From: Chloroflexota bacterium
GTDB lineage: Bacteria; Chloroflexota; Anaerolineae; UBA1429
DNA: 64,000 nucleotides
NCBI GenBank assembly: GCA_012841405.1
Contig: DUUT01000073.1
Span: 1-64,000, forward strand
Direction: 5' to 3'
In this document: positions 1 to 64,000 of the stretch, piece after piece
How the letters are laid out: the number at the start of each line of letters is the position of its first letter
How positions within the stretch are numbered: position 1 is the stretch's first letter
Notes under the pieces: generated by a model
What the model was told of the DNA's origin: nothing
The model's database searches: none
Seen by the model: the letters and a program-made list of their open reading frames with translations, nothing else
Translations under genes and position numbers: made by a program

Positions 1-114
1 CCCGCCGATGGCGAAGGAGGTGTGTCGCGCCATCGGCTCATCAAACAGCAGCCGCCTGCCGTACCCCTGGACGGTCAGTTCCTCCACCAGCCGCCCGATC
101 CCGTTTCCGTTCAC
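1..114 (-). CDS. murB: UDP-N-acetylenolpyruvoylglucosamine reductase, N-terminal fragment (runs off window)
   Basis: Reverse complement from GTG at 114 reads VNGNGIGRLVEELTVQGYGRRLLFDEPMARHTSFAIGG; ARHTSFxIGG is the MurB N-terminal motif. Start overlaps murC stop (GTGA) in a dcw context. Confidence 0.85.
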   Translation of the reverse strand, partial: MNGNGIGRLVEELTVQGYGRRLLFDEPMARHTSFAIGG

Positions 115-1511
115 ATCGCTTCCCTCGCTAGCCGCGCCAGCACGTCCTCACCGATGCGATAACCATCGCCGGCACCCAGCGTCAGCAGGACATCGCCGCT
201 CTCGAGGCGATCAAGCAGATAGGCAACCACCTGCTCCCGCCCACCGACATGGTGTACATTCGGGTGATCAATGGATGCTACAACCGTCTCCGGATGGATG
301 ATGGCCCGCTCGTGCGAGCGTGCAGCATACACGTCCGTCACGATCACTTGGTCCGCGTCGCCGAAACAGGCACCAAACTCATCGAGTAGGGCCGCAATCC
401 GACTGTAGGTGTGGGGTTCCCACACCGCCCAGATGCGGCGACCGTCGTAGCGCCCCCTGGCGGCCGCCAGCGTGGCGCGTATCTCGGTGGGATGGTGGGC
501 GTAATCGTCAACAATCGTGATCCCACCGCGCTCGCCCTTGACCTCAAAGTGCCGCAGCGCCCCTCGGAAGGTGGCCAGCGCCTCGCCCGCAACACGCCGC
601 TCGACGCCCAGTCGCTCCGCCGCCACCAGCGCCGCTGTGGCGTTCAACACGTTGTGGATGCCAGGCAAAACGAGATGGAACGTGCCCCACGTCTCTGCCC
701 CCCGTACCACCCGGAAGCGCATGCCGCCATCGGGCACCGGTTGGGCATCCACAGCGCGATAGTCGTTCCCGGCCTTCAGCCCATAGGTCACTGCGGGGGC
801 ACGGTTCGAGCGCTGCTGCGCGACGAGTTGGGCGAGCGCGACGCAGTCACTACAAGCGATGATGGCGCCGTCCGGCAGGACGCCATCGAGAAACCGGCCA
901 AAGGCTACACACAGCGCGTTCAGGTCCTGGTAACAGTCGGGGTGGTCCATCTCGACGTTGGTGACGATCGCCACATGGGGGCGCAACCCGAGAAACATGC
1001 CATCGTACTCGTCGGCCTCGATGACAAAGTGCGGCCCCGTGCCCACGCTCGCATTCGTGCCGAGATCAGACAGCACGCCCCCGACGATATACGTCGGTGA
1101 GCACCCCGCGCGTTCCAGGATGTAGGCCAGCATGCCCGTCGTGGTCGTCTTGCCGTGGGTGCCGGCCACGGCCACCCCCTTGTGACCGGCCATCAACCGC
1201 GGCATAAGCTCTTGCCGTCGCAACACCGGTAGGCCCGCCGCTCGCGCCGCCACCACCTCGGGGTTATCCTCGGGCACAGCCGACGACACCACCACGAGCT
1301 CGGCGCCGTCCACGTGTTCGGCGGCGTGCCCCTCATACGTGGCGATCCCCAGCGCTCCCAACGCTTGCGTGATGGGCGACGAACGCAGATCCGATCCCGT
1401 CACGCGGTGGCCGCGCATCGCCAGCACCCGGGCGATAGCCGACAGCCCGGCTCCACCGATGCCAATGAGATGCACGTGCTGCGGGAGGGCTGGTGCCCCG
1501 GACGATGCCAT
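111..1511 (-). CDS. murC: UDP-N-acetylmuramate--L-alanine ligase
   Basis: 466 aa; HLIGIGGAGLSAIARVL N-terminus, GTHGKTTTTGM P-loop, dcw context. Confidence 0.97.
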   Translation of the reverse strand: MASSGAPALPQHVHLIGIGGAGLSAIARVLAMRGHRVTGSDLRSSPITQALGALGIATYEGHAAEHVDGAELVVVSSAVPEDNPEVVAARAAGLPVLRRQELMPRLMAGHKGVAVAGTHGKTTTTGMLAYILERAGCSPTYIVGGVLSDLGTNASVGTGPHFVIEADEYDGMFLGLRPHVAIVTNVEMDHPDCYQDLNALCVAFGRFLDGVLPDGAIIACSDCVALAQLVAQQRSNRAPAVTYGLKAGNDYRAVDAQPVPDGGMRFRVVRGAETWGTFHLVLPGIHNVLNATAALVAAERLGVERRVAGEALATFRGALRHFEVKGERGGITIVDDYAHHPTEIRATLAAARGRYDGRRIWAVWEPHTYSRIAALLDEFGACFGDADQVIVTDVYAARSHERAIIHPETVVASIDHPNVHHVGGREQVVAYLLDRLESGDVLLTLGAGDGYRIGEDVLARLAREAM

Positions 1512-1523
1512 GCCCCACTCCTT

Positions 1524-2078
1524 CTAGCGAGCGACCCGAGCGATGATGAGCAGCATGCTCAAGTACAACAATAGGCTCTGGCCAAACAGCACCGGCTGGC
1601 CCAGGAACGTCATCGGCAGATAGGCAATCAGGCCCTGGGCGAGCTCTGATAGCGCCGCCGTCGAGAACCCCAGTACCTCAATGGGATAGTCAAACTTGTG
1701 CATGTAGAACCAGATCGACCCGGCGATGAGATAGCCGTTCAGCAGGCCGGTCACCAGCCCCAGAACGACCCCTTGCGCGCCCTGCGGCGCCTGGCCACTG
1801 AACGACAGCGTCTCTCCCTGGTACGAGACGAACGCCACCGCCGCGACGACGAACACGAACAGCACACACTGCCAGAGGTCCCTCTCGGCCGCCGGAACCA
1901 CGTTGGTGCTCATCAGCCTGGCCATGCCCTTGTCGAGCTGCGGCTCGAACTGGCTCAGGAAGAACAGCAGGAACATGAGCACCGTCGTGACGCCAAGCTC
2001 TCGCAGAAAACCCCGCGCGACCCCGATAAGCGCAAACATCAGCACGATCGCGCCAAAGAACACCTCGATGGGGGCCAA
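1524..2078 (-). CDS. CvpA-like multi-pass membrane protein (copy 1)
   Basis: 184 aa, several hydrophobic segments; N-terminal FFGAIVLMFALIGVARGFLRELG resembles CvpA family (G-xx-RGF/L-R-E). Confidence 0.6.
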   Translation of the reverse strand: MAPIEVFFGAIVLMFALIGVARGFLRELGVTTVLMFLLFFLSQFEPQLDKGMARLMSTNVVPAAERDLWQCVLFVFVVAAVAFVSYQGETLSFSGQAPQGAQGVVLGLVTGLLNGYLIAGSIWFYMHKFDYPIEVLGFSTAALSELAQGLIAYLPMTFLGQPVLFGQSLLLYLSMLLIIARVAR

Positions 2079-2107
2079 GGAATCCTCCTATGGAGTGCGA
2101 TAAAGGG

Positions 2108-2728
2108 CTATTGTCGTCTCTCCGGCCCCGGCCCAGAGGCACTGTGCAAGCCGAAGGCGATCAGGATGGCGACGAGTGAGACCGCCACCAGGGCCGGCGT
2201 CTGGCCCCCGGTCAACACGTTGCGTATCCCTCCGCTCTGTACGGCGATGATGGCTCGCGGCGTAGGGAACACGAGCGGCACGAGGTAGTAGCACACCAGA
2301 AAGCCGTTAAGTGCCCCGGCCAACATGCCCAGGAGCCGCGGTAGGAAGGCATGGGGCGCCGCGACGCGACGCTGCCCCCACATAAAGGCCACCAGCACGA
2401 TGAGACAAAAGACCACGACCGACGCGGACGATACGTTCTCAGTCGCCTGCACGAGATCGGGCGTGGCGCCGATGCGCCGCCAGGCGACGCCGGGATCCTC
2501 GCCCGACAGCCCCACCTCGAGCGCATAGCGGCCGAGGCGGTACAGCCGGTTGATCTGTGGCGCCAGGGTGCGCGCCAGCCAACCCGACAGCAGCGCGCCG
2601 ATGCCGATCCCAACCATGGAGTGCAGCTCCCGGTGCACACCACGTTGCAGCCCAATAAAGCCAAAGGCCACCAGTGCCGTGCCCACGATGACGTACTGAT
2701 CGATGGTCCAGGTGACTGCGCCATCCAC
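2108..2728 (-). CDS. CvpA-like multi-pass membrane protein (copy 2)
   Basis: 206 aa; ALVAFGFIGLQRGVHRELHSMVGIGIGALLSGWLA resembles CvpA N-terminus; adjacent to copy 1. Confidence 0.55.
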   Translation of the reverse strand: MDGAVTWTIDQYVIVGTALVAFGFIGLQRGVHRELHSMVGIGIGALLSGWLARTLAPQINRLYRLGRYALEVGLSGEDPGVAWRRIGATPDLVQATENVSSASVVVFCLIVLVAFMWGQRRVAAPHAFLPRLLGMLAGALNGFLVCYYLVPLVFPTPRAIIAVQSGGIRNVLTGGQTPALVAVSLVAILIAFGLHSASGPGPERRQ

Positions 2729-2788
2729 GGTACTCCCTTGCAGTGTGTGCCTGGCAAGGCCAGCGCTAAAGTAGGTGGTCAGAGAGCA

Positions 2789-3928
2789 TCACGCCGCGTC
2801 CCGTGCTCGCGAACCGGCCAGCTCTTCCAGGTGCTGCGCAATCGCCGCCGCCGCCCCCGGAACGGATGCCGCCTTGGCTGCCGCGGCCATGGCCCGCAGC
2901 CGCGGCGGATCGTCCAGCAATGCGCGCACCGTCGGTAACAGACGCACCTCGAGGTCGGCGTCCTCAACGACCACGGCTGCCCCTCGGCGGGCGAGATGGT
3001 CGGCGTTCACGTGCTGGTGCTGCCCCGCGTAGGGGTACGGCACGAGCACCGCCGGGAGACCCACCGCCGGGAACTCGCCCAGGGTCGCCGCCCCCGCACG
3101 CGCCACCACGAGATCACTCGCCACCAGCGCATCCGTCATGCGATCGTGCAAGTAGGCATAGGGGTGGTAGCGCTCCCGCAACGCCGGCGTCAGGGACTGG
3201 CGCACGGCCTCCGCTTCCGCATAATCCTGATGCCCCGTGACGTGCACCACGTAGACCCTCTCGAGGAGCGCCTGCAGCGCGCCGCGCGTCGCGCGGTTGA
3301 TGGTGCGTGCGCCTCGGCTCCCGCCGAACACTAACAGGACCTCGCCCTCCAGCGGCAAGGCCAGCGCCCGACGGGCGGCCTCCCGCGTCGTCTCGAACAA
3401 CGCGCGGCGCACGGGATAGCCCGTCACCACCACCTCGACCCCCGGCAGGTGCCTCCGCACCGCATCGAACGATACCGCCACACGGTCGGCCTGCCGAGAT
3501 AGCCAGCGCACCGCCAAGCCCGGCTCCATGTCCGGGAGGTAGATGAGCACGCGGCACCCCCCGCGCCGTGCCGCCAGCACCAATGGCACAGACACATAGC
3601 CCCCCGTGGCGAACACAACCTCAGGCCGGAACGACGCCACGAGGCGTTGCGCCTGCCGGTACCCACGCATCAGCCGCAGTACGCTGTGGGCCGCCTTGAG
3701 CGGGTTCGCACCGCGCAGCGCCCCCGCATCGATGGCATGGAACGCCATGGGGCCGGCGCCCGCATCCCCGCGCGTCACGATGCGCTCCTCGATGCTGTCG
3801 CGCTGGCCCACCCAGGCGACCGCTTCGAGGGGTGCCGATGGGGCCGCGCCGTTCCGCAGCGCCTCGATCACCGCCAGCGCCGGGTACACGTGCCCCCCCG
3901 TGCCGCCGCCCGTCACCAAGAGCCTCAT
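2789..3928 (-). CDS. murG: UDP-N-acetylglucosamine--N-acetylmuramyl-(pentapeptide) pyrophosphoryl-undecaprenol GlcNAc transferase
   Basis: 379 aa; LLVTGGGTGGHVYPALAV glycine-rich N-terminus, FGGSRGARTIN, AGAATLGEFPAVGLPAVLVPYPYAGQHQHVNA. Confidence 0.97.
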   Translation of the reverse strand: MRLLVTGGGTGGHVYPALAVIEALRNGAAPSAPLEAVAWVGQRDSIEERIVTRGDAGAGPMAFHAIDAGALRGANPLKAAHSVLRLMRGYRQAQRLVASFRPEVVFATGGYVSVPLVLAARRGGCRVLIYLPDMEPGLAVRWLSRQADRVAVSFDAVRRHLPGVEVVVTGYPVRRALFETTREAARRALALPLEGEVLLVFGGSRGARTINRATRGALQALLERVYVVHVTGHQDYAEAEAVRQSLTPALRERYHPYAYLHDRMTDALVASDLVVARAGAATLGEFPAVGLPAVLVPYPYAGQHQHVNADHLARRGAAVVVEDADLEVRLLPTVRALLDDPPRLRAMAAAAKAASVPGAAAAIAQHLEELAGSRARDAA

Positions 3929-5106
3929 GAGCCCGCCCGCCCCTCAGAAGCGGCACCACGTTGCGAGATGTTGAGCAGAATGCCTGTGGAGGCCAACGTC
4001 GCCACGAGCGATGATCCCCCATAGCTCACGAACGGCAGCACCGTGCCCGTAAAGGGCACCGAGGCCGTGATCACCGAGATGTGCAGGATCGCCTGGAACA
4101 CGACCCAGGAGACGATCCCCACGGCGAGCAGCATGCCGTAGCTATCCGGCGCGTACCACGCGATGCGCATCCCGCGCCACGTCCACAGGGCATAGAGCCC
4201 GATCACCAGGCAGGTGCCCAAAAAGCCCAGCTCTTCACCGATGACGGCAAAGATACCATCGGTGTGCGGCGCATAGATGGCAAACTTTTGCTGGCTCTGG
4301 CCCAGGCCGATCCCCACCAGGCCGCCCTTGTTCAGCGCCGCCAGCGACTGGATCACCTGGAATCCCTGGCCCAGCGCATCGCTAAAGGGGCTCTGCAGCC
4401 ACACATCGACGCGTTCGGAGCGGTACGGTGCGGCGATGGCCACCACCCCCAGGGCCACCCCTCCCACCAAGAGCCCCAACAGCAGCTGCTTCATGTCGGC
4501 GCCCGCCGCAAAGAACATGGCCGTCGCCGTGGCCACCAGCAGCGCGGCAGTGGAAAAATCGGGTTGCAGCACGATGAGGCCCGCGATGGCGCCCAGCAGC
4601 AGGGCAAAGGGCACCAACCCCAGCTCCACCGCCCGCAGGTCCTCCCCGCGCGAGGCCAACCACACCGAGATGTACAATATCGCGCCCACCCGCGCCATCT
4701 CGGAGGGCTGCACCGAACCGTAAAAGATCCACCGCGTGGCCCCGCCCACCGTCTTGCCAACAAAGAACGTCAGGATGAGCAGCCCGACGGTCCCCAAGAG
4801 GATGCGCACCGCATGCGTGATAAAAAAGTGGTAATCGATGCGCGACAGCACGGCCATGGCCACCAGGCCCACACCGGCAAAGAGCGCCTGCCGCCGCACA
4901 AAGTGCGTCGGCCGCCCCTCATAGTCACCGCCCTCCATGAGGGCAAAGCCATACGACGCGCTGTAGACCATCACCAACCCGATGATGACCAGCGCCAGCG
5001 CGACGAGCACCAGGCCGAGGTCCGTCTTGACCACGCGCGTCGTGCGTGCCGCCCCTCCCACCGAGGGGGGTGCCGCCGTGGACGAACGCATGAAACCCAT
5101 GGCCAT
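3925..5106 (-). CDS. ftsW: SEDS peptidoglycan polymerase
   Basis: SEDS signature VYSASYGFAL, PHTDGIFAVIGEELGF, PFVSYGGSS; probable ATG at 5106 overlapping murD stop (TAATG). Confidence 0.95.
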   Translation of the reverse strand: MAMGFMRSSTAAPPSVGGAARTTRVVKTDLGLVLVALALVIIGLVMVYSASYGFALMEGGDYEGRPTHFVRRQALFAGVGLVAMAVLSRIDYHFFITHAVRILLGTVGLLILTFFVGKTVGGATRWIFYGSVQPSEMARVGAILYISVWLASRGEDLRAVELGLVPFALLLGAIAGLIVLQPDFSTAALLVATATAMFFAAGADMKQLLLGLLVGGVALGVVAIAAPYRSERVDVWLQSPFSDALGQGFQVIQSLAALNKGGLVGIGLGQSQQKFAIYAPHTDGIFAVIGEELGFLGTCLVIGLYALWTWRGMRIAWYAPDSYGMLLAVGIVSWVVFQAILHISVITASVPFTGTVLPFVSYGGSSLVATLASTGILLNISQRGAASEGRAGS

Positions 5107-6569
5107 TAGGCTCCCTCGCTCCACGAGGTGACGAGCTCGCGGAACCGCTCCCCGCGCGCCTCGAAATCGCGAAACGCGTCAAAGCTCGTGCCGCCGGGCG
5201 ACAGCAGCACCACGTCCCCAGGGCACGCCAGCGCTGCAGCGCGCTCCACGGCGCGCTCCAAAGTCTCCTCGACGTGCAGTGCAATCGCCCCTTCGGCCCG
5301 GCGCTGCGCCATCGCCTCCCGCAGCACCCCCGCGATGAGCGGCGCGGCCTCACCGAATGCCACCACCGCTCGCGCCGTCTCGAGGGTCACCTCCGCCCAG
5401 GCCTCCCACGGGAGGTGCTTGTCCCGCCCACCAGCCAGCAGGATCACCGGCTCGCTGAAGGAGCGCAGCGCCGCCACGGCGCGCTCGGGCGAGGTGGCGA
5501 TCGAGTCGTTCACATAGGTGACACCGCGCCACGTGCGTACCACCTCCAATCGGTGCGGCACGCCCGAAAAGCGCATCGCCGCGGCACGTATCGCCTCGAG
5601 GTCAGCACCCGCCGCCATCGCACAGCACGCTGCCGTGAGCACATTCGCCAGGTTGTGCCGCCCGCGCAGCTGTACGGCGTCGGCGGTACAGAGCAGCCTT
5701 CCGCTCCCCGCGTAGCGCAGCATCAGCCGGTCGCCATCCAGGTATGCCCCCTGGGGCACCGCTCCGCTGAGGCTGAACCACAGCACCTCCGCCGCAGAGC
5801 GCGCCACGAGCGACCCACTGGTGGCGTCATCGGCGTTCAGCACCGCCCAATCGCCGGGCCGCTGAAAGGCGACGATGGTCGCCTTGGCCTCAGCATACTC
5901 AGCCATCGAGGCATGCCGATCCAGATGGTTCGGCGTGATGTTGGTGACCGCCGCCACGTGGGGGCTCCAGCCCATCGTGTCGATGGCGCGCGACGCCGCC
6001 GACCGCTGCTCCTCTACCGTCGGCGCCTGGTAATCGGGGGCGAACACCTCGAGCTGAAAGCTCGAGAGCTCCATGACCACCACCGTGGGGCGCTCATTCC
6101 CGAGCAGGCGCTCGATGAGCGGCGCACCGATGTTGCCGCCGACCCACACCGTGCGGCCGTCCTGCGCCAACATCTCCCCCGTCAGCGCCGTTGTCGTCGT
6201 CTTGCCGCTGGAACCGGTGATCGCCACCACCGGCGCGCCGACCATCTGCGTGAAGAGCCGGGGCTCGCTGCTGATGGGGATGCCGCGTTGCCGTGCATCG
6301 ACGACCACCGGCGCCGTGCGCGGCACCCCCGGGCTGATGAACAGCACATCCGCGCCCTCGAGATCGGGGCAGGGCGTCCCCAGGGCGAGCTGCACACCGC
6401 ACCCCTCCAAGGCGGCGACCGTCGCCCCCAGCGCTTCCCGCGGCTTGGCATCGCTCAGGGTGACACGGGCGCCGCACTGCGCCAAAAAGCGCGCCAGCGC
6501 GGTGCCCTCGCGTGCCGCGCCCACGATCGTCGCTCGCAACCCACGGAGGTCCGTCAGTGCGCCCGTCAC
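5106..6569 (-). CDS. murD: UDP-N-acetylmuramoylalanine--D-glutamate ligase
   Basis: 487 aa; ITGSSGKTTTTALTGEML, NITPNHLDRHASMAEYAEAK. Confidence 0.96.
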   Translation of the reverse strand: MTGALTDLRGLRATIVGAAREGTALARFLAQCGARVTLSDAKPREALGATVAALEGCGVQLALGTPCPDLEGADVLFISPGVPRTAPVVVDARQRGIPISSEPRLFTQMVGAPVVAITGSSGKTTTTALTGEMLAQDGRTVWVGGNIGAPLIERLLGNERPTVVVMELSSFQLEVFAPDYQAPTVEEQRSAASRAIDTMGWSPHVAAVTNITPNHLDRHASMAEYAEAKATIVAFQRPGDWAVLNADDATSGSLVARSAAEVLWFSLSGAVPQGAYLDGDRLMLRYAGSGRLLCTADAVQLRGRHNLANVLTAACCAMAAGADLEAIRAAAMRFSGVPHRLEVVRTWRGVTYVNDSIATSPERAVAALRSFSEPVILLAGGRDKHLPWEAWAEVTLETARAVVAFGEAAPLIAGVLREAMAQRRAEGAIALHVEETLERAVERAAALACPGDVVLLSPGGTSFDAFRDFEARGERFRELVTSWSEGA

Positions 6570-7549
6570 GTCGCCGCCCCTAGCGCCACGCCGGCGGCGG
6601 CGGCTACGGCGGCCACGATCCAGAAGCGCTGCGTGATAGTAACCTCGGCCCAGCCACCGAGCTCGAAATGGTAGTGCAGCGGCGACATGCGCAGGATCCG
6701 CCGCCCCTCACCGTAGCGGCGCTTGGTGTACTTGAAATAGGCAACCTGCATCATGACCGAGACCGCCTCGGCGACAAAGACGATGCCGATGAGGGGCAGG
6801 AGGAGCCAGTGTCCGCTCAGCATGGCCACCATCACCAGCCCCGCCCCCAGCGCCAGCGAACCCGTATCTCCCATGAACAGCCGCGCCGGACGCACGTTGT
6901 ACCAGAGGAAGGCCAACAGGCTACCCACCACGGCCAGGCTGAACACGGCCAGGTCGCCCGCCGAGCCCGCCAGCAGGCCATAGGCGGCAAAGGCGATGGC
7001 CACCGTGCCCCCCGCCAGCCCGTCGAGCCCATCGGCGAAATTCACCGCGTTGGAAAAGAACACCATCAGCAGCGCCGCCACCGGGATGAACCAGGCGCCC
7101 ATGTCGATGTCTGTGCCGGTCAGAGGCACCACCATGGGGTGCTCCGCCAGACTCCAGTAGCCAACGAGCGCCACGAGGAGCGCCGCCGCCCACTGCCACC
7201 AGATCTTGTAGCGGGCCAGCCATCCCTCTCCGCCGCCAGCCCGGAGGCCCCGGACGTCGTCGTACGCCCCGAGGGCGCCAAAGCTCACCATGGCCAGCAG
7301 CAGGAGCGCCACACGCGTCTGGCCAGCCGCCACCTGGATCGCCCCCACCACGGTGATCCCTGCCAGGAAGTAGAGCCCCCCCATGGTCGCCGTGCCAGAC
7401 TTGACGCGATGCGTCTCGGGCTCGTCGTCGCGGATGTTCTTGCCGATGCCACGCGCCAGCAGCGCCCGGATCACGGCGGGGCCCAAGGGCACCAGCACGA
7501 GAAAGGTGAGCATCGCTACCAGTGCCGCCGTCGCGAGGTGGGGCGCCAT
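6566..7549 (-). CDS. mraY: phospho-N-acetylmuramoyl-pentapeptide-transferase
   Basis: DEPETHRVKSGTATMGG, NAVNFADGLDGLAGG, FMGDTGSLALG; start set at MAPHLATAALVAM. Confidence 0.96.
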   Translation of the reverse strand: MAPHLATAALVAMLTFLVLVPLGPAVIRALLARGIGKNIRDDEPETHRVKSGTATMGGLYFLAGITVVGAIQVAAGQTRVALLLLAMVSFGALGAYDDVRGLRAGGGEGWLARYKIWWQWAAALLVALVGYWSLAEHPMVVPLTGTDIDMGAWFIPVAALLMVFFSNAVNFADGLDGLAGGTVAIAFAAYGLLAGSAGDLAVFSLAVVGSLLAFLWYNVRPARLFMGDTGSLALGAGLVMVAMLSGHWLLLPLIGIVFVAEAVSVMMQVAYFKYTKRRYGEGRRILRMSPLHYHFELGGWAEVTITQRFWIVAAVAAAAGVALGAAT

Positions 7550-9000
7550 CAGACCGCATCCTCCACCAGAGCGTCCACCAGGGCCTCGAGGCCCATACTG
7601 CGCGAGGCCTTGATGAGCACGTAATCGCCAGGGCGCAAGAGCGCCTCCAAGGCCCGCATCGCTTCTCCGGCACGGTAGCAACACCGCACCGCCGACGCGT
7701 CGAGCCCCACGGCGCGCGCGCCCTGGGCGATGCGCTGCGCCCGCACCCCGACGGTTAGCAGCACGTCCACCGCCTCAGCCGCTCGGCGCCCCACCTCGCG
7801 GTGCCCCTCGGCGTCATAGGCGCCCAGCTCGAGCATGTCCCCGAGCACCGCCACGCGCCGGCCCGGCAGGTCCTTGAGCACATCCAGGGCCGCCAGCATC
7901 GATGCCGGACTGGCGTTATAGGCGTCATCGAGCACCGTCGTGCCGCCACGCCCGCGCCGCGGAGTGAGCCGCAGCCCCTGTCCCTGGGCGAGCAGCCCGG
8001 CCTGGATCTGCTCCCAGCTCAGCCCCTGCACGAGCCCAATGGCGATGGCCGGCAAGGCCGCCATGACGGCATGCCGCCCCAGCGCCCGCAGGACGATATC
8101 ACGGTGAGGCTCCTGTCCGGCGCCCCGCACCGCCGACGTCGCCTCGGCGCGAAAGGTGACGCCCTCCAGCCCCTGCGCGGCGACGTCCGTCGCGCGTACG
8201 GCGTTCCCCACCTCCAGACCATAGGTGACGACGGAGGCCGGCGTCGCCGCCGCCATGGCGCGCACCCGCGCGTCATCACCGTTCAGCACCGCCCAGCCGT
8301 CCTCCGGCAGCGCCCGCACGAGCTCTTCCTTCGCCGTGGCGATGCGCGCGATGGTGCCCAGGCGCTCGAGGTGCGTCGGCCCCACGTTGGTCACCACGCC
8401 GATCGTGGGCTGGGCGATGGCGCACAGCGCGGCGATCTCGCCGAGGGCGTACATGCCCATCTCGAGGACGGCGCACTGATGGTGCGGCTCGAGCTCCATC
8501 AGCGTGAGGGGCAGGCCGATCTCGTTGTTGTGGTTCCCCTCGCTCTTGAGCGTCACCATGCCCTCGCGCAGAACCGCCGCGATCGCCTCCTTGGTCGTCG
8601 TCTTGCCGACGCTGCCCGTCACGCCAACGACCATCACATCAGGGCGCGCCGCGCGGCGGGCTCGCGCCCAGGCCTGCAGCGCCGCCAGTGCGTCCGATAC
8701 GATCACCTCCACCGGCGCCACGATCGGCCCCCCGGCCTCGCCCCGCCCGGTATCGATCCAGGCACCACCGGTCACCGGGCGCTCTACCAGCGCCGCCACG
8801 GCGCCGGCCGCAAAGGCCTGCGCGACATAGTCATGCCCGTCGACGCGCTCCCCCTTGAAAGCGACAAAGAGGCTGCCCGCGCTCGCCTGGCGCGAGTCAA
8901 TGCACACGCGCCGCACCATGACGTCCAGAGCCCCGGGGGTGCTCCCCAGGCCCGGCGCCAGGGCATCGAGCAGCTCGGCCAACGCGTACACGTGTTCCAC
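7549..9000 (-). CDS. murF: UDP-N-acetylmuramoyl-tripeptide--D-alanyl-D-alanine ligase
   Basis: VTGSVGKTTTKEAIAAVL, SEGNHNNEIGLPLTLM, LDDAYNASPASMLAAL. Start uncertain (GTG at 9000 or 8991); the longer ORF start in the track is not plausible. Confidence 0.93.
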   Translation of the reverse strand: MEHVYALAELLDALAPGLGSTPGALDVMVRRVCIDSRQASAGSLFVAFKGERVDGHDYVAQAFAAGAVAALVERPVTGGAWIDTGRGEAGGPIVAPVEVIVSDALAALQAWARARRAARPDVMVVGVTGSVGKTTTKEAIAAVLREGMVTLKSEGNHNNEIGLPLTLMELEPHHQCAVLEMGMYALGEIAALCAIAQPTIGVVTNVGPTHLERLGTIARIATAKEELVRALPEDGWAVLNGDDARVRAMAAATPASVVTYGLEVGNAVRATDVAAQGLEGVTFRAEATSAVRGAGQEPHRDIVLRALGRHAVMAALPAIAIGLVQGLSWEQIQAGLLAQGQGLRLTPRRGRGGTTVLDDAYNASPASMLAALDVLKDLPGRRVAVLGDMLELGAYDAEGHREVGRRAAEAVDVLLTVGVRAQRIAQGARAVGLDASAVRCCYRAGEAMRALEALLRPGDYVLIKASRSMGLEALVDALVEDAV

Positions 9001-9019
9001 CCTTCCGTGCGTGATGGCG

Positions 9020-10753
9020 TCAACCCGCCGTTGGCGGGATGCCGTAGTAATCGACGAGGAACTTGGCCATCTCGGCAAAGGCCGGCGCCGCCACCTCGAT
9101 GCCCCACTCGCCCCGCTGGGGCTTGTCAAAACGCACCAAGATGACGAAACGGGGGTCGGGAACCGGCCCGAACCCCACGTAGGATGCAATGACATCCGCG
9201 TTCTCATACCCCTCTGCATCGGGGATCCCCGCTGTGCCCGACTTGCCCGCGAGGCGGTACCCGGGCACCGTCGCCTGTTGCATGCCCATGGCGGTAGCGT
9301 CGGCCATGATCTCGACCAGCTGCTGGGCCACCTCCGACGAGAGCACCCGCCGCACACGGAACGGCTCGCGCCGCTCTACGTGCGCACCGTCATGCACCTC
9401 GGCCACGACGTAGGGCCGCATGAGCACCCCGTCGTTCGCGATGGCGCCATAGGCGGCGACCACCTGGATGGGCGTCACCGAGATGCCTTGGCCAAAGGCG
9501 TTGGTGCCCAAATCGGACATGTGCCATGCCGGGTTTCCCGGCACACGCATGATGCCCGGCACCTCGTGCATCAGGTCGATGCCCGTCACCTCGCCGAACC
9601 CAAACCGTCGGATGATCTCGTAGAAGCGCGTCGGGCCGAGCATGGCCGCCACGTGCGCCGCGCCCACGTTGCGCGAGTAGGCCAACAGCTCGGTCATGGT
9701 CGTCGGCCCGTGGGCCCTGCGATCGGCGTTGCGGATGCGCTGGTTACCGACAATGATCTCGCCGCGATCGTCATAGCTATCGGTAGGCCGAATGACGCGC
9801 GCCTCCAGCCCTGCCGCCAAGGTCAACGGCTTGAACACCGAGCCGGGCTCGTACAGCGCACTGACGGCCGTGTTCACGTACTGCTCGAGGGATTCGACGC
9901 GCCAGTACTCCCCCGGAGCATAGCTCGGGTAGTCGGCCATCGCCACGATGGCGCCGGTGCGCGGGTCCATAACGATGATGTTGCCCGCCTCCGCCTTGTA
10001 CCGCTCGATACCATCACGCAGAATATTCTCGGCGGCATACTGTACGTTGCGGTCGAGCGTCGACACGAGGTCGGTACCATCGCGGGCCGGCCGGTAGCCG
10101 CCCTGGGCCATCATGATCGGCTCGCCCCACGAGTCCGTGATGCCCCGCCACACCCCATCCTCTCCGCGCAGTTGGCGATCGTAGTAACGCTCCAGCCCAT
10201 ACTGCGGCTGCCCCTGCAAGTCCACGAACCCTACCACCGATGCCGCCAGTGCCCCGTCAGGGTAGACGCGTCGAAACCGCGCCTCGAGGCTGAACGCACT
10301 CACATCCAGGTCCTCGATCTGCTGCGCCACCCACACGGAATAGTCGTCCCCGAGCACCGCGTACTCGGTATTGGTCCTCGCCAGGGTCTCGGCGACCTCG
10401 GCCTCGGGCAAACCGAGAATCGCCGCGACCTGGGGCGTCAGCTGCTCACGCTGCCAGGGGGCCAACAGCTTGGGCGAGACGGCCACGCGGTACTGCACCG
10501 TCGAAGCCACCAAGTACTGGCCGTTGGCATCCAGGATGCAGCCCCGGGCTGCAGGAATCGTGTTGGGCCGGTCCATGTCCGAAAGGCTCAGAGCAATGAG
10601 CTCGTCATTCGGCAGCAACTGCCACCAGACGAGCCGCCCCAGCAAGACGAGGCCTATGGCGGCAAAGACCGCCACCAGCCAGGCGATACGCCGCTGCTGC
10701 CCCGTCCCTTGGAGATTGACCGCCATGGATGCCCCATCTGCCCGCATGCGCAC
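9020..10753 (-). CDS. ftsI: peptidoglycan transpeptidase / division-type penicillin-binding protein
   Basis: 577 aa; N-terminal TM, LYEPGSVFKPLTLAAGLE (SxxK), YSRNVG (SxN), GKSGTAGI (KSGT). Confidence 0.9.
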   Translation of the reverse strand: MRMRADGASMAVNLQGTGQQRRIAWLVAVFAAIGLVLLGRLVWWQLLPNDELIALSLSDMDRPNTIPAARGCILDANGQYLVASTVQYRVAVSPKLLAPWQREQLTPQVAAILGLPEAEVAETLARTNTEYAVLGDDYSVWVAQQIEDLDVSAFSLEARFRRVYPDGALAASVVGFVDLQGQPQYGLERYYDRQLRGEDGVWRGITDSWGEPIMMAQGGYRPARDGTDLVSTLDRNVQYAAENILRDGIERYKAEAGNIIVMDPRTGAIVAMADYPSYAPGEYWRVESLEQYVNTAVSALYEPGSVFKPLTLAAGLEARVIRPTDSYDDRGEIIVGNQRIRNADRRAHGPTTMTELLAYSRNVGAAHVAAMLGPTRFYEIIRRFGFGEVTGIDLMHEVPGIMRVPGNPAWHMSDLGTNAFGQGISVTPIQVVAAYGAIANDGVLMRPYVVAEVHDGAHVERREPFRVRRVLSSEVAQQLVEIMADATAMGMQQATVPGYRLAGKSGTAGIPDAEGYENADVIASYVGFGPVPDPRFVILVRFDKPQRGEWGIEVAAPAFAEMAKFLVDYYGIPPTAG

Positions 10754-10782
10754 ACTCTGCGCGTCGTCGCCAACACCCCTGC

Positions 10783-11385
10783 CTACGGCTGCGAGACGCC
10801 CTCCAGGCCGAGAGCGCTATCATCTACCGGCGTCGCGATCCACGCCCGCATCTGTTCCACCAATCGCTCGACCAACCCGTGCGCGGGATCCTCGTGAGGC
10901 CCGTCTGCCGGGCCTGGCGCGTCGCCTCCCATCGGTGTCGCCTGCTCCACGGGCGCTGCGATGGGCTCCGTCGGTGTCGGCAGGGGATCGAACACCACGC
11001 GGTGGCGTCGCTCCCCGTCCGTGGCGTCGGGCATCGTATAGCCCCACTGCGCCCCGGCCTCCAGAACGCGCTCCAGTGACCCCAGCATGGCCACCTCGCC
11101 GCGCAGAGCAGTGATCTCGCGGTGTACGCGCTCCTTCTCGCGCTCGAGCACCCGGATCTCGTGCGCCAGAGAGGCTACCTCGCTCGCCTGCTGCAGGTAG
11201 AGCCATCCGCCCAATCCCACCAGCGTCAGCAGAACGGCAAAGAACGTCAGCGTGCGCACGTCCACGCGTATCAGCCCGGTCGCTCCCCTATCGCGTGGCC
11301 GCACAAAGAGGGGAGGCCCCTCGCGCCGATCGGGCGTTCTGCTGCGTCGCGCGCGTTCCGTGGTCCCCGTACCCGGCTCGTCCAT
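10783..11385 (-). CDS. FtsL-like bitopic division protein
   Basis: 200 aa; single TM followed by coiled-coil EVASLAHEIRVLEREKERVHREITALRGEVAML; located between rsmH and ftsI as ftsL normally is. Confidence 0.65.
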   Translation of the reverse strand: MDEPGTGTTERARRSRTPDRREGPPLFVRPRDRGATGLIRVDVRTLTFFAVLLTLVGLGGWLYLQQASEVASLAHEIRVLEREKERVHREITALRGEVAMLGSLERVLEAGAQWGYTMPDATDGERRHRVVFDPLPTPTEPIAAPVEQATPMGGDAPGPADGPHEDPAHGLVERLVEQMRAWIATPVDDSALGLEGVSQP

Positions 11386-11391
11386 ACCCCT

Positions 11392-12366
11392 CTAGCCTGC
11401 CTCGGGCAGCCGCTCGGCCACGCGGAGCCGGGCACTGCGGCTGCGCGGGTTCCTGGCGATCTCGGCCTCTCCGGCCCGCACCGGCTTGCGCGTCACACGC
11501 CGGATCGTGGCCCGATGCCCGCACGTGCAGTAGGGCTGCCGTGGAGGACACACGCAGTCCGTCGCCTCGCGGGCCATGAACTGCTTGACGATGCGGTCCT
11601 CCAGCGAATGGAAGGCGATCACCGCCAGTCGGCCCCCCGGAGCCAGCAACGCCACCGCCTGGGGCAGCACGGCCTCCAGCGCCTCCAACTCGCCATTCAC
11701 GGCGATGCGCAGCGCCTGAAAGGTGCGCGTGGCAGGGTGGATGCGCCCGCCCCCCCCCACGGCATGGGCTACGGCGTCGGCCAGCTCGCGCGTCGTCCGT
11801 AGGGGGCGCGCCGCCACAATCGCCCGTGCCACCCGACGCGAGCGACGCTCCTCACCGTAGGTGTAGATGATGCGCGCCAGCTCTTCCTCGGGCCACGTGT
11901 TGACGATCGCTGCCGCGGTGGTGGGGGCGTCGGGCCCCATGCGCATATCCAGCGGCCCTTCCTGCTGGAACGAGAACCCCCGTTGCGCGTCGTCCAGCTG
12001 CAGTGACGAGACGCCCAGGTCGAGGAGCACGCCCTGCACGCCAGCGAATCCGTACCGCGCCGCGACCTCGGCCATAGCATCAAAGCGCGCCTGCACAAAC
12101 ACCACGCGCTCCCCATACTCGGCCAGGCGCTGTCGCGCCACGTCGAGCGCTTGCGGGTCGCGGTCAATCGCTAACAGGCGGCCATCCGGCGAAGCGTGCG
12201 CCAAAATGGATGCGGCATGCCCGCCCGCGCCCACCGTGCCATCGATATACAGACCACCCGGCTGCGGTTGCAGCCAGGCTATCGTCTCTTGCAGCAGCAC
12301 GGGAGTGTGCGCGCGCGCCGCCGTATCCGCAGACGCCGCCTCCGGCGCCACATCACCATCGGTCAA
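11392..12366 (-). CDS. rsmH: 16S rRNA (cytosine1402-N4)-methyltransferase
   Basis: 324 aa; [43 protein letters not shown]. Confidence 0.96.
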
Positions 12367-12504
12367 GGCTCGACCTCTGTACCACGTACGCCGTCAACAG
12401 CCGACCGCCGACAGCACGTACTCGCCCGCCGCAGTCACCGGCAACGTGCACGCATTACCACCGTGGGTCCCACCGACGCTGTGGAGTCTTCTCGGCTGGG
12501 GCCC

Positions 12505-12936
12505 CTACACGCCCATTCTGGCAACATCCGCCAGGATGGCTTCCAGATTCTCCGAGTCCTCCTCGAGACTCTGGCGCCACCGTTCGGGATTCCACACCTC
12601 GATGTACGTGTTCAGCCCCACGACGACGGCCTCGTCCGTGATGCCCGCATAGTCGCGCAGGAACGAGGGCACGAGAATACGTCCCATCTTGTCGAGCGTG
12701 GCTTCGTGGGCACCGCCGAAAAGGCGTCGGGTGTAGGATCGCGCCGTCCGACTCGCGGTGGGCATTTGGGCGGCCCGCCGCGCTAGCGCGACCCACTCTT
12801 CCTGAGGGTAAATCACAAGACAGGGCTCTGCACCCCGCGTCACCACAAGGCCAGCCTCCAGCTCGCTGCGGAAGCGAGCCGGAATCGTCAGCCGGCCTTT
12901 CAAGTCGAGCGCGTGGGTGTATTCGCCCAAGAACAT
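12505..12936 (-). CDS. mraZ: transcriptional regulator MraZ
   Basis: MFLGEYTHALDLKGRLTIPARFR, start of dcw cluster; ATG at 12936 chosen over upstream ORF start. Confidence 0.96.
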   Translation of the reverse strand: MFLGEYTHALDLKGRLTIPARFRSELEAGLVVTRGAEPCLVIYPQEEWVALARRAAQMPTASRTARSYTRRLFGGAHEATLDKMGRILVPSFLRDYAGITDEAVVVGLNTYIEVWNPERWRQSLEEDSENLEAILADVARMGV

Positions 12937-13035
12937 TGCGGTGGGAGCTCCTCGAGAGTGCTCTGGAGCAGATTCTCTCTGGGCTTGGCGGGGCGTCCTG
13001 TGGCTTGGAGCACGCCACTTCCTGACATTCGTCCC

Positions 13036-13060
13036 CACCATTCGCCACCATTATACACCA
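13036..13060 (-). promoter_or_regulatory. candidate MraZ operator: three TGGTG boxes at 10-bp period
   Basis: CACCA on plus at 13036-13040, 13046-13050 and 13056-13060, overlapping the -10 box. Confidence 0.65.
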
Positions 13061-13078
13061 CGCTGCTACACTTGCCAA
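13050..13078 (-). promoter_or_regulatory. sigma70-like promoter for mraZ/dcw cluster
   Basis: Minus strand TTGGCA (13078-13073), 17-nt spacer, TATAAT (13055-13050). Confidence 0.75.
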
Positions 13079-13323
13079 GATGCTAGTCTCGTTTTGGATC
13101 GGTTTTGTTACGATCTGTCCCTGCTTTCTGCCGCAGCGCCAGCGCAGTTACAGATCTCGGCCGACGACCACCACAACATATAGTATCATACCCCGAAATC
13201 GCATCTAGGGCTAGTATCACGAATGGCGAGGCGCCATGCGTAAAGATCCTGTGAATTTCCGTTTACCTTTGTGGATAACTCGCGTCGCGCTGAGGTAGGC
13301 GATGGGGATCGGCGGACGTGGAG

Positions 13324-14163
13324 CTAGACCAGGTCCGACGTGGCGCCTGCGCTGTGCGCGCGCACAAACGCCACGAGCCGGTGCAGACGCCGCACGGCCT
13401 CTCGGGGGGACCAAAAGGCCAGCGCCATGAACGAGATCTCGGCGGTGACGCTCCCCTGGTAGCCATCCGCCTGGAGGCGCGCCACCAGAGGCGCCAGGTC
13501 CAGGCAGCCATCGCCGGGGAGCTGGTGATGCGACCAAACAATATCCACGAGCGGGGGGTGCCAGGGGAGGTGCAGGGGCCGCAGATCGCTCAGGTGAATG
13601 TTCACCAGCCGCTCGCGCATGGCGTCATAGGTCTCGAGGAGATCGAAACCCGCCGTGCCAGCGTGGCACGTGTCCAAGGTGAGATCGAGATCGTAGCGCC
13701 GCGCACACGCCACCAGATCCGCCGGGCGGCTGACAACGCCCTGCTCCTCACGCCGACCGTATGCGCCGGGGTTCTCCAGCGCCAGCCGCGTACCTGTGCC
13801 CTCGGCCAGGCGCTGCGCGGCCTCCAAGGCGCGCAGCCAGCGCTGCGCCGCGGGCTCGTCCCAGCGCTTGGCCGCGGGGGCGTGAAACACCACCGTGGGG
13901 ACGCCTAACGCCACCGCCGCCCGCGTCGCTTCGATCACCCGCGCGGGGCCACCGCCCGACGTGCTGAAGGAAAAGAGGGTCTGGTGCACGGTGGGGATGG
14001 CCAGGCCATAGCGCTCGGCCGCACGGCGCACCGGTGTGGTGCCCCGCAGCCACACTTCGGGGCACATCACCAGCTCAATGGCCTCGTAGCCCGCTTCGGC
14101 GGCAAGGCGCATCGCCGTCGCCAGCGGGTACATGGGGAGGCAGGCCGTCGATAGGCTCAGCAC
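13324..14163 (-). CDS. sugar phosphate isomerase/epimerase-like TIM barrel (AP endonuclease family 2)
   Basis: 279 aa; LSTACLPMYPLATAMRLAAEAGYEAIELV, LALENPG, DLTLDTCHAG, VNIHLSDL. Confidence 0.8.
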   Translation of the reverse strand: MLSLSTACLPMYPLATAMRLAAEAGYEAIELVMCPEVWLRGTTPVRRAAERYGLAIPTVHQTLFSFSTSGGGPARVIEATRAAVALGVPTVVFHAPAAKRWDEPAAQRWLRALEAAQRLAEGTGTRLALENPGAYGRREEQGVVSRPADLVACARRYDLDLTLDTCHAGTAGFDLLETYDAMRERLVNIHLSDLRPLHLPWHPPLVDIVWSHHQLPGDGCLDLAPLVARLQADGYQGSVTAEISFMALAFWSPREAVRRLHRLVAFVRAHSAGATSDLV

Positions 14164-14828
14164 GATGGCGCGCTAGCGCGCGTCCTTTCATCGCGATAGA
14201 GCTGATGGTCGTAAATGTAGGCCTCCACCGAGGCCGGCACCAGGTAGCGGATCGGCATCCCCGCCCGCACGCGCTCGCGCAGCTCGGTCGACGAAATATC
14301 CAACCGCACGGTATCGATCACCTCACTCGCCTGGGTGACTCCCGGGATCGCGCGCTCGAGTGCTGGCCAGTCCGGCACGTATCCCGGCCGGGTGACCACG
14401 ACGAGGCGCGCCAACCGCACGATGGCGTCTGGGCGCCGCCAGTGCACGAGCGTCTCCAACGAGTCCATTCCCAGGATAAAGTACAGCTCCACCCGGCCGC
14501 ACGCTGTGTGCAGCGCCTCGAGCGTATCGACGGTGTACGATGGTCCCTCGCGATCCAGCTCGATGCGCGAGACGGCAAAGTGTGCATTGTCGGCGATGGC
14601 CAGCGACACCATGCGGTAGCGATCCTCGCCGCTGGCGCAGGTGTTGCCCAGCTTGAGTGGCGACACGCGTGCCGGCACGAACAGCACCTCATCGAGGGCT
14701 AGCCGCACGCGCGCCTCCTCAGCGATGGCAAGATGGCCGATGTGAATGGGATCGAACGTCCCGCCCATGACGCCCAGGCGAACGGGGCGCGTCGTGTGTT
14801 GATGTTGGCTGGTGTGGGTCCCCGTCAT
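14157..14828 (-). CDS. nadD: nicotinate-nucleotide adenylyltransferase
   Basis: 223 aa; LGVMGGTFDPIHIGHLAIAEEA, YFILGMDSLETLVHWRRP, ISSTELRERVRAGMPIRYLVP. Confidence 0.95.
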   Translation of the reverse strand: MTGTHTSQHQHTTRPVRLGVMGGTFDPIHIGHLAIAEEARVRLALDEVLFVPARVSPLKLGNTCASGEDRYRMVSLAIADNAHFAVSRIELDREGPSYTVDTLEALHTACGRVELYFILGMDSLETLVHWRRPDAIVRLARLVVVTRPGYVPDWPALERAIPGVTQASEVIDTVRLDISSTELRERVRAGMPIRYLVPASVEAYIYDHQLYRDERTRASAPSC

Positions 14829-14840
14829 GGTCTCCTGGCG

Positions 14841-16106
14841 CTATTGCCACTCCAATTCGATATCGCCGATCAGCACGGTGTCGCCCAGCTCGACGCCCGC
14901 CTGCTCGAGCCGGGTCGCGATCCCCCGGGCCGACAGTATGCGCTCGAAACGCTCCGCCGCCTCGTAGGAGGGCCAATCCGTCATCTGGGCAAGCCGCTCA
15001 ATCTCTTCACCGGCCACACGAAAGACGCCGGGTGCTTCCTTGGTGATGGTCACCTCGGTGCTCTCCCTCTCGTGGGGGCGAAAGACAAAGACCTCTTTCG
15101 GCGGCTCCTCAGCGGGGAGTGCCGCCAGGCTCTCGGCGACGGCGCGCATCAGAGCCTGCACCCCCTCGCCGGTTACCGCCGAGATGCCATAGACCGTACC
15201 CGCCTCCGCACCGATCGCGTTCCGCAGCGCGCGCAGCTTGTCCGCCGCATCGGTGAGGTCCATCTTGTTGAGGGCCACGATCTGCGGCTTGGCTGCCAGC
15301 TCGGGGCTGTGCGCGGCCAGCTCGGCGTTAATGGCCCGGTAATCGGCCACGGGATCAGGGCTGGCGCCATCCACCAGGTGTACGAGGAGGCGCGTGCGCG
15401 CCACGTGGCGCAGGAACTGGATCCCTAGGCCGGCTCCCTCGTGGGCGCCCTCGATGAGCCCCGGAATATCGGCCAGCACGAACGTGTCGCCGTCCACCTC
15501 CACCACGCCCAGCGTGGGGGTCAGCGTCGTAAAGGGATAGTCGGCTATCTTGGGGCGGGCGGCGCTCACCACCGAGAGCAGGGTAGATTTGCCGGCGTTG
15601 GGCTTGCCCACGATACCCACATCGGCGATCAGGCGCAGCTCCAGCACCAACCGTCGCTCTTGCCCCGGCTCCCCACGCTCGGCAAAGCGGGGCGTCTGCC
15701 GCGTCGAGCTCTTGAACGCCTCGTTGCCGCGGCCACCGCGGCCGCCGCGCGCCACCAGGAGCGTGCTCCCGGGCGCCGTCAGATCGCCGACGAGCTCACC
15801 GGTGTCGGCATCACGCACGATGGTGCCTGGGGGCACATCGATGTACAGGTCATCCCCCTTGGCCCCCTGCTGGCTCTTCCCCTGGCCGTGCACGCCGTTC
15901 CCCGCTCGGTAGTGCCGCTGGCGGGCGAGAGCCACGAGGCTGTTGAGGTGCGGGTTCACACGCAGGTAGACGCTGCCCCCCGCCCCCCCATTCCCCCCGT
16001 TGGGGCCACCAAAGGGGACGTAGGGCTCCCGGCGAAAGCTCACGGCGCCGTTGCCGCCCCTGCCGGCGCGCACCTCGATCCATACCTCATCGTAGAACAA
16101 TGCCAC
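14841..16106 (-). CDS. obg: GTPase Obg/CgtA
   Basis: [55 protein letters not shown]; start uncertain (GTG 16106 or TTG 16100). Confidence 0.95.
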
Positions 16107-16180
16107 ACACCTCTCTATTCGCACAACAGCGAGAGCTCTTGCCCGGCAGAGCCGGACCCGCTCTCGCCTCTTCTACGTCA

Positions 16181-16209
16181 AGGATACCCCGGCTCCCCGG
16201 GGGTGTCAA
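16181..16209 (-). promoter_or_regulatory. sigma70-like promoter for obg
   Basis: Minus strand TTGACA (16209-16204), 17-nt spacer, TATCCT (16186-16181). Confidence 0.65.
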
Positions 16210-16484
16210 GGGTCATGGTTCCCCGACGGTGTCGCCCCACGGGCCCGTTTGCACACCGGCATCCCACACGCAGCGAGCCGGCGTGCGCTGCCCCATGCGC
16301 CGCTCCAGAGGGTATACCCAGTAGCAATAGCATCCGTCCCTTTGACTTTTCGTGTCCTGCTCGCTTTGATGCCGCGCGGTGCATGCACCATGCTGGTCTT
16401 CAGGCCTTCAATGGTACGCAGTGCGCCCAAGTTGATCAGGCATGCATCCTGTTCCGCCGTATGCAGGCCCAGCACGCAGCGCCT

Positions 16485-16513
16485 TTGACAAAGGGTTAAC
16501 GCTATGCTAGTAT
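16485..16513 (+). promoter_or_regulatory. sigma70 promoter for cold-shock gene
   Basis: TTGACA (16485-16490), 17-nt spacer, TAGTAT (16508-16513). Confidence 0.8.
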
Positions 16514-16570
16514 GTTAACGGTTGGTTAACAGAGCGTTTCCAGCACCGAGGTTGTCGCGAGTCATCTCCC

Positions 16571-16606
16571 GTGTGGGTCTCCCGGCGTGACCCTCACGGT
16601 TTTTTT
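16571..16606 (+). terminator. terminator-like hairpin in cold-shock leader (candidate attenuator)
   Basis: GTGtGGGTC (16571-16579) pairs with GACCCtCAC (16589-16597), followed by GG and T7; overlapping alternative hairpin CGTGA-CCC-TCACG (16586-16598). Confidence 0.6.
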
Positions 16607-16710
16607 GACCAACCCAGACAGGACTTCCTCGGCATCGGGCGCGACGCTGAGTAGCCACCACTACTGGCGGCCGGACAATGTCGCGGCATTCTTGTAAGGA
16701 GGACGGTACG

Positions 16711-16968
16711 ATGGCAGAGCGAACCACGGGCAGAGTCAAGTGGTTCAGTCGCGTCAAGGGCTACGGGTTCATCGTCCCAGACGGCAGCGAAGCAACCAAG
16801 GACGTGTTCGTACACTTCTCGGCAATCCGTGGTGAGGGTTTCCGCAACCTCGACGAGGGCCAACTCGTCGAATTCACCATCGAGGACACTCCCAAGGGTC
16901 CCCAGGCCGCCGATGTCGTGGCACTCGACCAGGGACAGAGCTACGAGCCCGACCTTCCGACCTGGTAG
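16711..16968 (+). CDS. cold-shock protein (CspA family)
   Basis: [46 protein letters not shown] Shine-Dalgarno just upstream of ATG 16711. Confidence 0.93.
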
Positions 16969-17005
16969 GTTTGGCACCTGACGGCACCAACTGAAAACGA
17001 AAACC

Positions 17006-18949
17006 CTATGGATCCCGTCGAGGTGTCTCGACGGGATCTTGACGTCCGCGCAGGTACACCAACAACGCGGCGACGTCCGCGGGATTGACCCCTGCGATGC
17101 GCGCCGCCTGTCCCACCGTCGCCGGCCGATGCCGCGACAGCCGCTCGCGGGCCTCCGTGCACATGCCCATCACCTTGCCATAGTCCAGGCTCTCGGGAAT
17201 GCGCCGCCCCTCCAGCCGACGCGCCCGCTCCACCTGCCGGCGCTGCTTGTCGATATAGCCGGCGTAGCGCACCTCCAGCGCCACCTGCTCGGCGACCCCT
17301 TCTGCGAGCGCGCTCTCCGGAGGCGCCAACAGCCGCACCGCCGCATAGGACGCCCCCGGCCGCCGCAGGTACTGGAGCGCTGATACCGGCGCCTCGATGG
17401 GGTCACAACCCAGCGCCCGCAGCGTCGCGTTCACCTCCGGATCGGGGCGCAGGGTGACGCGCTCGAGCCGTCGCAGCTCGCTGTTGATGGCGCGCTGCTT
17501 CTCCACCACCGCCGTGTGCCTTTCGTCGCTCACGAGACCAACCCGCCAGCCCACCGGTGTGAGGCGCAGATCCGCGTTGTCATGCCGCAGCAGCAGGCGA
17601 TACTCGGCCCGCGACGTGAGCATGCGGTACGGCTCGCGGATCTCTTTGGTGATCAGGTCGTCTATGAGCACGCCGAGGTAGGCTTGTTCTCGCCCCAGCA
17701 CCAGGGGCTCCTCGTCACGGGCATGGCGGGCAGCGTTGATGCCCGCCAAGAGGCCCTGTGCCGCCGCCTCCTCATACCCCGACGTGCCATTGATCTGCCC
17801 GGCGAGATACAGCCCGTGCACGCGACGCGTCTCGAGGGACGCCCTGATCTGGTACGAGGGCACATAGGCGTATTCGATGGCATAGCCCGGCCGCACGATC
17901 TCGGCCTCGGCGAGTGCAGGGATGCTGTGCAGCATCGCGCGCTGCACGTCCCACGGCATCCCCGTGAAGAACCCCTGGACGTACACCTCGCGCGTGGCCC
18001 ACCCCTCGGGTTCCAGAAAGAGCTGGTGCGCATCCTTGTGGGCAAAGCGCACAACCTTTTCCTCGATGGAGGGGCAGTAGCGCGGCCCGATAGCGTCCGG
18101 CTCGCCGGTCACGACAGGGGAGCGGTGCAGGTTCTCGCGCACGATGCGATGGGTCTCGGTGGTGGTGTGCAACAGATAGCAGGGCACCTGAGGGCGCCAC
18201 GCCGTCTGGTGCGCGATAGGGTACGCGGGGTTGATCGGCAGGAGCAGCGGCTGCGGCGGGCACGCGTCAAAGGAGAAGTAGAGCGGCTCATCACTGCCGA
18301 ACTGGGGCTTGGTGAGCTCGTAGCGCACGGTGCGCGCATCTACCCGCGGGGGCGTGTTCGTTTGGAGGCGCCCCATCTCAAAGCCCAAGTCCCGCAGCGA
18401 CCGCGCCAAGCCGCGCGCCGAGGACTCGCCCGCGCGCCCCCCCGCCAGGCAGTGCTCGCCGCGCAGGACGCGGCCGTCGAGGAACGTACCGCTGCACACC
18501 ACCACCGCCCGGGCGGACAGCGTCTCGCCATGGTCGAGGCACACCCCCTCGATGCGATCGCCGCGCACGAGCAACGCCTCGACCTGGCCCTGGAGCAGGC
18601 TCAGGTTCGGCGTCGCCTCGAGGGTGTGCTTCATCTGCAGCGCGTAGAGATGTTTATCCGCCTGGGCCCGCAGCGCCTGCACCGCCGGTCCCTTGGAGAT
18701 GTTGAGCATGCGCACCTGGATAAAGGTCCGATCGATGGTGCGCGCCATCTCGCCGCCCAGGGCATCGATCTCCCGCACCAGATGCCCCTTGGCGGGCCCG
18801 CCAATGCTGGGGTTGCACGGCATCTGCGCGACGAGATCTAGATTCATGGTCACCAGGAGCGTGCGTCGCCCCATGCGTGCCGCCGCCAGCGCCGCTTCAC
18901 ACCCCGCGTGCCCCGCCCCAACCACGATGACGTCGAATACCCGTCCCAT
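17006..18949 (-). CDS. mnmG: tRNA uridine-5-carboxymethylaminomethyl(34) synthesis enzyme MnmG
   Basis: 647 aa; FDVIVVGAGHAGCEAALAAARMG, CNPSIGGPAKGHLVREIDALGG. Confidence 0.97.
   Translation of the reverse strand: MGRVFDVIVVGAGHAGCEAALAAARMGRRTLLVTMNLDLVAQMPCNPSIGGPAKGHLVREIDALGGEMARTIDRTFIQVRMLNISKGPAVQALRAQADKHLYALQMKHTLEATPNLSLLQGQVEALLVRGDRIEGVCLDHGETLSARAVVVCSGTFLDGRVLRGEHCLAGGRAGESSARGLARSLRDLGFEMGRLQTNTPPRVDARTVRYELTKPQFGSDEPLYFSFDACPPQPLLLPINPAYPIAHQTAWRPQVPCYLLHTTTETHRIVRENLHRSPVVTGEPDAIGPRYCPSIEEKVVRFAHKDAHQLFLEPEGWATREVYVQGFFTGMPWDVQRAMLHSIPALAEAEIVRPGYAIEYAYVPSYQIRASLETRRVHGLYLAGQINGTSGYEEAAAQGLLAGINAARHARDEEPLVLGREQAYLGVLIDDLITKEIREPYRMLTSRAEYRLLLRHDNADLRLTPVGWRVGLVSDERHTAVVEKQRAINSELRRLERVTLRPDPEVNATLRALGCDPIEAPVSALQYLRRPGASYAAVRLLAPPESALAEGVAEQVALEVRYAGYIDKQRRQVERARRLEGRRIPESLDYGKVMGMCTEARERLSRHRPATVGQAARIAGVNPADVAALLVYLRGRQDPVETPRRDP
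17011..17038. terminator. perfect 12-bp hairpin between csp and mnmG 3' ends
   Basis: GATCCCGTCGAG-GTGT-CTCGACGGGATC; on the minus strand followed by T-rich ATAGGGTTTTCGTTTTC. Confidence 0.7.
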
Positions 18950-18986
18950 GCGATGATTCCATTCCGTTCGTGCCGGTCACGCCGGC

Positions 18987-19568
18987 TTAACCCGTGCCCA
19001 AGACCTCACCGACAACCCGGTGCACCGAGGCGCGGAAACGCCCCCAGTCGCGCCACGCCGGCGGCATCGCCTCGAGCGCGTCCGCCAGGGCCACGACGTC
19101 GGCAAGCGACACGTCGCGAAAGCCGGTGATGGCCTCGCTATCGTCGGCCACGCGCAGCGTCCCGCCGCGTTCCTCCAGCAGGAACAGGTAGGAGGTAAAC
19201 GCGATCGCGTTACCACCTCGCACAAAGTGGTGCTGTACGATGGCCAAGAACGCTTCCACCTCCACCGTGAGGCTCGTCTCCTCGGCGGTCTCGCGGAGCA
19301 CCGCCTTGCCGAGGTCCTCCCCCGGCTTGATGCCGCCGGAGGGGAGGCGATACGTCCCCGCGGGGTAGAACGCCTTGGTGTGCACCAGGTAGCAGCCACT
19401 GCGGCGGCGCAGCAGGAGCACCACCTCGCCAGCACGCTGGCGACGCACCGTCTGCCAGTACACCCACGAGGCCGCATTCACCTCGTGCCGTACCGTACGC
19501 ACCGCCGGAACGCCCCACCGCTCCATGGCCTCTGCCACTCCCCGCACGTGGCCCTGCGATCCCTGCAC
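18987..19568 (-). CDS. NUDIX hydrolase
   Basis: Nudix box-like GGIKPGEDLGKAVLRETAEETSLTVEVE; start at GTG 19568 preferred because the upstream ORF start lies in the -10 box. Confidence 0.8.
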   Translation of the reverse strand: MQGSQGHVRGVAEAMERWGVPAVRTVRHEVNAASWVYWQTVRRQRAGEVVLLLRRRSGCYLVHTKAFYPAGTYRLPSGGIKPGEDLGKAVLRETAEETSLTVEVEAFLAIVQHHFVRGGNAIAFTSYLFLLEERGGTLRVADDSEAITGFRDVSLADVVALADALEAMPPAWRDWGRFRASVHRVVGEVLGTG

Positions 19569-19605
19569 CCCGTGTGCTCGCTCCTTCCTGTGAATGTGAG
19601 AGTTC

Positions 19606-19634
19606 ATTATAGCATGCCCCTATAACGCACCCAA
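19606..19634 (-). promoter_or_regulatory. extended -10 promoter for NUDIX gene
   Basis: Minus strand TTGGGT, 17-nt spacer ending TGC, TATAAT (19611-19606). Confidence 0.6.
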
Positions 19635-19742
19635 CTTGAGACCACATCCCCAACATGCTATGATGAACGCCACCCATCGTGCCCCAACGATGTTGTGTCT
19701 CCCCAAGACGTGGCGGCGCCGTGGCCTTGCCTGTGCCACCTG

Positions 19743-19770
19743 CGAATAAACGGGATCGCTGCGGCGTCTA
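19743..19770 (+). promoter_or_regulatory. possible ECF-type (autoregulated) promoter
   Basis: CGAATA (19743-19748), 16-nt spacer, CGTCTA (19765-19770) upstream of ECF sigma gene; CGTC-type -10 is typical of many ECF sigmas. Confidence 0.35.
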
Positions 19771-19795
19771 TAGTGCAGAGAGAACCACCAGCATC

Positions 19796-20338
19796 ATGGT
19801 AGATGAGCGCGGCCTCGAGGATGCCCTGATTCGCAGTGCCGCCGCCGGGAACGTGGGCGCCTTCTCGCAGCTGGTGCGCGCGTATCGTCTCCAGGTGGTG
19901 CGCACGGCCTACGGCATCCTGGGCTCCGTGACAGAAGCCGACGATGTGGCCCAAGAGGCGTTCATCAAGGCCTGGGAAAGCCTGCCCGACTTGAGGCAGC
20001 GCTCCACCTTTCGGACGTGGCTGTTCCGCATCACCGTCAACACCGCCATCGATGCCGTGCGTCGTCGCCGGCCAGAGCCTCCACTCGACGAGACCATGTC
20101 GGGAGAGTACGAGGCGCCGGAGGAGGCGACGATACGACGCGATATACGCGAGCGTGTGCAGGCCGCCATTCGCGACCTTCCTCCCGCGGCCCGGGCCACG
20201 CTGATACTGCGTGAGTACGAGCAGTTGTCCTATCGCGAGATTGCGGCCGTGCTCGAGATACCCATCGGCACCGTCATGTCCCGGCTGAGCTACGCCCGCC
20301 AACTCCTCAGGGAGCGGCTCACAGCGGACGATCGTTGA
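19796..20338 (+). CDS. ECF-type RNA polymerase sigma factor
   Basis: AYGILGSVTEADDVAQEAFIKAWESLPDLRQRSTFRTWLFRITVNTAID (region 2) and LSYREIAAVLEIPIGTVMSRLSYAR (region 4). Confidence 0.93.
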   Translation: MVDERGLEDALIRSAAAGNVGAFSQLVRAYRLQVVRTAYGILGSVTEADDVAQEAFIKAWESLPDLRQRSTFRTWLFRITVNTAIDAVRRRRPEPPLDETMSGEYEAPEEATIRRDIRERVQAAIRDLPPAARATLILREYEQLSYREIAAVLEIPIGTVMSRLSYARQLLRERLTADDR

Positions 20339-20371
20339 TCGCCCTGGGCGCCATCGGCATAGGGAGGGATC

Positions 20372-21007
20372 GTGGACCATCCCAGTGAGATCCAGCTCCA
20401 CCGCTACCTCGATCGCGAGTTGAGCGTAGAGGAGCAGGAACGCATCGCCGCACACCTCGTGACCTGTGCCACGTGCCGCGCGCGCGTGGATGCCTACGCG
20501 CATCTCGGCGCGCTGCTCCGTGCCTCCCTGCCTGACCCGGCGGCATTCGCTCCGGTGGGCGAGACCTGGCGCAGCATCGCGGGGCGCCTGCAACCACGAC
20601 CAAGCCCGCGCTGGCCGCTCCTGCCCCTCCTGCCACCGTTCCTGCTGGCGGCCATCGGCACGGTGGCGCAGGTCGCGCTCGCCCTCATCGTCACGACGTT
20701 CGCTCTCAGTGCGTGGGGGCTGGTACCGGCGCCGGCCACCGTGATGGCCGGTGGGATCCATGCGATCCTCGGCCACCCCTGGCTGGAGGGCTCCCTCTAC
20801 GCGTGGCTCGGCTGGTCCAGCGTGGAGGTGGTTCAGGCGGCGACCACGCGGTGGCAGGCGCTGCACACCGCCGCTCAGCACGTCATCATCTTGGGGGCGG
20901 TCATCCTCGCCCCGGCGGCGGCCCTCGGTGTCGTGGCCGTGCTCGATTTGGTCTGGGCGATCTGCTGGCCGGGCGCTGCCCGGCGTGAGACAGAAGGAGG
21001 CATGTGA
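20372..21007 (+). CDS. anti-sigma factor with N-terminal zinc-binding domain and TM segments
   Basis: LSVEEQERIAAHLVTCATCRARVDAY (HxxxCxxC), then hydrophobic segments; directly downstream of sigma gene. Confidence 0.85.
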   Translation: MDHPSEIQLHRYLDRELSVEEQERIAAHLVTCATCRARVDAYAHLGALLRASLPDPAAFAPVGETWRSIAGRLQPRPSPRWPLLPLLPPFLLAAIGTVAQVALALIVTTFALSAWGLVPAPATVMAGGIHAILGHPWLEGSLYAWLGWSSVEVVQAATTRWQALHTAAQHVIILGAVILAPAAALGVVAVLDLVWAICWPGAARRETEGGM

Positions 21008-22005
21008 CAATGGATTACGGGAGGATCTTCCGACGCGCCCTCGGGATTATGTGGCGCCACAAAGTCCTGTGGCTCTTTGGAATCGCCGCGGCGCTCTTCA
21101 GTAGCGGGTATGGCAGCGGGAATGCCTCGAGCGTTGCGCAATATCGGATGGATCAGGGGGATCTCGGAGCTCTGGGTAGGATGTTTCCCTTTGGCGCCGA
21201 CTTTTCCCGGGCGATCCCCATCATCCTGGCGATCATTGGTGCCGTACTCCTCTTCGCCATCGTGCTGTGGATTGTGGGCATCATCGTGCGCTACACCAGC
21301 CTGGGCGCCCTCATCGGTGGCGTCGATGAGGTCGAGCGCACCGAAGACACCACGTTTCGCTCGAGCCTGAACCGTGGCTGGCGCAACCTCTTGCCGCTGT
21401 TCGCTATCGATCTGCTCATCAGCCTCGCCACCTCGGTCGTGGTCATCGCGATTATCCTACTGGCGATCGCGGGCGGCGCCTTCGCCCTCGTCCCGGCCAT
21501 CGTGCTCGCTGGCAATGGCGGCAGTAACGCCGTCGCCATCCTGTGGGGCCTCGGCGTGGGGCTCATCGTGCTCGTGGGGATCATTGCCGTCAGCATCATC
21601 GTCTCGGCCATCGTGACCCTCGTGCGCGAGCTCGCCTTCCGTGCCCGCATCCTAGAGAACCAAGGCGTGTTCGACGCGCTAGGCGGCGCCTTCCGCCTGA
21701 TCCGCTCACGCCTGAAGGAGGTGCTCATCGTCTGGCTGCTGCTCGTGGCCATTGACCTAGCCCTCAGTGTGCTGTTCATTCCTATCGCCATCATCGGTGC
21801 CGTGGGGCTCGTCAGCCCCGTCCTGGCGGCGCTCGCCATCACCGAGTCAGTTGCCGTGGCGCTGATCATCGGCCTGCCACTCTTGCTCTTCTTCATCCTC
21901 GTGACCGCCGTTTTCGGTGGCATCTACCTCACCTACAGGTCGACGGTGTGGACGCTCGCCTATCGCGAGCTCCGCAGCGACCACCTGGTGGCCGAGGCGG
22001 TCTGA
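21004..22005 (+). CDS. multi-pass membrane protein of unknown function
   Basis: 333 aa; MDYGRIFRRALGIMWRHKVLWLFGIAAALF and multiple TM segments; start overlaps anti-sigma stop (GTGA). Confidence 0.75.
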   Translation: MTMDYGRIFRRALGIMWRHKVLWLFGIAAALFSSGYGSGNASSVAQYRMDQGDLGALGRMFPFGADFSRAIPIILAIIGAVLLFAIVLWIVGIIVRYTSLGALIGGVDEVERTEDTTFRSSLNRGWRNLLPLFAIDLLISLATSVVVIAIILLAIAGGAFALVPAIVLAGNGGSNAVAILWGLGVGLIVLVGIIAVSIIVSAIVTLVRELAFRARILENQGVFDALGGAFRLIRSRLKEVLIVWLLLVAIDLALSVLFIPIAIIGAVGLVSPVLAALAITESVAVALIIGLPLLLFFILVTAVFGGIYLTYRSTVWTLAYRELRSDHLVAEAV

Positions 22006-22034
22006 ACCGGGCTCACCATCCACCGATAGCAGCA

Positions 22035-22070
22035 ACCGGCGCGTTCCCCCTGCGTGGGGAACGCGCCGGT
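22035..22070. terminator. intrinsic (bidirectional) terminator hairpin
   Basis: ACCGGCGCGTTCCCC-ctgcgt-GGGGAACGCGCCGGT, perfect 15-bp stem, then CTCTTGT; lies between convergent genes. Confidence 0.85.
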
Positions 22071-22101
22071 CTCTTGTCGTCGGGATAGCCGTGCAGGCGC
22101 G

Positions 22102-23184
22102 TCAGGCGCCAGGCCGCAGGCAAGCGAGCACAATACGCGCCGTGCTGACCATATCCGCCAGGGCCACATGTTCCTCACAGGTGTGCACCTCGGCCATGCC
22201 ACAGCTGATCTGCACCGTGGCGACGCCGGCGGCGTTGAACACGTTGGCGTCCGATCCCCCACCCGTGGCCACCATGATCGGCTCGATACCCACAGACCGC
22301 ATCGCACCGGTCACCAGGGCGACCACCGGGTCCTCCGCACCGAGCCGGTACGGATCGTACTGCCGCGTCACCTCAATATCCACCCGTGCGCCGTTGGCCT
22401 GTGCCCGCTCCTCGAGTGCGCGCACCATGGCCTCCGTCTGCGTCTGCAGCTTGGCCTCGCTGCGGCTACGCGCCTCTCCCTGGATCTCTACCCGATCGGG
22501 CACGATGTTGGTGGCCGTGCCCCCAGCAATGATGCCGATGTTGGCTGTCGTCTCTTCGTCGATGCGGCCCAAGGGCATGGCGGCGATCGCCTCGGCCGCG
22601 ACGCGAATGGCGTTGAGGCCCAACTCGGGGTTGGCGCCGGCATGGGCCATCTTGCCATGTACCGTCGCTTGCAGCGCATTCTGCGACGGCGCCGAGACGA
22701 CGACCGTGCCCTGTTCGCCGCCGTGGTCCAGGCCGATGCCCATGCGCGCACGAAGCTGTGAGGTATCGAACGCCTTGGCCCCCTCGAGCCCCACCTCCTC
22801 TCGCACGGTGAAGAGGACGTCTACCGGCCGGTGCGCGTCCTCGCCCTCCGTGAGGCACCGCAGCACCTCGAGGATCACCGCGACCCCGGCCTTGTCATCA
22901 GCCCCCAGGATGGTGGTGCCATCGCTGTAGACGACACCATCGCGCACCACGGGGGTGACGTTCTCACAGGGGCCGACGGTGTCCATGTGGGCCGTCAAGA
23001 GGAGGGGCTCCCCCACACCGTCGAGGCGCGACAGCAAGTTCCCCGCCGCGTCACGCTCTACCGCCATCCCCAGCGCCGTCAATACGGCCGCGATGGCATC
23101 GGCGACCGGTCCCTCGCCTCCCGATGGACTGGAGATGCGCGCCAGGTCGAGGAACTGGTTCAGCAGTCTGCTCTCGTCGATCAT
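22102..23184 (-). CDS. M20 family metallopeptidase (peptidase T-like)
   Basis: 360 aa; LLLTAHMDTVGP, DGTTILGADDKAGVAVILEVL, FTVREEVGLEGAKAFD, GGGSDANVFNAAG. Confidence 0.9.
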   Translation of the reverse strand: MIDESRLLNQFLDLARISSPSGGEGPVADAIAAVLTALGMAVERDAAGNLLSRLDGVGEPLLLTAHMDTVGPCENVTPVVRDGVVYSDGTTILGADDKAGVAVILEVLRCLTEGEDAHRPVDVLFTVREEVGLEGAKAFDTSQLRARMGIGLDHGGEQGTVVVSAPSQNALQATVHGKMAHAGANPELGLNAIRVAAEAIAAMPLGRIDEETTANIGIIAGGTATNIVPDRVEIQGEARSRSEAKLQTQTEAMVRALEERAQANGARVDIEVTRQYDPYRLGAEDPVVALVTGAMRSVGIEPIMVATGGGSDANVFNAAGVATVQISCGMAEVHTCEEHVALADMVSTARIVLACLRPGA

Positions 23185-24935
23185 GTCGGCTGTGGCTCCT
23201 TTGTATGCCTCGGATTCGTCTGCGCCAACAACTCGCGAGCGCTGCGCCGCGTGCTCTCGGTAGCAGCCCCGCCGAGCATGAGGGCCAGCTCACCCACGCG
23301 TTCGGCGGGAGAGAGCGCTTGCACCACCGACTGGGTGCGCCCGCCCACGATGGTCTTTTCGACGCGCAGATGCCGCTCCCCATAGCTCGCCATCTGTGCC
23401 AGGTGCGTCACGCAGAACACCTGGTGCTTACGCGACAGGTCCCACAGCTTGTGCCCGACGATCCGGCCCGTACGCCCCCCGATGCCGGCATCGATCTCAT
23501 CAAAGATGAGCGTCGGCACGGGGTCGGCGGCGGAAAGGGCCGTCTTGAGCGCCAGCATCAACCGCGACGTCTCACCCCCCGACGCCGTGCTGGCCAAGGG
23601 CTTGGGATCCTCGCCGGGGTTCGGGGCGATAAGGAACTCGACGCGGTCGATACCGGCGGTGTCAAAGGCTACCCGGCGTCCGTCGAGCTCGAGGCCGTCG
23701 GCCGCCTCGACCCGATCCATCGCCACCATGAAGCGGGCATGCTCCATACCGAGATCCTTCAGCTCGGCCTCGACCTGCGCCGTCAGCGCCGCGGCCGCCG
23801 CCCGGCGCGCGGCGCTGAGCTCCTCTGCCAACACGCCGAGCTCGCTGAGCAGCGCGGCCTCGGCCTTGTGTAGCTCTACCTGGCGCTCCTCACTGTGGCT
23901 GATGCCATCCAGCTCTTCCTGCGCCCGGTCGGCGAACGCCAACACCTCGGCGATGGTATCGCCGTACTTGCGTTTGAGGTTGTTGAGTAGGTCGATGCGC
24001 TCCTCGACCTGCTCGAGACGCTCCGGGTCGTAGGCGATCTCGTCCCGATAGACGCGCATGGTGCGCGCCAGCTCCTCGAGTTGGTAGAGGGCCGTCTCGG
24101 CCACCTGGCTCTGCTCCTCGAGGGTATCGTCCAGCTTTTGCAGGGCGGTCAGATGCTCCACCACCTCCCCGAGCTGATCGACGACCGAGGCCTGGCGCTC
24201 CTCCCCCTCGAACAGCAGCGCATAGACCGAATCAGCCAGCAGCTTGAGCTTTTCTGCGTTCGCCAGCAAGGTGCGTTCGCGGCGCAACGCCTCTTCCTCG
24301 TCAGGGTGCAGCTTGGCGGCGCGAATTTCGTCCACCTGGAAGGTCAGCAAATCCACGCGCCGCGCCAGCTCCCGCGCATCGCGTTGGAGGGCACGCAACG
24401 CCTGCCGCACCTCGCGCAAGCGCCCCACCACAGAGGCCACGGCGGCGCGTTGCGCCTCCAACCCACCGTAGCGATCGAGCAAGGTCACGTGCCGCCGCGG
24501 TTGCAGCAGCGTCAGTTGATCTCCCTGGCCGTGGATATCGATCAGGTGCCGCCCAAGGTCCCGTAGGACGCTCTGCGTCACAGCACGCCCGTTGACGCGG
24601 GCGCTGCTGCGCCCCCCGGCGGTCACCTCGCGCCGAATGATCAGCTCACCCGCCGCCAACTCGGCATCGTCCAACAGGCCGAGGGCGCCAAACTCGTCCT
24701 GCAGCGCCTCCAGCGTCTCTGGCTCGAGCTGGAACACTCCCTCGACGACCGTGCTCGGCGCGCCCGTTCGTACCAGCTCGGTCGAGGCCCGCGCGCCGAG
24801 GAGCAGGCTCACGGCGTCAATAATGATCGACTTGCCCGTGCCCGTTTCGCCCGTTAGCACATTGAACCCGGCGCTGAACTGCAGCTGCAGGTGGTCGATG
24901 ATCGCCAGGTTCCATATCGATAGCTCAACCAGCAA
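23181..24935 (-). CDS. recN: DNA repair protein RecN
   Basis: LVELSIWNLAIIDHLQLQFSAGFNVLTGETGTGKSIIIDAV, ASGGETSRLMLALK, LIFDEIDAGIGGRTG; start uncertain. Confidence 0.96.
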   Translation of the reverse strand: MLVELSIWNLAIIDHLQLQFSAGFNVLTGETGTGKSIIIDAVSLLLGARASTELVRTGAPSTVVEGVFQLEPETLEALQDEFGALGLLDDAELAAGELIIRREVTAGGRSSARVNGRAVTQSVLRDLGRHLIDIHGQGDQLTLLQPRRHVTLLDRYGGLEAQRAAVASVVGRLREVRQALRALQRDARELARRVDLLTFQVDEIRAAKLHPDEEEALRRERTLLANAEKLKLLADSVYALLFEGEERQASVVDQLGEVVEHLTALQKLDDTLEEQSQVAETALYQLEELARTMRVYRDEIAYDPERLEQVEERIDLLNNLKRKYGDTIAEVLAFADRAQEELDGISHSEERQVELHKAEAALLSELGVLAEELSAARRAAAAALTAQVEAELKDLGMEHARFMVAMDRVEAADGLELDGRRVAFDTAGIDRVEFLIAPNPGEDPKPLASTASGGETSRLMLALKTALSAADPVPTLIFDEIDAGIGGRTGRIVGHKLWDLSRKHQVFCVTHLAQMASYGERHLRVEKTIVGGRTQSVVQALSPAERVGELALMLGGAATESTRRSARELLAQTNPRHTKEPQPT

Positions 24936-24980
24936 TGCCACCCTCCATGTCACCAGGGCTGCAAGCCGGAACCCATCGCT

Positions 24981-25529
24981 TTACCGCAAGCGCGCCACCG
25001 CCGCGCCGATTGCCAGCACCGCGAACAGGATGCTGTTGAGGTTCAACAGCGACGCCACGAGCACCAGCGCGTTGGCCGGCAGCGCCAGCCCGCCAGAGGC
25101 CACCATGCGCAGCACCACGGGTCCCGCCAGCGCGCCGAGGGCGATACACACGCCGGTGATGATCTGCACCGGCCGACCGCGCTTGCGCCTGGCGCGCAGC
25201 ACGGCCTCGGCGATGATCCCGCCGGCAGGAATCGAGAGGAACACGGTGAAAAAGAGGCCGGCCTGCGTCGCCAGTGCCCCCGCGACGAGCGAGACCGCCA
25301 AGGCTACGATGGCAATGATCGGGTAATCCTGGGGAGCCAACACGTAGAGGGGCGAGCGGCCACGCCGTGCACACGTGGGGCAGCGTAACCCCACCGGGGT
25401 GCGGATCGCGCATTTCGTGCAGATCGGATCCAGGCACCGGCTACAGCGAATCAGGGTCTCGGTACGCGGATGGTTCACGCAGTAGATGATTTCCTGAGGA
25501 TCTATGGTATCGGTCCCTGATCCGGCCAT
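24981..25529 (-). CDS. B-box-like zinc-ribbon membrane protein
   Basis: 182 aa; YCVNHPRTETLIRCSRCLDPICTKCAIRTPVGLRCPTCAR followed by about 4 hydrophobic segments. Confidence 0.7.
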   Translation of the reverse strand: MAGSGTDTIDPQEIIYCVNHPRTETLIRCSRCLDPICTKCAIRTPVGLRCPTCARRGRSPLYVLAPQDYPIIAIVALAVSLVAGALATQAGLFFTVFLSIPAGGIIAEAVLRARRKRGRPVQIITGVCIALGALAGPVVLRMVASGGLALPANALVLVASLLNLNSILFAVLAIGAAVARLR

Positions 25530-26347
25530 CGCAGTCTCCGCAGCACAGTTTCGTAAAAGTAGCCATCAGTACCAAAGCGGATGAACTTGGCGGTCACCTC
25601 GCTCTGTGTGCAGTGCACCTCGTCGCCGGGCGCGAGGTCCACATCCGTCTGCCCATCCACCGTCAGGACGGCATCGTCCCCCTTGATGAGGCGCAAACGC
25701 AACACGCGATCGGCCGGAATCACGATCGCGTGCGCCACCGCCAGATGCGCCGCCACGGGGGTAACGGCCAGGCAGTCGACATCCGGGGCGATGATCGGCC
25801 CCCCCGCCGAGAGGCAATAGGCGGTGCTACCGGTCGGCGTCGAGACGATAATGCCATCGGCGGTCTGGGTCATCACATAGTGGTCATCCACATCCACCGA
25901 GATGCGCACGGCCCGCGAGGTACGCCCGCGCCCCATAAAGGCGTCATTGATGGCGTCCCCCACCAGGAGCCGCTGCCCGTCGCGATACACCTCGGCGTGG
26001 AGCATCATGCGCTCCTCGAGCAGATAGTCACCCTCCAGCACGCGCGGAATGGCGCTATGGATCTCGCTCGGCTCTACCTCGGCCAGAAACCCCAGGCGCC
26101 CGAGGTTCACGCCTAGGATCGGCACCCCCGCCGGAGACACGGCGTGAACGGCGTGGACGATGGTACCATCGCCGCCCAGCGTGATGAGCAGGTCCAGGGA
26201 GGTCGCCGCCTCGCCTAACGCCTGTTCGTCCTCGGCCGATCCCTGCCATACGGCCACACCGTGTCGGTCGAGCACCTCGTGCACCGTATGTGCCAGACGC
26301 CGCGACTCGACCCGGCTCGGCTGGTAGAGAATCCCCACGCGCTGCAT
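25502..26347 (-). CDS. nadK: NAD(+)/NADH kinase
   Basis: MQRVGILYQPSR, LLITLGGDGTIVHAVHAV, GVNLGRLGFLAEVEP, TPTGSTAYCLSAGGPII; real start ATG 26347. Confidence 0.95.
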   Translation of the reverse strand: MQRVGILYQPSRVESRRLAHTVHEVLDRHGVAVWQGSAEDEQALGEAATSLDLLITLGGDGTIVHAVHAVSPAGVPILGVNLGRLGFLAEVEPSEIHSAIPRVLEGDYLLEERMMLHAEVYRDGQRLLVGDAINDAFMGRGRTSRAVRISVDVDDHYVMTQTADGIIVSTPTGSTAYCLSAGGPIIAPDVDCLAVTPVAAHLAVAHAIVIPADRVLRLRLIKGDDAVLTVDGQTDVDLAPGDEVHCTQSEVTAKFIRFGTDGYFYETVLRRLRWPDQGPIP

Positions 26348-26349
26348 CG

Positions 26350-27618
26350 TCAGCCTCGTGCCAGGTAACGCGTGAGCGTCGCCACCACGTCGGATTGCGG
26401 TATCAGCTCGGGGGAGGCATCGCTGCGCATGTCCTGGATGCGCACCTGTCCGCTGGCCAGCTCCTCCTCGCCAAGGATAACGGCGTAGGCCACCTGGCTG
26501 CGATTCGCGCTGCGGAGCTGGGCCCGCAGGCTCCGATCGCCAAACCCGATCACGGCACGGATACCGCTCTCGCGCAGCTCGTTCAACAGCTGCAAGGCGC
26601 GCACCTTGGCCTCCTGGCCAATGGTCACCAGCGCCACCTGCGGCCTTGGCAGCTCGGGCACCTGGATCCCTTGTTCCTTCATTAGCAACACCAGGCGCTC
26701 CATGCCCGAACCGAAGCCGATCCCCGGGGTGGGGCTGCCGCCCAGCTCCTCGGCGAGGCCGTCGTAGCGCCCTCCGCCGCAGACCGCGTTCTGTGCGCCG
26801 ATGCCCTGCGCCCACACCTCGAACACCGTCTTGGTGTAGTAATCGAGCCCCCGCACGAGGCGGTGGTTCATGGTGTAGGGCCGGTCCAGGGCATCGAGGT
26901 AGCGGCGCAACAGCGCGAGGTGCTCGGCACACTCCTCGCACAAATAGTCGGTGATGTGTGGCGCCGCCTCAATGATCGGCTGGCACCCCTCGACCTTGCA
27001 GTCCAACAGGCGCAACGGGTTGCGCTCGAGCCTCCGCCGGCAATCCGCACAGATCTCGGTCTCGTGCTGCCGGTAATACTCCACCAGCACCCGGAGATAG
27101 TTCGGGCGGCACTTGGGGCAACCGGTGCTGTTGAGCTGAAAGTTCAGCCCCTGAAACCCGATCCGCGAGAACAGCTCCCAGGCAACGGACATGACCTCAA
27201 GGTCCACCGCCGGATCCTGCTCGCCGATGCACTCGATGTCGAACTGGGTGTGCTGGCGGTAGCGCCCCGCCTGCACCCGCTCGTAGCGAAAGATGGGGCC
27301 GAGGGTGTAGAGCTTGACCGGCTGCGGCAGCGTCTTCATACCGTGCTGCACGTAGGCCCGCACGATCCCCGCGGTAAACTCGGGGCGCAGGGTGATATCG
27401 CGCCCGCCCTTGTCGATGAACGAGTACATCTCCTTGTCGACGATGTCGGTGCCCTCGCCCACGCCGCGGACATAGAGCGGCGTCTCCTCAAAGATGGGCA
27501 CGTCGATGCGCCGATAGTCGAACAGCGCCGTCACTTCAGCAATCTTGGCGCGCAGGAATTCCCAGTAGGGCTGATCCTCGGGAAGGATATCGATGGTACC
27601 ACGGGGTGCGACGTACAA
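26350..27618 (-). CDS. hisS: histidine--tRNA ligase
   Basis: 422 aa; PRGTIDILPEDQPYWEFL, LRPEFTAGIVRAYVQHGM, QHTQFDIECIGE, RGLDYYTKTVFEV, GGGRYDGLAEELGG. Confidence 0.97.
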   Translation of the reverse strand: MYVAPRGTIDILPEDQPYWEFLRAKIAEVTALFDYRRIDVPIFEETPLYVRGVGEGTDIVDKEMYSFIDKGGRDITLRPEFTAGIVRAYVQHGMKTLPQPVKLYTLGPIFRYERVQAGRYRQHTQFDIECIGEQDPAVDLEVMSVAWELFSRIGFQGLNFQLNSTGCPKCRPNYLRVLVEYYRQHETEICADCRRRLERNPLRLLDCKVEGCQPIIEAAPHITDYLCEECAEHLALLRRYLDALDRPYTMNHRLVRGLDYYTKTVFEVWAQGIGAQNAVCGGGRYDGLAEELGGSPTPGIGFGSGMERLVLLMKEQGIQVPELPRPQVALVTIGQEAKVRALQLLNELRESGIRAVIGFGDRSLRAQLRSANRSQVAYAVILGEEELASGQVRIQDMRSDASPELIPQSDVVATLTRYLARG

Positions 27619-27828
27619 CCTTGGCCTCCTGGCATGCTATATCAGGGTGATTATAGCCAATTGGGGGCGCCGAGTCCACCGCTCACCGCTTCGCGTGATC
27701 ACCACGGCGCGCCGCCGACCGAGGTCGCGATGCAGGGAGAGGAAGCGCACACCGCCGCCCTCCGTCGTCCCGAGCGTAGCGAGCAAGGGACCTTGGGTCA
27801 CACGAGAATGCCGCCATTGCCGCCACTG

Positions 27829-27859
27829 CCCCTCTCCCCGCCTCCTGCGGGAAGAGGGG
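27829..27859. repeat. inverted repeat (hairpin) upstream of hisS
   Basis: CCCCTCTCCCCGC-CTCCT-GCGGGAAGAGGGG; near-perfect 13-bp stem. Confidence 0.6.
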
Positions 27860-27935
27860 GGCGTGATGTAGCATACCGTCTCGTGGTGGGGATGAGAGCC
27901 CGCGCAGGCGGGCTTGACCATCGGAGCGCTGGGTC

Positions 27936-28502
27936 TTAACCCGCGGTGAACGTTCGGCCGCGCCTCATTGCGTCCCCGAGCGCCTCGCCGCACACCTCCT
28001 GGTAGCCACAGGAGCGACAGCGCGCCGGGTCATCGTGGCTGCGCGGGAGGTCGTCCGACCGCAGGGCGCAGCGCATCTCGTCCATCACTGCCAAGAGGCG
28101 CTCATGGAGGGGATCGTCATAGGGGATGCGAAAGGCCTGGTCGCGATAGTGCAGCAGCCCGTGGGGCGGAGGCCGCCCTTCCACTTCCTCCACCAGGAGG
28201 CAGTAGGCGGCCAGCTGGAGCACATCGCCCTCGTAGGGGCGCGCCGCGCGTCGGCTGGGCTTGACCTCGACGGGGATCGTATCGTTCCCCACACGCACTA
28301 GGTAGTCCGGCTTGCCGGCGAGGCGCCAGTGGCGGGCAAACAGGGGGCGGCACGCCTCCCAGCCCTCGGTGTCGGCATAGATGACCTCCCCCTTTGGTAG
28401 GCCCGTCCGCCGCTCCATGGCGCGGGAGCGCGCCCAGAGCACGTAGGCCAGCCCAGCCACGATGACCAGGGCCAGGAGCAGGCCAAGCTGCCAGGCGCTC
28501 AT
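27936..28502 (-). CDS. membrane-anchored C-terminal half of a Cas4/RecB-like PD-(D/E)XK nuclease
   Basis: MSAWQLGLLLALVIVAGLAYVLWA TM, then LAGKPDYLVRVGNDTIPVEVKPSR (D...ExK), DVLQLAAYCLLVEE and CRSCGYQEVCGEAL (CxxCx5C); ATG at 28502. Confidence 0.75.
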   Translation of the reverse strand: MSAWQLGLLLALVIVAGLAYVLWARSRAMERRTGLPKGEVIYADTEGWEACRPLFARHWRLAGKPDYLVRVGNDTIPVEVKPSRRAARPYEGDVLQLAAYCLLVEEVEGRPPPHGLLHYRDQAFRIPYDDPLHERLLAVMDEMRCALRSDDLPRSHDDPARCRSCGYQEVCGEALGDAMRRGRTFTAG

Positions 28503-29314
28503 CGCCACTCGTCGAGGTAGGGATCCGAGACGGTGAAGGGCACGCCGATCGGGTTCCACTCCAGCAGCCAGAGGGCGTCTTCCGGCGCAACGCGTATGCA
28601 GCCGTGGGAGGAGGGGCGTACCCCTAACGCGTCGCGATCCTGGTATACCTTTTCGCCGTGCTCGTCATAGGTGTACGGGAGTCCATGGAGATAGATCCCA
28701 CCGACCGAGTGGAACAGGTACCAGGCGTTATCCTGATGGGTACCAAAGGAGTAGAACGTCTCCACGTACACCCCCACCTCGCCACTGGCGGCCGGCGTGT
28801 ACATGCCCGCGGTGGGCTTGCCGGTGCTGCAGGGGATCGCACGCAGCAGCTCCCCGTGCTCAAAGAGGTAGACGTGCTGGCTGCGCTGATCGATATAGAT
28901 GTAGCGCGCCAGGTCCGGCCGCGTGTCAAAGGGGTACGGCGTCGCCGTAGGCGAAGGCGTCATCGTCGCCGTGGGAGAGGGGGTCGCCGTACGTGTCGGG
29001 CGCGGCGTGGCGCTCGGCGGAATTGCCGTGGGGGTGAGCGTCACCGCCAGCGTGGCCGTGGCGGCAGACTTGGCCACGACGGAGGGCGTCACCACCGTGC
29101 TGACGCGCGCCACCTCTGGTGAGGCCACCTCTGGTGAGGCCGCCTCGAGCTGTGGCCGCGGTACGGCACACAGGGCCGACACCGCCACCAGCGTCAGGCC
29201 GATGACGAGCGCCCACTCCCGACGGTTCATCGTCTCCATGGTCATCCATCCTCCCCCCGACGCTCGAGCCACCGGGTGCCGAGCATCTGGAGGTCTATCT
29301 CGTCGGTCCCGCAC
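28499..29314 (-). CDS. L,D-transpeptidase (YkuD fold)
   Basis: YIYIDQRSQHVYLFEHGELLRAIPCSTGK ... YLHGLPY ... SHGCIRVAPEDALWLLEW; N-terminal TM and Thr/Pro-rich linker. Exact start uncertain. Confidence 0.9.
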   Translation of the reverse strand: MRDRRDRPPDARHPVARASGGGWMTMETMNRREWALVIGLTLVAVSALCAVPRPQLEAASPEVASPEVARVSTVVTPSVVAKSAATATLAVTLTPTAIPPSATPRPTRTATPSPTATMTPSPTATPYPFDTRPDLARYIYIDQRSQHVYLFEHGELLRAIPCSTGKPTAGMYTPAASGEVGVYVETFYSFGTHQDNAWYLFHSVGGIYLHGLPYTYDEHGEKVYQDRDALGVRPSSHGCIRVAPEDALWLLEWNPIGVPFTVSDPYLDEWR

Positions 29315-29341
29315 GGGCTGAACGCCCGCCGATCAACGCGT

Positions 29342-29614
29342 CTACCGAGGCCCGCCCATCAATGAGCCGATGAGCACAACGGCCAAGACGACGGCCACGA
29401 GGGCCAGCCGTCTCGCCCAGGCGGCTTGCCGCGCACCCACCCGCACCTCGTGGCCATGCGCGCCGTGCCGGCGGCGGCCAGCCGCCAGCGCCGACCGGTT
29501 CTGCGGCGCTACGCCGCACACGCGCTGCAACCACCAGGCCCTGGCGCAGTACGCGTACCGCCCGATCTCGCTGGCGGTGAGCGTATCGCCCCCTGGTGAG
29601 CGCCGGGAAGACAC
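29342..29614 (-). CDS. small TM protein resembling the N-terminal part of Cas4 (single Cys + GxxxH)
   Basis: 90 aa; LTASEIGRYAYCARAWWLQRVCG, AAGRRRHGAHGHEV, C-terminal TM LALVAVVLAVVLIGSL; GTG start 2 nt after the translin stop. Confidence 0.6.
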   Translation of the reverse strand: MSSRRSPGGDTLTASEIGRYAYCARAWWLQRVCGVAPQNRSALAAGRRRHGAHGHEVRVGARQAAWARRLALVAVVLAVVLIGSLMGGPR

Positions 29615-29616
29615 CG

Positions 29617-30273
29617 TTAGCGCCCCTCGTCGAGGCGCTTTTCCAGGGCCTGGAGCCTCTCCTGTAGGCGCTCCTGACGGACGGCGATGGTCAGATCGCC
29701 CCGCGTGCGCTCCGTCACCCCGCGCACCATGTCCGTCGTACGCCGGAGCCCGCCGGTCATCGAATCGGCGAAATCCATCGTCACCAGGTGGGTATAGATG
29801 TCGTCCATGATCGACAGCATGCGCTCCGCTTCCTCCACGTCACCGCGGCGGATGCTGTCAAGAGCAAAGCGGCGCATCTCGCCCGCCGCCTCGCCCAGGC
29901 CATTCAGGTAGGCCGGGTACTCGATCCCCAGCACATCGGGGTCGGGATACGTCTCGCCGGTCACCACGGCAACGACAATAGCGGCCTCGGCGAGCTCCTT
30001 CATGGCGTCCTGCACGTACCCGGCATAGTAGATGTCCGAGTAGGTGCGCGCCTCGCCGACCATCTCGGCGGCCGCCGCCTGCGCCTCGGCCAGGAGCGCG
30101 CGGGCGTGATCGAACTCGTGGCGGTGTGCCGCACGGATACAGTTGGCACAGAAGCGTATCATGCTACGCGACCGCTGTAGCGCCCGATCGCGAATGTCGC
30201 TCTTGCGCGTCAGATCGGCGCGGATGCGCTCGATGATACCCTCCAGCTCCCCTCCGAAATCCGTCGCCCCCAT
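29617..30273 (-). CDS. translin family protein
   Basis: 218 aa; RDRALQRSRSMIRFCANCIRAAHRHEFDHARALLAEA, YYAGYVQDAMKELAEAAIVVAVVTG, YLNGLGEAAGEMRRFALDSIRRGDVEEAERMLSIMDDIY, GLRRTTDMVRGVTERTRGDLTIAVRQ: prokaryotic translin pattern. Confidence 0.8.
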   Translation of the reverse strand: MGATDFGGELEGIIERIRADLTRKSDIRDRALQRSRSMIRFCANCIRAAHRHEFDHARALLAEAQAAAAEMVGEARTYSDIYYAGYVQDAMKELAEAAIVVAVVTGETYPDPDVLGIEYPAYLNGLGEAAGEMRRFALDSIRRGDVEEAERMLSIMDDIYTHLVTMDFADSMTGGLRRTTDMVRGVTERTRGDLTIAVRQERLQERLQALEKRLDEGR

Positions 30274-30392
30274 CTCGCCTCCTGTCCTTTAGGACGATCC
30301 ATGCCCGGGAGCGGTTCCCCCGCTAGGGCGTTCCACCCCGGGGCGGAAGCCGCGCGACCGCCGCGCACAGCGTCTCCGCGGCGACCGTGCCC

Positions 30393-30530
30393 CTAGGCCG
30401 TGTTTTCAGGACGCACCCGACACAGAAACGATGTCGCCCCGAGCGTAAGCGAGGAGCCCTGACGCCCATCGACAAGGTTTCTCGCCACACTCAGCACGAC
30501 GCTGTGGCCCTTTCTCCAAACACTACCTAG
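30393..30530 (+). repeat. MITE-like element, copy 1 (138 bp)
   Basis: CTAGGCCGTGTTTTCAGGACGC ... GCTGTGGCCCTTTCTCCAAACACTACCTAG; ends inverted-repeat to each other; core shared with other copies. Confidence 0.8.
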
Positions 30531-31879
30531 TCCGCCGGCTGAAAGCTGATCCAGGTCAGCTTGCCCCACTCGCCTGCGACATCCAGCGGCGTCGACGGGA
30601 GATCGGCCAGACTGATCGTATAGGTCACCGGGTTCGCCAGACCATCGAAGGAGAACTGCCCCTGCCCGTCACTAATGGACGTGACCGACCAGTCCCACGC
30701 GCGGATCGTCACCGCCACGCCACCTACGCCGATCCCCTGCTCATCCAGCACATGGCCACGGATGAACATCTGCTGCGAACCGATCTCCTCCGAGCGCACC
30801 ACCCGGCCCACATACGTCCCCGCAGGCGTCGGTGTCCCCGCATCGAGGGCGCCTGGCGTGAGCGATACCGTCGGCGTCAGCGCTCGCGCCACGCAGTGGG
30901 CAGCGGCGTCATCATGCATACGCGACAGCGAGTCGCTCGCTACGAGATCGAGCGCTAGGGCATACTGCTCCTCGGCCCCGCACCAGTCCTGGGCAGCGGC
31001 CAACTGCTCGCCCAGCGCCTCCCGGGCTTCCGCCAGGCGCAGACGCACATCGCAGTACGCCGGGTCGAGGTCATGGACCCGGGCCAGGTTGTCGATGACC
31101 AGGGCCCAATCGGTATCCCAGTACGAGAGTCCGGTGATATAGTGTGTGGCAAGAGTTCTGGCTCGCGTCACGCGTTCCTCATCCGGCTGGATCAACAACG
31201 CGCGGTCGAACAGGCGCAGCGCCTCGGTGATGCGCTCCTGTGCCACGAGCTGCTGGCCACTCTGGTACAGCGCCTCGAACAGCAGACGGTCCACCTCTTC
31301 GCGGCGATAGGTGGGGTTCGCGGCCAACAGGCGGTCCGCCGTACCAAACACGGTTGGCCAGTCCTCGCGCTCGTACGCCTCTGTCATCTCGTTCAGATAG
31401 GCGGCGCACATCTCGTCCTGGAGCTGCGAGGTCGGCACAGGGAGCCCCTCCAAGCGCTCCTGCGCCGCCTCGAGGCCCTGTCTCGCCTCCTCGAGGCTGG
31501 GATCCAGCTGCAGCGCCATGCCAAACTCGGCGACGGCAAGCTCGTACTCCTGCTGGTTCAGGTGGGTGGTGCCCCGCGCCAGGTGCTCCGCCGCAGCCTC
31601 GCGGGCCGCGGCCTGCCGATCGCGCAACCCCATGTGCACCGCGCCGATACCGAGCCCCACCACCGCCAGGAAGGCCAGCCCGGCCAAGATCAGCACCGTC
31701 ATCGTACGCCTGCACCCCTCGGGGCGTCGCTCCGCGGTGCGGTGCTCCTCAATCGCAAAGGGCGGGCGTTCCACCGAGGCGGCCGGCCGCGCCACCGCCG
31801 CTGTCGTCACCTTTTGGCCGCAGTGTGGGCAAAAGAGCGCCCGGCCGCGGATTGCTTTGCCACACGTGGGGCAGTTCAT
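30527..31879 (-). CDS. zinc-ribbon / TPR-repeat membrane protein with C-terminal carboxypeptidase-regulatory-like domain
   Basis: 450 aa; MNCPTCGKAIRGRALFCPHCGQK, one TM, TPR-like helices, C-terminal GVGGVAVTIRAWDWSVTSISDGQGQFSFDGL. Confidence 0.75.
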   Translation of the reverse strand: MNCPTCGKAIRGRALFCPHCGQKVTTAAVARPAASVERPPFAIEEHRTAERRPEGCRRTMTVLILAGLAFLAVVGLGIGAVHMGLRDRQAAAREAAAEHLARGTTHLNQQEYELAVAEFGMALQLDPSLEEARQGLEAAQERLEGLPVPTSQLQDEMCAAYLNEMTEAYEREDWPTVFGTADRLLAANPTYRREEVDRLLFEALYQSGQQLVAQERITEALRLFDRALLIQPDEERVTRARTLATHYITGLSYWDTDWALVIDNLARVHDLDPAYCDVRLRLAEAREALGEQLAAAQDWCGAEEQYALALDLVASDSLSRMHDDAAAHCVARALTPTVSLTPGALDAGTPTPAGTYVGRVVRSEEIGSQQMFIRGHVLDEQGIGVGGVAVTIRAWDWSVTSISDGQGQFSFDGLANPVTYTISLADLPSTPLDVAGEWGKLTWISFQPAD

Positions 31880-31897
31880 CCCTACTCCCTCAGAGCG

Positions 31898-33973
31898 TCA
31901 GATTTCGTATGCCATGACGATCCGCCCTCGGGCATCCTCTACGCGCACGGTGACGGGCCGCGCCTCCGCGGCGTCGTCGAGGGATACGAGTTCCCTGTAC
32001 GGCACGTCCGGTCGCACAACGACCTCACGGGTGGCGACGGAGCGCTCGCCCTGGAGCACACGCACCGTCCATCGGCGCTCACCGATGGCGCCGATGGTGA
32101 CGCGCACCGCCGCCCCCTCGCGCGCCGCCGTCAGCGTGCCCTCGGCACCGGCGATCGAGGGGCCACCCGTACCCGCAATGGCGTACCACGTCTCGCCCCA
32201 CGTCACGCTCGCCCCGGGGCCCAGGGTCACATCGTCCCAGAAGGTGGGGCTCAGGCCACTCCACATCTCGACGTACTGCGAGCCATCGTCGGTGTAGGCG
32301 CGCGAATCCCCGAATCCCAACCCAAAGGCGAACAGCTTGTTTCCACGCACGATCTCCGGCGGAAAGACGCGCACCATCCCGAGCTCGGTCGCCTCATCAT
32401 AGACCGCCGTGTACGGGGCCAGCAGGTTGGGGGCAAAGAACCCCAAGTAATCGCGCCAGTTGGCATAGTGGCTCATATCGATGCCGGCATGCACCGGCCA
32501 GGCCATGGTACCGTGGGCATCGGGCAGTGAGCCATCGCCGCGGCTGTGCACAATCACCGTGTCCGTCGGGTAGTAAAAGCGGAGCGACGCCTGCACGCCA
32601 TGGGCACCCGGCGAAAGCATGGCGTTGGTCCAGTACTGCAGGGCCCGCGCTTCACCGTGGGGGTTGTGCAGCGTGGTCCGCACGGTAAACCCCGCCTCTC
32701 CCGGTCGAAGGGTAACCTCGACGCGCGCCTGAACGCCGCGCGAGCGCTCCTCGATCGCCATGGTCGCCGTGGCGCTACCGTCCGCTCCCTGCGATACGAC
32801 GGTATCCCACGGCTCGGCGGTCACATAGCCGTGCTCATTCACTGGCAGGCAGAACTCGATGCCACCCACCGCCAGCCACCAGCCCTGATCCTCCGGCCCC
32901 CAGTGCGTCGGCTTGATGGCGCGGTTGTTATAGAGCAGATCCTGCCCCGTGGGCAGGTAGCGTACCTGGTAGATGCGCCCGCCCAGCTCTGGCAGGAACG
33001 TCAGTTCGAGGTAGGCGTTGCGCAGGCGCAGTACGCGATACGTACGCGGGCGCGGAGCACCGACGCGGTCACGGTGCAGCAGTGGATAGGGGTGCCCGGC
33101 CGCCTCATCGGTGTAGAGCGCCTCCTCATAGGCGTAGGTGTCGATGGTCATCTCGCCCCAGGTGGCCACGACGGGCTGCAGCGCCGCTGTGGGCAGCGCC
33201 GTCGGGCGAGATGCTGCTACGGCGGTCGCCTCAGGGCTCGGCGTGCCCGCCGAGGCGACGGCGGTGGCGGTGGGCATCGCCGCCTCAGGGGATGCCACGG
33301 CAGTGGCGGCCTCTACCGCGACCACGGCCCGGGCCTCGCCGGCATTCCCGGCGGCGTCCCACGCCTCGACGATGACGTCGTGGCGCCCCGCCGCCAGGGT
33401 GCGCGTGTCCACGTTGAAGCGCAGCGTCCGCTCCTCCACCTCGTGCAGCACCGCACCGTCTACGCGGAGCACCATACGCACAACGCGGTCATTGTCGTCC
33501 GCTTGCGCCGACACCTTGAGCCCCTCATCGGCACGGACGCGCTCAGGCAACGCGGCGAGCGTGACGCGCGGCGCGGCCATGTCGCGCAGCGTCTCGGACA
33601 CGGTAACCTTGCGGCTGGCCTCTGCTGTCACCTCGACGGTGATCGGCTCGTACCCCTCCGCAGCGATACGCACCGTATAGGTGCCGGGCGACACGGTGAG
33701 GCGTTGGGGGCTCGTACCTTGGGAATCACCGTTCAGCGAGATGGAGGCGCCTTCGGGGCTGGTCAGGACCTCGATCACCCCCAGGATGGGCGTCGCCGGG
33801 GAGCCCGTCGCTATCGGCGTGTGAGAAGCCCTGCGCGAGGCGCACCCCAACAGCCCGCCCAAAAGCCAGAGCGCCGCCAGACAGCGGCTCACAGATAGCA
33901 GCGGCGGCATGGGGGGGTGCGCACGGTCGGCCTGGGTCGCTGTCGTGACCATGGCGGGCATTATAGTGGACAT
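31898..33973 (-). CDS. PEGA-domain lipoprotein with DUF5107-like beta-sandwich domain
   Basis: LLGGLLGCASRR lipobox; GVIEVLTSPEGASISLNGDSQGTSPQRLTVSPGTYTVRIAAEGY (PEGA); AYLELTFLPELGGRIYQVRYLPTGQDLLYNN. Start uncertain. Confidence 0.7.
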   Translation of the reverse strand: MSTIMPAMVTTATQADRAHPPMPPLLSVSRCLAALWLLGGLLGCASRRASHTPIATGSPATPILGVIEVLTSPEGASISLNGDSQGTSPQRLTVSPGTYTVRIAAEGYEPITVEVTAEASRKVTVSETLRDMAAPRVTLAALPERVRADEGLKVSAQADDNDRVVRMVLRVDGAVLHEVEERTLRFNVDTRTLAAGRHDVIVEAWDAAGNAGEARAVVAVEAATAVASPEAAMPTATAVASAGTPSPEATAVAASRPTALPTAALQPVVATWGEMTIDTYAYEEALYTDEAAGHPYPLLHRDRVGAPRPRTYRVLRLRNAYLELTFLPELGGRIYQVRYLPTGQDLLYNNRAIKPTHWGPEDQGWWLAVGGIEFCLPVNEHGYVTAEPWDTVVSQGADGSATATMAIEERSRGVQARVEVTLRPGEAGFTVRTTLHNPHGEARALQYWTNAMLSPGAHGVQASLRFYYPTDTVIVHSRGDGSLPDAHGTMAWPVHAGIDMSHYANWRDYLGFFAPNLLAPYTAVYDEATELGMVRVFPPEIVRGNKLFAFGLGFGDSRAYTDDGSQYVEMWSGLSPTFWDDVTLGPGASVTWGETWYAIAGTGGPSIAGAEGTLTAAREGAAVRVTIGAIGERRWTVRVLQGERSVATREVVVRPDVPYRELVSLDDAAEARPVTVRVEDARGRIVMAYEI

Positions 33974-34050
33974 GGTGGGGGCTGTCCAACCTCGCCAGCC
34001 TAGGCTACGCCGTCCTTCGGGCAGCCGCGTGGTGTGGCCCTTACGTCTCC

Positions 34051-34079
34051 TTGGCCCCCTCGCGCGCACATGCTATAAT
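34051..34079 (+). promoter_or_regulatory. extended -10 sigma70 promoter for TPR gene
   Basis: TTGGCC (34051-34056), 17-nt spacer, TGC-TATAAT (34074-34079). Confidence 0.65.
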
Positions 34080-34166
34080 GCGGCCTGTCAATGTCCACCA
34101 TCGGCGCTAGCGCCGCGGCTCGCCCTGGCCATCCCGCGGTTGACCCTGGCAACGGAACACGCAACC

Positions 34167-35285
34167 ATGTACCTCCGCCCGTGGAGACCACGCAAGAAGC
34201 GACGGCTCTGGATCTGGCTCCTCTGCCTGGCGATCGCGTTTTCCGTCTCGTGGAGCCTCTATAGCAAGCAGCAGGATTTCGTTGCGCGCGTCCGTGGACC
34301 GCTGCCTACACCCACACCCACCGAGATTAGCGCTCGCGAGTACCTGGACGTCGGAGACGCCGCCTTTTTGGACGGCCGGCTCAACGATGCCGCCCACGCC
34401 TACAGCCGAGCGACCGAGCTCGACCCCACGCTGGCGCCCGCATACTCCCGATGGGCCCGTGTCCTCGTGTACCGCCGCCGTACCGAGGAGGCCGTGCGCA
34501 TCGCCCGTCGCGCCGTCGAGATCGATTCCAACTCGCCAGAGAGCCACGCCATCCTGTGTATGGCCCTCGACTGGAACGGACAGATCGTCGAGGCCGTGGC
34601 CGCGGGGATCAAGGCGACCACCGTCGACCCCGAGTACGCCCTGGGCTATGCCTACCTCGCCGAGGCGTACGGCGACCAGGGACGCCCCTACGATGCCATG
34701 GACCTGGCTCAGCGGGCCATGGAGCTGGATGGCGAGGATCCCCTCGTGCGGCGCAACATGGGCTATGCCTACGAGCTGAGCGGAAGGTACCACGACGCCA
34801 TCGCCGAGTACCAAGCCCTCCTCGAGGAGTACCCCAACCTCGGGTTCGTCTACCTCGACATCGGGCGCAACTATCGCGTCCTGGAGAACCTCAACGGCGC
34901 CGCCGAGGCGTTCAAGCGCGCCACCGAGGTCGACCCGGGCGATGCGCTCGCGCATGTGCTCTATGGGTCCGTCGTCTATGCGCAGGGGGATTATGTCGAG
35001 GCGACCCAGGCGTTCCAGACCGCGGTGGAGATCGATCCCGAGTACGGCGTCGCCCACGCCAGGCTCGGGTTGGCCTACTATATGCGGCGTAACTGGGAGG
35101 ATGCCATCGTGCACCTCGAGCGAGGGATCAACCTCGGCGACCGTGCCGAGGAGAACCTCGTCATTCTCGGGCTGTGCCTGTCGTACCTCGACGAGTGCGA
35201 CCGCGCCATTCACTGGTTCGAAGAGGCGCTCGAGATCAACCCCTCCTCCCCCCTCGCCCACCAGGGCTTGGCCAGTTGCCGGTAG
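34167..35285 (+). CDS. TPR-repeat membrane protein
   Basis: N-terminal TM (RRLWIWLLCLAIAFSVSWSLYS) then TPR units, e.g. EYLDVGDAAFLDGRLNDAAHAYSRATELDPTLAPAYSRWARVLVYRRRTEEAVRIARRAVEIDSN. Confidence 0.88.
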   Translation: MYLRPWRPRKKRRLWIWLLCLAIAFSVSWSLYSKQQDFVARVRGPLPTPTPTEISAREYLDVGDAAFLDGRLNDAAHAYSRATELDPTLAPAYSRWARVLVYRRRTEEAVRIARRAVEIDSNSPESHAILCMALDWNGQIVEAVAAGIKATTVDPEYALGYAYLAEAYGDQGRPYDAMDLAQRAMELDGEDPLVRRNMGYAYELSGRYHDAIAEYQALLEEYPNLGFVYLDIGRNYRVLENLNGAAEAFKRATEVDPGDALAHVLYGSVVYAQGDYVEATQAFQTAVEIDPEYGVAHARLGLAYYMRRNWEDAIVHLERGINLGDRAEENLVILGLCLSYLDECDRAIHWFEEALEINPSSPLAHQGLASCR

Positions 35286-35366
35286 CCCCCGTGCGCGTAG
35301 CACGCCGGGGCCTGCCCGTGCGCATTCCATGAGACGTCCTTAACGACAAGGTATACGGTACATACG

Positions 35367-35594
35367 ATGAAGCGTTCTTCCTCTCGACCCGATCGGCGAC
35401 AGATGGCCCTCTGGATCCTCAGCGTGATCATCGTGACGAGCATGCTCTGCAGCTACCTCATCACCATCCGCCCACCCCGTCAGCCGATCGAACCGACGCC
35501 ACCGCCCATGACCATCGTTCCACGCGATACCGATACACCCGTCCCCGCTGCACCGGCGCCCTCGGAGACGTCCACGCAGACACCGGCGCCCTGA
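35367..35594 (+). CDS. small single-TM protein with Pro/Thr-rich tail
   Basis: 75 aa; RRQMALWILSVIIVTSMLCSYLITI then PTPPPMTIVPRDTDTPVPAAPAPSETSTQTPAP; composition fits other linkers in the window. Confidence 0.5.
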   Translation: MKRSSSRPDRRQMALWILSVIIVTSMLCSYLITIRPPRQPIEPTPPPMTIVPRDTDTPVPAAPAPSETSTQTPAP

Positions 35595-35763
35595 TCGCCC
35601 TCACGCCGCACCGCCACGTCGGGTGACGGGAGCCGCCATCGCTCCGCTCCCGGCAAAAAGCGGCCCAAGGCCTGGCGATACAGGCAACCACACTCTGTAC
35701 CGCGAGGCCCTGGGCCGCGCCCGCATGGCGGGCATCTCATCCCAGCGGGGCGCACCCTATCGG

Positions 35764-37974
35764 CTAGAAGGCGTGCCGCGCACCCACCGCCATCTGCTGT
35801 TGAATCTGCTCCACCGACGGGATGAACGCCTGTTCCAGCACCCGTGACACCATGCTGGGGACGTCGGGCGCCGTGACGTGTCCCACGGGGCAGTCGAGGT
35901 AATCAAAGAACCGCTCCTGCACCTCATCCGCGATGCGCGCACCGAGGGTCAGGCTGCGCGGCCCCTCCTCCACGATGAGCAGGCTGCCCGTCTTGATGAG
36001 CGAGCGGCCGATCGCCTCATAGTCCATCCCGATATAGTCGAGCGTGCGCAGGTCGATGACCTCGGCACGGATGCCCTCGGCCGCCAGCGCCTCCGCGGCC
36101 TGCAGGCACTTGGCCACTCCGGTGAGGTAGGTAAGCACAGTGACGTCGGTTCCCTCGCGCACCACACGCGCCTTGCCATAGGGCACATAGTAGTCCAACG
36201 GGTGCCCGCCATCGATCCCCTCGGCCGGAACCTCGCCGGGGCTGTCGTAGAGCATGCCGTGCTCCAGCATCAGCACGGGGTCCTCAAAGCGCATCGCCGT
36301 GTTGAACATGCCCACATAGTCAAAGGCGTTGGACGGCGCCATGATGCGCCACCCGGAGAACTGGGCAAAGAACGAGCCCGGGTCCATCGAGTGCTGCCCG
36401 CCGTAGCCAAAACCGATGGCCACGCGGGTACGCACGATGAGCGGAAAGCTGATGTTGCCACCGTACATGTGGCGCAGCTTGCCAATCTGGTTAAAGAGCT
36501 GGTCCGACGCCATGAGGGCAAAATCGGGGAACATGACCTCAACCACCGGGCGCATCCCGACGGATGCCGCGCCGCCCGCCATGCCGATAAAGCCCGTCTC
36601 CGAGATGGGTGTGTTGATGAGGCGCTCGGGGAACACCTCCTTGATGCCCCGTGTCGCCTGGTAGGCGCCTCCCCGCAGGTTGGCCACTTCCTCTCCAAGC
36701 ACGATCACGCGCTCGTCGCGCTCCATGGCGCGCCGCGTCGCCCCCGCGATGGCCCCCACGTAGGCCATCGGCGTGGTCGCATCTACATCCTCACGCTCAA
36801 TAAAGCGCACCCCCTCGAACACATCCTCCTCACAGCGCACGTCGCGCGTCAGCGACTCGAGGGGCGGCCACTTGGCGGCGGGGATGACACGCACCGTGTC
36901 CCCAGCGCTGCCCTCACGCTCCTCCGTGCAGAACGCCACCGCCGCATCGATGGAGGCACGCGCCAGGTCGCGCAGCTGCTGCAGCTCGCCGGCGGACATC
37001 AGCCCCGCTGCGATCAGGCGCTGGGGAAAGGTCTCGATCGGGTCGCGCTCACGCCACTCCGCTTCCTCGTCCTTGCTGCGGTAGCCAAAAGCGCTGCCGG
37101 GGAGCCGACCGGCATGGTGAAAGTGCCGGTAGGTCTTGGCCTCGATAAAGAACGGGTGGGGGTTGCTCCGCATCGCCTCGGCCGCCTCGCGGATCGCGAT
37201 GTACATCGCCAGCGGGTCCATGCCATCCACGATGAGGCTGTCGATACCGTACCCCAGGCTCCGCAGCGCCAGGTCCTCGATGCACGAGGACTCGGGCGTA
37301 CCGGTGCCCACGGCGTAAAAGTTGTTCTCCACCAGGTAGAGGATGGGGACGTCCCACAGGGCGGCCATGTTGGCCACCTCGTGGAAGCAGCCCTGGTTGA
37401 TGGCGCCATCACCGAACACGGACACTACCACCGTGTCACGTCCCCGCAGCTTCTCGGCCCACGCGGCGCCCGTCGCCAAGGGAATGCCGCCACCGACGAT
37501 GGCGTTGCTCCCCAGGTTGCCCGAGGCGGCATCGTAGAGGTGCATGGAGCCACCGCGTCCCCGGCACCATCCCTCGTACAGACCCATGATCTCGGCGAGG
37601 GTGCGGTTGACGGCATCCTGTACCGGGGCTGTCACGCCGTGCTGCAAGGGGCGATAGCCGTCTGGCGCATAGTACATGACCGCCTTGGAGACAAAGTGCC
37701 CATGGGCGCGGTGCGTCGAGCCCACCATGTCGCCCTTGCGCAAGGCCACGGCCATACCGGCCGCCACCGCCTCCTGCCCCACGCTCGTGTGCGCGGGCCC
37801 GTGGATCAGGTCGGCATCCTTGAGGTCCAGCACCGCCATCTCGAAATCGCGCACCAGAAAGAGGAGAAACGCCATGCGCTCCAGCTCGGCGCGATCCGTC
37901 GCTCTCAGGTCGCTCGCGTCAACCTCCAGCGCGTGACACGCCGCCGGCGGCCGTTGCTCGATGCGTCTACTCAT
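35764..37974 (-). CDS. 2-oxoacid/acetoin-type dehydrogenase E1, alpha and beta subunits fused
   Basis: alpha: RAHGHFVSKAVMYY, GRGGSMHLYDAASGNLGSNAIVGGGIPLATGAAWA, VVVSVFGDGAINQGCFHE; beta: VIVLGEEVANLRGGAYQATRGIKEVFPERLINTPISETGFIGMAGGAASVGMRPVVEVMF; single ORF. Confidence 0.9.
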   Translation of the reverse strand: MSRRIEQRPPAACHALEVDASDLRATDRAELERMAFLLFLVRDFEMAVLDLKDADLIHGPAHTSVGQEAVAAGMAVALRKGDMVGSTHRAHGHFVSKAVMYYAPDGYRPLQHGVTAPVQDAVNRTLAEIMGLYEGWCRGRGGSMHLYDAASGNLGSNAIVGGGIPLATGAAWAEKLRGRDTVVVSVFGDGAINQGCFHEVANMAALWDVPILYLVENNFYAVGTGTPESSCIEDLALRSLGYGIDSLIVDGMDPLAMYIAIREAAEAMRSNPHPFFIEAKTYRHFHHAGRLPGSAFGYRSKDEEAEWRERDPIETFPQRLIAAGLMSAGELQQLRDLARASIDAAVAFCTEEREGSAGDTVRVIPAAKWPPLESLTRDVRCEEDVFEGVRFIEREDVDATTPMAYVGAIAGATRRAMERDERVIVLGEEVANLRGGAYQATRGIKEVFPERLINTPISETGFIGMAGGAASVGMRPVVEVMFPDFALMASDQLFNQIGKLRHMYGGNISFPLIVRTRVAIGFGYGGQHSMDPGSFFAQFSGWRIMAPSNAFDYVGMFNTAMRFEDPVLMLEHGMLYDSPGEVPAEGIDGGHPLDYYVPYGKARVVREGTDVTVLTYLTGVAKCLQAAEALAAEGIRAEVIDLRTLDYIGMDYEAIGRSLIKTGSLLIVEEGPRSLTLGARIADEVQERFFDYLDCPVGHVTAPDVPSMVSRVLEQAFIPSVEQIQQQMAVGARHAF

Positions 37975-38032
37975 GCCACACCCCTTCGTTGCTGTTCGAT
38001 GCCTCGTATCAACCGCTACAGGCAGCCTCGGC

Positions 38033-38183
38033 CAGGTAACGTTTGGGAAAAGGGCCACCGCGTCCTTCCGAGCGCGGCGAGAAACCTCGCGACGAGAACC
38101 CTCGTCGATGGGCGTCAAGCCCCTCGCCTACGCTCGGGGCGACACCGCTTCTCCGTCGGGCGCGTTTTCCAGTCACGGCCTAG
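38033..38183 (-). repeat. MITE-like element, copy 2 (about 151 bp, reverse orientation)
   Basis: CAGGTAACGTTTGGGAAAAGGGCC ... GGGCGCGTTTTCCAGTCACGGCCTAG; core matches copies 1/3/5 after reverse complement, plus a short internal duplication. Confidence 0.75.
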
Positions 38184-38614
38184 TCTTGGGGCAGGATCTC
38201 GCGAATCTCGCACACCTCGTACTCGACGCCACGGAAATAGGCGACGAACACGCCCGGTCGGATCTCGAGCGCCTCGCCCAGGAACTCGATGCCGCGATCC
38301 TTCAGCGCCTGGTACGTTGCCCAGAAATCCTTGACGAGGAAGCCAATGTGAATCAGGCCATAGTCGCTCTGCTGGTGATCGGGCCGCAGCTCACGCCCCT
38401 TGGGGTAGTGATAGTCGAACAGCTCGAGCACATTGTCACCGAACTTCATGTGAACGATGCGCACGCGCGTCCCCTCGACGCCAATGAGCCGCGCCATGGG
38501 CGTGTCAAACTCGCGGTCGAACACCTTTTCCATGCCGACCACGTCCTGGTAAAAGGCGATCGCCTTGTCCATGTCCTTCACGCTCATGGCCACGTGATCC
38601 ATGCGTTCGAACAT
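38180..38614 (-). CDS. VOC/glyoxalase-like protein (methylmalonyl-CoA epimerase-like)
   Basis: 144 aa; RMDHVAMSVKDMDKAIAFYQDVVGMEKV, DYGLIHIGFLVKDFWATYQALKDRGIEFLGE. Confidence 0.8.
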   Translation of the reverse strand: MFERMDHVAMSVKDMDKAIAFYQDVVGMEKVFDREFDTPMARLIGVEGTRVRIVHMKFGDNVLELFDYHYPKGRELRPDHQQSDYGLIHIGFLVKDFWATYQALKDRGIEFLGEALEIRPGVFVAYFRGVEYEVCEIREILPQD

Positions 38615-38616
38615 CG

Positions 38617-39660
38617 CTAGGCCTCCATGTCGATGAGTACCTTGACCACCTCACCCCGGCGCATCATGGCAAAGCCCTCCTCCCAGTCCTCGAGGGGGAT
38701 GATGGCGCTCACGAGTTGTCGCAGCTTGTCGGCCTCTTCCCGTTCCGCCGCGAGTGCCTTTTCCCAGCTGCTCGGGGGTGAGCTAAAGCAGCCAGCGAGG
38801 TCGATCTCTTTGTAGAGCAGCGTGTTCCACGGGATGGGGGTCGTCTCCGGGCCGATGAGGCCGATGAGGACGGCCCGCCCCGTCTTTTTCACCAGATCGA
38901 TCCCCTGGGTGATCGCCGCCCCCGATCCGGAGCACTCGATCCAGGTGTCCACGCCCACGCCGCCGGTCAGGTCCATGACCACATCACGCAGCGATTCCTC
39001 CTGCACGTTGACGGTGCAGCTGGCCCCCATGGCGTGGGCCAGGGGAAAACGCTTCTCCACATCCATGGCGGTGCCCGACACGATGATCGGCCCAGCACCG
39101 AGGCGGCTCGCCCAGATAGTGGCCATCAACCCCATGGTGGCCGCCCCCGAGATGAGCACGCTCTGGCCCGACGTCAGGTTGCCGCGCTCGATCACACAGT
39201 GCGCGGAGATGGCGAACGGCTCGGTGACGCCGGCAACCTCCCACGGAATCCCATCGGGAAGGGCATGGACCAGCCACGCCGGCAGCGTCAGGTACTCGGC
39301 AAAGGCGCCGTGGTACTTGCTTCCCAGGGCCAGCTTGTGGTCGCAGATGTGGGGCTTGCCCGCCCGGCACAGCGAACAGACACCGCAAGCGCCGGTGTGC
39401 AGCTCCCCCACCACCCTGTCGCCCACCGACCAGCGGTCGCGCACACCTTCGCCCACGGCGACGATGGTGCCACAGTACTCGTGACCCATCACCACGGGCG
39501 GCGTGTTGGGGAACTCGTCCGCCTCGATGTGCAGGTCGGTGCCGCAGATACCACAGTACTTGACGCGGATGAGTACTTCGTCGGCCTCGGGCTGACGCAC
39601 GGGGACATCGCGCACCCCCACGTTACCCTTGCCGGCCGCGTACTTGACGAGTGCCCTCAT
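38617..39660 (-). CDS. zinc-dependent medium-chain alcohol/polyol dehydrogenase
   Basis: MRALVKYAAGKGNVGVRDVPVRQPEADEVLIRVKYCGICGTDLHI, GHEYCGTIVAVGEGV, CGVCSLCRAGKPHIC; ATG at 39660. Confidence 0.9.
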   Translation of the reverse strand: MRALVKYAAGKGNVGVRDVPVRQPEADEVLIRVKYCGICGTDLHIEADEFPNTPPVVMGHEYCGTIVAVGEGVRDRWSVGDRVVGELHTGACGVCSLCRAGKPHICDHKLALGSKYHGAFAEYLTLPAWLVHALPDGIPWEVAGVTEPFAISAHCVIERGNLTSGQSVLISGAATMGLMATIWASRLGAGPIIVSGTAMDVEKRFPLAHAMGASCTVNVQEESLRDVVMDLTGGVGVDTWIECSGSGAAITQGIDLVKKTGRAVLIGLIGPETTPIPWNTLLYKEIDLAGCFSSPPSSWEKALAAEREEADKLRQLVSAIIPLEDWEEGFAMMRRGEVVKVLIDMEA

Positions 39661-39828
39661 GCGCCACACCTCTCGTAAGAATTTCGTGTTGTACAGGATC
39701 CCATGGAAAGCCGAGGAGCGCTGAGCTCCGAGGTAACCGGTGCGCTGTGGCAGGCTCTGGCCCGCAGTGCGGGGCCTCGTCACAGCCCGTGTTGCCCCTA
39801 TCGCCGCGCAGCTGCGGCTCGGCCTGGA

Positions 39829-40893
39829 TCACCCGGGAAAGGGCACGCCGTAGCGCTGCCCCAGTTCACTCAGCTCCCCGTACAGCCCGGGGTCGATGGG
39901 GATCCCCTCCGCGCGCCGTTGGGCGCGGCGCTCCCCCTCGACCTCGCCGGGATAGTAGACACGCGAGAACCCCTCCGCGGGCGGCACCTGGTGCAGCTCT
40001 GCGATCATCTCGCCAAGGCGCCGCTTGAATGTGGCCAGGGGCATGAGCCGCTTCACGTCGAGGGCCAGGATAAAGTGCCCCAGCTCACGCCGTGCGCCCA
40101 TCTCGCCGTACATCCTGTTGATGTGCGGTCCCCAGGGCATACCGGTGAGCACACTGGAAAAGATGCCGATGATCATCGCCAGGCCACTCCCCTTGGGCCC
40201 GGCGATGGGATGCAGCCCCGCGATGGCGTTCGGATCAGTGGTCGGGTTGCCCGCGGCATCCAGGCCCCAGTCCGGGGGAATCTCGCGCCCCTCACGCTTG
40301 GCCAGTTCGATGCGCCCGTACGGGATGGACGTGGTGGCCATGTCCAGAATGACGGGAATGCCATCCGTCGGAAAGCCGATGGCGATGGGGTTGGTGCCAA
40401 AGAACGCCGTGCGTCCTCCGAAGGGGATGAGGAAGGGGTCCGTATCGGTCATCGCCATGCCGATATAGCCGTTGGATACCAGGCGATTGATGTAGAACGC
40501 CGCCATGCCAAAATGGCTCGAGTTGCGAATGGCGATGGCCCCGCTGCCGCTCTCCTCCGCCAGACGCATCGCCTCGTCGCAGGCCCGCCAGGTGACTACG
40601 TGTCCGAGGCCATCGCCACCGTCCACGATCCCCAGCGAGGGGGCGCACCGTTCAAAGGTGATCTCGGGCCGCGCCTTGATCGTGCCGTTATTCAGGCGCC
40701 GCACATAGTGGGCCAGGCGCACCACGCCGTGGCTGTCGACGCCCGACAGGTTCGCCATGGTGAGGCAATCCGCCACCACCGCCGCGTCGTCGGTCGGCAC
40801 CCCCACGGCGGTAAGCACGCGCTGCACGAAGGAACAAAGCTGCTCGTACGGTACGGTCCGCGTCGATGCGTGTGCTGTGGTCACTGGTTTCAC
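39829..40893 (-). CDS. Ldh2/malate-L-lactate dehydrogenase family oxidoreductase
   Basis: 354 aa; DSHGVVRLAHYVRRLNNGTI, AIRNSSHFGMAAFYINRLVSNGYIGMAMTDTDPFLIPFGGRTAFFGTNPIAIGFPT. Confidence 0.9.
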   Translation of the reverse strand: MKPVTTAHASTRTVPYEQLCSFVQRVLTAVGVPTDDAAVVADCLTMANLSGVDSHGVVRLAHYVRRLNNGTIKARPEITFERCAPSLGIVDGGDGLGHVVTWRACDEAMRLAEESGSGAIAIRNSSHFGMAAFYINRLVSNGYIGMAMTDTDPFLIPFGGRTAFFGTNPIAIGFPTDGIPVILDMATTSIPYGRIELAKREGREIPPDWGLDAAGNPTTDPNAIAGLHPIAGPKGSGLAMIIGIFSSVLTGMPWGPHINRMYGEMGARRELGHFILALDVKRLMPLATFKRRLGEMIAELHQVPPAEGFSRVYYPGEVEGERRAQRRAEGIPIDPGLYGELSELGQRYGVPFPG

Positions 40894-41633
40894 CCCATGT
40901 ACAAGCCGCCGTTGATGTCCACCACAATCCCTGTGACGTATGCCGAGAGCGCTGAGGCGAGGAACAGCACCACGTTGGCCACATCCTCAGGCGTCCCCAG
41001 CCGCCTCAGGGGGATGCCGCTCGTGTACGACTCTTCATGGCCCGAAATCTGCTTACGCACCGGATCCGTGGCGATGATGCCCGGGGCGATGGCGTTGGCG
41101 GTGATGCCGTACGGCCCGCCCTCTTTGGCCAGGGTGCGCGTCAGTCCGAGGAGCCCCGCCTTGGAGGCAGCGTAGTGGATGCCCGCCTCGATGCCGCCAA
41201 CGCGAGCCGCGAGCGAGGAAGCGTTGATGATGCGACCTCCCCCACGACGCTTCATCCCTTCCATCAGCCCCTGGCAGAGGAGGAAGGGCCCGCGCAGGTT
41301 GACATCGATCACCGTGTCCCACTCTTCCGCCGTCACCGCTCCGATGCCCTGGCGGTACGAGATAATACCGGCGTTGTTAAAGAGAATGTCCACCCCACCG
41401 TACTCGGCTGTGATGGTGGCGCACGTCTCCGCCACGCTCATAGGGTCGCCGAGATCACAGGCCAGTGCAGCAGCGTTGCGCAGCTCGGCAGCCACCTCCT
41501 CGGCGCCGGGGAGGTTGATGTCGGCGATGACCACGCGCGCGCCCGCTCTGGAGAGCAGCGTCGCCGAGGCCTTGCCGATGCCCCCCGCGCCACCTGTCAC
41601 GAGCGCCGTCTTGCCCGAGAGATCGATGCGCAT
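40890..41633 (-). CDS. SDR family oxidoreductase
   Basis: 247 aa; LVTGGAGGIGKASATLL, NNAGIISYR, SSLAARVGGIEAGIHYAASKAGLLGLTRTLA. Confidence 0.93.
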   Translation of the reverse strand: MRIDLSGKTALVTGGAGGIGKASATLLSRAGARVVIADINLPGAEEVAAELRNAAALACDLGDPMSVAETCATITAEYGGVDILFNNAGIISYRQGIGAVTAEEWDTVIDVNLRGPFLLCQGLMEGMKRRGGGRIINASSLAARVGGIEAGIHYAASKAGLLGLTRTLAKEGGPYGITANAIAPGIIATDPVRKQISGHEESYTSGIPLRRLGTPEDVANVVLFLASALSAYVTGIVVDINGGLYMG

Positions 41634-41738
41634 AGCTCAACCCTCCTTGGATGCGTAGCGCAACGATACCCGCCCTCTCCCCCACCTGTCAAGTGGCGGG
41701 TCGTGATGTGCACGCCGCATGCTCTGCTGCCTCCGACG

Positions 41739-41766
41739 TTGACAGCACGCGGCGAGAGGGTAGAAT
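41739..41766 (+). promoter_or_regulatory. sigma70-like promoter
   Basis: TTGACA (41739-41744), 16-nt spacer, TAGAAT (41761-41766). Confidence 0.6.
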
Positions 41767-41802
41767 GGCGGGCACCCTCAGTCGCTGACCAGGAGGCGCC
41801 CC

Positions 41803-42549
41803 TTGCCCTTCGCGGACCTCACGCAAGACCAACTCCAGGCCCTTTCTGCCGGAGCCGCCTATCTGGCGGCGTATCTGCTGGCTTCCATCGGCGCGTGGCA
41901 AGCCATGCGCAGGCTGCGCGCCCACCATACGCCCCTCTCGGTGGGCCTGAGGCACTGGACACACTGGCAATCCCTCGCTCGATTCGCCGGCCTGCTCCTC
42001 TCGGTCGGCTACCCGTACGCCATGGTGCTCACCGCGGCCTTTTCCGCCGGTGACGTGGGGCTCACGCCGGTGGACTGGCCCACGGCGCTGCCATGGGCCG
42101 TCACCCTCGTGGTGGGCGGCGCTGTGTGGATCGGCTTGCTGTGGGGCTCTCACCGGCGCCGCACCGGCACGGCCGGGCCTGGCCGCCCTTGGTTGGCCAT
42201 CGTCATCGATAGCCTCACTAGCGAGGGCACAGCCGCCATCGCCCGGGGAGCACTCATTCCCCTCGTTGGCACCTACTGGGGCATCTGGCTCGCGCCCGTC
42301 GTCAAGATGCTCGCGGCGCGGGCCAATCCGTACGTTCGCGCCCGGCTGCGCCAGGTCGGCGAGCGCGAGGCGCTCTTTCTCGGCGGGGCACTGGATTGGT
42401 TCGCCGCCGTGGTGTTCGCCTTTGGGGCCGGAATCTGGGGCGCCCTCGCCGCTCGCTTGCTAGGCGCCCTCGCCGCCCGGGCAGCGATGCGTCTCGCTGC
42501 CCGGCGCCTGCCGACAGCCCCGTCGGAAGAGGCCTCGCCCGCAGCATGA
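41803..42549 (+). CDS. hypothetical multi-pass membrane protein
   Basis: 248 aa, TTG start after AGGAGG; several hydrophobic segments; preceded by promoter and followed by terminator. Confidence 0.65.
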   Translation: MPFADLTQDQLQALSAGAAYLAAYLLASIGAWQAMRRLRAHHTPLSVGLRHWTHWQSLARFAGLLLSVGYPYAMVLTAAFSAGDVGLTPVDWPTALPWAVTLVVGGAVWIGLLWGSHRRRTGTAGPGRPWLAIVIDSLTSEGTAAIARGALIPLVGTYWGIWLAPVVKMLAARANPYVRARLRQVGEREALFLGGALDWFAAVVFAFGAGIWGALAARLLGALAARAAMRLAARRLPTAPSEEASPAA

Positions 42550-42569
42550 GGGCCACAGCGCCAACGCAA

Positions 42570-42603
42570 AAAGGGGTGGTACCCATCCGGGTACCACCCC
42601 TTT
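42570..42603. terminator. bidirectional intrinsic terminator
   Basis: AAAGGGGTGGTACCC-ATCC-GGGTACCACCCCTTT, perfect 15-bp stem with A-tract 5' and T-rich 3'. Confidence 0.88.
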
Positions 42604-42641
42604 CATTCCTCTCCCGATGCCTGGCGCTGCGGATCACGGCC

Positions 42642-42935
42642 TCAGCCGATGATCAACGCCAGGGCCACCAGAATAGCAAACATCGCTGCCGCGAGCACGC
42701 CGATGCGTTTCAGATCGCCGAGCACGTAGCGGTACTCGCCGGCATAGTCGGGTTCCTGGCCGGTGGACCGCTGCTCGGCTGCCGGGGCTTCCGCACGAAC
42801 GGGCTGCATCACGAGTGACGCCGCCTCCGGTGGCGCTGCCGCTCCCGGCGCTGCTGTCTGCCCTCGCACCGCGCGCCTCTGCGCGCTGCTCCGTCGTCGC
42901 GCCGCCGAAGAACGGCGCCCTCGTCTCTTGGCCAT
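42642..42935 (-). CDS. small basic single-TM protein
   Basis: MAKRRGRRSSAARRRSSAQRR ... YRYVLGDLKRIGVLAAAMFAILVALALIIG. Confidence 0.55.
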   Translation of the reverse strand: MAKRRGRRSSAARRRSSAQRRAVRGQTAAPGAAAPPEAASLVMQPVRAEAPAAEQRSTGQEPDYAGEYRYVLGDLKRIGVLAAAMFAILVALALIIG

Positions 42936-43039
42936 GGGTTTCACTCTCTTCTGCGTCCGTACCGCAATGGCGCCCCCCGTACACTGCCTTGACGGCCCCA
43001 TTATAGTGCCGCCCAGTGAGGGGTCAAGAGCCGTTGCGT

Positions 43040-44497
43040 CTATCCCTTGATTACGCCGAGGGGTCGCGTCCGCGCCACCCTGCGGGCCAAGCCCGCGGCG
43101 TGCACCACCTGGACCACCTGCTCGAGGTCCTTGTACGCCATGGGCGCCTCATCGGCCAGCCCGGCCATGCTGCCGGCACGCACGACGACGCCCTCCGCCT
43201 CCAGCTCGGAGCGCAGCTGCTGCCCGCGCACCGCGCGCTTGGCTTGGCCGCGGCTCATGACGCGCCCCGCGCCATGGCAGGTGCTCCCGAACGTCTCCTC
43301 CATGGCGCGCTCGGTGCCCACGAGGACGTACGAGCCCGAGCCCATATCGCCCGGGATCAACACCGGCTGGCCGAGACGGCGCCACGGCGCGGGCACCTCC
43401 GGCCGTCCCGGCCCAAAGGCTCGCGTGGCGCCCTTGCGGTGCACACACAGGCGCATCGTGCGCCCCTCCACCGTGTGCTCCTCGATCTTGGCAATGTTGT
43501 GGCACACGTCATAGAGCACCTCGAGGTTGGCCGGCGGGAGCTTGCCCGCCAGGACGCGCTCAAACGTCTCGCGCACCAGGTGGGTGATGACCTGGCGATT
43601 CGCCCACGCATAGTTGGCGGCACAGGCCATTGCCGTGAGATACTGCCGTCCCTCCGGGGAATCGAGCGGCGCGCAGACGAGCTCGCGATCGGGGAGCGTG
43701 ATGCCATACTTGGACGAGGCCCGCTGCATCTGCCGTATGGCGTCGCTGCACACCTGATGGCCAAGCCCGCGCGACCCGCAGTGGATCCACACCGTGATCC
43801 GCCCCGGCACCAACCCCCAGGCGCCGGCCACTGCCTCGTCGTACACCTCGACGATCTCGTCCACCTCGAGAAAGTGGTTACCGGATCCCAGGCTGCCGAG
43901 CTGGTTGCGCCCCCGATCCTGTGCGCGGGCGCTCACCGCAGCGGCGTCCGCCTGCGGCATCCGGCCACCATCCTCCGTATGCTCGAGGTCGCGCGATGTC
44001 GCCTGCCCGCTGCGCAGGGCCCACTCGGAGCCCTGCTCGAGCACGCGCCGCAGCTCGCGATCCGTCAGGTGAGCGCCACGAGAGGCGCCAACGCCCGTGG
44101 GAACGGCCGCATACAGCGCGCTCATCACCTCCTGCATGTAGGGCCGGATCGCCTCCGCCTCGATGGTCGAGGTCAGCAGGCGCACGCCGCAGTTGATATC
44201 GTACCCGACGCCGCCTGGCGAGATGACGCCATCCGGAAGCGCCGTCGCCGCCACCCCGCCGATGGGGAACCCATACCCCTGGTGCACATCAGGCATCGCG
44301 AGGGCATGCCCCACGATCCCGGGTAGCGTGGTAGTGTTGACCAACTGCTCGAGCGAGCGATCGGCCAGGGCCATCTCGAGGATCCGCTCATCGGCATAGA
44401 TACGCCCCGGCACGCGCATGTCGCCGCGCCACCCCTTGGGCACCTCCCACAGGAAGGAGGACAACCTCTTCAGATCCTGCTTTCTGACCATGACCAT
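43040..44497 (-). CDS. rtcB: RNA-splicing ligase RtcB
   Basis: 485 aa; MPDVHQGYGFPIGGVAA, GGVGYDINCGVRLLTS, SLGSGNHFLEVDEI, HCGSRGLGHQVC. Confidence 0.96.
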   Translation of the reverse strand: MVMVRKQDLKRLSSFLWEVPKGWRGDMRVPGRIYADERILEMALADRSLEQLVNTTTLPGIVGHALAMPDVHQGYGFPIGGVAATALPDGVISPGGVGYDINCGVRLLTSTIEAEAIRPYMQEVMSALYAAVPTGVGASRGAHLTDRELRRVLEQGSEWALRSGQATSRDLEHTEDGGRMPQADAAAVSARAQDRGRNQLGSLGSGNHFLEVDEIVEVYDEAVAGAWGLVPGRITVWIHCGSRGLGHQVCSDAIRQMQRASSKYGITLPDRELVCAPLDSPEGRQYLTAMACAANYAWANRQVITHLVRETFERVLAGKLPPANLEVLYDVCHNIAKIEEHTVEGRTMRLCVHRKGATRAFGPGRPEVPAPWRRLGQPVLIPGDMGSGSYVLVGTERAMEETFGSTCHGAGRVMSRGQAKRAVRGQQLRSELEAEGVVVRAGSMAGLADEAPMAYKDLEQVVQVVHAAGLARRVARTRPLGVIKG

Positions 44498-44570
44498 CCC
44501 TCCGGTGACGCCCCTGCGGTAACGCTTTCCCCGTGGCGCCTTTCCGATAAAGCCTCCGTCTCGTGCGTCC

Positions 44571-45506
44571 CTATGTGCCGGTCTCCGTCATCCCGACGAT
44601 CGTTCGCGCGGCGACGACGTCGCGGGCAATCTGTGCCGCCAACGCGGCCGGGCTGTCGAAACGCTCCTCCGGGCGCAACCACTCGATGAAGGCGACCTCC
44701 ATCGTACGGCCGTAGAGATCGCCCTCATAGTCGAGCAGGTGCACCTCGAGGGTGCGCTCTCCGGCATCAAAGCTCGGCCGCACCCCGATGTTGGCAACGC
44801 CGCCATGGCGACCATCCTCCAGCACCGCTTGCACCACATAGACGCCATCGCGAGGTACGGCCCGGGTAGGGTCCACCGGCAGATTCGCCGTGCGAAAGCC
44901 CAGGGCCCGTCCGCGCTGCGCGCCAGTCGCCACGGTACCGCTGAGGGTGTAGGGCCGCCCCAGAAGGCGCTCGGCCTCTCGGACGTCTCCCTTCATGAGC
45001 AGGTTGCGGATGCGTGTGCTGCTAATCGGCCGCCCATCGTCCAGGAGGGGCTCGATGATGCGCAGCGCAAATCCCGCCTCGGTGGCCAGCTCCTGCAGGC
45101 GATCGGTCGTCCCCTCGCGCCCTCGTCCCATGGTAAAGCCGGTCCCCACCCACAGCTCGGCCATGCGCAGCCCGCGGACGAGGTCATCCACCAGCTCCGC
45201 GGCCGACGTCTCGGCCAGCGCGCGGGTAAAAGCGAGCTGCACGAGGATGTCCACGCCCATGGCCGCGAGCAGCGCAGCGCGCTCTTCGGGCGCGCTGAGA
45301 TAGCGGGGCGGGCGTTCGGGGTCTAGGACGGCCCGCGGGTGAGGGTAGAAGGTCAACGCCGCGCTGAGCCGCTCCGTGGCTCGGGCGCGCTGTACGACCT
45401 GGTGGATGAGGTGTTGGTGCCCGCGGTGGATGCCATCAAACGTCCCGATGGTCACCACGGTGTCGTTCGCGGGAGGTAGCTCAGCAAGATTGTGTTGGAT
45501 GCGCAT
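44571..45506 (-). CDS. ribF: bifunctional riboflavin kinase/FMN adenylyltransferase
   Basis: TIGTFDGIHRGHQHLI, FLVGTGFTMGRGREG-like region, SSTRIRNLLMKGDVREAERLLGRPYTLSGTV; ATG 45506. Confidence 0.95.
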   Translation of the reverse strand: MRIQHNLAELPPANDTVVTIGTFDGIHRGHQHLIHQVVQRARATERLSAALTFYPHPRAVLDPERPPRYLSAPEERAALLAAMGVDILVQLAFTRALAETSAAELVDDLVRGLRMAELWVGTGFTMGRGREGTTDRLQELATEAGFALRIIEPLLDDGRPISSTRIRNLLMKGDVREAERLLGRPYTLSGTVATGAQRGRALGFRTANLPVDPTRAVPRDGVYVVQAVLEDGRHGGVANIGVRPSFDAGERTLEVHLLDYEGDLYGRTMEVAFIEWLRPEERFDSPAALAAQIARDVVAARTIVGMTETGT

Positions 45507-45535
45507 CGCATTGCCGTACCCTGTAGAGTAGGGCG

Positions 45536-46423
45536 CTATGCCCCCTGGAGCACCTTGTGCGGCCTCCACAGGCCGCTCTCGGGATCATAGCGCACCAGCG
45601 CGAGGAGCTGTCCATCCGGATCCAGGACCGCTGCCTCTGAGCCCTCCCCATCCACCGACAGCGACGCCGGTTGGCCGTGCGTCAGGCGATGGGTGGCGGC
45701 GCTATCGGCCGTTGCCTGGGGTAGGTGCTGCACGGCCACGCGCGCGTCGTACAGGCGCTCACGCCAGGCGCCCGTCTCGCGCCGCGCCAGCAGCCACTCG
45801 AGGTCAACGGCGTCCTCCACGGTGAACGCGCCTACCGCCGTGCGCCGCAGCGCCGCCAGATGCGCGCCCACGCCAACGGCCTGGCCCACATCGTGAGCGA
45901 GCGCCCGCACATAGGTACCCTTGGAGCAGTGGATGCGCACCGTGAGGTCGGGTGGGCTCCAGCGCTCCACGACGAGGCTATAGACCTCGACGCGGCGCGC
46001 AGCGCGCTCTACCGTGACCCCGCGCCGCGCCAGCCGATAGAGCGGCTGCCCCTTGCGCTTGAGCGCCGAGTACATCGGCGGTACCTGGTCGATCGCGCCG
46101 GTGAACCGCGGCAGCTGGGCCTCAATCTGGGCGCGATCGAGCCCGTCGATGGGGCGCCGCTCCTCCACCTCACCGTCGGCGTCCCACGTCGTCGTCGTGA
46201 CGCCAAAGCGAATCGTCGCCTGGTAGCGCTTGTCGGCGCCGGCCAGGTACTCGATCAAGCGAGTGGCCTTGCCAAGGCACACCACCAGCACACCGGTGGC
46301 CATCGGGTCCAGCGTGCCGGCATGCCCGACGCGCACCTTGGGCACCAGCCGCCGCACCCGGGCGACGACGTCATGAGAGGTGAGCCCCGTGGGTTTGTCG
46401 ATGTTGAGGATCCCCGCGTTCAT
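45536..46423 (-). CDS. truB: tRNA pseudouridine(55) synthase
   Basis: 295 aa; MNAGILNIDKPTGLTSHDVVARVRRL, VGHAGTLDPMATGVLVVCLGKATR. Confidence 0.97.
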   Translation of the reverse strand: MNAGILNIDKPTGLTSHDVVARVRRLVPKVRVGHAGTLDPMATGVLVVCLGKATRLIEYLAGADKRYQATIRFGVTTTTWDADGEVEERRPIDGLDRAQIEAQLPRFTGAIDQVPPMYSALKRKGQPLYRLARRGVTVERAARRVEVYSLVVERWSPPDLTVRIHCSKGTYVRALAHDVGQAVGVGAHLAALRRTAVGAFTVEDAVDLEWLLARRETGAWRERLYDARVAVQHLPQATADSAATHRLTHGQPASLSVDGEGSEAAVLDPDGQLLALVRYDPESGLWRPHKVLQGA

Positions 46424-46512
46424 CCTTTACGCCCTTGATGGCAGCCCCACCGGCCCGCAAGACGCAGAGAACGCAGTCGGATGCAACGTGAGCCCTGGGC
46501 GCGCATCGTTCG

Positions 46513-47547
46513 CTACGCTCCAGAGTGGCCCGCGTCGTCCACACCCCTCCGCGTTCCCCCCCCCGCGGCTGTGGTTTTTTCGGTCATCGATTGGCGCAGG
46601 GCGTTCAGCACCAGCGCCTGCGCCTCTGGCAGGGAGGCCTCCAGGAGGCACCCCGCCGCCTGCCGATGCCCACCGCCGCCGAGGGACAGCGCCACGGCGG
46701 CCACGTCCACCCGCGGAGCGGAACGCAGGCTCACGTCGACAACGCCGGGGCGCAGCTCGCGGAACACGACGGCCACCTCGGCGTCGCGCACGGTGCTCAG
46801 CAGATTAGAGAGGCCTTCCGTCGCCGACGGCGCTGCGCCGACGCGCTCCAGATCCTCCTGGGACACACTCACCCAGATGACGCCATCCTCCAGGTGCACG
46901 TCCGACAGGGCGAGCCCCCAAACGCGCAGCATCGTGGATGACCGGCTGCGGAATACCGCATCCATGATGTCGCCCAGCGATGCGCCCGCGTTCACCAGCG
47001 TCACGGCCGTCTGCAGCGCATGCGCGTCGGTCGATCGCGTGCGAAAGCCGCGGGTATCGGTAATCAGCCCCGTCAGCAGGCAGGTGGCGATGACGTCATC
47101 CAGGGGGATTCCCATGGTGGTGACGAGCTCGAGCACCAACTGACACGTCGCCGCCCGTTCCTCGACCCAGTTCACATCACCATAGCGCAGGTTGGTGGTG
47201 TGGTGGTCGATCACCACCAGCGGCACCTCGTGGCGTGCGTCCTCCGGATAGATGGCGCCGATACGCGCCGTGTCGCTGGTGTCCACCACCACCATGACGT
47301 CCTCGTCCACGCGCCACCGCGCGACGAACTCCTCGCTCCCCGGCAGGAAGCGCAGGCTCGCCGGCACCTCGTCGGCGCAGGCCACGGTGCAGAGCGTACC
47401 GCGCCGGCGCAGCGCCCACGCCAGCCCCAAGGCCGAGCCTATGGCATCGCCATCCGGCTCGATGTGGGCGACGATGAGCACGCGCTCAGCGCCCTCAAGA
47501 AGCGTCTGAATCTGCTCCCTCGCCCCGCTCATCATCCGTCTGCTCAC
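46513..47547 (-). CDS. nrnA: DHH/DHHA1 phosphoesterase (bifunctional oligoribonuclease/pAp phosphatase NrnA-like)
   Basis: 344 aa; VLIVAHIEPDGDAIGSALGLAWAL, VVIDHHTTN, C-terminal GGGGHRQAAGC. Confidence 0.88.
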   Translation of the reverse strand: MSRRMMSGAREQIQTLLEGAERVLIVAHIEPDGDAIGSALGLAWALRRRGTLCTVACADEVPASLRFLPGSEEFVARWRVDEDVMVVVDTSDTARIGAIYPEDARHEVPLVVIDHHTTNLRYGDVNWVEERAATCQLVLELVTTMGIPLDDVIATCLLTGLITDTRGFRTRSTDAHALQTAVTLVNAGASLGDIMDAVFRSRSSTMLRVWGLALSDVHLEDGVIWVSVSQEDLERVGAAPSATEGLSNLLSTVRDAEVAVVFRELRPGVVDVSLRSAPRVDVAAVALSLGGGGHRQAAGCLLEASLPEAQALVLNALRQSMTEKTTAAGGGTRRGVDDAGHSGA

Positions 47548-47893
47548 TCTCGGTGATATCCCTGAGGATCGCCTCGATCCGCTCTCCGTGCTGCCACGAG
47601 TTGTCCACGCGAAACTCGAGCTCGGGGGTGAAGCGCCAGTGCAGCGACTGTCCCAGCCGCTGCCGCAGGAAGGGCTTGGCGCTCTCCAGGCCCGCCAGGC
47701 CCTCGTGCAGCGCCTCCTCCCCCTCGTAACAGGACACGTAAACGCGTGCGATACGCCGATCCGCCGTCAGCTCGACGTCGGTGATGATAACATCCGCCAC
47801 CCGTGGGTCGCGCACGGCATTCCGCAACAGCAGGGTGAGCTCTTGTTGGATAAACACACCCGCTCGCTCTCGACGATAGGGCTTTTTCATCAC
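47495..47893 (-). CDS. rbfA: 30S ribosome-binding factor
   Basis: 132 aa; AGVFIQQELTLLLRNAVRDPRVADVIITDVELTADRRIARVYVS, TPELEFRVDNS. Confidence 0.93.
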   Translation of the reverse strand: MMKKPYRRERAGVFIQQELTLLLRNAVRDPRVADVIITDVELTADRRIARVYVSCYEGEEALHEGLAGLESAKPFLRQRLGQSLHWRFTPELEFRVDNSWQHGERIEAILRDITESEQTDDERGEGADSDAS

Positions 47894-47917
47894 GAACCTC
47901 GCCGGTAAAGCGACAAC

Positions 47918-49933
47918 CTACTTGACCTGTTCGCGCGTATAGAATTCGAGGATGTCGTCCGGCTGCACGTCGTTAAAGCCGTCGATCCCCACACCGCACT
48001 CCATGCCGGTCGACACCTCGCGGACGTCCTCGGTGTAGCGCTTGAGCGAGCTCACGCGTCCCTCGTGGAGGATCTGGTCGCCGCGCCGCACGCGCACCTG
48101 CGCGTTGCGCAGCGCCTTGCCCTCGGTCACCTGCGCTCCGGCAACCTTGCCCACACGCGGGATACTAAAGACCTCACGGACGATGGCCTTGCCCTGCTCC
48201 ACGTTCACGTACTCGGGAGCGAGCATGCCCGTCAGTGCCAGTTGCACATCCTCGATGAGGCGGTAGATCACCTCGTAGGTCTTGATGCTGACGTGCTCCG
48301 CCTCGGCCAGCCGTTGAGCCGATGGCTCGACCCCGACATTAAAGCCGAGGATAATCGCCTGGGAGGCCACGGCCAGCATCACATCCGACTCGGCGACGTT
48401 GCCGACGCCCTCATGGATAAACTTGACCCGCAAGTCGCCGACGTCCAGCTTGTCCAACGAGTTCCGGATCGGCTCCAGGCTGCCCTGGACATCCGCTTTG
48501 AGGATGAGGTTCAGCGACTGCACGGCGCCCTCCTGGGCGCGCTCATAGATCTGGTCCAGCGTCAACCCGCTCACGGGCTGCGCCTCGGCCTGCTGCGCAG
48601 CCTGGGCACGCTCCTCGGCGCGAGCGCGCGCCTCGCGCTCGCTCGGCAGCACCTCAAAGATGTCCCCTGCCTCGGGGACGTCCCGCAAGCCAATCACGAC
48701 CACCGGCGTCGAGGGGCCCGCGCGACGGATCCGCCGTCCCTGATAGTCCGTCATGGCGCGAATCTTGCCATAGGTGTGGCCCACCAGCAGCGCATCGCCG
48801 GTGTTCAGCACGCCGTCCTGCACCAGCAGCGTGGCGGTGGACCCGCGCGAGCGGTCGAGACGCCCTTCGATGACCACGCCCTGGGCAGGCCCCTTGGGCT
48901 TGGCCTTGAGTTCGGCCAGCTCTGCCACCAGCAGGATCATCTCCAGCAGCGTGTCGATGCCCGTCTTTTGCTTGGCCGAGACGGGCACACAGATGACATC
49001 GCCGCCCCAATCCTCGACCACCAGGCCGACATCCGCGAGCTGCTGCTTCACAAAGTCGGGGTTGGCGGTGGCCAGGTCGATCTTGTTCAGCGCCACGATG
49101 ATGGGCACCTGCGCCGCGCGAGCGTGGTCAATCGCCTCGCGCGTCTGCGGCTGGACCCCATCATCCGCCGCGACGACGAGCACGGCAATATCCGTCACGC
49201 TGGCGCCTCGGGCCCGCATCGCCGTAAACGCCTCGTGGCCGGGCGTATCCAAAAAGGTGACCTGCCGCTCTCCAACCGGCACCTGGTAGGCACCGATGTG
49301 CTGGGTGATGCCCCCCGCCTCTTGTGCCTGCACGTGCGTGGCACGGATGGCGTCCAACAGCGACGTCTTGCCGTGGTCCACGTGGCCGAGCACCGTCACC
49401 ACCGGTGGGCGCTCACGCAGCTCTTTTTGCTCCTCGGCAGTGTACTCGCGTCGACGCACTGCCGGAGTCTCGACCTCCTCCGGCTCCTCAGGCTCCGGAA
49501 CCTCCATCTCTTTGACGGTGTAGCCCATATCCTCAGCGACGATCGCCGCCGTATCATAGTCGATGAGCTGGTTGATGTTGGCCATGATGCCCGCGTTCAT
49601 CAGTTCCTTGATGAGATCGATCGGGCTGCGCCCCATGGCATCGGCCAGATCACGCACGGTAATCGCTTCGGGGAGCTCGAGTTCCTTGGGTGCGGCGCGA
49701 GAGGGCTCGGGTTGCCGCTGCGCAGGGGCCACGCGCTGCTGATCCCGTGCGGGCGCGGTGCTTCCGCCGCCAGGACGCGATCCCCGCTGCCCGCCACCGC
49801 CTCGCGATCGATTGCCACTCGGGCGAGCCCCCGATCGGGGCCCGCGTCCCCCGCCGGAGCGCGCCTGCAAGGCGCCAGATGAAGCGCCCTTGGCGCGATA
49901 CGCGCTCTTCTTACGGTTGTTGCGTATGTTCAT
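47918..49933 (-). CDS. infB: translation initiation factor IF-2
   Basis: [41 protein letters not shown] at 49933. Confidence 0.97.
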
Positions 49934-50294
49934 AGTGTGCCCCTCTCTCTGTACAGACTTGGCATGAGCCGGCGGGGATCCGTCACAGCCGACACGGCCA
50001 CGCGAGCACCACCGGAGCGCGATACGCCCACGATGACTCGGAAGCCTATCTACCAGTCCTATACGCTTTGGTGTAGAAACCGGGCCAGTTCGTAGCCAGA
50101 CAGCCGTGAGGGGGCTATTCGGGGGAGCAACCAACACCCTGGGGCCTGTGGAACCTGCAAAGGTACCAACTCACAGCGCAACCATGGTAGTTCCCCCCGG
50201 CAACATAGCTGATCCTACGTCTGTGTGGCTTCCCATCCCACTGGTCAACACGATGGTCCTCTGGTTCCGCTCGTGTCGTGCAGAGCGCCTCACG

Positions 50295-50627
50295 CTACTC
50301 TCGCGCCGCCTCTCGCGCCGCATCCGGATCGTCGGGCGGTAGCTCCGCTGTCATGTGCTCCATCGCGTAGGCCTCGATCATGGCTCGGTCCTCAGCGGAT
50401 AGCTCGATCTTGAGCGCACGCTCAAACTGCTTGCGGGCCAGTGCATCCAGCCAGCACTGTCTGCTATCGCACACATAGGAGCCGCGACCCGGCATTTTGC
50501 CCGTCGGATCGATCACCACACGCCCATCGGTCGTACGCACAACCCGATAGAGCTCCCGCTTGGTGAGCACACGCCGACACCCAATGCAGGTGCGTTGGGG
50601 TTGACGCCTCGAGCGTTTAGCAGGCAT
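50295..50627 (-). CDS. rnpM: YlxR/RnpM family nucleic-acid-binding protein
   Basis: 110 aa; RTCIGCRRVLTKRELYRVVRTTDGRVVIDPTGKMPGRGSYVC between nusA and infB. Confidence 0.93.
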   Translation of the reverse strand: MPAKRSRRQPQRTCIGCRRVLTKRELYRVVRTTDGRVVIDPTGKMPGRGSYVCDSRQCWLDALARKQFERALKIELSAEDRAMIEAYAMEHMTAELPPDDPDAAREAARE

Positions 50628-50651
50628 GGTCCTACACCCTATCCAAGAACA

Positions 50652-50700
50652 TGGGTCCGGCCGACGCCCGGCCTTGCGGCGGGCTGTGCGGCCGGACCCA
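50652..50700 (-). repeat. long compound hairpin in nusA-rnpM spacer
   Basis: TGGGTCCGGCCG (50652-50663) / CGGCCGGACCCA (50689-50700), perfect 12 bp, with inner GCCCG (50666-50670)/CGGGC (50680-50684). Confidence 0.75.
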
Positions 50701-50705
50701 CGGTG

Positions 50706-52295
50706 TTAGCTCCAATCCTCGTCGTCTTCCCATGCGCCGCGGCGGCTCGGCTTGCGCTTCTTGCGGGCCACCACACGGCCCAGGCGCTCGTCATACTCGA
50801 GGATGCGCTGCCGCCCCTTCTTGTCACGCGAACGACGGCGCTCCTCCTCTTCGTCGTCTTCCTCCTCGAACACAGGCGGGGGAGCCTCCCAGCCTTCGGG
50901 CGCGGCGAGCTCGGGCTCGTCCTCCTCTGCCGGGGCTGTGGCCTGCGCCTCCTCGGCCTCTTTGGCATATTCGACGTCTTCGCCCTCTGCCACCGCCGCC
51001 TCGCCCGCGAGCGGAGCGTCCTCAGCCTCGGAAGCCTCTACGGCCTCGTCCTCGGGCCGAGTCTCCTCAGACTCGAGCGCCTCCTCCGGCGCCCACGCGT
51101 CCACGGGCAGGTCGCCCGCCTCGAGCTCGATATCCTCGTCCTCGAGCCCCGCCTCCGCCGCTGCCAACAGCTCGGCCGCAGCGCGACGGGCCTCCTCACG
51201 CGCCTCCGCGCGCTGGGCGGCCTCGAGGGCCTCCGCAGCGAGCCGCTCCGCCTCCTCGGCGGCTTCGGTCTCGCTGCGGATGTCAATCCGCCAGCCCGTC
51301 AGCTTGGCCGCCAACCGTGCATTCTGCCCCTCACGGCCAATGGCCAGGGACAGCGACCGATCCGGCACGACGACCTTGGCCGTCTTTTCTTCCTCGTTCA
51401 GGTAGACCGAGACGACCTTGGCCGGGCTGAGGGCATTGGCGATGAACTCCTGGACGTCCGCCGCCCAGGGAACAACATCGATTTTCTCACCACTCAGTTC
51501 GTTGACAATGTTCTGGATACGCACGCCGCGCATCCCCACGCACGATCCCACGGGATCGACGCCGGGCTGAAGGGCAGCCACGGCCACCTTGGACCGCGAC
51601 CCCGCCTCCCGCGCAATCGCCTTGACCTCGACGGCCCCATTAAAGATCTCGGGGACCTCGAGCTCCAGCAGGCGCCGCAGCAATCCGCGATGCGTACGCG
51701 ACACCGTGATCTGCGGCCCGTGGCCGGTCCGTTCGACCTCGACCACATAGACCCGCAGACGCTGGTTGAAGCGGTACTGCTCGCCAGGAATCTGCTCGGA
51801 GCGAGGCAGTAGAGCCTCCGCCTTGCCCAGGCTCAGCGTGACGTTCTGCGACCGCGAGTCAATGTTGCGAACGACGCCGTTGACGATCTCGCCAGAGCGA
51901 TCGGCGTACTCGAGGTACACCGAGTCGCGCTCCGCCTCACGGATCCGCTGCATAATGACCTGCTTGGCCGTCTGTGCGGCGATGCGGCCAAAGTTGCGCG
52001 GCTTGACCTCGATATCCACAAACTCGCCGATCTCGGCGTCGGGCCGGATCGCGCGGGCCGCATCCAGGGTCATCTCGATGCCATCGTCCTCGACCTCTTC
52101 CACGACCTGCTTCTTGATGAACACACGGGCTTGCCCCGAGTGCGGATCGAGCGTCACGTCGATATTCTGGTTGGCGCCATAGTTGCGCTTGTATGCCGAA
52201 ATCAGGGCAGCCTCGATCGCCTCGAGGATGACCTCGGGTGCGAGGTTGCGGTCTGAACAGAGCTGAGTGATGGCGATCTCGAACTCACTCTTCAT
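50706..52295 (-). CDS. nusA: transcription termination/antitermination factor NusA
   Basis: [71 protein letters not shown]; long acidic C-terminal extension. Confidence 0.96.
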
Positions 52296-52340
52296 GTAAC
52301 CCGGAAACCTCCTGAATGCAGCCAAGAGCGCCACAATAAG

Positions 52341-52363
52341 AAAAGTGGGGAGCGCCCACTTTT
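52341..52363 (-). terminator. hairpin in nusA 5' leader (possible attenuator/terminator)
   Basis: AAAAGTGGG-GAGCG-CCCACTTTT; on minus strand followed by CTTATT; about 46 nt upstream of nusA ATG. Confidence 0.6.
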
Positions 52364-52385
52364 CGTAAAACAACAGTTCGCTGAG

Positions 52386-52414
52386 AGTATATCACGTCTC
52401 AAGGTGAAAGGCAA
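52386..52414 (-). promoter_or_regulatory. sigma70-like promoter for nusA operon
   Basis: Minus strand TTGCCT (52414-52409), 17-nt spacer, TATACT (52391-52386). Confidence 0.65.
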
Positions 52415-52419
52415 GTGAC

Positions 52420-52446
52420 GGCGGGCCACGCATAACGTGGCCCGCC
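52420..52446 (-). terminator. proS terminator hairpin
   Basis: GGCGGGCCACG-CATAA-CGTGGCCCGCC, 11-bp stem just after proS stop. Confidence 0.65.
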
Positions 52447-52451
52447 CGGCG

Positions 52452-54182
52452 TCACGCCTCGGCCGGCATGGCCGGGTCCGCCCTGAGCGTCGCGTCGATC
52501 GCCGCTTCCACCTCATCCGCAGGCACGAGGCGACGATCCGCCTCCCACCGTGCCTTGAGCTCGAACTGCTGGTTGGCCAGCGTGCGACGGCTCACCGTCA
52601 CACGGACGGGAATGCCGATCAGATCGGCGTCGTTGAACTTGACGCCGGCGCTCTCGGCCCGGTCATCGTAGAGCACCTCATAGCCGCCGCGCCGCAACCG
52701 CTCATACAGCGCATCCGCGGCCGCCGATACCTCCCCATCGTTGCTGCCCAACGACACGATGTGCACCTGGAACGGCGCCACGCTCGTCGGCCAGATGATC
52801 CCCTTGTCATCGTGGTGCTGCTCGATGATGCAGGCCAACAGGCGCCCGGTGCCGATACCATAGGAGCCCATCACGACGGGACGGGCCACACCGTCGCGGT
52901 CCAAAAAGTCGGCCCCCACCGCCGTGCTGTAGGTGGTACCCAGCTTGAAGAGGTGGCCGACCTCAATCCCACGGGAGAGCGTCAGCAACTCACCACAGTT
53001 GACGCAGCGATCCCCTTCGCGAGCCAGGGCAATGTCGCCCACGGCCTCCACCGCAAAGTCGCGGGGGTAGTTCACGTTGCGGTAGTGGTAGCCCGCCTCA
53101 TTGGCGCCCGCCACCGCGTTGTTCACGGTAGTGATCGAGTCATCGGCGATGACACGCACCCCAGAGAGGCCGATGGGTGAGGCATACCCCGCCACGATAC
53201 CGGCGGCCTGCAGCTCTTCGTCCGTGGAGGGGTGCAGCTCTTCGCCGCCCACCATGTTGGCCAACTTGGTGGGGTTGACGTCCAGGTCACCGCGGATCAC
53301 GGCAAAGATCACCTCCCCCGCCGAGGTGCTGTAGAACACGGCCTTGTACGTCTGCCGCGTCTCGACGCCGAGAAGCGCCGCCACCGCCTCGATGGTGGTC
53401 GTGCCCGGCGTGGCGACCTTTTCCAGGGGAGCCTCCACCTCACGGGGCCCTTCGCCCTTGACAAACACGGCCTTTTCCGCGTTGGCCGCATAGCGACAGT
53501 GCGGGCAGAGCACCAGAGTGTCCTCCCCCGCTGCGGTCACGACCATGAACTCGTGCGATACCGACCCGCCCATGATGCCCGTATCCGCCTCGACGGCAAG
53601 CGCCTCGACACCACAGCGGGCGAAAATCCTCTCGTACGCCCGATAGATGCTCGGGTAAAAGGCGTCCAGGCTCTCAAAGTCGGCATGAAAGCTGTAGGCG
53701 TCCTTCATGATGAACTCGCGGACGCGCACCAGCCCCCCCCGCGAGCGCGGCTCATCGCGGAACTTGGTCTGAATCTGGTACATCATCTGGGGGAGCTGGC
53801 GGTACGAGTTGATCTCCTGACGCGCCAGATCCGTGGCCACTTCCTCATGGGTCATGGCCAGCACCATGTCGTGGTTCCCACGATCCTTAAAACGCACCAA
53901 TGCCGGGCCGGGCGCCGGCGCGTCGTACCTGCCCGTAGCGCGCCAGATATCCGCCGGGTGCACCACCGGCATCAACAACTCTTGGCCATCGATGGCGTCC
54001 ATCTCCTCACGCATGATCTGCTCAATCTTGCGCAGGACACGCCAACCGATCGGCAGATAGCTATAGATCCCCGCCGCCAACTGGCGGATCAGCCCGGCGC
54101 GCAGCGAGAGCTGATGACTGACCAGCTCGGCGTCCGAGGGGTTTTCGCGCAACGTACGGCCAAAGAGGGTCGAAAAGCGCAT
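52452..54182 (-). CDS. proS: proline--tRNA ligase
   Basis: MRFSTLFGRTLRENPSDAELVSHQLSLRAGLIRQLAAGIYSYLPIGWRVLRKIEQIMREEMD, MTHEEVATDLARQEINSYRQLPQMMYQIQTKFRDEPRSRGGLVRVREFIMKDAYSFH. Confidence 0.97.
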   Translation of the reverse strand: MRFSTLFGRTLRENPSDAELVSHQLSLRAGLIRQLAAGIYSYLPIGWRVLRKIEQIMREEMDAIDGQELLMPVVHPADIWRATGRYDAPAPGPALVRFKDRGNHDMVLAMTHEEVATDLARQEINSYRQLPQMMYQIQTKFRDEPRSRGGLVRVREFIMKDAYSFHADFESLDAFYPSIYRAYERIFARCGVEALAVEADTGIMGGSVSHEFMVVTAAGEDTLVLCPHCRYAANAEKAVFVKGEGPREVEAPLEKVATPGTTTIEAVAALLGVETRQTYKAVFYSTSAGEVIFAVIRGDLDVNPTKLANMVGGEELHPSTDEELQAAGIVAGYASPIGLSGVRVIADDSITTVNNAVAGANEAGYHYRNVNYPRDFAVEAVGDIALAREGDRCVNCGELLTLSRGIEVGHLFKLGTTYSTAVGADFLDRDGVARPVVMGSYGIGTGRLLACIIEQHHDDKGIIWPTSVAPFQVHIVSLGSNDGEVSAAADALYERLRRGGYEVLYDDRAESAGVKFNDADLIGIPVRVTVSRRTLANQQFELKARWEADRRLVPADEVEAAIDATLRADPAMPAEA

Positions 54183-54307
54183 GAACGGCCTCCTCACTGG
54201 GTGCGGTGTGACACCCGAGTATACAGCATCCCCGCTGCGGCGCAACTTGACCCCACCCCTTAGGAACCATACCATGGATACCAGCCGGCTGCATCCAGGA
54301 GGTTGCC

Positions 54308-54949
54308 ATGATCGTCCGCACCCTCGAGGTGGGCATGTTGCGCACCAACTGCTACCTCGTGGTCTCAGAGGCCTCGCACGAGTCCGCCATCATCGATCCC
54401 GGTGGTGACGCTGCCGCCATCCTCGACGCCCTCGATGCGCTGGGCGCGACGGCGCAGGTGATCCTGCTCACCCACTACCACTTTGACCATATCATGGCGG
54501 TACCTGACCTCGTGCGCCAGACGGGGGCCCCGGTGGCGATCCACGAAGCCGAGGCGGAGCTGCTGGCCCGGCCACCGACCCTCTTTCGCCTGGCCCAACC
54601 CGACACACCGCGCCTTACGGCCGATCGGCTCTTGCGTGATGGCGACACCATCACGATCGGCGCCGACACGCTGCGCGTGCTGCACACGCCGGGGCACTCT
54701 CCTGGGGGTGTCTCCTACTATGCGGCGGAGGAGGGGGTCGTCTTTGTTGGGGATGCCCTCTTTGCCGAGGGCGTGGGGCGCACCGACTTTCCGGGCAGCA
54801 GCGGCGCCCAGCTCGTGCGCAGCATCCGCGAGCGCCTGTTCACCCTGCCCGATGATACCGTCGTCTATCCGGGGCACGGCCCTGCGACGACCATCGGCCA
54901 CGAGCGGCGCGCCAACCCATGGGTGGGTGATCGCCGGGGGGCATACTAG
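54308..54949 (+). CDS. MBL-fold metallohydrolase (glyoxalase II-like)
   Basis: 213 aa; LLTHYHFDHIMAVPDL, TPGHSPGGVSYYAAEEGVVFVGDALFAEGVGRTDFPG, YPGHGPATTIGHE. Confidence 0.93.
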   Translation: MIVRTLEVGMLRTNCYLVVSEASHESAIIDPGGDAAAILDALDALGATAQVILLTHYHFDHIMAVPDLVRQTGAPVAIHEAEAELLARPPTLFRLAQPDTPRLTADRLLRDGDTITIGADTLRVLHTPGHSPGGVSYYAAEEGVVFVGDALFAEGVGRTDFPGSSGAQLVRSIRERLFTLPDDTVVYPGHGPATTIGHERRANPWVGDRRGAY

Positions 54950-55083
54950 GCCGTGTCTCAAGAATGCACCCGACGGAGGAACGATGTCGCCCCGCGCGTA
55001 CGCGGGGGGCCTCGACGCCCATCGCCAAGGTTTCTTGCCACGCTCAGAACGGCGCTGTGGCCCTCTTTTCACACACTACCTAG
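54946..55083 (+). repeat. MITE-like element, copy 3 (138 bp)
   Basis: CTAGGCCGTGTCTCAAGAATGCACCC ... GCTGTGGCCCTCTTTTCACACACTACCTAG, fills the whole gap between two convergent stop codons. Confidence 0.85.
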
Positions 55084-55955
55084 CCCGGCAGGCTATAGCG
55101 CCGCTCGATGACGTGTCGCCCCCGATTCCCCCGTGCGTGGTTGATCCACCGCTGCGCTTCGCGCGGGGCGTCGGGGGTGGTGAGGAATACCAGGGGATAG
55201 CCGAGGGGATAGCGACCCGACCGGATCTCGGCCGCCGTCGGACGGTGCTCATCGATGGCTACCACCCGTACCCGATCGTCCACATAGGCATTCGAGACGT
55301 AACCGATGGCGCCGGGGTGCTCGGCCACATACTCGATCACAGCACGATCGTGGGGAACGATGATAGCGAACGACGAGACGCCGGTATCGCCCATGATGAC
55401 GCGCTCAAACACGGCACGCCCCAGCGATTCGGGCGTGTGCACGAGCACCTCCACGGCCTCGTCGGCGCCTCCGAGCTCATCCCAGCGCAGGTATTCCCCG
55501 GCATAGAGCGCCGCCAGCTGCCCCGCCGACAGCGTGTGGATCCCCACGCTGGGGTGCACGACCACCGCCACGGCATCGAGCGCCAGGACCTCGGCGCCCG
55601 GGCCTCCGCCCTCGTCCGCGGGCGTCGCCGGGTCAACGCCCACGACGGCGACATCCGCCTGCCCCGTAGCGAGGAGGTCCTGAGCCACCGCCGACCCCAC
55701 CGGCACCACATCGAACGATGTCCGTGGGCTCAGCCGGCCATACTCTGCCACCAGTTCGGACACCAAGGGCAGCGACGCCCAGCAGGCCGCCACACGCACG
55801 AGGGCCGGCTCGTCGGTCACCTCCGCCGCCTCTTCTCCCAACCCCACCAACGGTCCCGAGACTCCCTGACAGCCGCCGCCGATCAGGCCGGCGAGGATCG
55901 TCGCCAGCACGAGGAATCGGGCGGAACGCGCCCAGAGATGGGAGAGGCCGTTCAT
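55080..55955 (-). CDS. PstS-like phosphate ABC transporter substrate-binding lipoprotein
   Basis: 291 aa; lipobox LAGLIGGGCQG, EYGRLSPRTSFDVVPVGSAVAQDLLATGQADVAVVG, GVSSFAIIVPHDRAVIEYVAEHPGAIGYVSNAY. Confidence 0.85.
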   Translation of the reverse strand: MNGLSHLWARSARFLVLATILAGLIGGGCQGVSGPLVGLGEEAAEVTDEPALVRVAACWASLPLVSELVAEYGRLSPRTSFDVVPVGSAVAQDLLATGQADVAVVGVDPATPADEGGGPGAEVLALDAVAVVVHPSVGIHTLSAGQLAALYAGEYLRWDELGGADEAVEVLVHTPESLGRAVFERVIMGDTGVSSFAIIVPHDRAVIEYVAEHPGAIGYVSNAYVDDRVRVVAIDEHRPTAAEIRSGRYPLGYPLVFLTTPDAPREAQRWINHARGNRGRHVIERRYSLPG

Positions 55956-55964
55956 CGGCGCTCC

Positions 55965-56792
55965 TCAGCGGATAAAGGTGATGACCAACGTGAGTAGACC
56001 AAACCCCCAGCAGTACAGGGCAAAGGCATAGAGAGGCCGCTTGCGCAAAAAACCGAGCAGGAACCCAATAGCGGCGTATCCGGCCAGGAAGGCCACCACG
56101 AACCCTGCCCCCAAATTCAGGAGCTGCGTCGGTTCGATGCCGACACGAATCAGCTTGATGATCTGCAGGCCGGCCGCGCCGGCGATGATAGGGATCACCA
56201 TCAGGAACGAAAAGCGCGCGGCATCCTCTCGCTGCAACCCCCGCAGCAATCCCCCGGCAATCGTGGTGCCCGACCGGGACAACCCCGGGGCAATGGCCAT
56301 GGCTTGCGCCAGCCCGATCCAGATAGCATCACGCCAGCTGGCCTGCTGGAGCGGGCGAGAATGCTGCCCGATGCGCTCGCTGGCAACCAACAGCCCCCCG
56401 GTGACGAGGAGCAGGAGCGCCACCGCTCGCGGCGAGCCAAAGAGCGCCTCGAAATAGTCCTCCGCCAGGTAACCGAGCACCGCGCCGGGGATCGTGCTCA
56501 GCACGATTAGCCAGCCTAGGCGTTCCTCGGGCAGGGCCAGGTTGCGCCGTCGCACACTCCTCCACCACCCCCGCACCACGATCTCGATCTCCCGGCGCAT
56601 GTAGAGCAGCACCGCTAGCAGGGTGCCGAGGTGGAGCACCGAGTCGAACGCCAAGCCGGGGTTTGACCACCCCAGCAGCCACGGAACGATGACGAGGTGC
56701 GCGGAGCTACTCACCGGCAGGAACTCGGTGGCCCCCTGCAGGAGGCCTAACAGCATCGCTTGGAGAACGTTCACGAGGCCCTCCATTCCCAC
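55965..56792 (-). CDS. uppP: undecaprenyl-diphosphate phosphatase
   Basis: 275 aa; LLGLLQGATEFLPVSSSAHLVIVPWLLGW, GLAQAMAIAPGLSRSGTTIAGGLLRGL. Confidence 0.96.
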   Translation of the reverse strand: MGMEGLVNVLQAMLLGLLQGATEFLPVSSSAHLVIVPWLLGWSNPGLAFDSVLHLGTLLAVLLYMRREIEIVVRGWWRSVRRRNLALPEERLGWLIVLSTIPGAVLGYLAEDYFEALFGSPRAVALLLLVTGGLLVASERIGQHSRPLQQASWRDAIWIGLAQAMAIAPGLSRSGTTIAGGLLRGLQREDAARFSFLMVIPIIAGAAGLQIIKLIRVGIEPTQLLNLGAGFVVAFLAGYAAIGFLLGFLRKRPLYAFALYCWGFGLLTLVITFIR

Positions 56793-56795
56793 GTT

Positions 56796-56934
56796 CTACG
56801 TAGTGTTTGGAAAACGGGCCCCACAGCATCGTTCTCAGCAGGGCGAGAAACCTTGTCGATGGGCCTCAAGGCCCGTCGCGTACGCTTGGGCGACATCGTT
56901 TCTACGTCGGATGCGTTTTCGAAGCACGACCTAG
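56796..56934 (-). repeat. MITE-like element, copy 4 (139 bp, reverse orientation)
   Basis: CTACGTAGTGTTTGGAAAACGGGCCCCACAGC ... GATGCGTTTTCGAAGCACGACCTAG. Confidence 0.8.
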
Positions 56935-58133
56935 CCGGCAGACCGGCGCCAGGCCTGGCGATTCCTTTCTCGTGCCTTGGCGTCGGCCACGCGGTAGCGC
57001 TGGTGAAAGGCCTCGCGGAAGGTAGGGTACCGGCCCTCTTTGATGGCCTGGCGGATATCGTTCATCAGAGTCAGCATAAAGTGCACGTTGTGTACCGTAC
57101 CCAGGTGCAACCCAAGCATCTCTTTGGCAACGAACAGATGGCGCAGATATGCTCGGGTGAACGTCTGACAGGTAGAGCAGGCGCACCCATCTTCGATGGG
57201 CTGTCTATCCTCGGCATAGACGGCGTTACGGATGTTGAGCCGCCCATCGCGCGTCAACAGGGCGCCATTGCGTGCCAGGCGCGTCGGCAGCACGCAGTCA
57301 AAGATGTCGACCCCCCGCGCGACACCCTCCACGAGATCCTCCGGCGACCCCACCCCCATGAGGTAACGGGGGCGATCTCGCGGAAGCAGCGGGACGACGA
57401 CGTCCAACATGGCGTGCATCTCTTCTTTCGATTCGCCCACACTCAGCCCGCCGATGGCGTAGCCCGGAAAGCCCAAAGCCGTCAGGGTGCGGGCGCTCTC
57501 CGCCCGCAGATCGGCAAAAACGCCCCCCTGCACGATGCCAAATAGCGCCTGGTCACGCCGTCGGTGCGCCTCGAGGCTGCGCGCAGCCCACAGATGCGTG
57601 CGGCGCAGCGCCTCCACGTTGTAGGCATAGTCGTCGGGCACGGTGCACTCGTCCAACACCATGGCGATGTCCGAGCCCAACTGCTCCTGAATCGCCGCCA
57701 CCTTTTCGGGCGTAAAGCGGTGCTCCGAGCCATCGATGTGCGAGCGGAACGTGACGCCGTCATCATCCACCCGCCGCAGGTCCCTCAGGCTGAACACCTG
57801 GAACCCGCCGCTATCCGTGAGGATGGGACCATCCCACCCCATGAACTGGTGCAGTCCCCCAAGGCGCTCGATGCGCTCAGCGCCGGGGCGCAGGTAGAGG
57901 TGGTAGGTGTTCGCCAGAATCATGGTCGCGCCGACCTCGCGCAGGTCGCGCGGCGAGAGGGCCTTGACGGTGGCCTGCGTCCCCACCGGGCAGAACACCG
58001 GTGTCGGCAGGTCACCATGGGGGGTGTGCAGCACCCCGAGGCGGGCTCGCGTAGCGGTATCCTCGGCGAGGAGCGTGTATGAAACGGCGTCGTTGGTCGG
58101 GCGAGGCGTAGCCTCGGGACGTATCACAGTCAT
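56931..58133 (-). CDS. tgt: tRNA-guanine transglycosylase
   Basis: 400 aa; VFCPVGTQATVKALSPRDL, ILANTYHLYLRPG, LTDSGGFQVFSLRDLR, AIGGLSVGESKEEM, CSTCQTFTRAYLRHLF. Confidence 0.97.
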   Translation of the reverse strand: MTVIRPEATPRPTNDAVSYTLLAEDTATRARLGVLHTPHGDLPTPVFCPVGTQATVKALSPRDLREVGATMILANTYHLYLRPGAERIERLGGLHQFMGWDGPILTDSGGFQVFSLRDLRRVDDDGVTFRSHIDGSEHRFTPEKVAAIQEQLGSDIAMVLDECTVPDDYAYNVEALRRTHLWAARSLEAHRRRDQALFGIVQGGVFADLRAESARTLTALGFPGYAIGGLSVGESKEEMHAMLDVVVPLLPRDRPRYLMGVGSPEDLVEGVARGVDIFDCVLPTRLARNGALLTRDGRLNIRNAVYAEDRQPIEDGCACSTCQTFTRAYLRHLFVAKEMLGLHLGTVHNVHFMLTLMNDIRQAIKEGRYPTFREAFHQRYRVADAKARERNRQAWRRSAG

Positions 58134-58225
58134 AGAGGGATGATACCACAGCCGTCAGGGGCTCACAAACTACGGGCGCTCGCCCGTCCCGCCGCGCAGG
58201 GGGCGGGTACGCACTCGCGCGGCAC

Positions 58226-58365
58226 CCAGGGGGTGTTTGGAAAACCCACCCGCTGGTGAAACGGTGTCGCCCCGAGCGTCAGCGAGGGAGGGGCCTTGAC
58301 GCCATCGCCAAGGTTTCTCGCCCCGCTCGGAACGACGCTGTGGCCCTTTGCCAACCACCACCGAG
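58226..58365 (+). repeat. MITE-like element, copy 5 (about 140 bp, right end diverged)
   Basis: CCAGGGGGTGTTTGGAAAACCCACCCG ... core GTGTCGCCCCGAGCGTCAGCGAGG ... CAAGGTTTCTCGCCCCGCTCGGAACGACGCTGTGGCCCTTTGCCAACCACC. Confidence 0.7.
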
Positions 58366-58393
58366 GCGCCGCACCGCGACGGCCGAACCGTAC

Positions 58394-58633
58394 CTAGTGG
58401 TGGTGGTTGCAGGTGGCGCACCCGCCGGACGCGCAACCGGCGCAGCCGCCACCACCGACCCGCGTCGTCGTGCCGTCGCTCCCCTTGCTAAAGCTGGCGA
58501 ACGTCGACACCTTGCGCCGGGTGTCGATTCCCTGGCATTCGGGGCAGGGTGCGGCATCATCAGCGCGCGAAAAGGGGCGCAGCAGCTCAAAGGTGACGTC
58601 GCAGTGTGGGCAGTTGTACTCGTATAGGGGCAT
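58394..58633 (-). CDS. FmdB-type zinc-ribbon protein
   Basis: 79 aa; MPLYEYNCPHCDVTFELLRPFSRADDAAPCPECQG with C-terminal Gly/Cys/His tail. Confidence 0.88.
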   Translation of the reverse strand: MPLYEYNCPHCDVTFELLRPFSRADDAAPCPECQGIDTRRKVSTFASFSKGSDGTTTRVGGGGCAGCASGGCATCNHHH

Positions 58634-58727
58634 ACGAACACCTCATCGCCGAATCAGGACCTGAGTCCGATTGTACATCCACCGCAGGTCGCGGTCAAAG
58701 CTACCGAGCCCTGTGCCCCAACCCTCG

Positions 58728-59960
58728 CTACGCCATGTGCACCTTGATGACCTCCGCGAGGCGACGGATCCCCTCGCGGATCGTCTCCGGCGGCATGCAG
58801 GCGAAGGAGAGGCGCAGGGTATTTGCGCCACCACCATCCACGTAAAAGGGACCACCGGGCACAAAGGCCACCTTGCGCGCGGCGGCGTCCTTGAGCAGCG
58901 CCACGGCATCCATCCCTTCGGGAAGGACGACCCAGAGGAAGAGGCCGCCCGCGGGGTGCGTGTGGCGCACTCCCTCGGGAAAGTGCTCCGCGATGGCCTC
59001 CAGCATGGCATCGCGGCGCACCCGATAGGTATCGCGGATACGCTGCACCTGCGCCGGCAACCAGCCCCGCCGGATGAACTCGCTGGCCATCGCCTGCCCC
59101 AGGGCGCTGGTGTGCAGGTCGGCGCCCTGCTTGGCCATCACGAACTGCTGGGCCAGGTCCCCCGGGCACACCGCCCAGGAGACGCGCAGCCCAGGCGCCA
59201 GTGTCTTGGAGAAGGAACCGAGATAGATGACGTTGCCCTTGACGTAGGCCCCGGCGACGGCGTTCTCGGGAAAGCGTTCGGCGTCCAGAGCAGCCAGCGA
59301 CGGGAGGGGCTCCCCCTCATAGCGCAACTGCCCGTAGGGGTCGTCCTCTACGATGGGCACGCCATAGTGGTCAGCGATCTCGACCACCCGGCGACGGCGC
59401 TCTAAGGACATGGTGACGCCGGCAGGGTTGTGGAACGTGGGCAGCAGGTACGCGAACTTGGGTTTCGTCTCCTGCACCAAGCGCTCAAATTCGTCGACGC
59501 ACAGGCCCTCGTCATCGACGGGTACCCCTACCAACCGGGGGCCATACGCCATGAACGACTGCAGCGCCCCGAGAAACGTCGGGCTCTCGACGAGCACCGT
59601 GTCGCCCTCGTCGAGAAAGAGGCGTCCCACAAGGTCCAGCGCCTGTTGCGAGCCGCTGCTAATGGCAATGTTGTCCATGGACGCCGGGATGCCTGCCTCG
59701 CACATCATCTCCGCGAGCTGCACGCGGAGCGGCGGAAAGCCATCGGTGAGGCCGTACTGCAGCGAGTCCTGCGGGGCCTCGGTGAGCACGTGGTGGGCCA
59801 CCGCATCCAACTGGTCGATGGGAAAGACCCCCGCGTCGGGCCAGCCCCCCGCCATTGAGATGGTATCGGGCGACTGGGCGACTTTGAGGATCTCGCGGAT
59901 CACGGACGTGGTCATCCACTCCAAGCGCCGCGCGTACTGGGCCTGCCAGTTCGTCGTCAT
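58728..59960 (-). CDS. PLP-dependent aminotransferase (2-aminoadipate transaminase/MocR-like fold I)
   Basis: ISMAGGWPDAGVFPIDQL, LQYGLTDGFPPLRVQLAEM, YLLPTFHNPAGVTMSLERRRRVVEIA, YLGSFSKTLAPGLRVSW; ATG 59960. Confidence 0.92.
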   Translation of the reverse strand: MTTNWQAQYARRLEWMTTSVIREILKVAQSPDTISMAGGWPDAGVFPIDQLDAVAHHVLTEAPQDSLQYGLTDGFPPLRVQLAEMMCEAGIPASMDNIAISSGSQQALDLVGRLFLDEGDTVLVESPTFLGALQSFMAYGPRLVGVPVDDEGLCVDEFERLVQETKPKFAYLLPTFHNPAGVTMSLERRRRVVEIADHYGVPIVEDDPYGQLRYEGEPLPSLAALDAERFPENAVAGAYVKGNVIYLGSFSKTLAPGLRVSWAVCPGDLAQQFVMAKQGADLHTSALGQAMASEFIRRGWLPAQVQRIRDTYRVRRDAMLEAIAEHFPEGVRHTHPAGGLFLWVVLPEGMDAVALLKDAAARKVAFVPGGPFYVDGGGANTLRLSFACMPPETIREGIRRLAEVIKVHMA

Positions 59961-59986
59961 GAGCAGGTACTCCTTATCGGTGTGAG

Positions 59987-60937
59987 CTAGGACGTTGGAC
60001 GAGCCGGCGGCGCTGCCGGAGTAGCTCCCTCGCTCGAGACGAGCGCGAGCCCGGCGAGCAGGAGCGGTGCCCCCAGCCACAGCGTTGGCGGGGGCGCCTC
60101 GTTGAGCACTAGGAACGCCAGAGCGCTGGCACCGATCGGCTCTCCGAGGATGGCCAGAGTCACCACCAGCGGGGAGACGCGCGCCAGCGCCCAATTAAAG
60201 ACAGAGTGGCCGAACACCTGCGGCACCAGCGCCAGGAGCGCCAGCACCACCATGGTCTGCCGATCATACCCCAAAAGCGGTTGCCGCGCAATCAGGCACC
60301 CCGCCACGAGCGCCATCGCCGCCACGCCGTAGCATGGCCAGACGTACGCCGATGTGGACAGCCGGCGGCGCAGGCGCTGCCCCAACAGGAGATACGTCGC
60401 CATGGCGAGCGCCCCGAGGAGGGCGAGGGCGTCGCCCAGCAGCGCCCTGCCCGACAGCTGCAGGTCGCCATAGCCAATGATCACACCGCCGGCCACGGCC
60501 ACGCCGATGGCCGCCCAACGCCGCCGAGAGACGCGCTCCCCGAGGAAAAAGTGGGACGCCAGCCCCACCCAGATGGGCGTCGCCGTCACCAGCACCACCG
60601 AGCTCGCCACCGAGGTATACATCAGGGAGGCGTTCCAGGCCGCAAAGTGCGTCGCCAGGGCAAGCCCTGACAGCACCAGGCGCAGGGTGTCGCCGCGCCC
60701 CAACGATGACGCCGCCCGCCAGAAACGCGGCAGCGACCATGGGGTGAGGATCAGAGTCGCCAATCCCAGGCGCCAGGCCCCCACCACCAACGGTGGAGCG
60801 CTCGCCAGGCGGATCAGCACCGATGCCGTCGAGAGGGCCAGAATACCCCCGGCGAGAGCACCCCAGGGCAGGCGCTGCGGGGAGCTATCGCTCCGCGCGA
60901 TCACCGCGGGCTCGTGGCCCGCTACCGGCTGGTCCAC
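59987..60937 (-). CDS. EamA/DMT family transporter
   Basis: 316 aa, about 10 TM; duplicated EamA pattern, FLGERVSRRRWAAIGVAVAGG. Confidence 0.9.
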   Translation of the reverse strand: MDQPVAGHEPAVIARSDSSPQRLPWGALAGGILALSTASVLIRLASAPPLVVGAWRLGLATLILTPWSLPRFWRAASSLGRGDTLRLVLSGLALATHFAAWNASLMYTSVASSVVLVTATPIWVGLASHFFLGERVSRRRWAAIGVAVAGGVIIGYGDLQLSGRALLGDALALLGALAMATYLLLGQRLRRRLSTSAYVWPCYGVAAMALVAGCLIARQPLLGYDRQTMVVLALLALVPQVFGHSVFNWALARVSPLVVTLAILGEPIGASALAFLVLNEAPPPTLWLGAPLLLAGLALVSSEGATPAAPPARPTS

Positions 60938-60946
60938 CGAGCCCCC

Positions 60947-61732
60947 TCAGCGATCCTGGAACACGGGCTGTCGCTTCTCAAGAAAGGCTCGCGTCCCCTC
61001 GCGCCAATCCTCGTTCTCACACAGCAGCCCAAAGCTCTCCGCTTCCGCCTTGAGCCCGGCCTCTGCCCCCTGACGCTCGCCCACGCGCACGGCGCGCAGC
61101 ATCGCGGCCATCACCGGCCCGCTCAGCGCGGCCATCCGACCAGCCAGCGTCAACGCCTCCTGCAGCACGGTGCCATCGGGCACGACGCGATTCACCAGGC
61201 CCCACGCCTCCGCCTGGCGCGCCGAGATGCGCGCCCCCGTGAGCAGCATCTCCAGCGCCCGCCCCTGCCCCACGAGGCGCGGCAAGCGCTGCGTCGCTCC
61301 CCAGCCTGCCGACACGCCGATGAGAATCTCAGGGCTACCCAGCTCGGTCGTCTCTTCGGCCAGGCGGATGTGGCACGCCATGGCCAGCTCGCTGCCGCCG
61401 CCCAACACCAGCCGCCCATTGATCGCCGCGATCACCGGCTTTTCGGCATCGGCGATGGCGTTGCACAGCGCCTGCCCCCTGTCGGCAAAGGTCCGCGCGC
61501 TGTGACAGTCACCGAGCTCGGCGAGCTCGCGGATGTCCGCGCCGGCACTAAAGAACCTCCCCGCGCCCGTGAGGATGATCACCTTCACCTCGGGATTGGC
61601 CAGCGCGGCGGACAAGGCGCCTTGTAGCGCCTCCAGCACCGCCAGGCTCAGGGCGTTCGCCGGGGGATGATCGATGGTCAGCACGGCGATGCGCGCATCG
61701 ACCGTGGTGTGAACCAGCGGCTGTTCGCTCAT
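60947..61732 (-). CDS. enoyl-CoA hydratase/isomerase family protein
   Basis: IAVLTIDHPPANALSLAVLEAL, GAGRFFSAGADIREL, AINGRLVLGGGSELAMACHIRLAEE; ATG 61732. Confidence 0.93.
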   Translation of the reverse strand: MSEQPLVHTTVDARIAVLTIDHPPANALSLAVLEALQGALSAALANPEVKVIILTGAGRFFSAGADIRELAELGDCHSARTFADRGQALCNAIADAEKPVIAAINGRLVLGGGSELAMACHIRLAEETTELGSPEILIGVSAGWGATQRLPRLVGQGRALEMLLTGARISARQAEAWGLVNRVVPDGTVLQEALTLAGRMAALSGPVMAAMLRAVRVGERQGAEAGLKAEAESFGLLCENEDWREGTRAFLEKRQPVFQDR

Positions 61733-61894
61733 ATCGGATCCTCCTCCGCGACGCGACGTGCATGATGCCCGATGATAGCACCGCCCCGCCGCATCGGTCA
61801 ACCAGCCGGTCAGCACGTTGGCCCCGCCTACCGCTCACGTGCCTGACGTGGTACAATCAGGCCTACGAAACGTACACGGAAGGCACGGAACCGC

Positions 61895-63649
61895 ATGCCC
61901 ATTCGCCTCTTGCCGCCGGAGGTGGCCGACAAGATCGCCGCCGGCGAAGTGATCGAGCGCCCCGTATCGGTGGCCAAGGAGCTCGTGGAGAACGCCCTCG
62001 ATGCCGGCGCCGATGACATCCGCATAGAGGTCGTCCAGGGGGGACGACGCCTCATTCGCGTGAGCGACAACGGCTGCGGGATCCCAGCCGCCGAGGTCGA
62101 GCTGGCCTTCTCACGGCATGCCACCAGCAAGCTCTCCTCGGCCGACGACCTCTACCGCGTCCAGACGCTGGGCTTTCGCGGTGAGGCGCTGGCGAGCATG
62201 GCCGCCGTCTCGCGCCTCACCCTCACCACGCGCCCCGCCGATGAGGAGGCGGGATCACTGGTACGTGTCGAGGGCGGGCAGATCATCGACCGCGAGGCGC
62301 TCGGGCGCCCCGTCGGCACCACCGTCCTGGTGGAGAACCTGTTCTTCAATACCCCGGCGAGGCTCAAGTTCCTGCGCTCCGATGCCACCGAGGCCGGCCA
62401 CATCGCGCGCCTGGCCAGCAGCTACGCCTTGGCCTACGCCGATCGGCGCATCACCCTGCAGAACAACGGCCGCCTCGTGCTGCGCACCACGGGCACCGGC
62501 GCCCTGCTGGACGCCATCATTGCCATCTATGGCCTCGATGTGGCCGAGCAGACGCTCATCGTGCCCCCGAGCGAGTCGCCCGGCGGCATTCGCGTCTCGG
62601 GCATCATCGGCGCGCCGTCCGTGCACCGCCCGAATCGTCAGGACATCGTCCTCTTTGTGAATCGCCGCTGGGTGCAGAACACCTCGCTGAACGTGGCAGC
62701 CTCGGACGCCTACCGTACCCTGCTGCCCAACGGCCGCTTCCCCCTCGTGATCCTGCACATCGAGCTGCCACCGGAAGACGTGGACGTCAACATTCACCCC
62801 ACCAAGCGCGAGGTGCGCTTTCGCCATGCCCGCGATGTCTTTGCCGCCGTGCAACGCACGGTCCGCAGCACTCTCATGGCGCACCACCCCATCCCCGTGT
62901 CGCCGCCGGAGTACGGCGGCCCGGCCTCCGGCGGCGGCACGTGGCAGCGACGGGAGGCATTGGCCCACCTGCAACGCCCCGCGCCCGAGCAATCCCACCT
63001 GGCCATGGACATGTACCGGCCGGGGGATCGCCCCAGCGACACGGGGCCCTTTGTGGTCCCCGAGACGCCGCCCGAGCGCCTGCCCATGCTGCGGGTGCTC
63101 GGCCAAGTCGCCCAGACCTATATCATTGCCGAGGGCCCCGGCGGCATGTACCTCATCGATCAGCACGCCGCCCACGAGCGCATCCGCTACGAGGAGCTGC
63201 GGGCCCAACGCGAGCGCATGGGCATCGCCACGCAAGAGCTCCTCGATCCCCTGCCTATCGAGCTAAGCCCCCAGCAAGCGACGCTGCTGGAGGCCCACAC
63301 GGCGACGCTGGCCACGTTCGGCGTGGCGATAGAGCCCTTTGGCGGCAACACCTATCTCGTCAAACGCGTGCCCGCCGGCCTGGCCGATGGAGACATCATC
63401 GCTGCGGTCATGGAGCTCCTCGATGCCGCCGCCCAGGGCGGCGAGGCGTTCTCCTGGGAGGACCAGATCCTCATCACCCTCTCGTGCCACACCGCCGTGC
63501 GCGCCGGCAGGACGCTGTCCATCGAGGAGCAGCGCGATCTGGTTCGGCAGCTCGAGCGTGCCGTCTTGCCCCACACCTGCCCCCACGGCCGCCCGACGAT
63601 GATCCACCTGAGCCAGGCGCAGCTGGAAAAAGAGTTCGGTCGCCGCTAG
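61895..63649 (+). CDS. mutL: DNA mismatch repair protein MutL
   Basis: 584 aa; IRLLPPEVADKIAAGEVIERPVSVAKELVENALDAGADDIRIEV, GFRGEALASMAAVSRL, C-terminal LIDQHAAHERIRYEEL. Confidence 0.97.
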   Translation: MPIRLLPPEVADKIAAGEVIERPVSVAKELVENALDAGADDIRIEVVQGGRRLIRVSDNGCGIPAAEVELAFSRHATSKLSSADDLYRVQTLGFRGEALASMAAVSRLTLTTRPADEEAGSLVRVEGGQIIDREALGRPVGTTVLVENLFFNTPARLKFLRSDATEAGHIARLASSYALAYADRRITLQNNGRLVLRTTGTGALLDAIIAIYGLDVAEQTLIVPPSESPGGIRVSGIIGAPSVHRPNRQDIVLFVNRRWVQNTSLNVAASDAYRTLLPNGRFPLVILHIELPPEDVDVNIHPTKREVRFRHARDVFAAVQRTVRSTLMAHHPIPVSPPEYGGPASGGGTWQRREALAHLQRPAPEQSHLAMDMYRPGDRPSDTGPFVVPETPPERLPMLRVLGQVAQTYIIAEGPGGMYLIDQHAAHERIRYEELRAQRERMGIATQELLDPLPIELSPQQATLLEAHTATLATFGVAIEPFGGNTYLVKRVPAGLADGDIIAAVMELLDAAAQGGEAFSWEDQILITLSCHTAVRAGRTLSIEEQRDLVRQLERAVLPHTCPHGRPTMIHLSQAQLEKEFGRR

Positions 63650-63735
63650 GCTCCCTGAAACTCCCGGCGGGCGCGTGCGTATAGAGGGTGAATCCAGCCG
63701 AAAACACGCACCGCGAGGGCGGAGGGAGTCGCTCC

Positions 63736-64000
63736 ATGGAACGCTTGTATCGCAGCGAGACCGATCGTGTCATTGCAGGAGTGTGTGGTGGGCTCGGCGC
63801 GTACCTGCGCATCGACCCGCTCATCCTACGCATTCTGTTCGTCGTTCTGGCGATGGTGAACGGCATCGGGCTGTTCGTCTATCTCGTCCTGTGGATCGTC
63901 GTACCCTCGTCCGACGCTGTGCAAGCGCAGCAGGACGAGATGATCCGCCACAACGTGAACGAGATTGGCGCCCGGGCCCGCGCCTTTGGGCAGGAGGCGC
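63736..64000 (+). CDS. PspC-domain protein, N-terminal part (runs off window)
   Basis: MERLYRSETDRVIAGVCGGLGAYLRIDPLILRILFVVLAMVNGIGLFVYLVLWIVVPS; GGAGGGAG upstream. Confidence 0.9.
   Translation, partial: MERLYRSETDRVIAGVCGGLGAYLRIDPLILRILFVVLAMVNGIGLFVYLVLWIVVPSSDAVQAQQDEMIRHNVNEIGARARAFGQEA

Follow-up and report, generated by a model that had tools for sequence, protein, structure and literature searches.

The window analysed here, a 64,000-nt stretch of contig DUUT01000073.1 from a Chloroflexota bacterium, carries a convergent gene pair that is separated by a short repeat. The left gene (54308–54949, plus strand) encodes an MBL-fold hydrolase (Lactamase_B, PF00753, 3.5e-36), and the right gene (55080–55955, minus strand) encodes a PstS-like substrate-binding protein which matched PF12849 and, below the curated cut-off, TIGR02136 (7e-28). 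The 3′ end of the MBL gene reads ...CATACTAG, with its TAG stop inside a CTAG at 54946–54949 (plus strand), and the minus-strand TAG stop of the PstS-like gene lies inside a second CTAG at 55080–55083. The element copy between them (54946–55083, plus strand; the query of our searches, 100% match) is 138 bp long with both terminal CTAGs counted in, and it makes up the entire convergent gap. The position of either stop and the identity of the gap with the repeat had been pointed out in a first-pass annotation, and all three are borne out by the sequence and the open reading frames.

Five copies of the element were found in the window. The copy at 30393–30530 (plus strand) has its right CTAG on the stop of a TPR gene (30527–31879, minus strand). 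In the copy at 38032–38183 (minus strand), which holds about 15 extra bases, the CTAG at 38180–38183 is the stop of a VOC/glyoxalase gene (38180–38614, minus strand) and the far end has decayed to CCAG. The copy at 56796–56934 (minus strand) has the stop of tgt (tRNA-guanine transglycosylase; 56931–58133, minus strand; TIGR00430, 9e-159) in its CTAG at 56931–56934 and CTAC at its far end. The fifth, a decayed copy at 58226–58365 (plus strand; ends CCAG...CGAG) that is missing from the first-pass annotation, has neither end at a stop. The pattern of the convergent pair had been said to recur at 30527, 38180 and 56931; there is indeed a stop on the CTAG at each of these places, but at one end only, and the copy at 54946–55083 was the sole two-stop copy among the full copies of the sample described below, every other copy that met a stop doing so at one end. 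The copy at 56796–56934 also parts tgt from uppP/bacA (55965–56792, minus strand; PF02673), which may affect uppP expression.

The genome assembly from which the window was taken is a 4.0-Mb draft in 238 contigs with an estimated contamination of 7.5%, and the sample examined comprised 771 kb of it in stretches, about one fifth of the genome, with a GC content of 0.67. A search of the genome with the window copy gave at least 40 matches (39 besides the query), and 53 element hits were counted in the 771 kb; long contigs totalling 679 kb contained 32 full copies, which extrapolates to about 190 copies genome-wide. The element is non-coding, and its 138-bp consensus is a near full-length palindrome, of which the inverted ends (CTAGGccGTGTTT... 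and CTAGGtaGTGTTT...) and the terminal inverted repeats (CTAGGccGTGTTTcaAAAAcG and CTAGGtaGTGTTTggAAAAaG) are imperfect, and which pairs from end to end when folded. The mean identity of the copies to the consensus was 91%, and no pair of copies was more than 93.5% identical, indicating that none of the copies is recent; the element is probably extinct. The far-side CTAG decays as well, being intact in 23 of 34 copies. Outside the polymorphic sites the per-site change counts were Poisson-like (variance/mean 1.1), as neutral decay predicts. About 15–19 positions, mostly in the outer parts of the element, were hypervariable with little linkage between them (positions 12, 14, 15, 17, 20, 31, 32, 34, 39, 55, 56, 80, 127, 132 and 133 of the element, with two to four letters each), and these are unaccounted for by a simple master-copy model or by simple subfamilies. 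One copy elsewhere in the genome (C134:9600–9841) gave two partial hits and is apparently broken by about 100 bases. The element was absent from 59 closer relatives, save for one weak 31-base match, and from the other genomes of a class-wide draw of 396.

The first-pass annotation had proposed that the ends of the element be compared with annotated stops against the chance expectation for CTAG. With gene calls from a simple home-made finder, a terminal CTAG was found exactly on the stop of a neighbouring gene in 35 of the 45 full copies of the sample (78%), and a separate set on other contigs gave 8 of 10. Among 498 CTAGs outside the copies, 209 lay within genes, 165 were intergenic and 124 (25%) were at stops, and the difference from the copies was highly significant (Fisher p=2e-12). 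The copies were still higher when non-genic CTAGs, 43% of which are stops, were taken as the background (p=1e-5). However, when the background was confined to non-genic CTAGs located at most 100 nt 3′ of a stop, 76% of these were already stops and the excess in the copies was gone (p=0.47); no special attraction to stops is therefore needed. Thirteen copies were located between convergent genes and one between divergent (head-to-head) genes, the two kinds of gap being equally numerous. Scanning of the CTAG stops that lack the element for element remnants gave only a few weak hits. The coincidence with stops is thus real and strong, and a CTAG target together with survival near the 3′ ends of genes accounts for it.

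The proteins whose genes end at copies were compared with their family models. The coverage was 639/639 positions for GyrB, 687/687 for RelA/SpoT, 437/437 for FlgK, 291/291 for Era, 457/457 for succinate-semialdehyde dehydrogenase (SSADH) and 365/368 for Tgt. These full-length proteins indicate that the stops predate the insertions. At the convergent pair, the MBL orthologs of the relatives have ends that differ by a few residues only, and the PstS-like orthologs have the same end point. Insertion at CTAG stops or generation of such stops had both been suggested for the element; harmless insertion is well supported by the full-length proteins, by the frequency at stops and by the empty site described below. 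The making of new stops, with truncation of the protein, was rejected on the family matches and the ortholog ends, with RsmI (224/275 model positions at a copy) as the one case that may differ.

To see the locus without the element, we turned to relatives, which belong to other genera (MBL protein identity about 48–61%). The convergent MBL/PstS pair was present in 11 of them, in all cases without the element. The overlap of the pair in relative G010 measures exactly 4 bp (...GCGGCC-CTAG-CGGG...), so that a single CTAG provides both stops, and when the window is read without the element and one CTAG, the same four-base overlap is obtained; the arrangement in G010 matches the predicted empty site. 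Relative G005 has a 4-bp overlap at CTAA, and the remaining relatives have short gaps or overlaps, except two with longer gaps of 151 and 314 nt. The proposal that the element supplies both stops therefore needs to be reworded, for both stops do lie in its terminal CTAGs, but one pre-existing shared CTAG that was duplicated describes the locus better. The spacing at other loci was also compared. Between tgt and uppP, relatives range from −32 to 54 nt, against 138 nt here, nearly all of which is the element, and the gene downstream of era is about 155 nt farther off than in relative G002. Three further convergent pairs with a four-base overlap at a shared CTAG and no element were seen in the own genome (C214:90264–90267, C134:62563–62566 and C22:82656–82659).

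From these data we are confident that the repeat is a MITE-like non-autonomous element which duplicated a CTAG target, and that its copies came to lie at stops through this target, the scarcity of CTAG and loss elsewhere. According to this model, the element inserted into CTAG and duplicated it, the duplicated target being either CTAG (4 bp) or the TA within it (2 bp), which yield an identical sequence. At 54946–55083 the target would have been one palindromic CTAG overlapping the stops of both convergent genes; its duplication would place a CTAG on each side, each gene would keep its stop, and the element would become the whole intergenic gap. Copies would meet stops because the element uses CTAG, a tetranucleotide that is scarce in the rest of the genome and usually coincides with the stop close to the 3′ ends of genes. 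Selection would presumably have purged insertions that hit genes or promoters, and copies at gene ends would survive as nothing breaks there. The mobility itself would have been provided by the transposase of an IS that is now lost or unsampled.

The features of the element are those of a MITE in that it is short, high-copy, dispersed and without a transposase gene, with terminal inverted repeats, though imperfect ones, and a target duplication with a clean empty site in G010, a relative of another genus whose flanks are not identical. No autonomous IS with the same ends was found when six transposase families (PF13340, PF01609, PF13546, PF13358, PF01797 and PF13586) were searched in the own assembly, which gave no match, and the element is for this reason named MITE-like; the missing transposase is consistent with an extinct parent or with an assembly gap. 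MITEPsy1 of Pseudomonas syringae, a 100-nt IS5-like MITE that targets CTAG or YTAA, likewise is short, has no gene, has imperfect inverted ends and duplicates a 4-nt target on insertion at CTAG/YTAA (PMC3189936). On the other hand, its end sequence differs (GGAAGGTCTGAAAAAGCC), and ISPsy2 has been suggested as its IS partner, whereas none was found here; the available part of its description holds no stop-codon pattern (PMC3189936). IS630, as quoted in later papers, prefers the TA in 5′-CTAG-3′ (Tenzen and Ohtsubo 1991, cited in PMC2170065 and PMC6811581). The IS630/Tc1-mariner group, as far as these quotations describe it, thus shares the preference for CTAG, its TA duplication gives the same CTAG...CTAG outline, and a copy with the ends TTAG...CTAA (L021) fits it; the own assembly has no DDE_3 transposase. 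Besides L021, the end pairs TTAG...CTAG and CTAG...CTAA were seen, and mirrored 4-bp copies never. Judged by their letters, the non-CTAG ends may lean weakly towards TA duplication, but they can also be mutations. In our opinion the element is a new family of the MITE-like kind, and repeats that supply TAG stops are already on record for GTAG-tagged REPs (PMC3733652).

Other explanations of the position at stops were weighed against this one. If the TA duplication were taken at face value, the ends could be regarded as stop-proof, since the terminal G and C would complete TAG and CTA on both sides and insertion at TAA or TAG would always leave stops; the family would thereby have spread to gene ends, parted overlapping convergent genes and given each a private 3′ UTR. 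We regard this as rather unlikely. An active preference for stops beyond the CTAG motif, for example by a transposase or host factor sensing gene ends, would agree with the excess of copies over all non-genic CTAGs, but that excess is lost in the 3′-zone comparison, on which stop-specific targeting was rejected. Furthermore, the sample contained 98 genes with GTAG stops and 49 with ATAG stops, and none of these carried a copy, indicating that the element targets the tetranucleotide rather than the stop codon; an active preference for stops is highly improbable. The GTAG-tagged REPs invite a further comparison, as their terminus gives the TAG stop of adjoining ORFs and they lie 3′ of genes, for the most part where the neighbouring genes are convergent or in tandem (PMC3733652). 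Palindromes of this REP/BIME type, spread by a REP-associated tyrosine transposase (RAYT), could on these grounds be suspected here, and the right end of our element, read inward, is CTAGGTAG. However, REPs are RAYT-associated 20–40-bp palindromes tagged at one end with GTAG (PMC3733652) or CGTC, whereas the present element is 138 bp long and has CTAG at both ends; the empty site has one CTAG, which indicates a duplicated target, and no RAYT, that is, no Y1_Tnp (PF01797) protein, was found in the own assembly. A REP origin can hardly be credited.

It had also been suggested that the insertion adds a 3′-UTR hairpin, and in the strongest form of this idea the element is a domesticated hairpin or transcription terminator, selected at gene ends, which would lie at stops because of what it does. 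On one strand, the folding energy of the consensus is −68 kcal/mol (z=−6.8), and the consensus contains a terminator-like stretch, GCCAC...GTGGCCCTTTTT, also on one strand; a hairpin is thus physically likely, and the 35 of 45 copies at 3′ ends and the 13 tail-to-tail against one head-to-head copies would fit such a function. Selection for it, however, found no support in several tests. Changes on both sides of paired positions numbered 8 against 8.1 in shuffles, so none beyond chance, and paired and unpaired sites decayed alike at non-polymorphic positions (p=0.41). The orientation of the element relative to the gene was not fixed (23 vs 13, p=0.13), one copy sits within the tgt-uppP operon, and the CTAGs of the 3′ zone fully match the position at stops. 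The fold of the copy at 54946–55083 itself was not superior to that of shuffled sequences (z=−0.6 and −1.1), the terminator scan gave no terminator-like site in this copy, and no Rfam family was hit in the window. The folding of the copies was better than that of consensus sequences mutated uniformly at random, because the changes are concentrated in the 15–19 hypervariable positions; column permutation reproduced nearly all of this. Selection as a terminator is accordingly very unlikely as the reason for the position at stops. The element is of palindromic origin and has undergone largely neutral decay, and single copies may still have a role.

The attractive part of the MITE-like insertion model is that a palindromic stop used by two genes is documented to have been split, which is one route by which overlapping convergent genes get parted. 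Some 190 copies of an element that targets CTAG can accumulate in a genome of about 4 Mb without much visible cost, because close to gene ends the few CTAGs present are for the most part stops and the duplication of a palindromic stop spares both neighbours. The exact coincidence of a hairpin-forming repeat with stops should, with equal caution, not be taken as evidence of terminator function.

Some observations on the sample were made in passing. TAG was the commonest stop in the 771 kb, ending 318 of the 628 called genes, with CTAG accounting for half of these, and such TAG-rich stop usage is unusual for a genome with 67% GC. CTAG overall was about 4-fold below the expectation from base composition (570 vs 2385). 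Another short dispersed repeat, apparently unrelated to the CTAG element, was found 3′ of genes at about 27925–27980 of the window and at C214:50499–50573 in the own genome.
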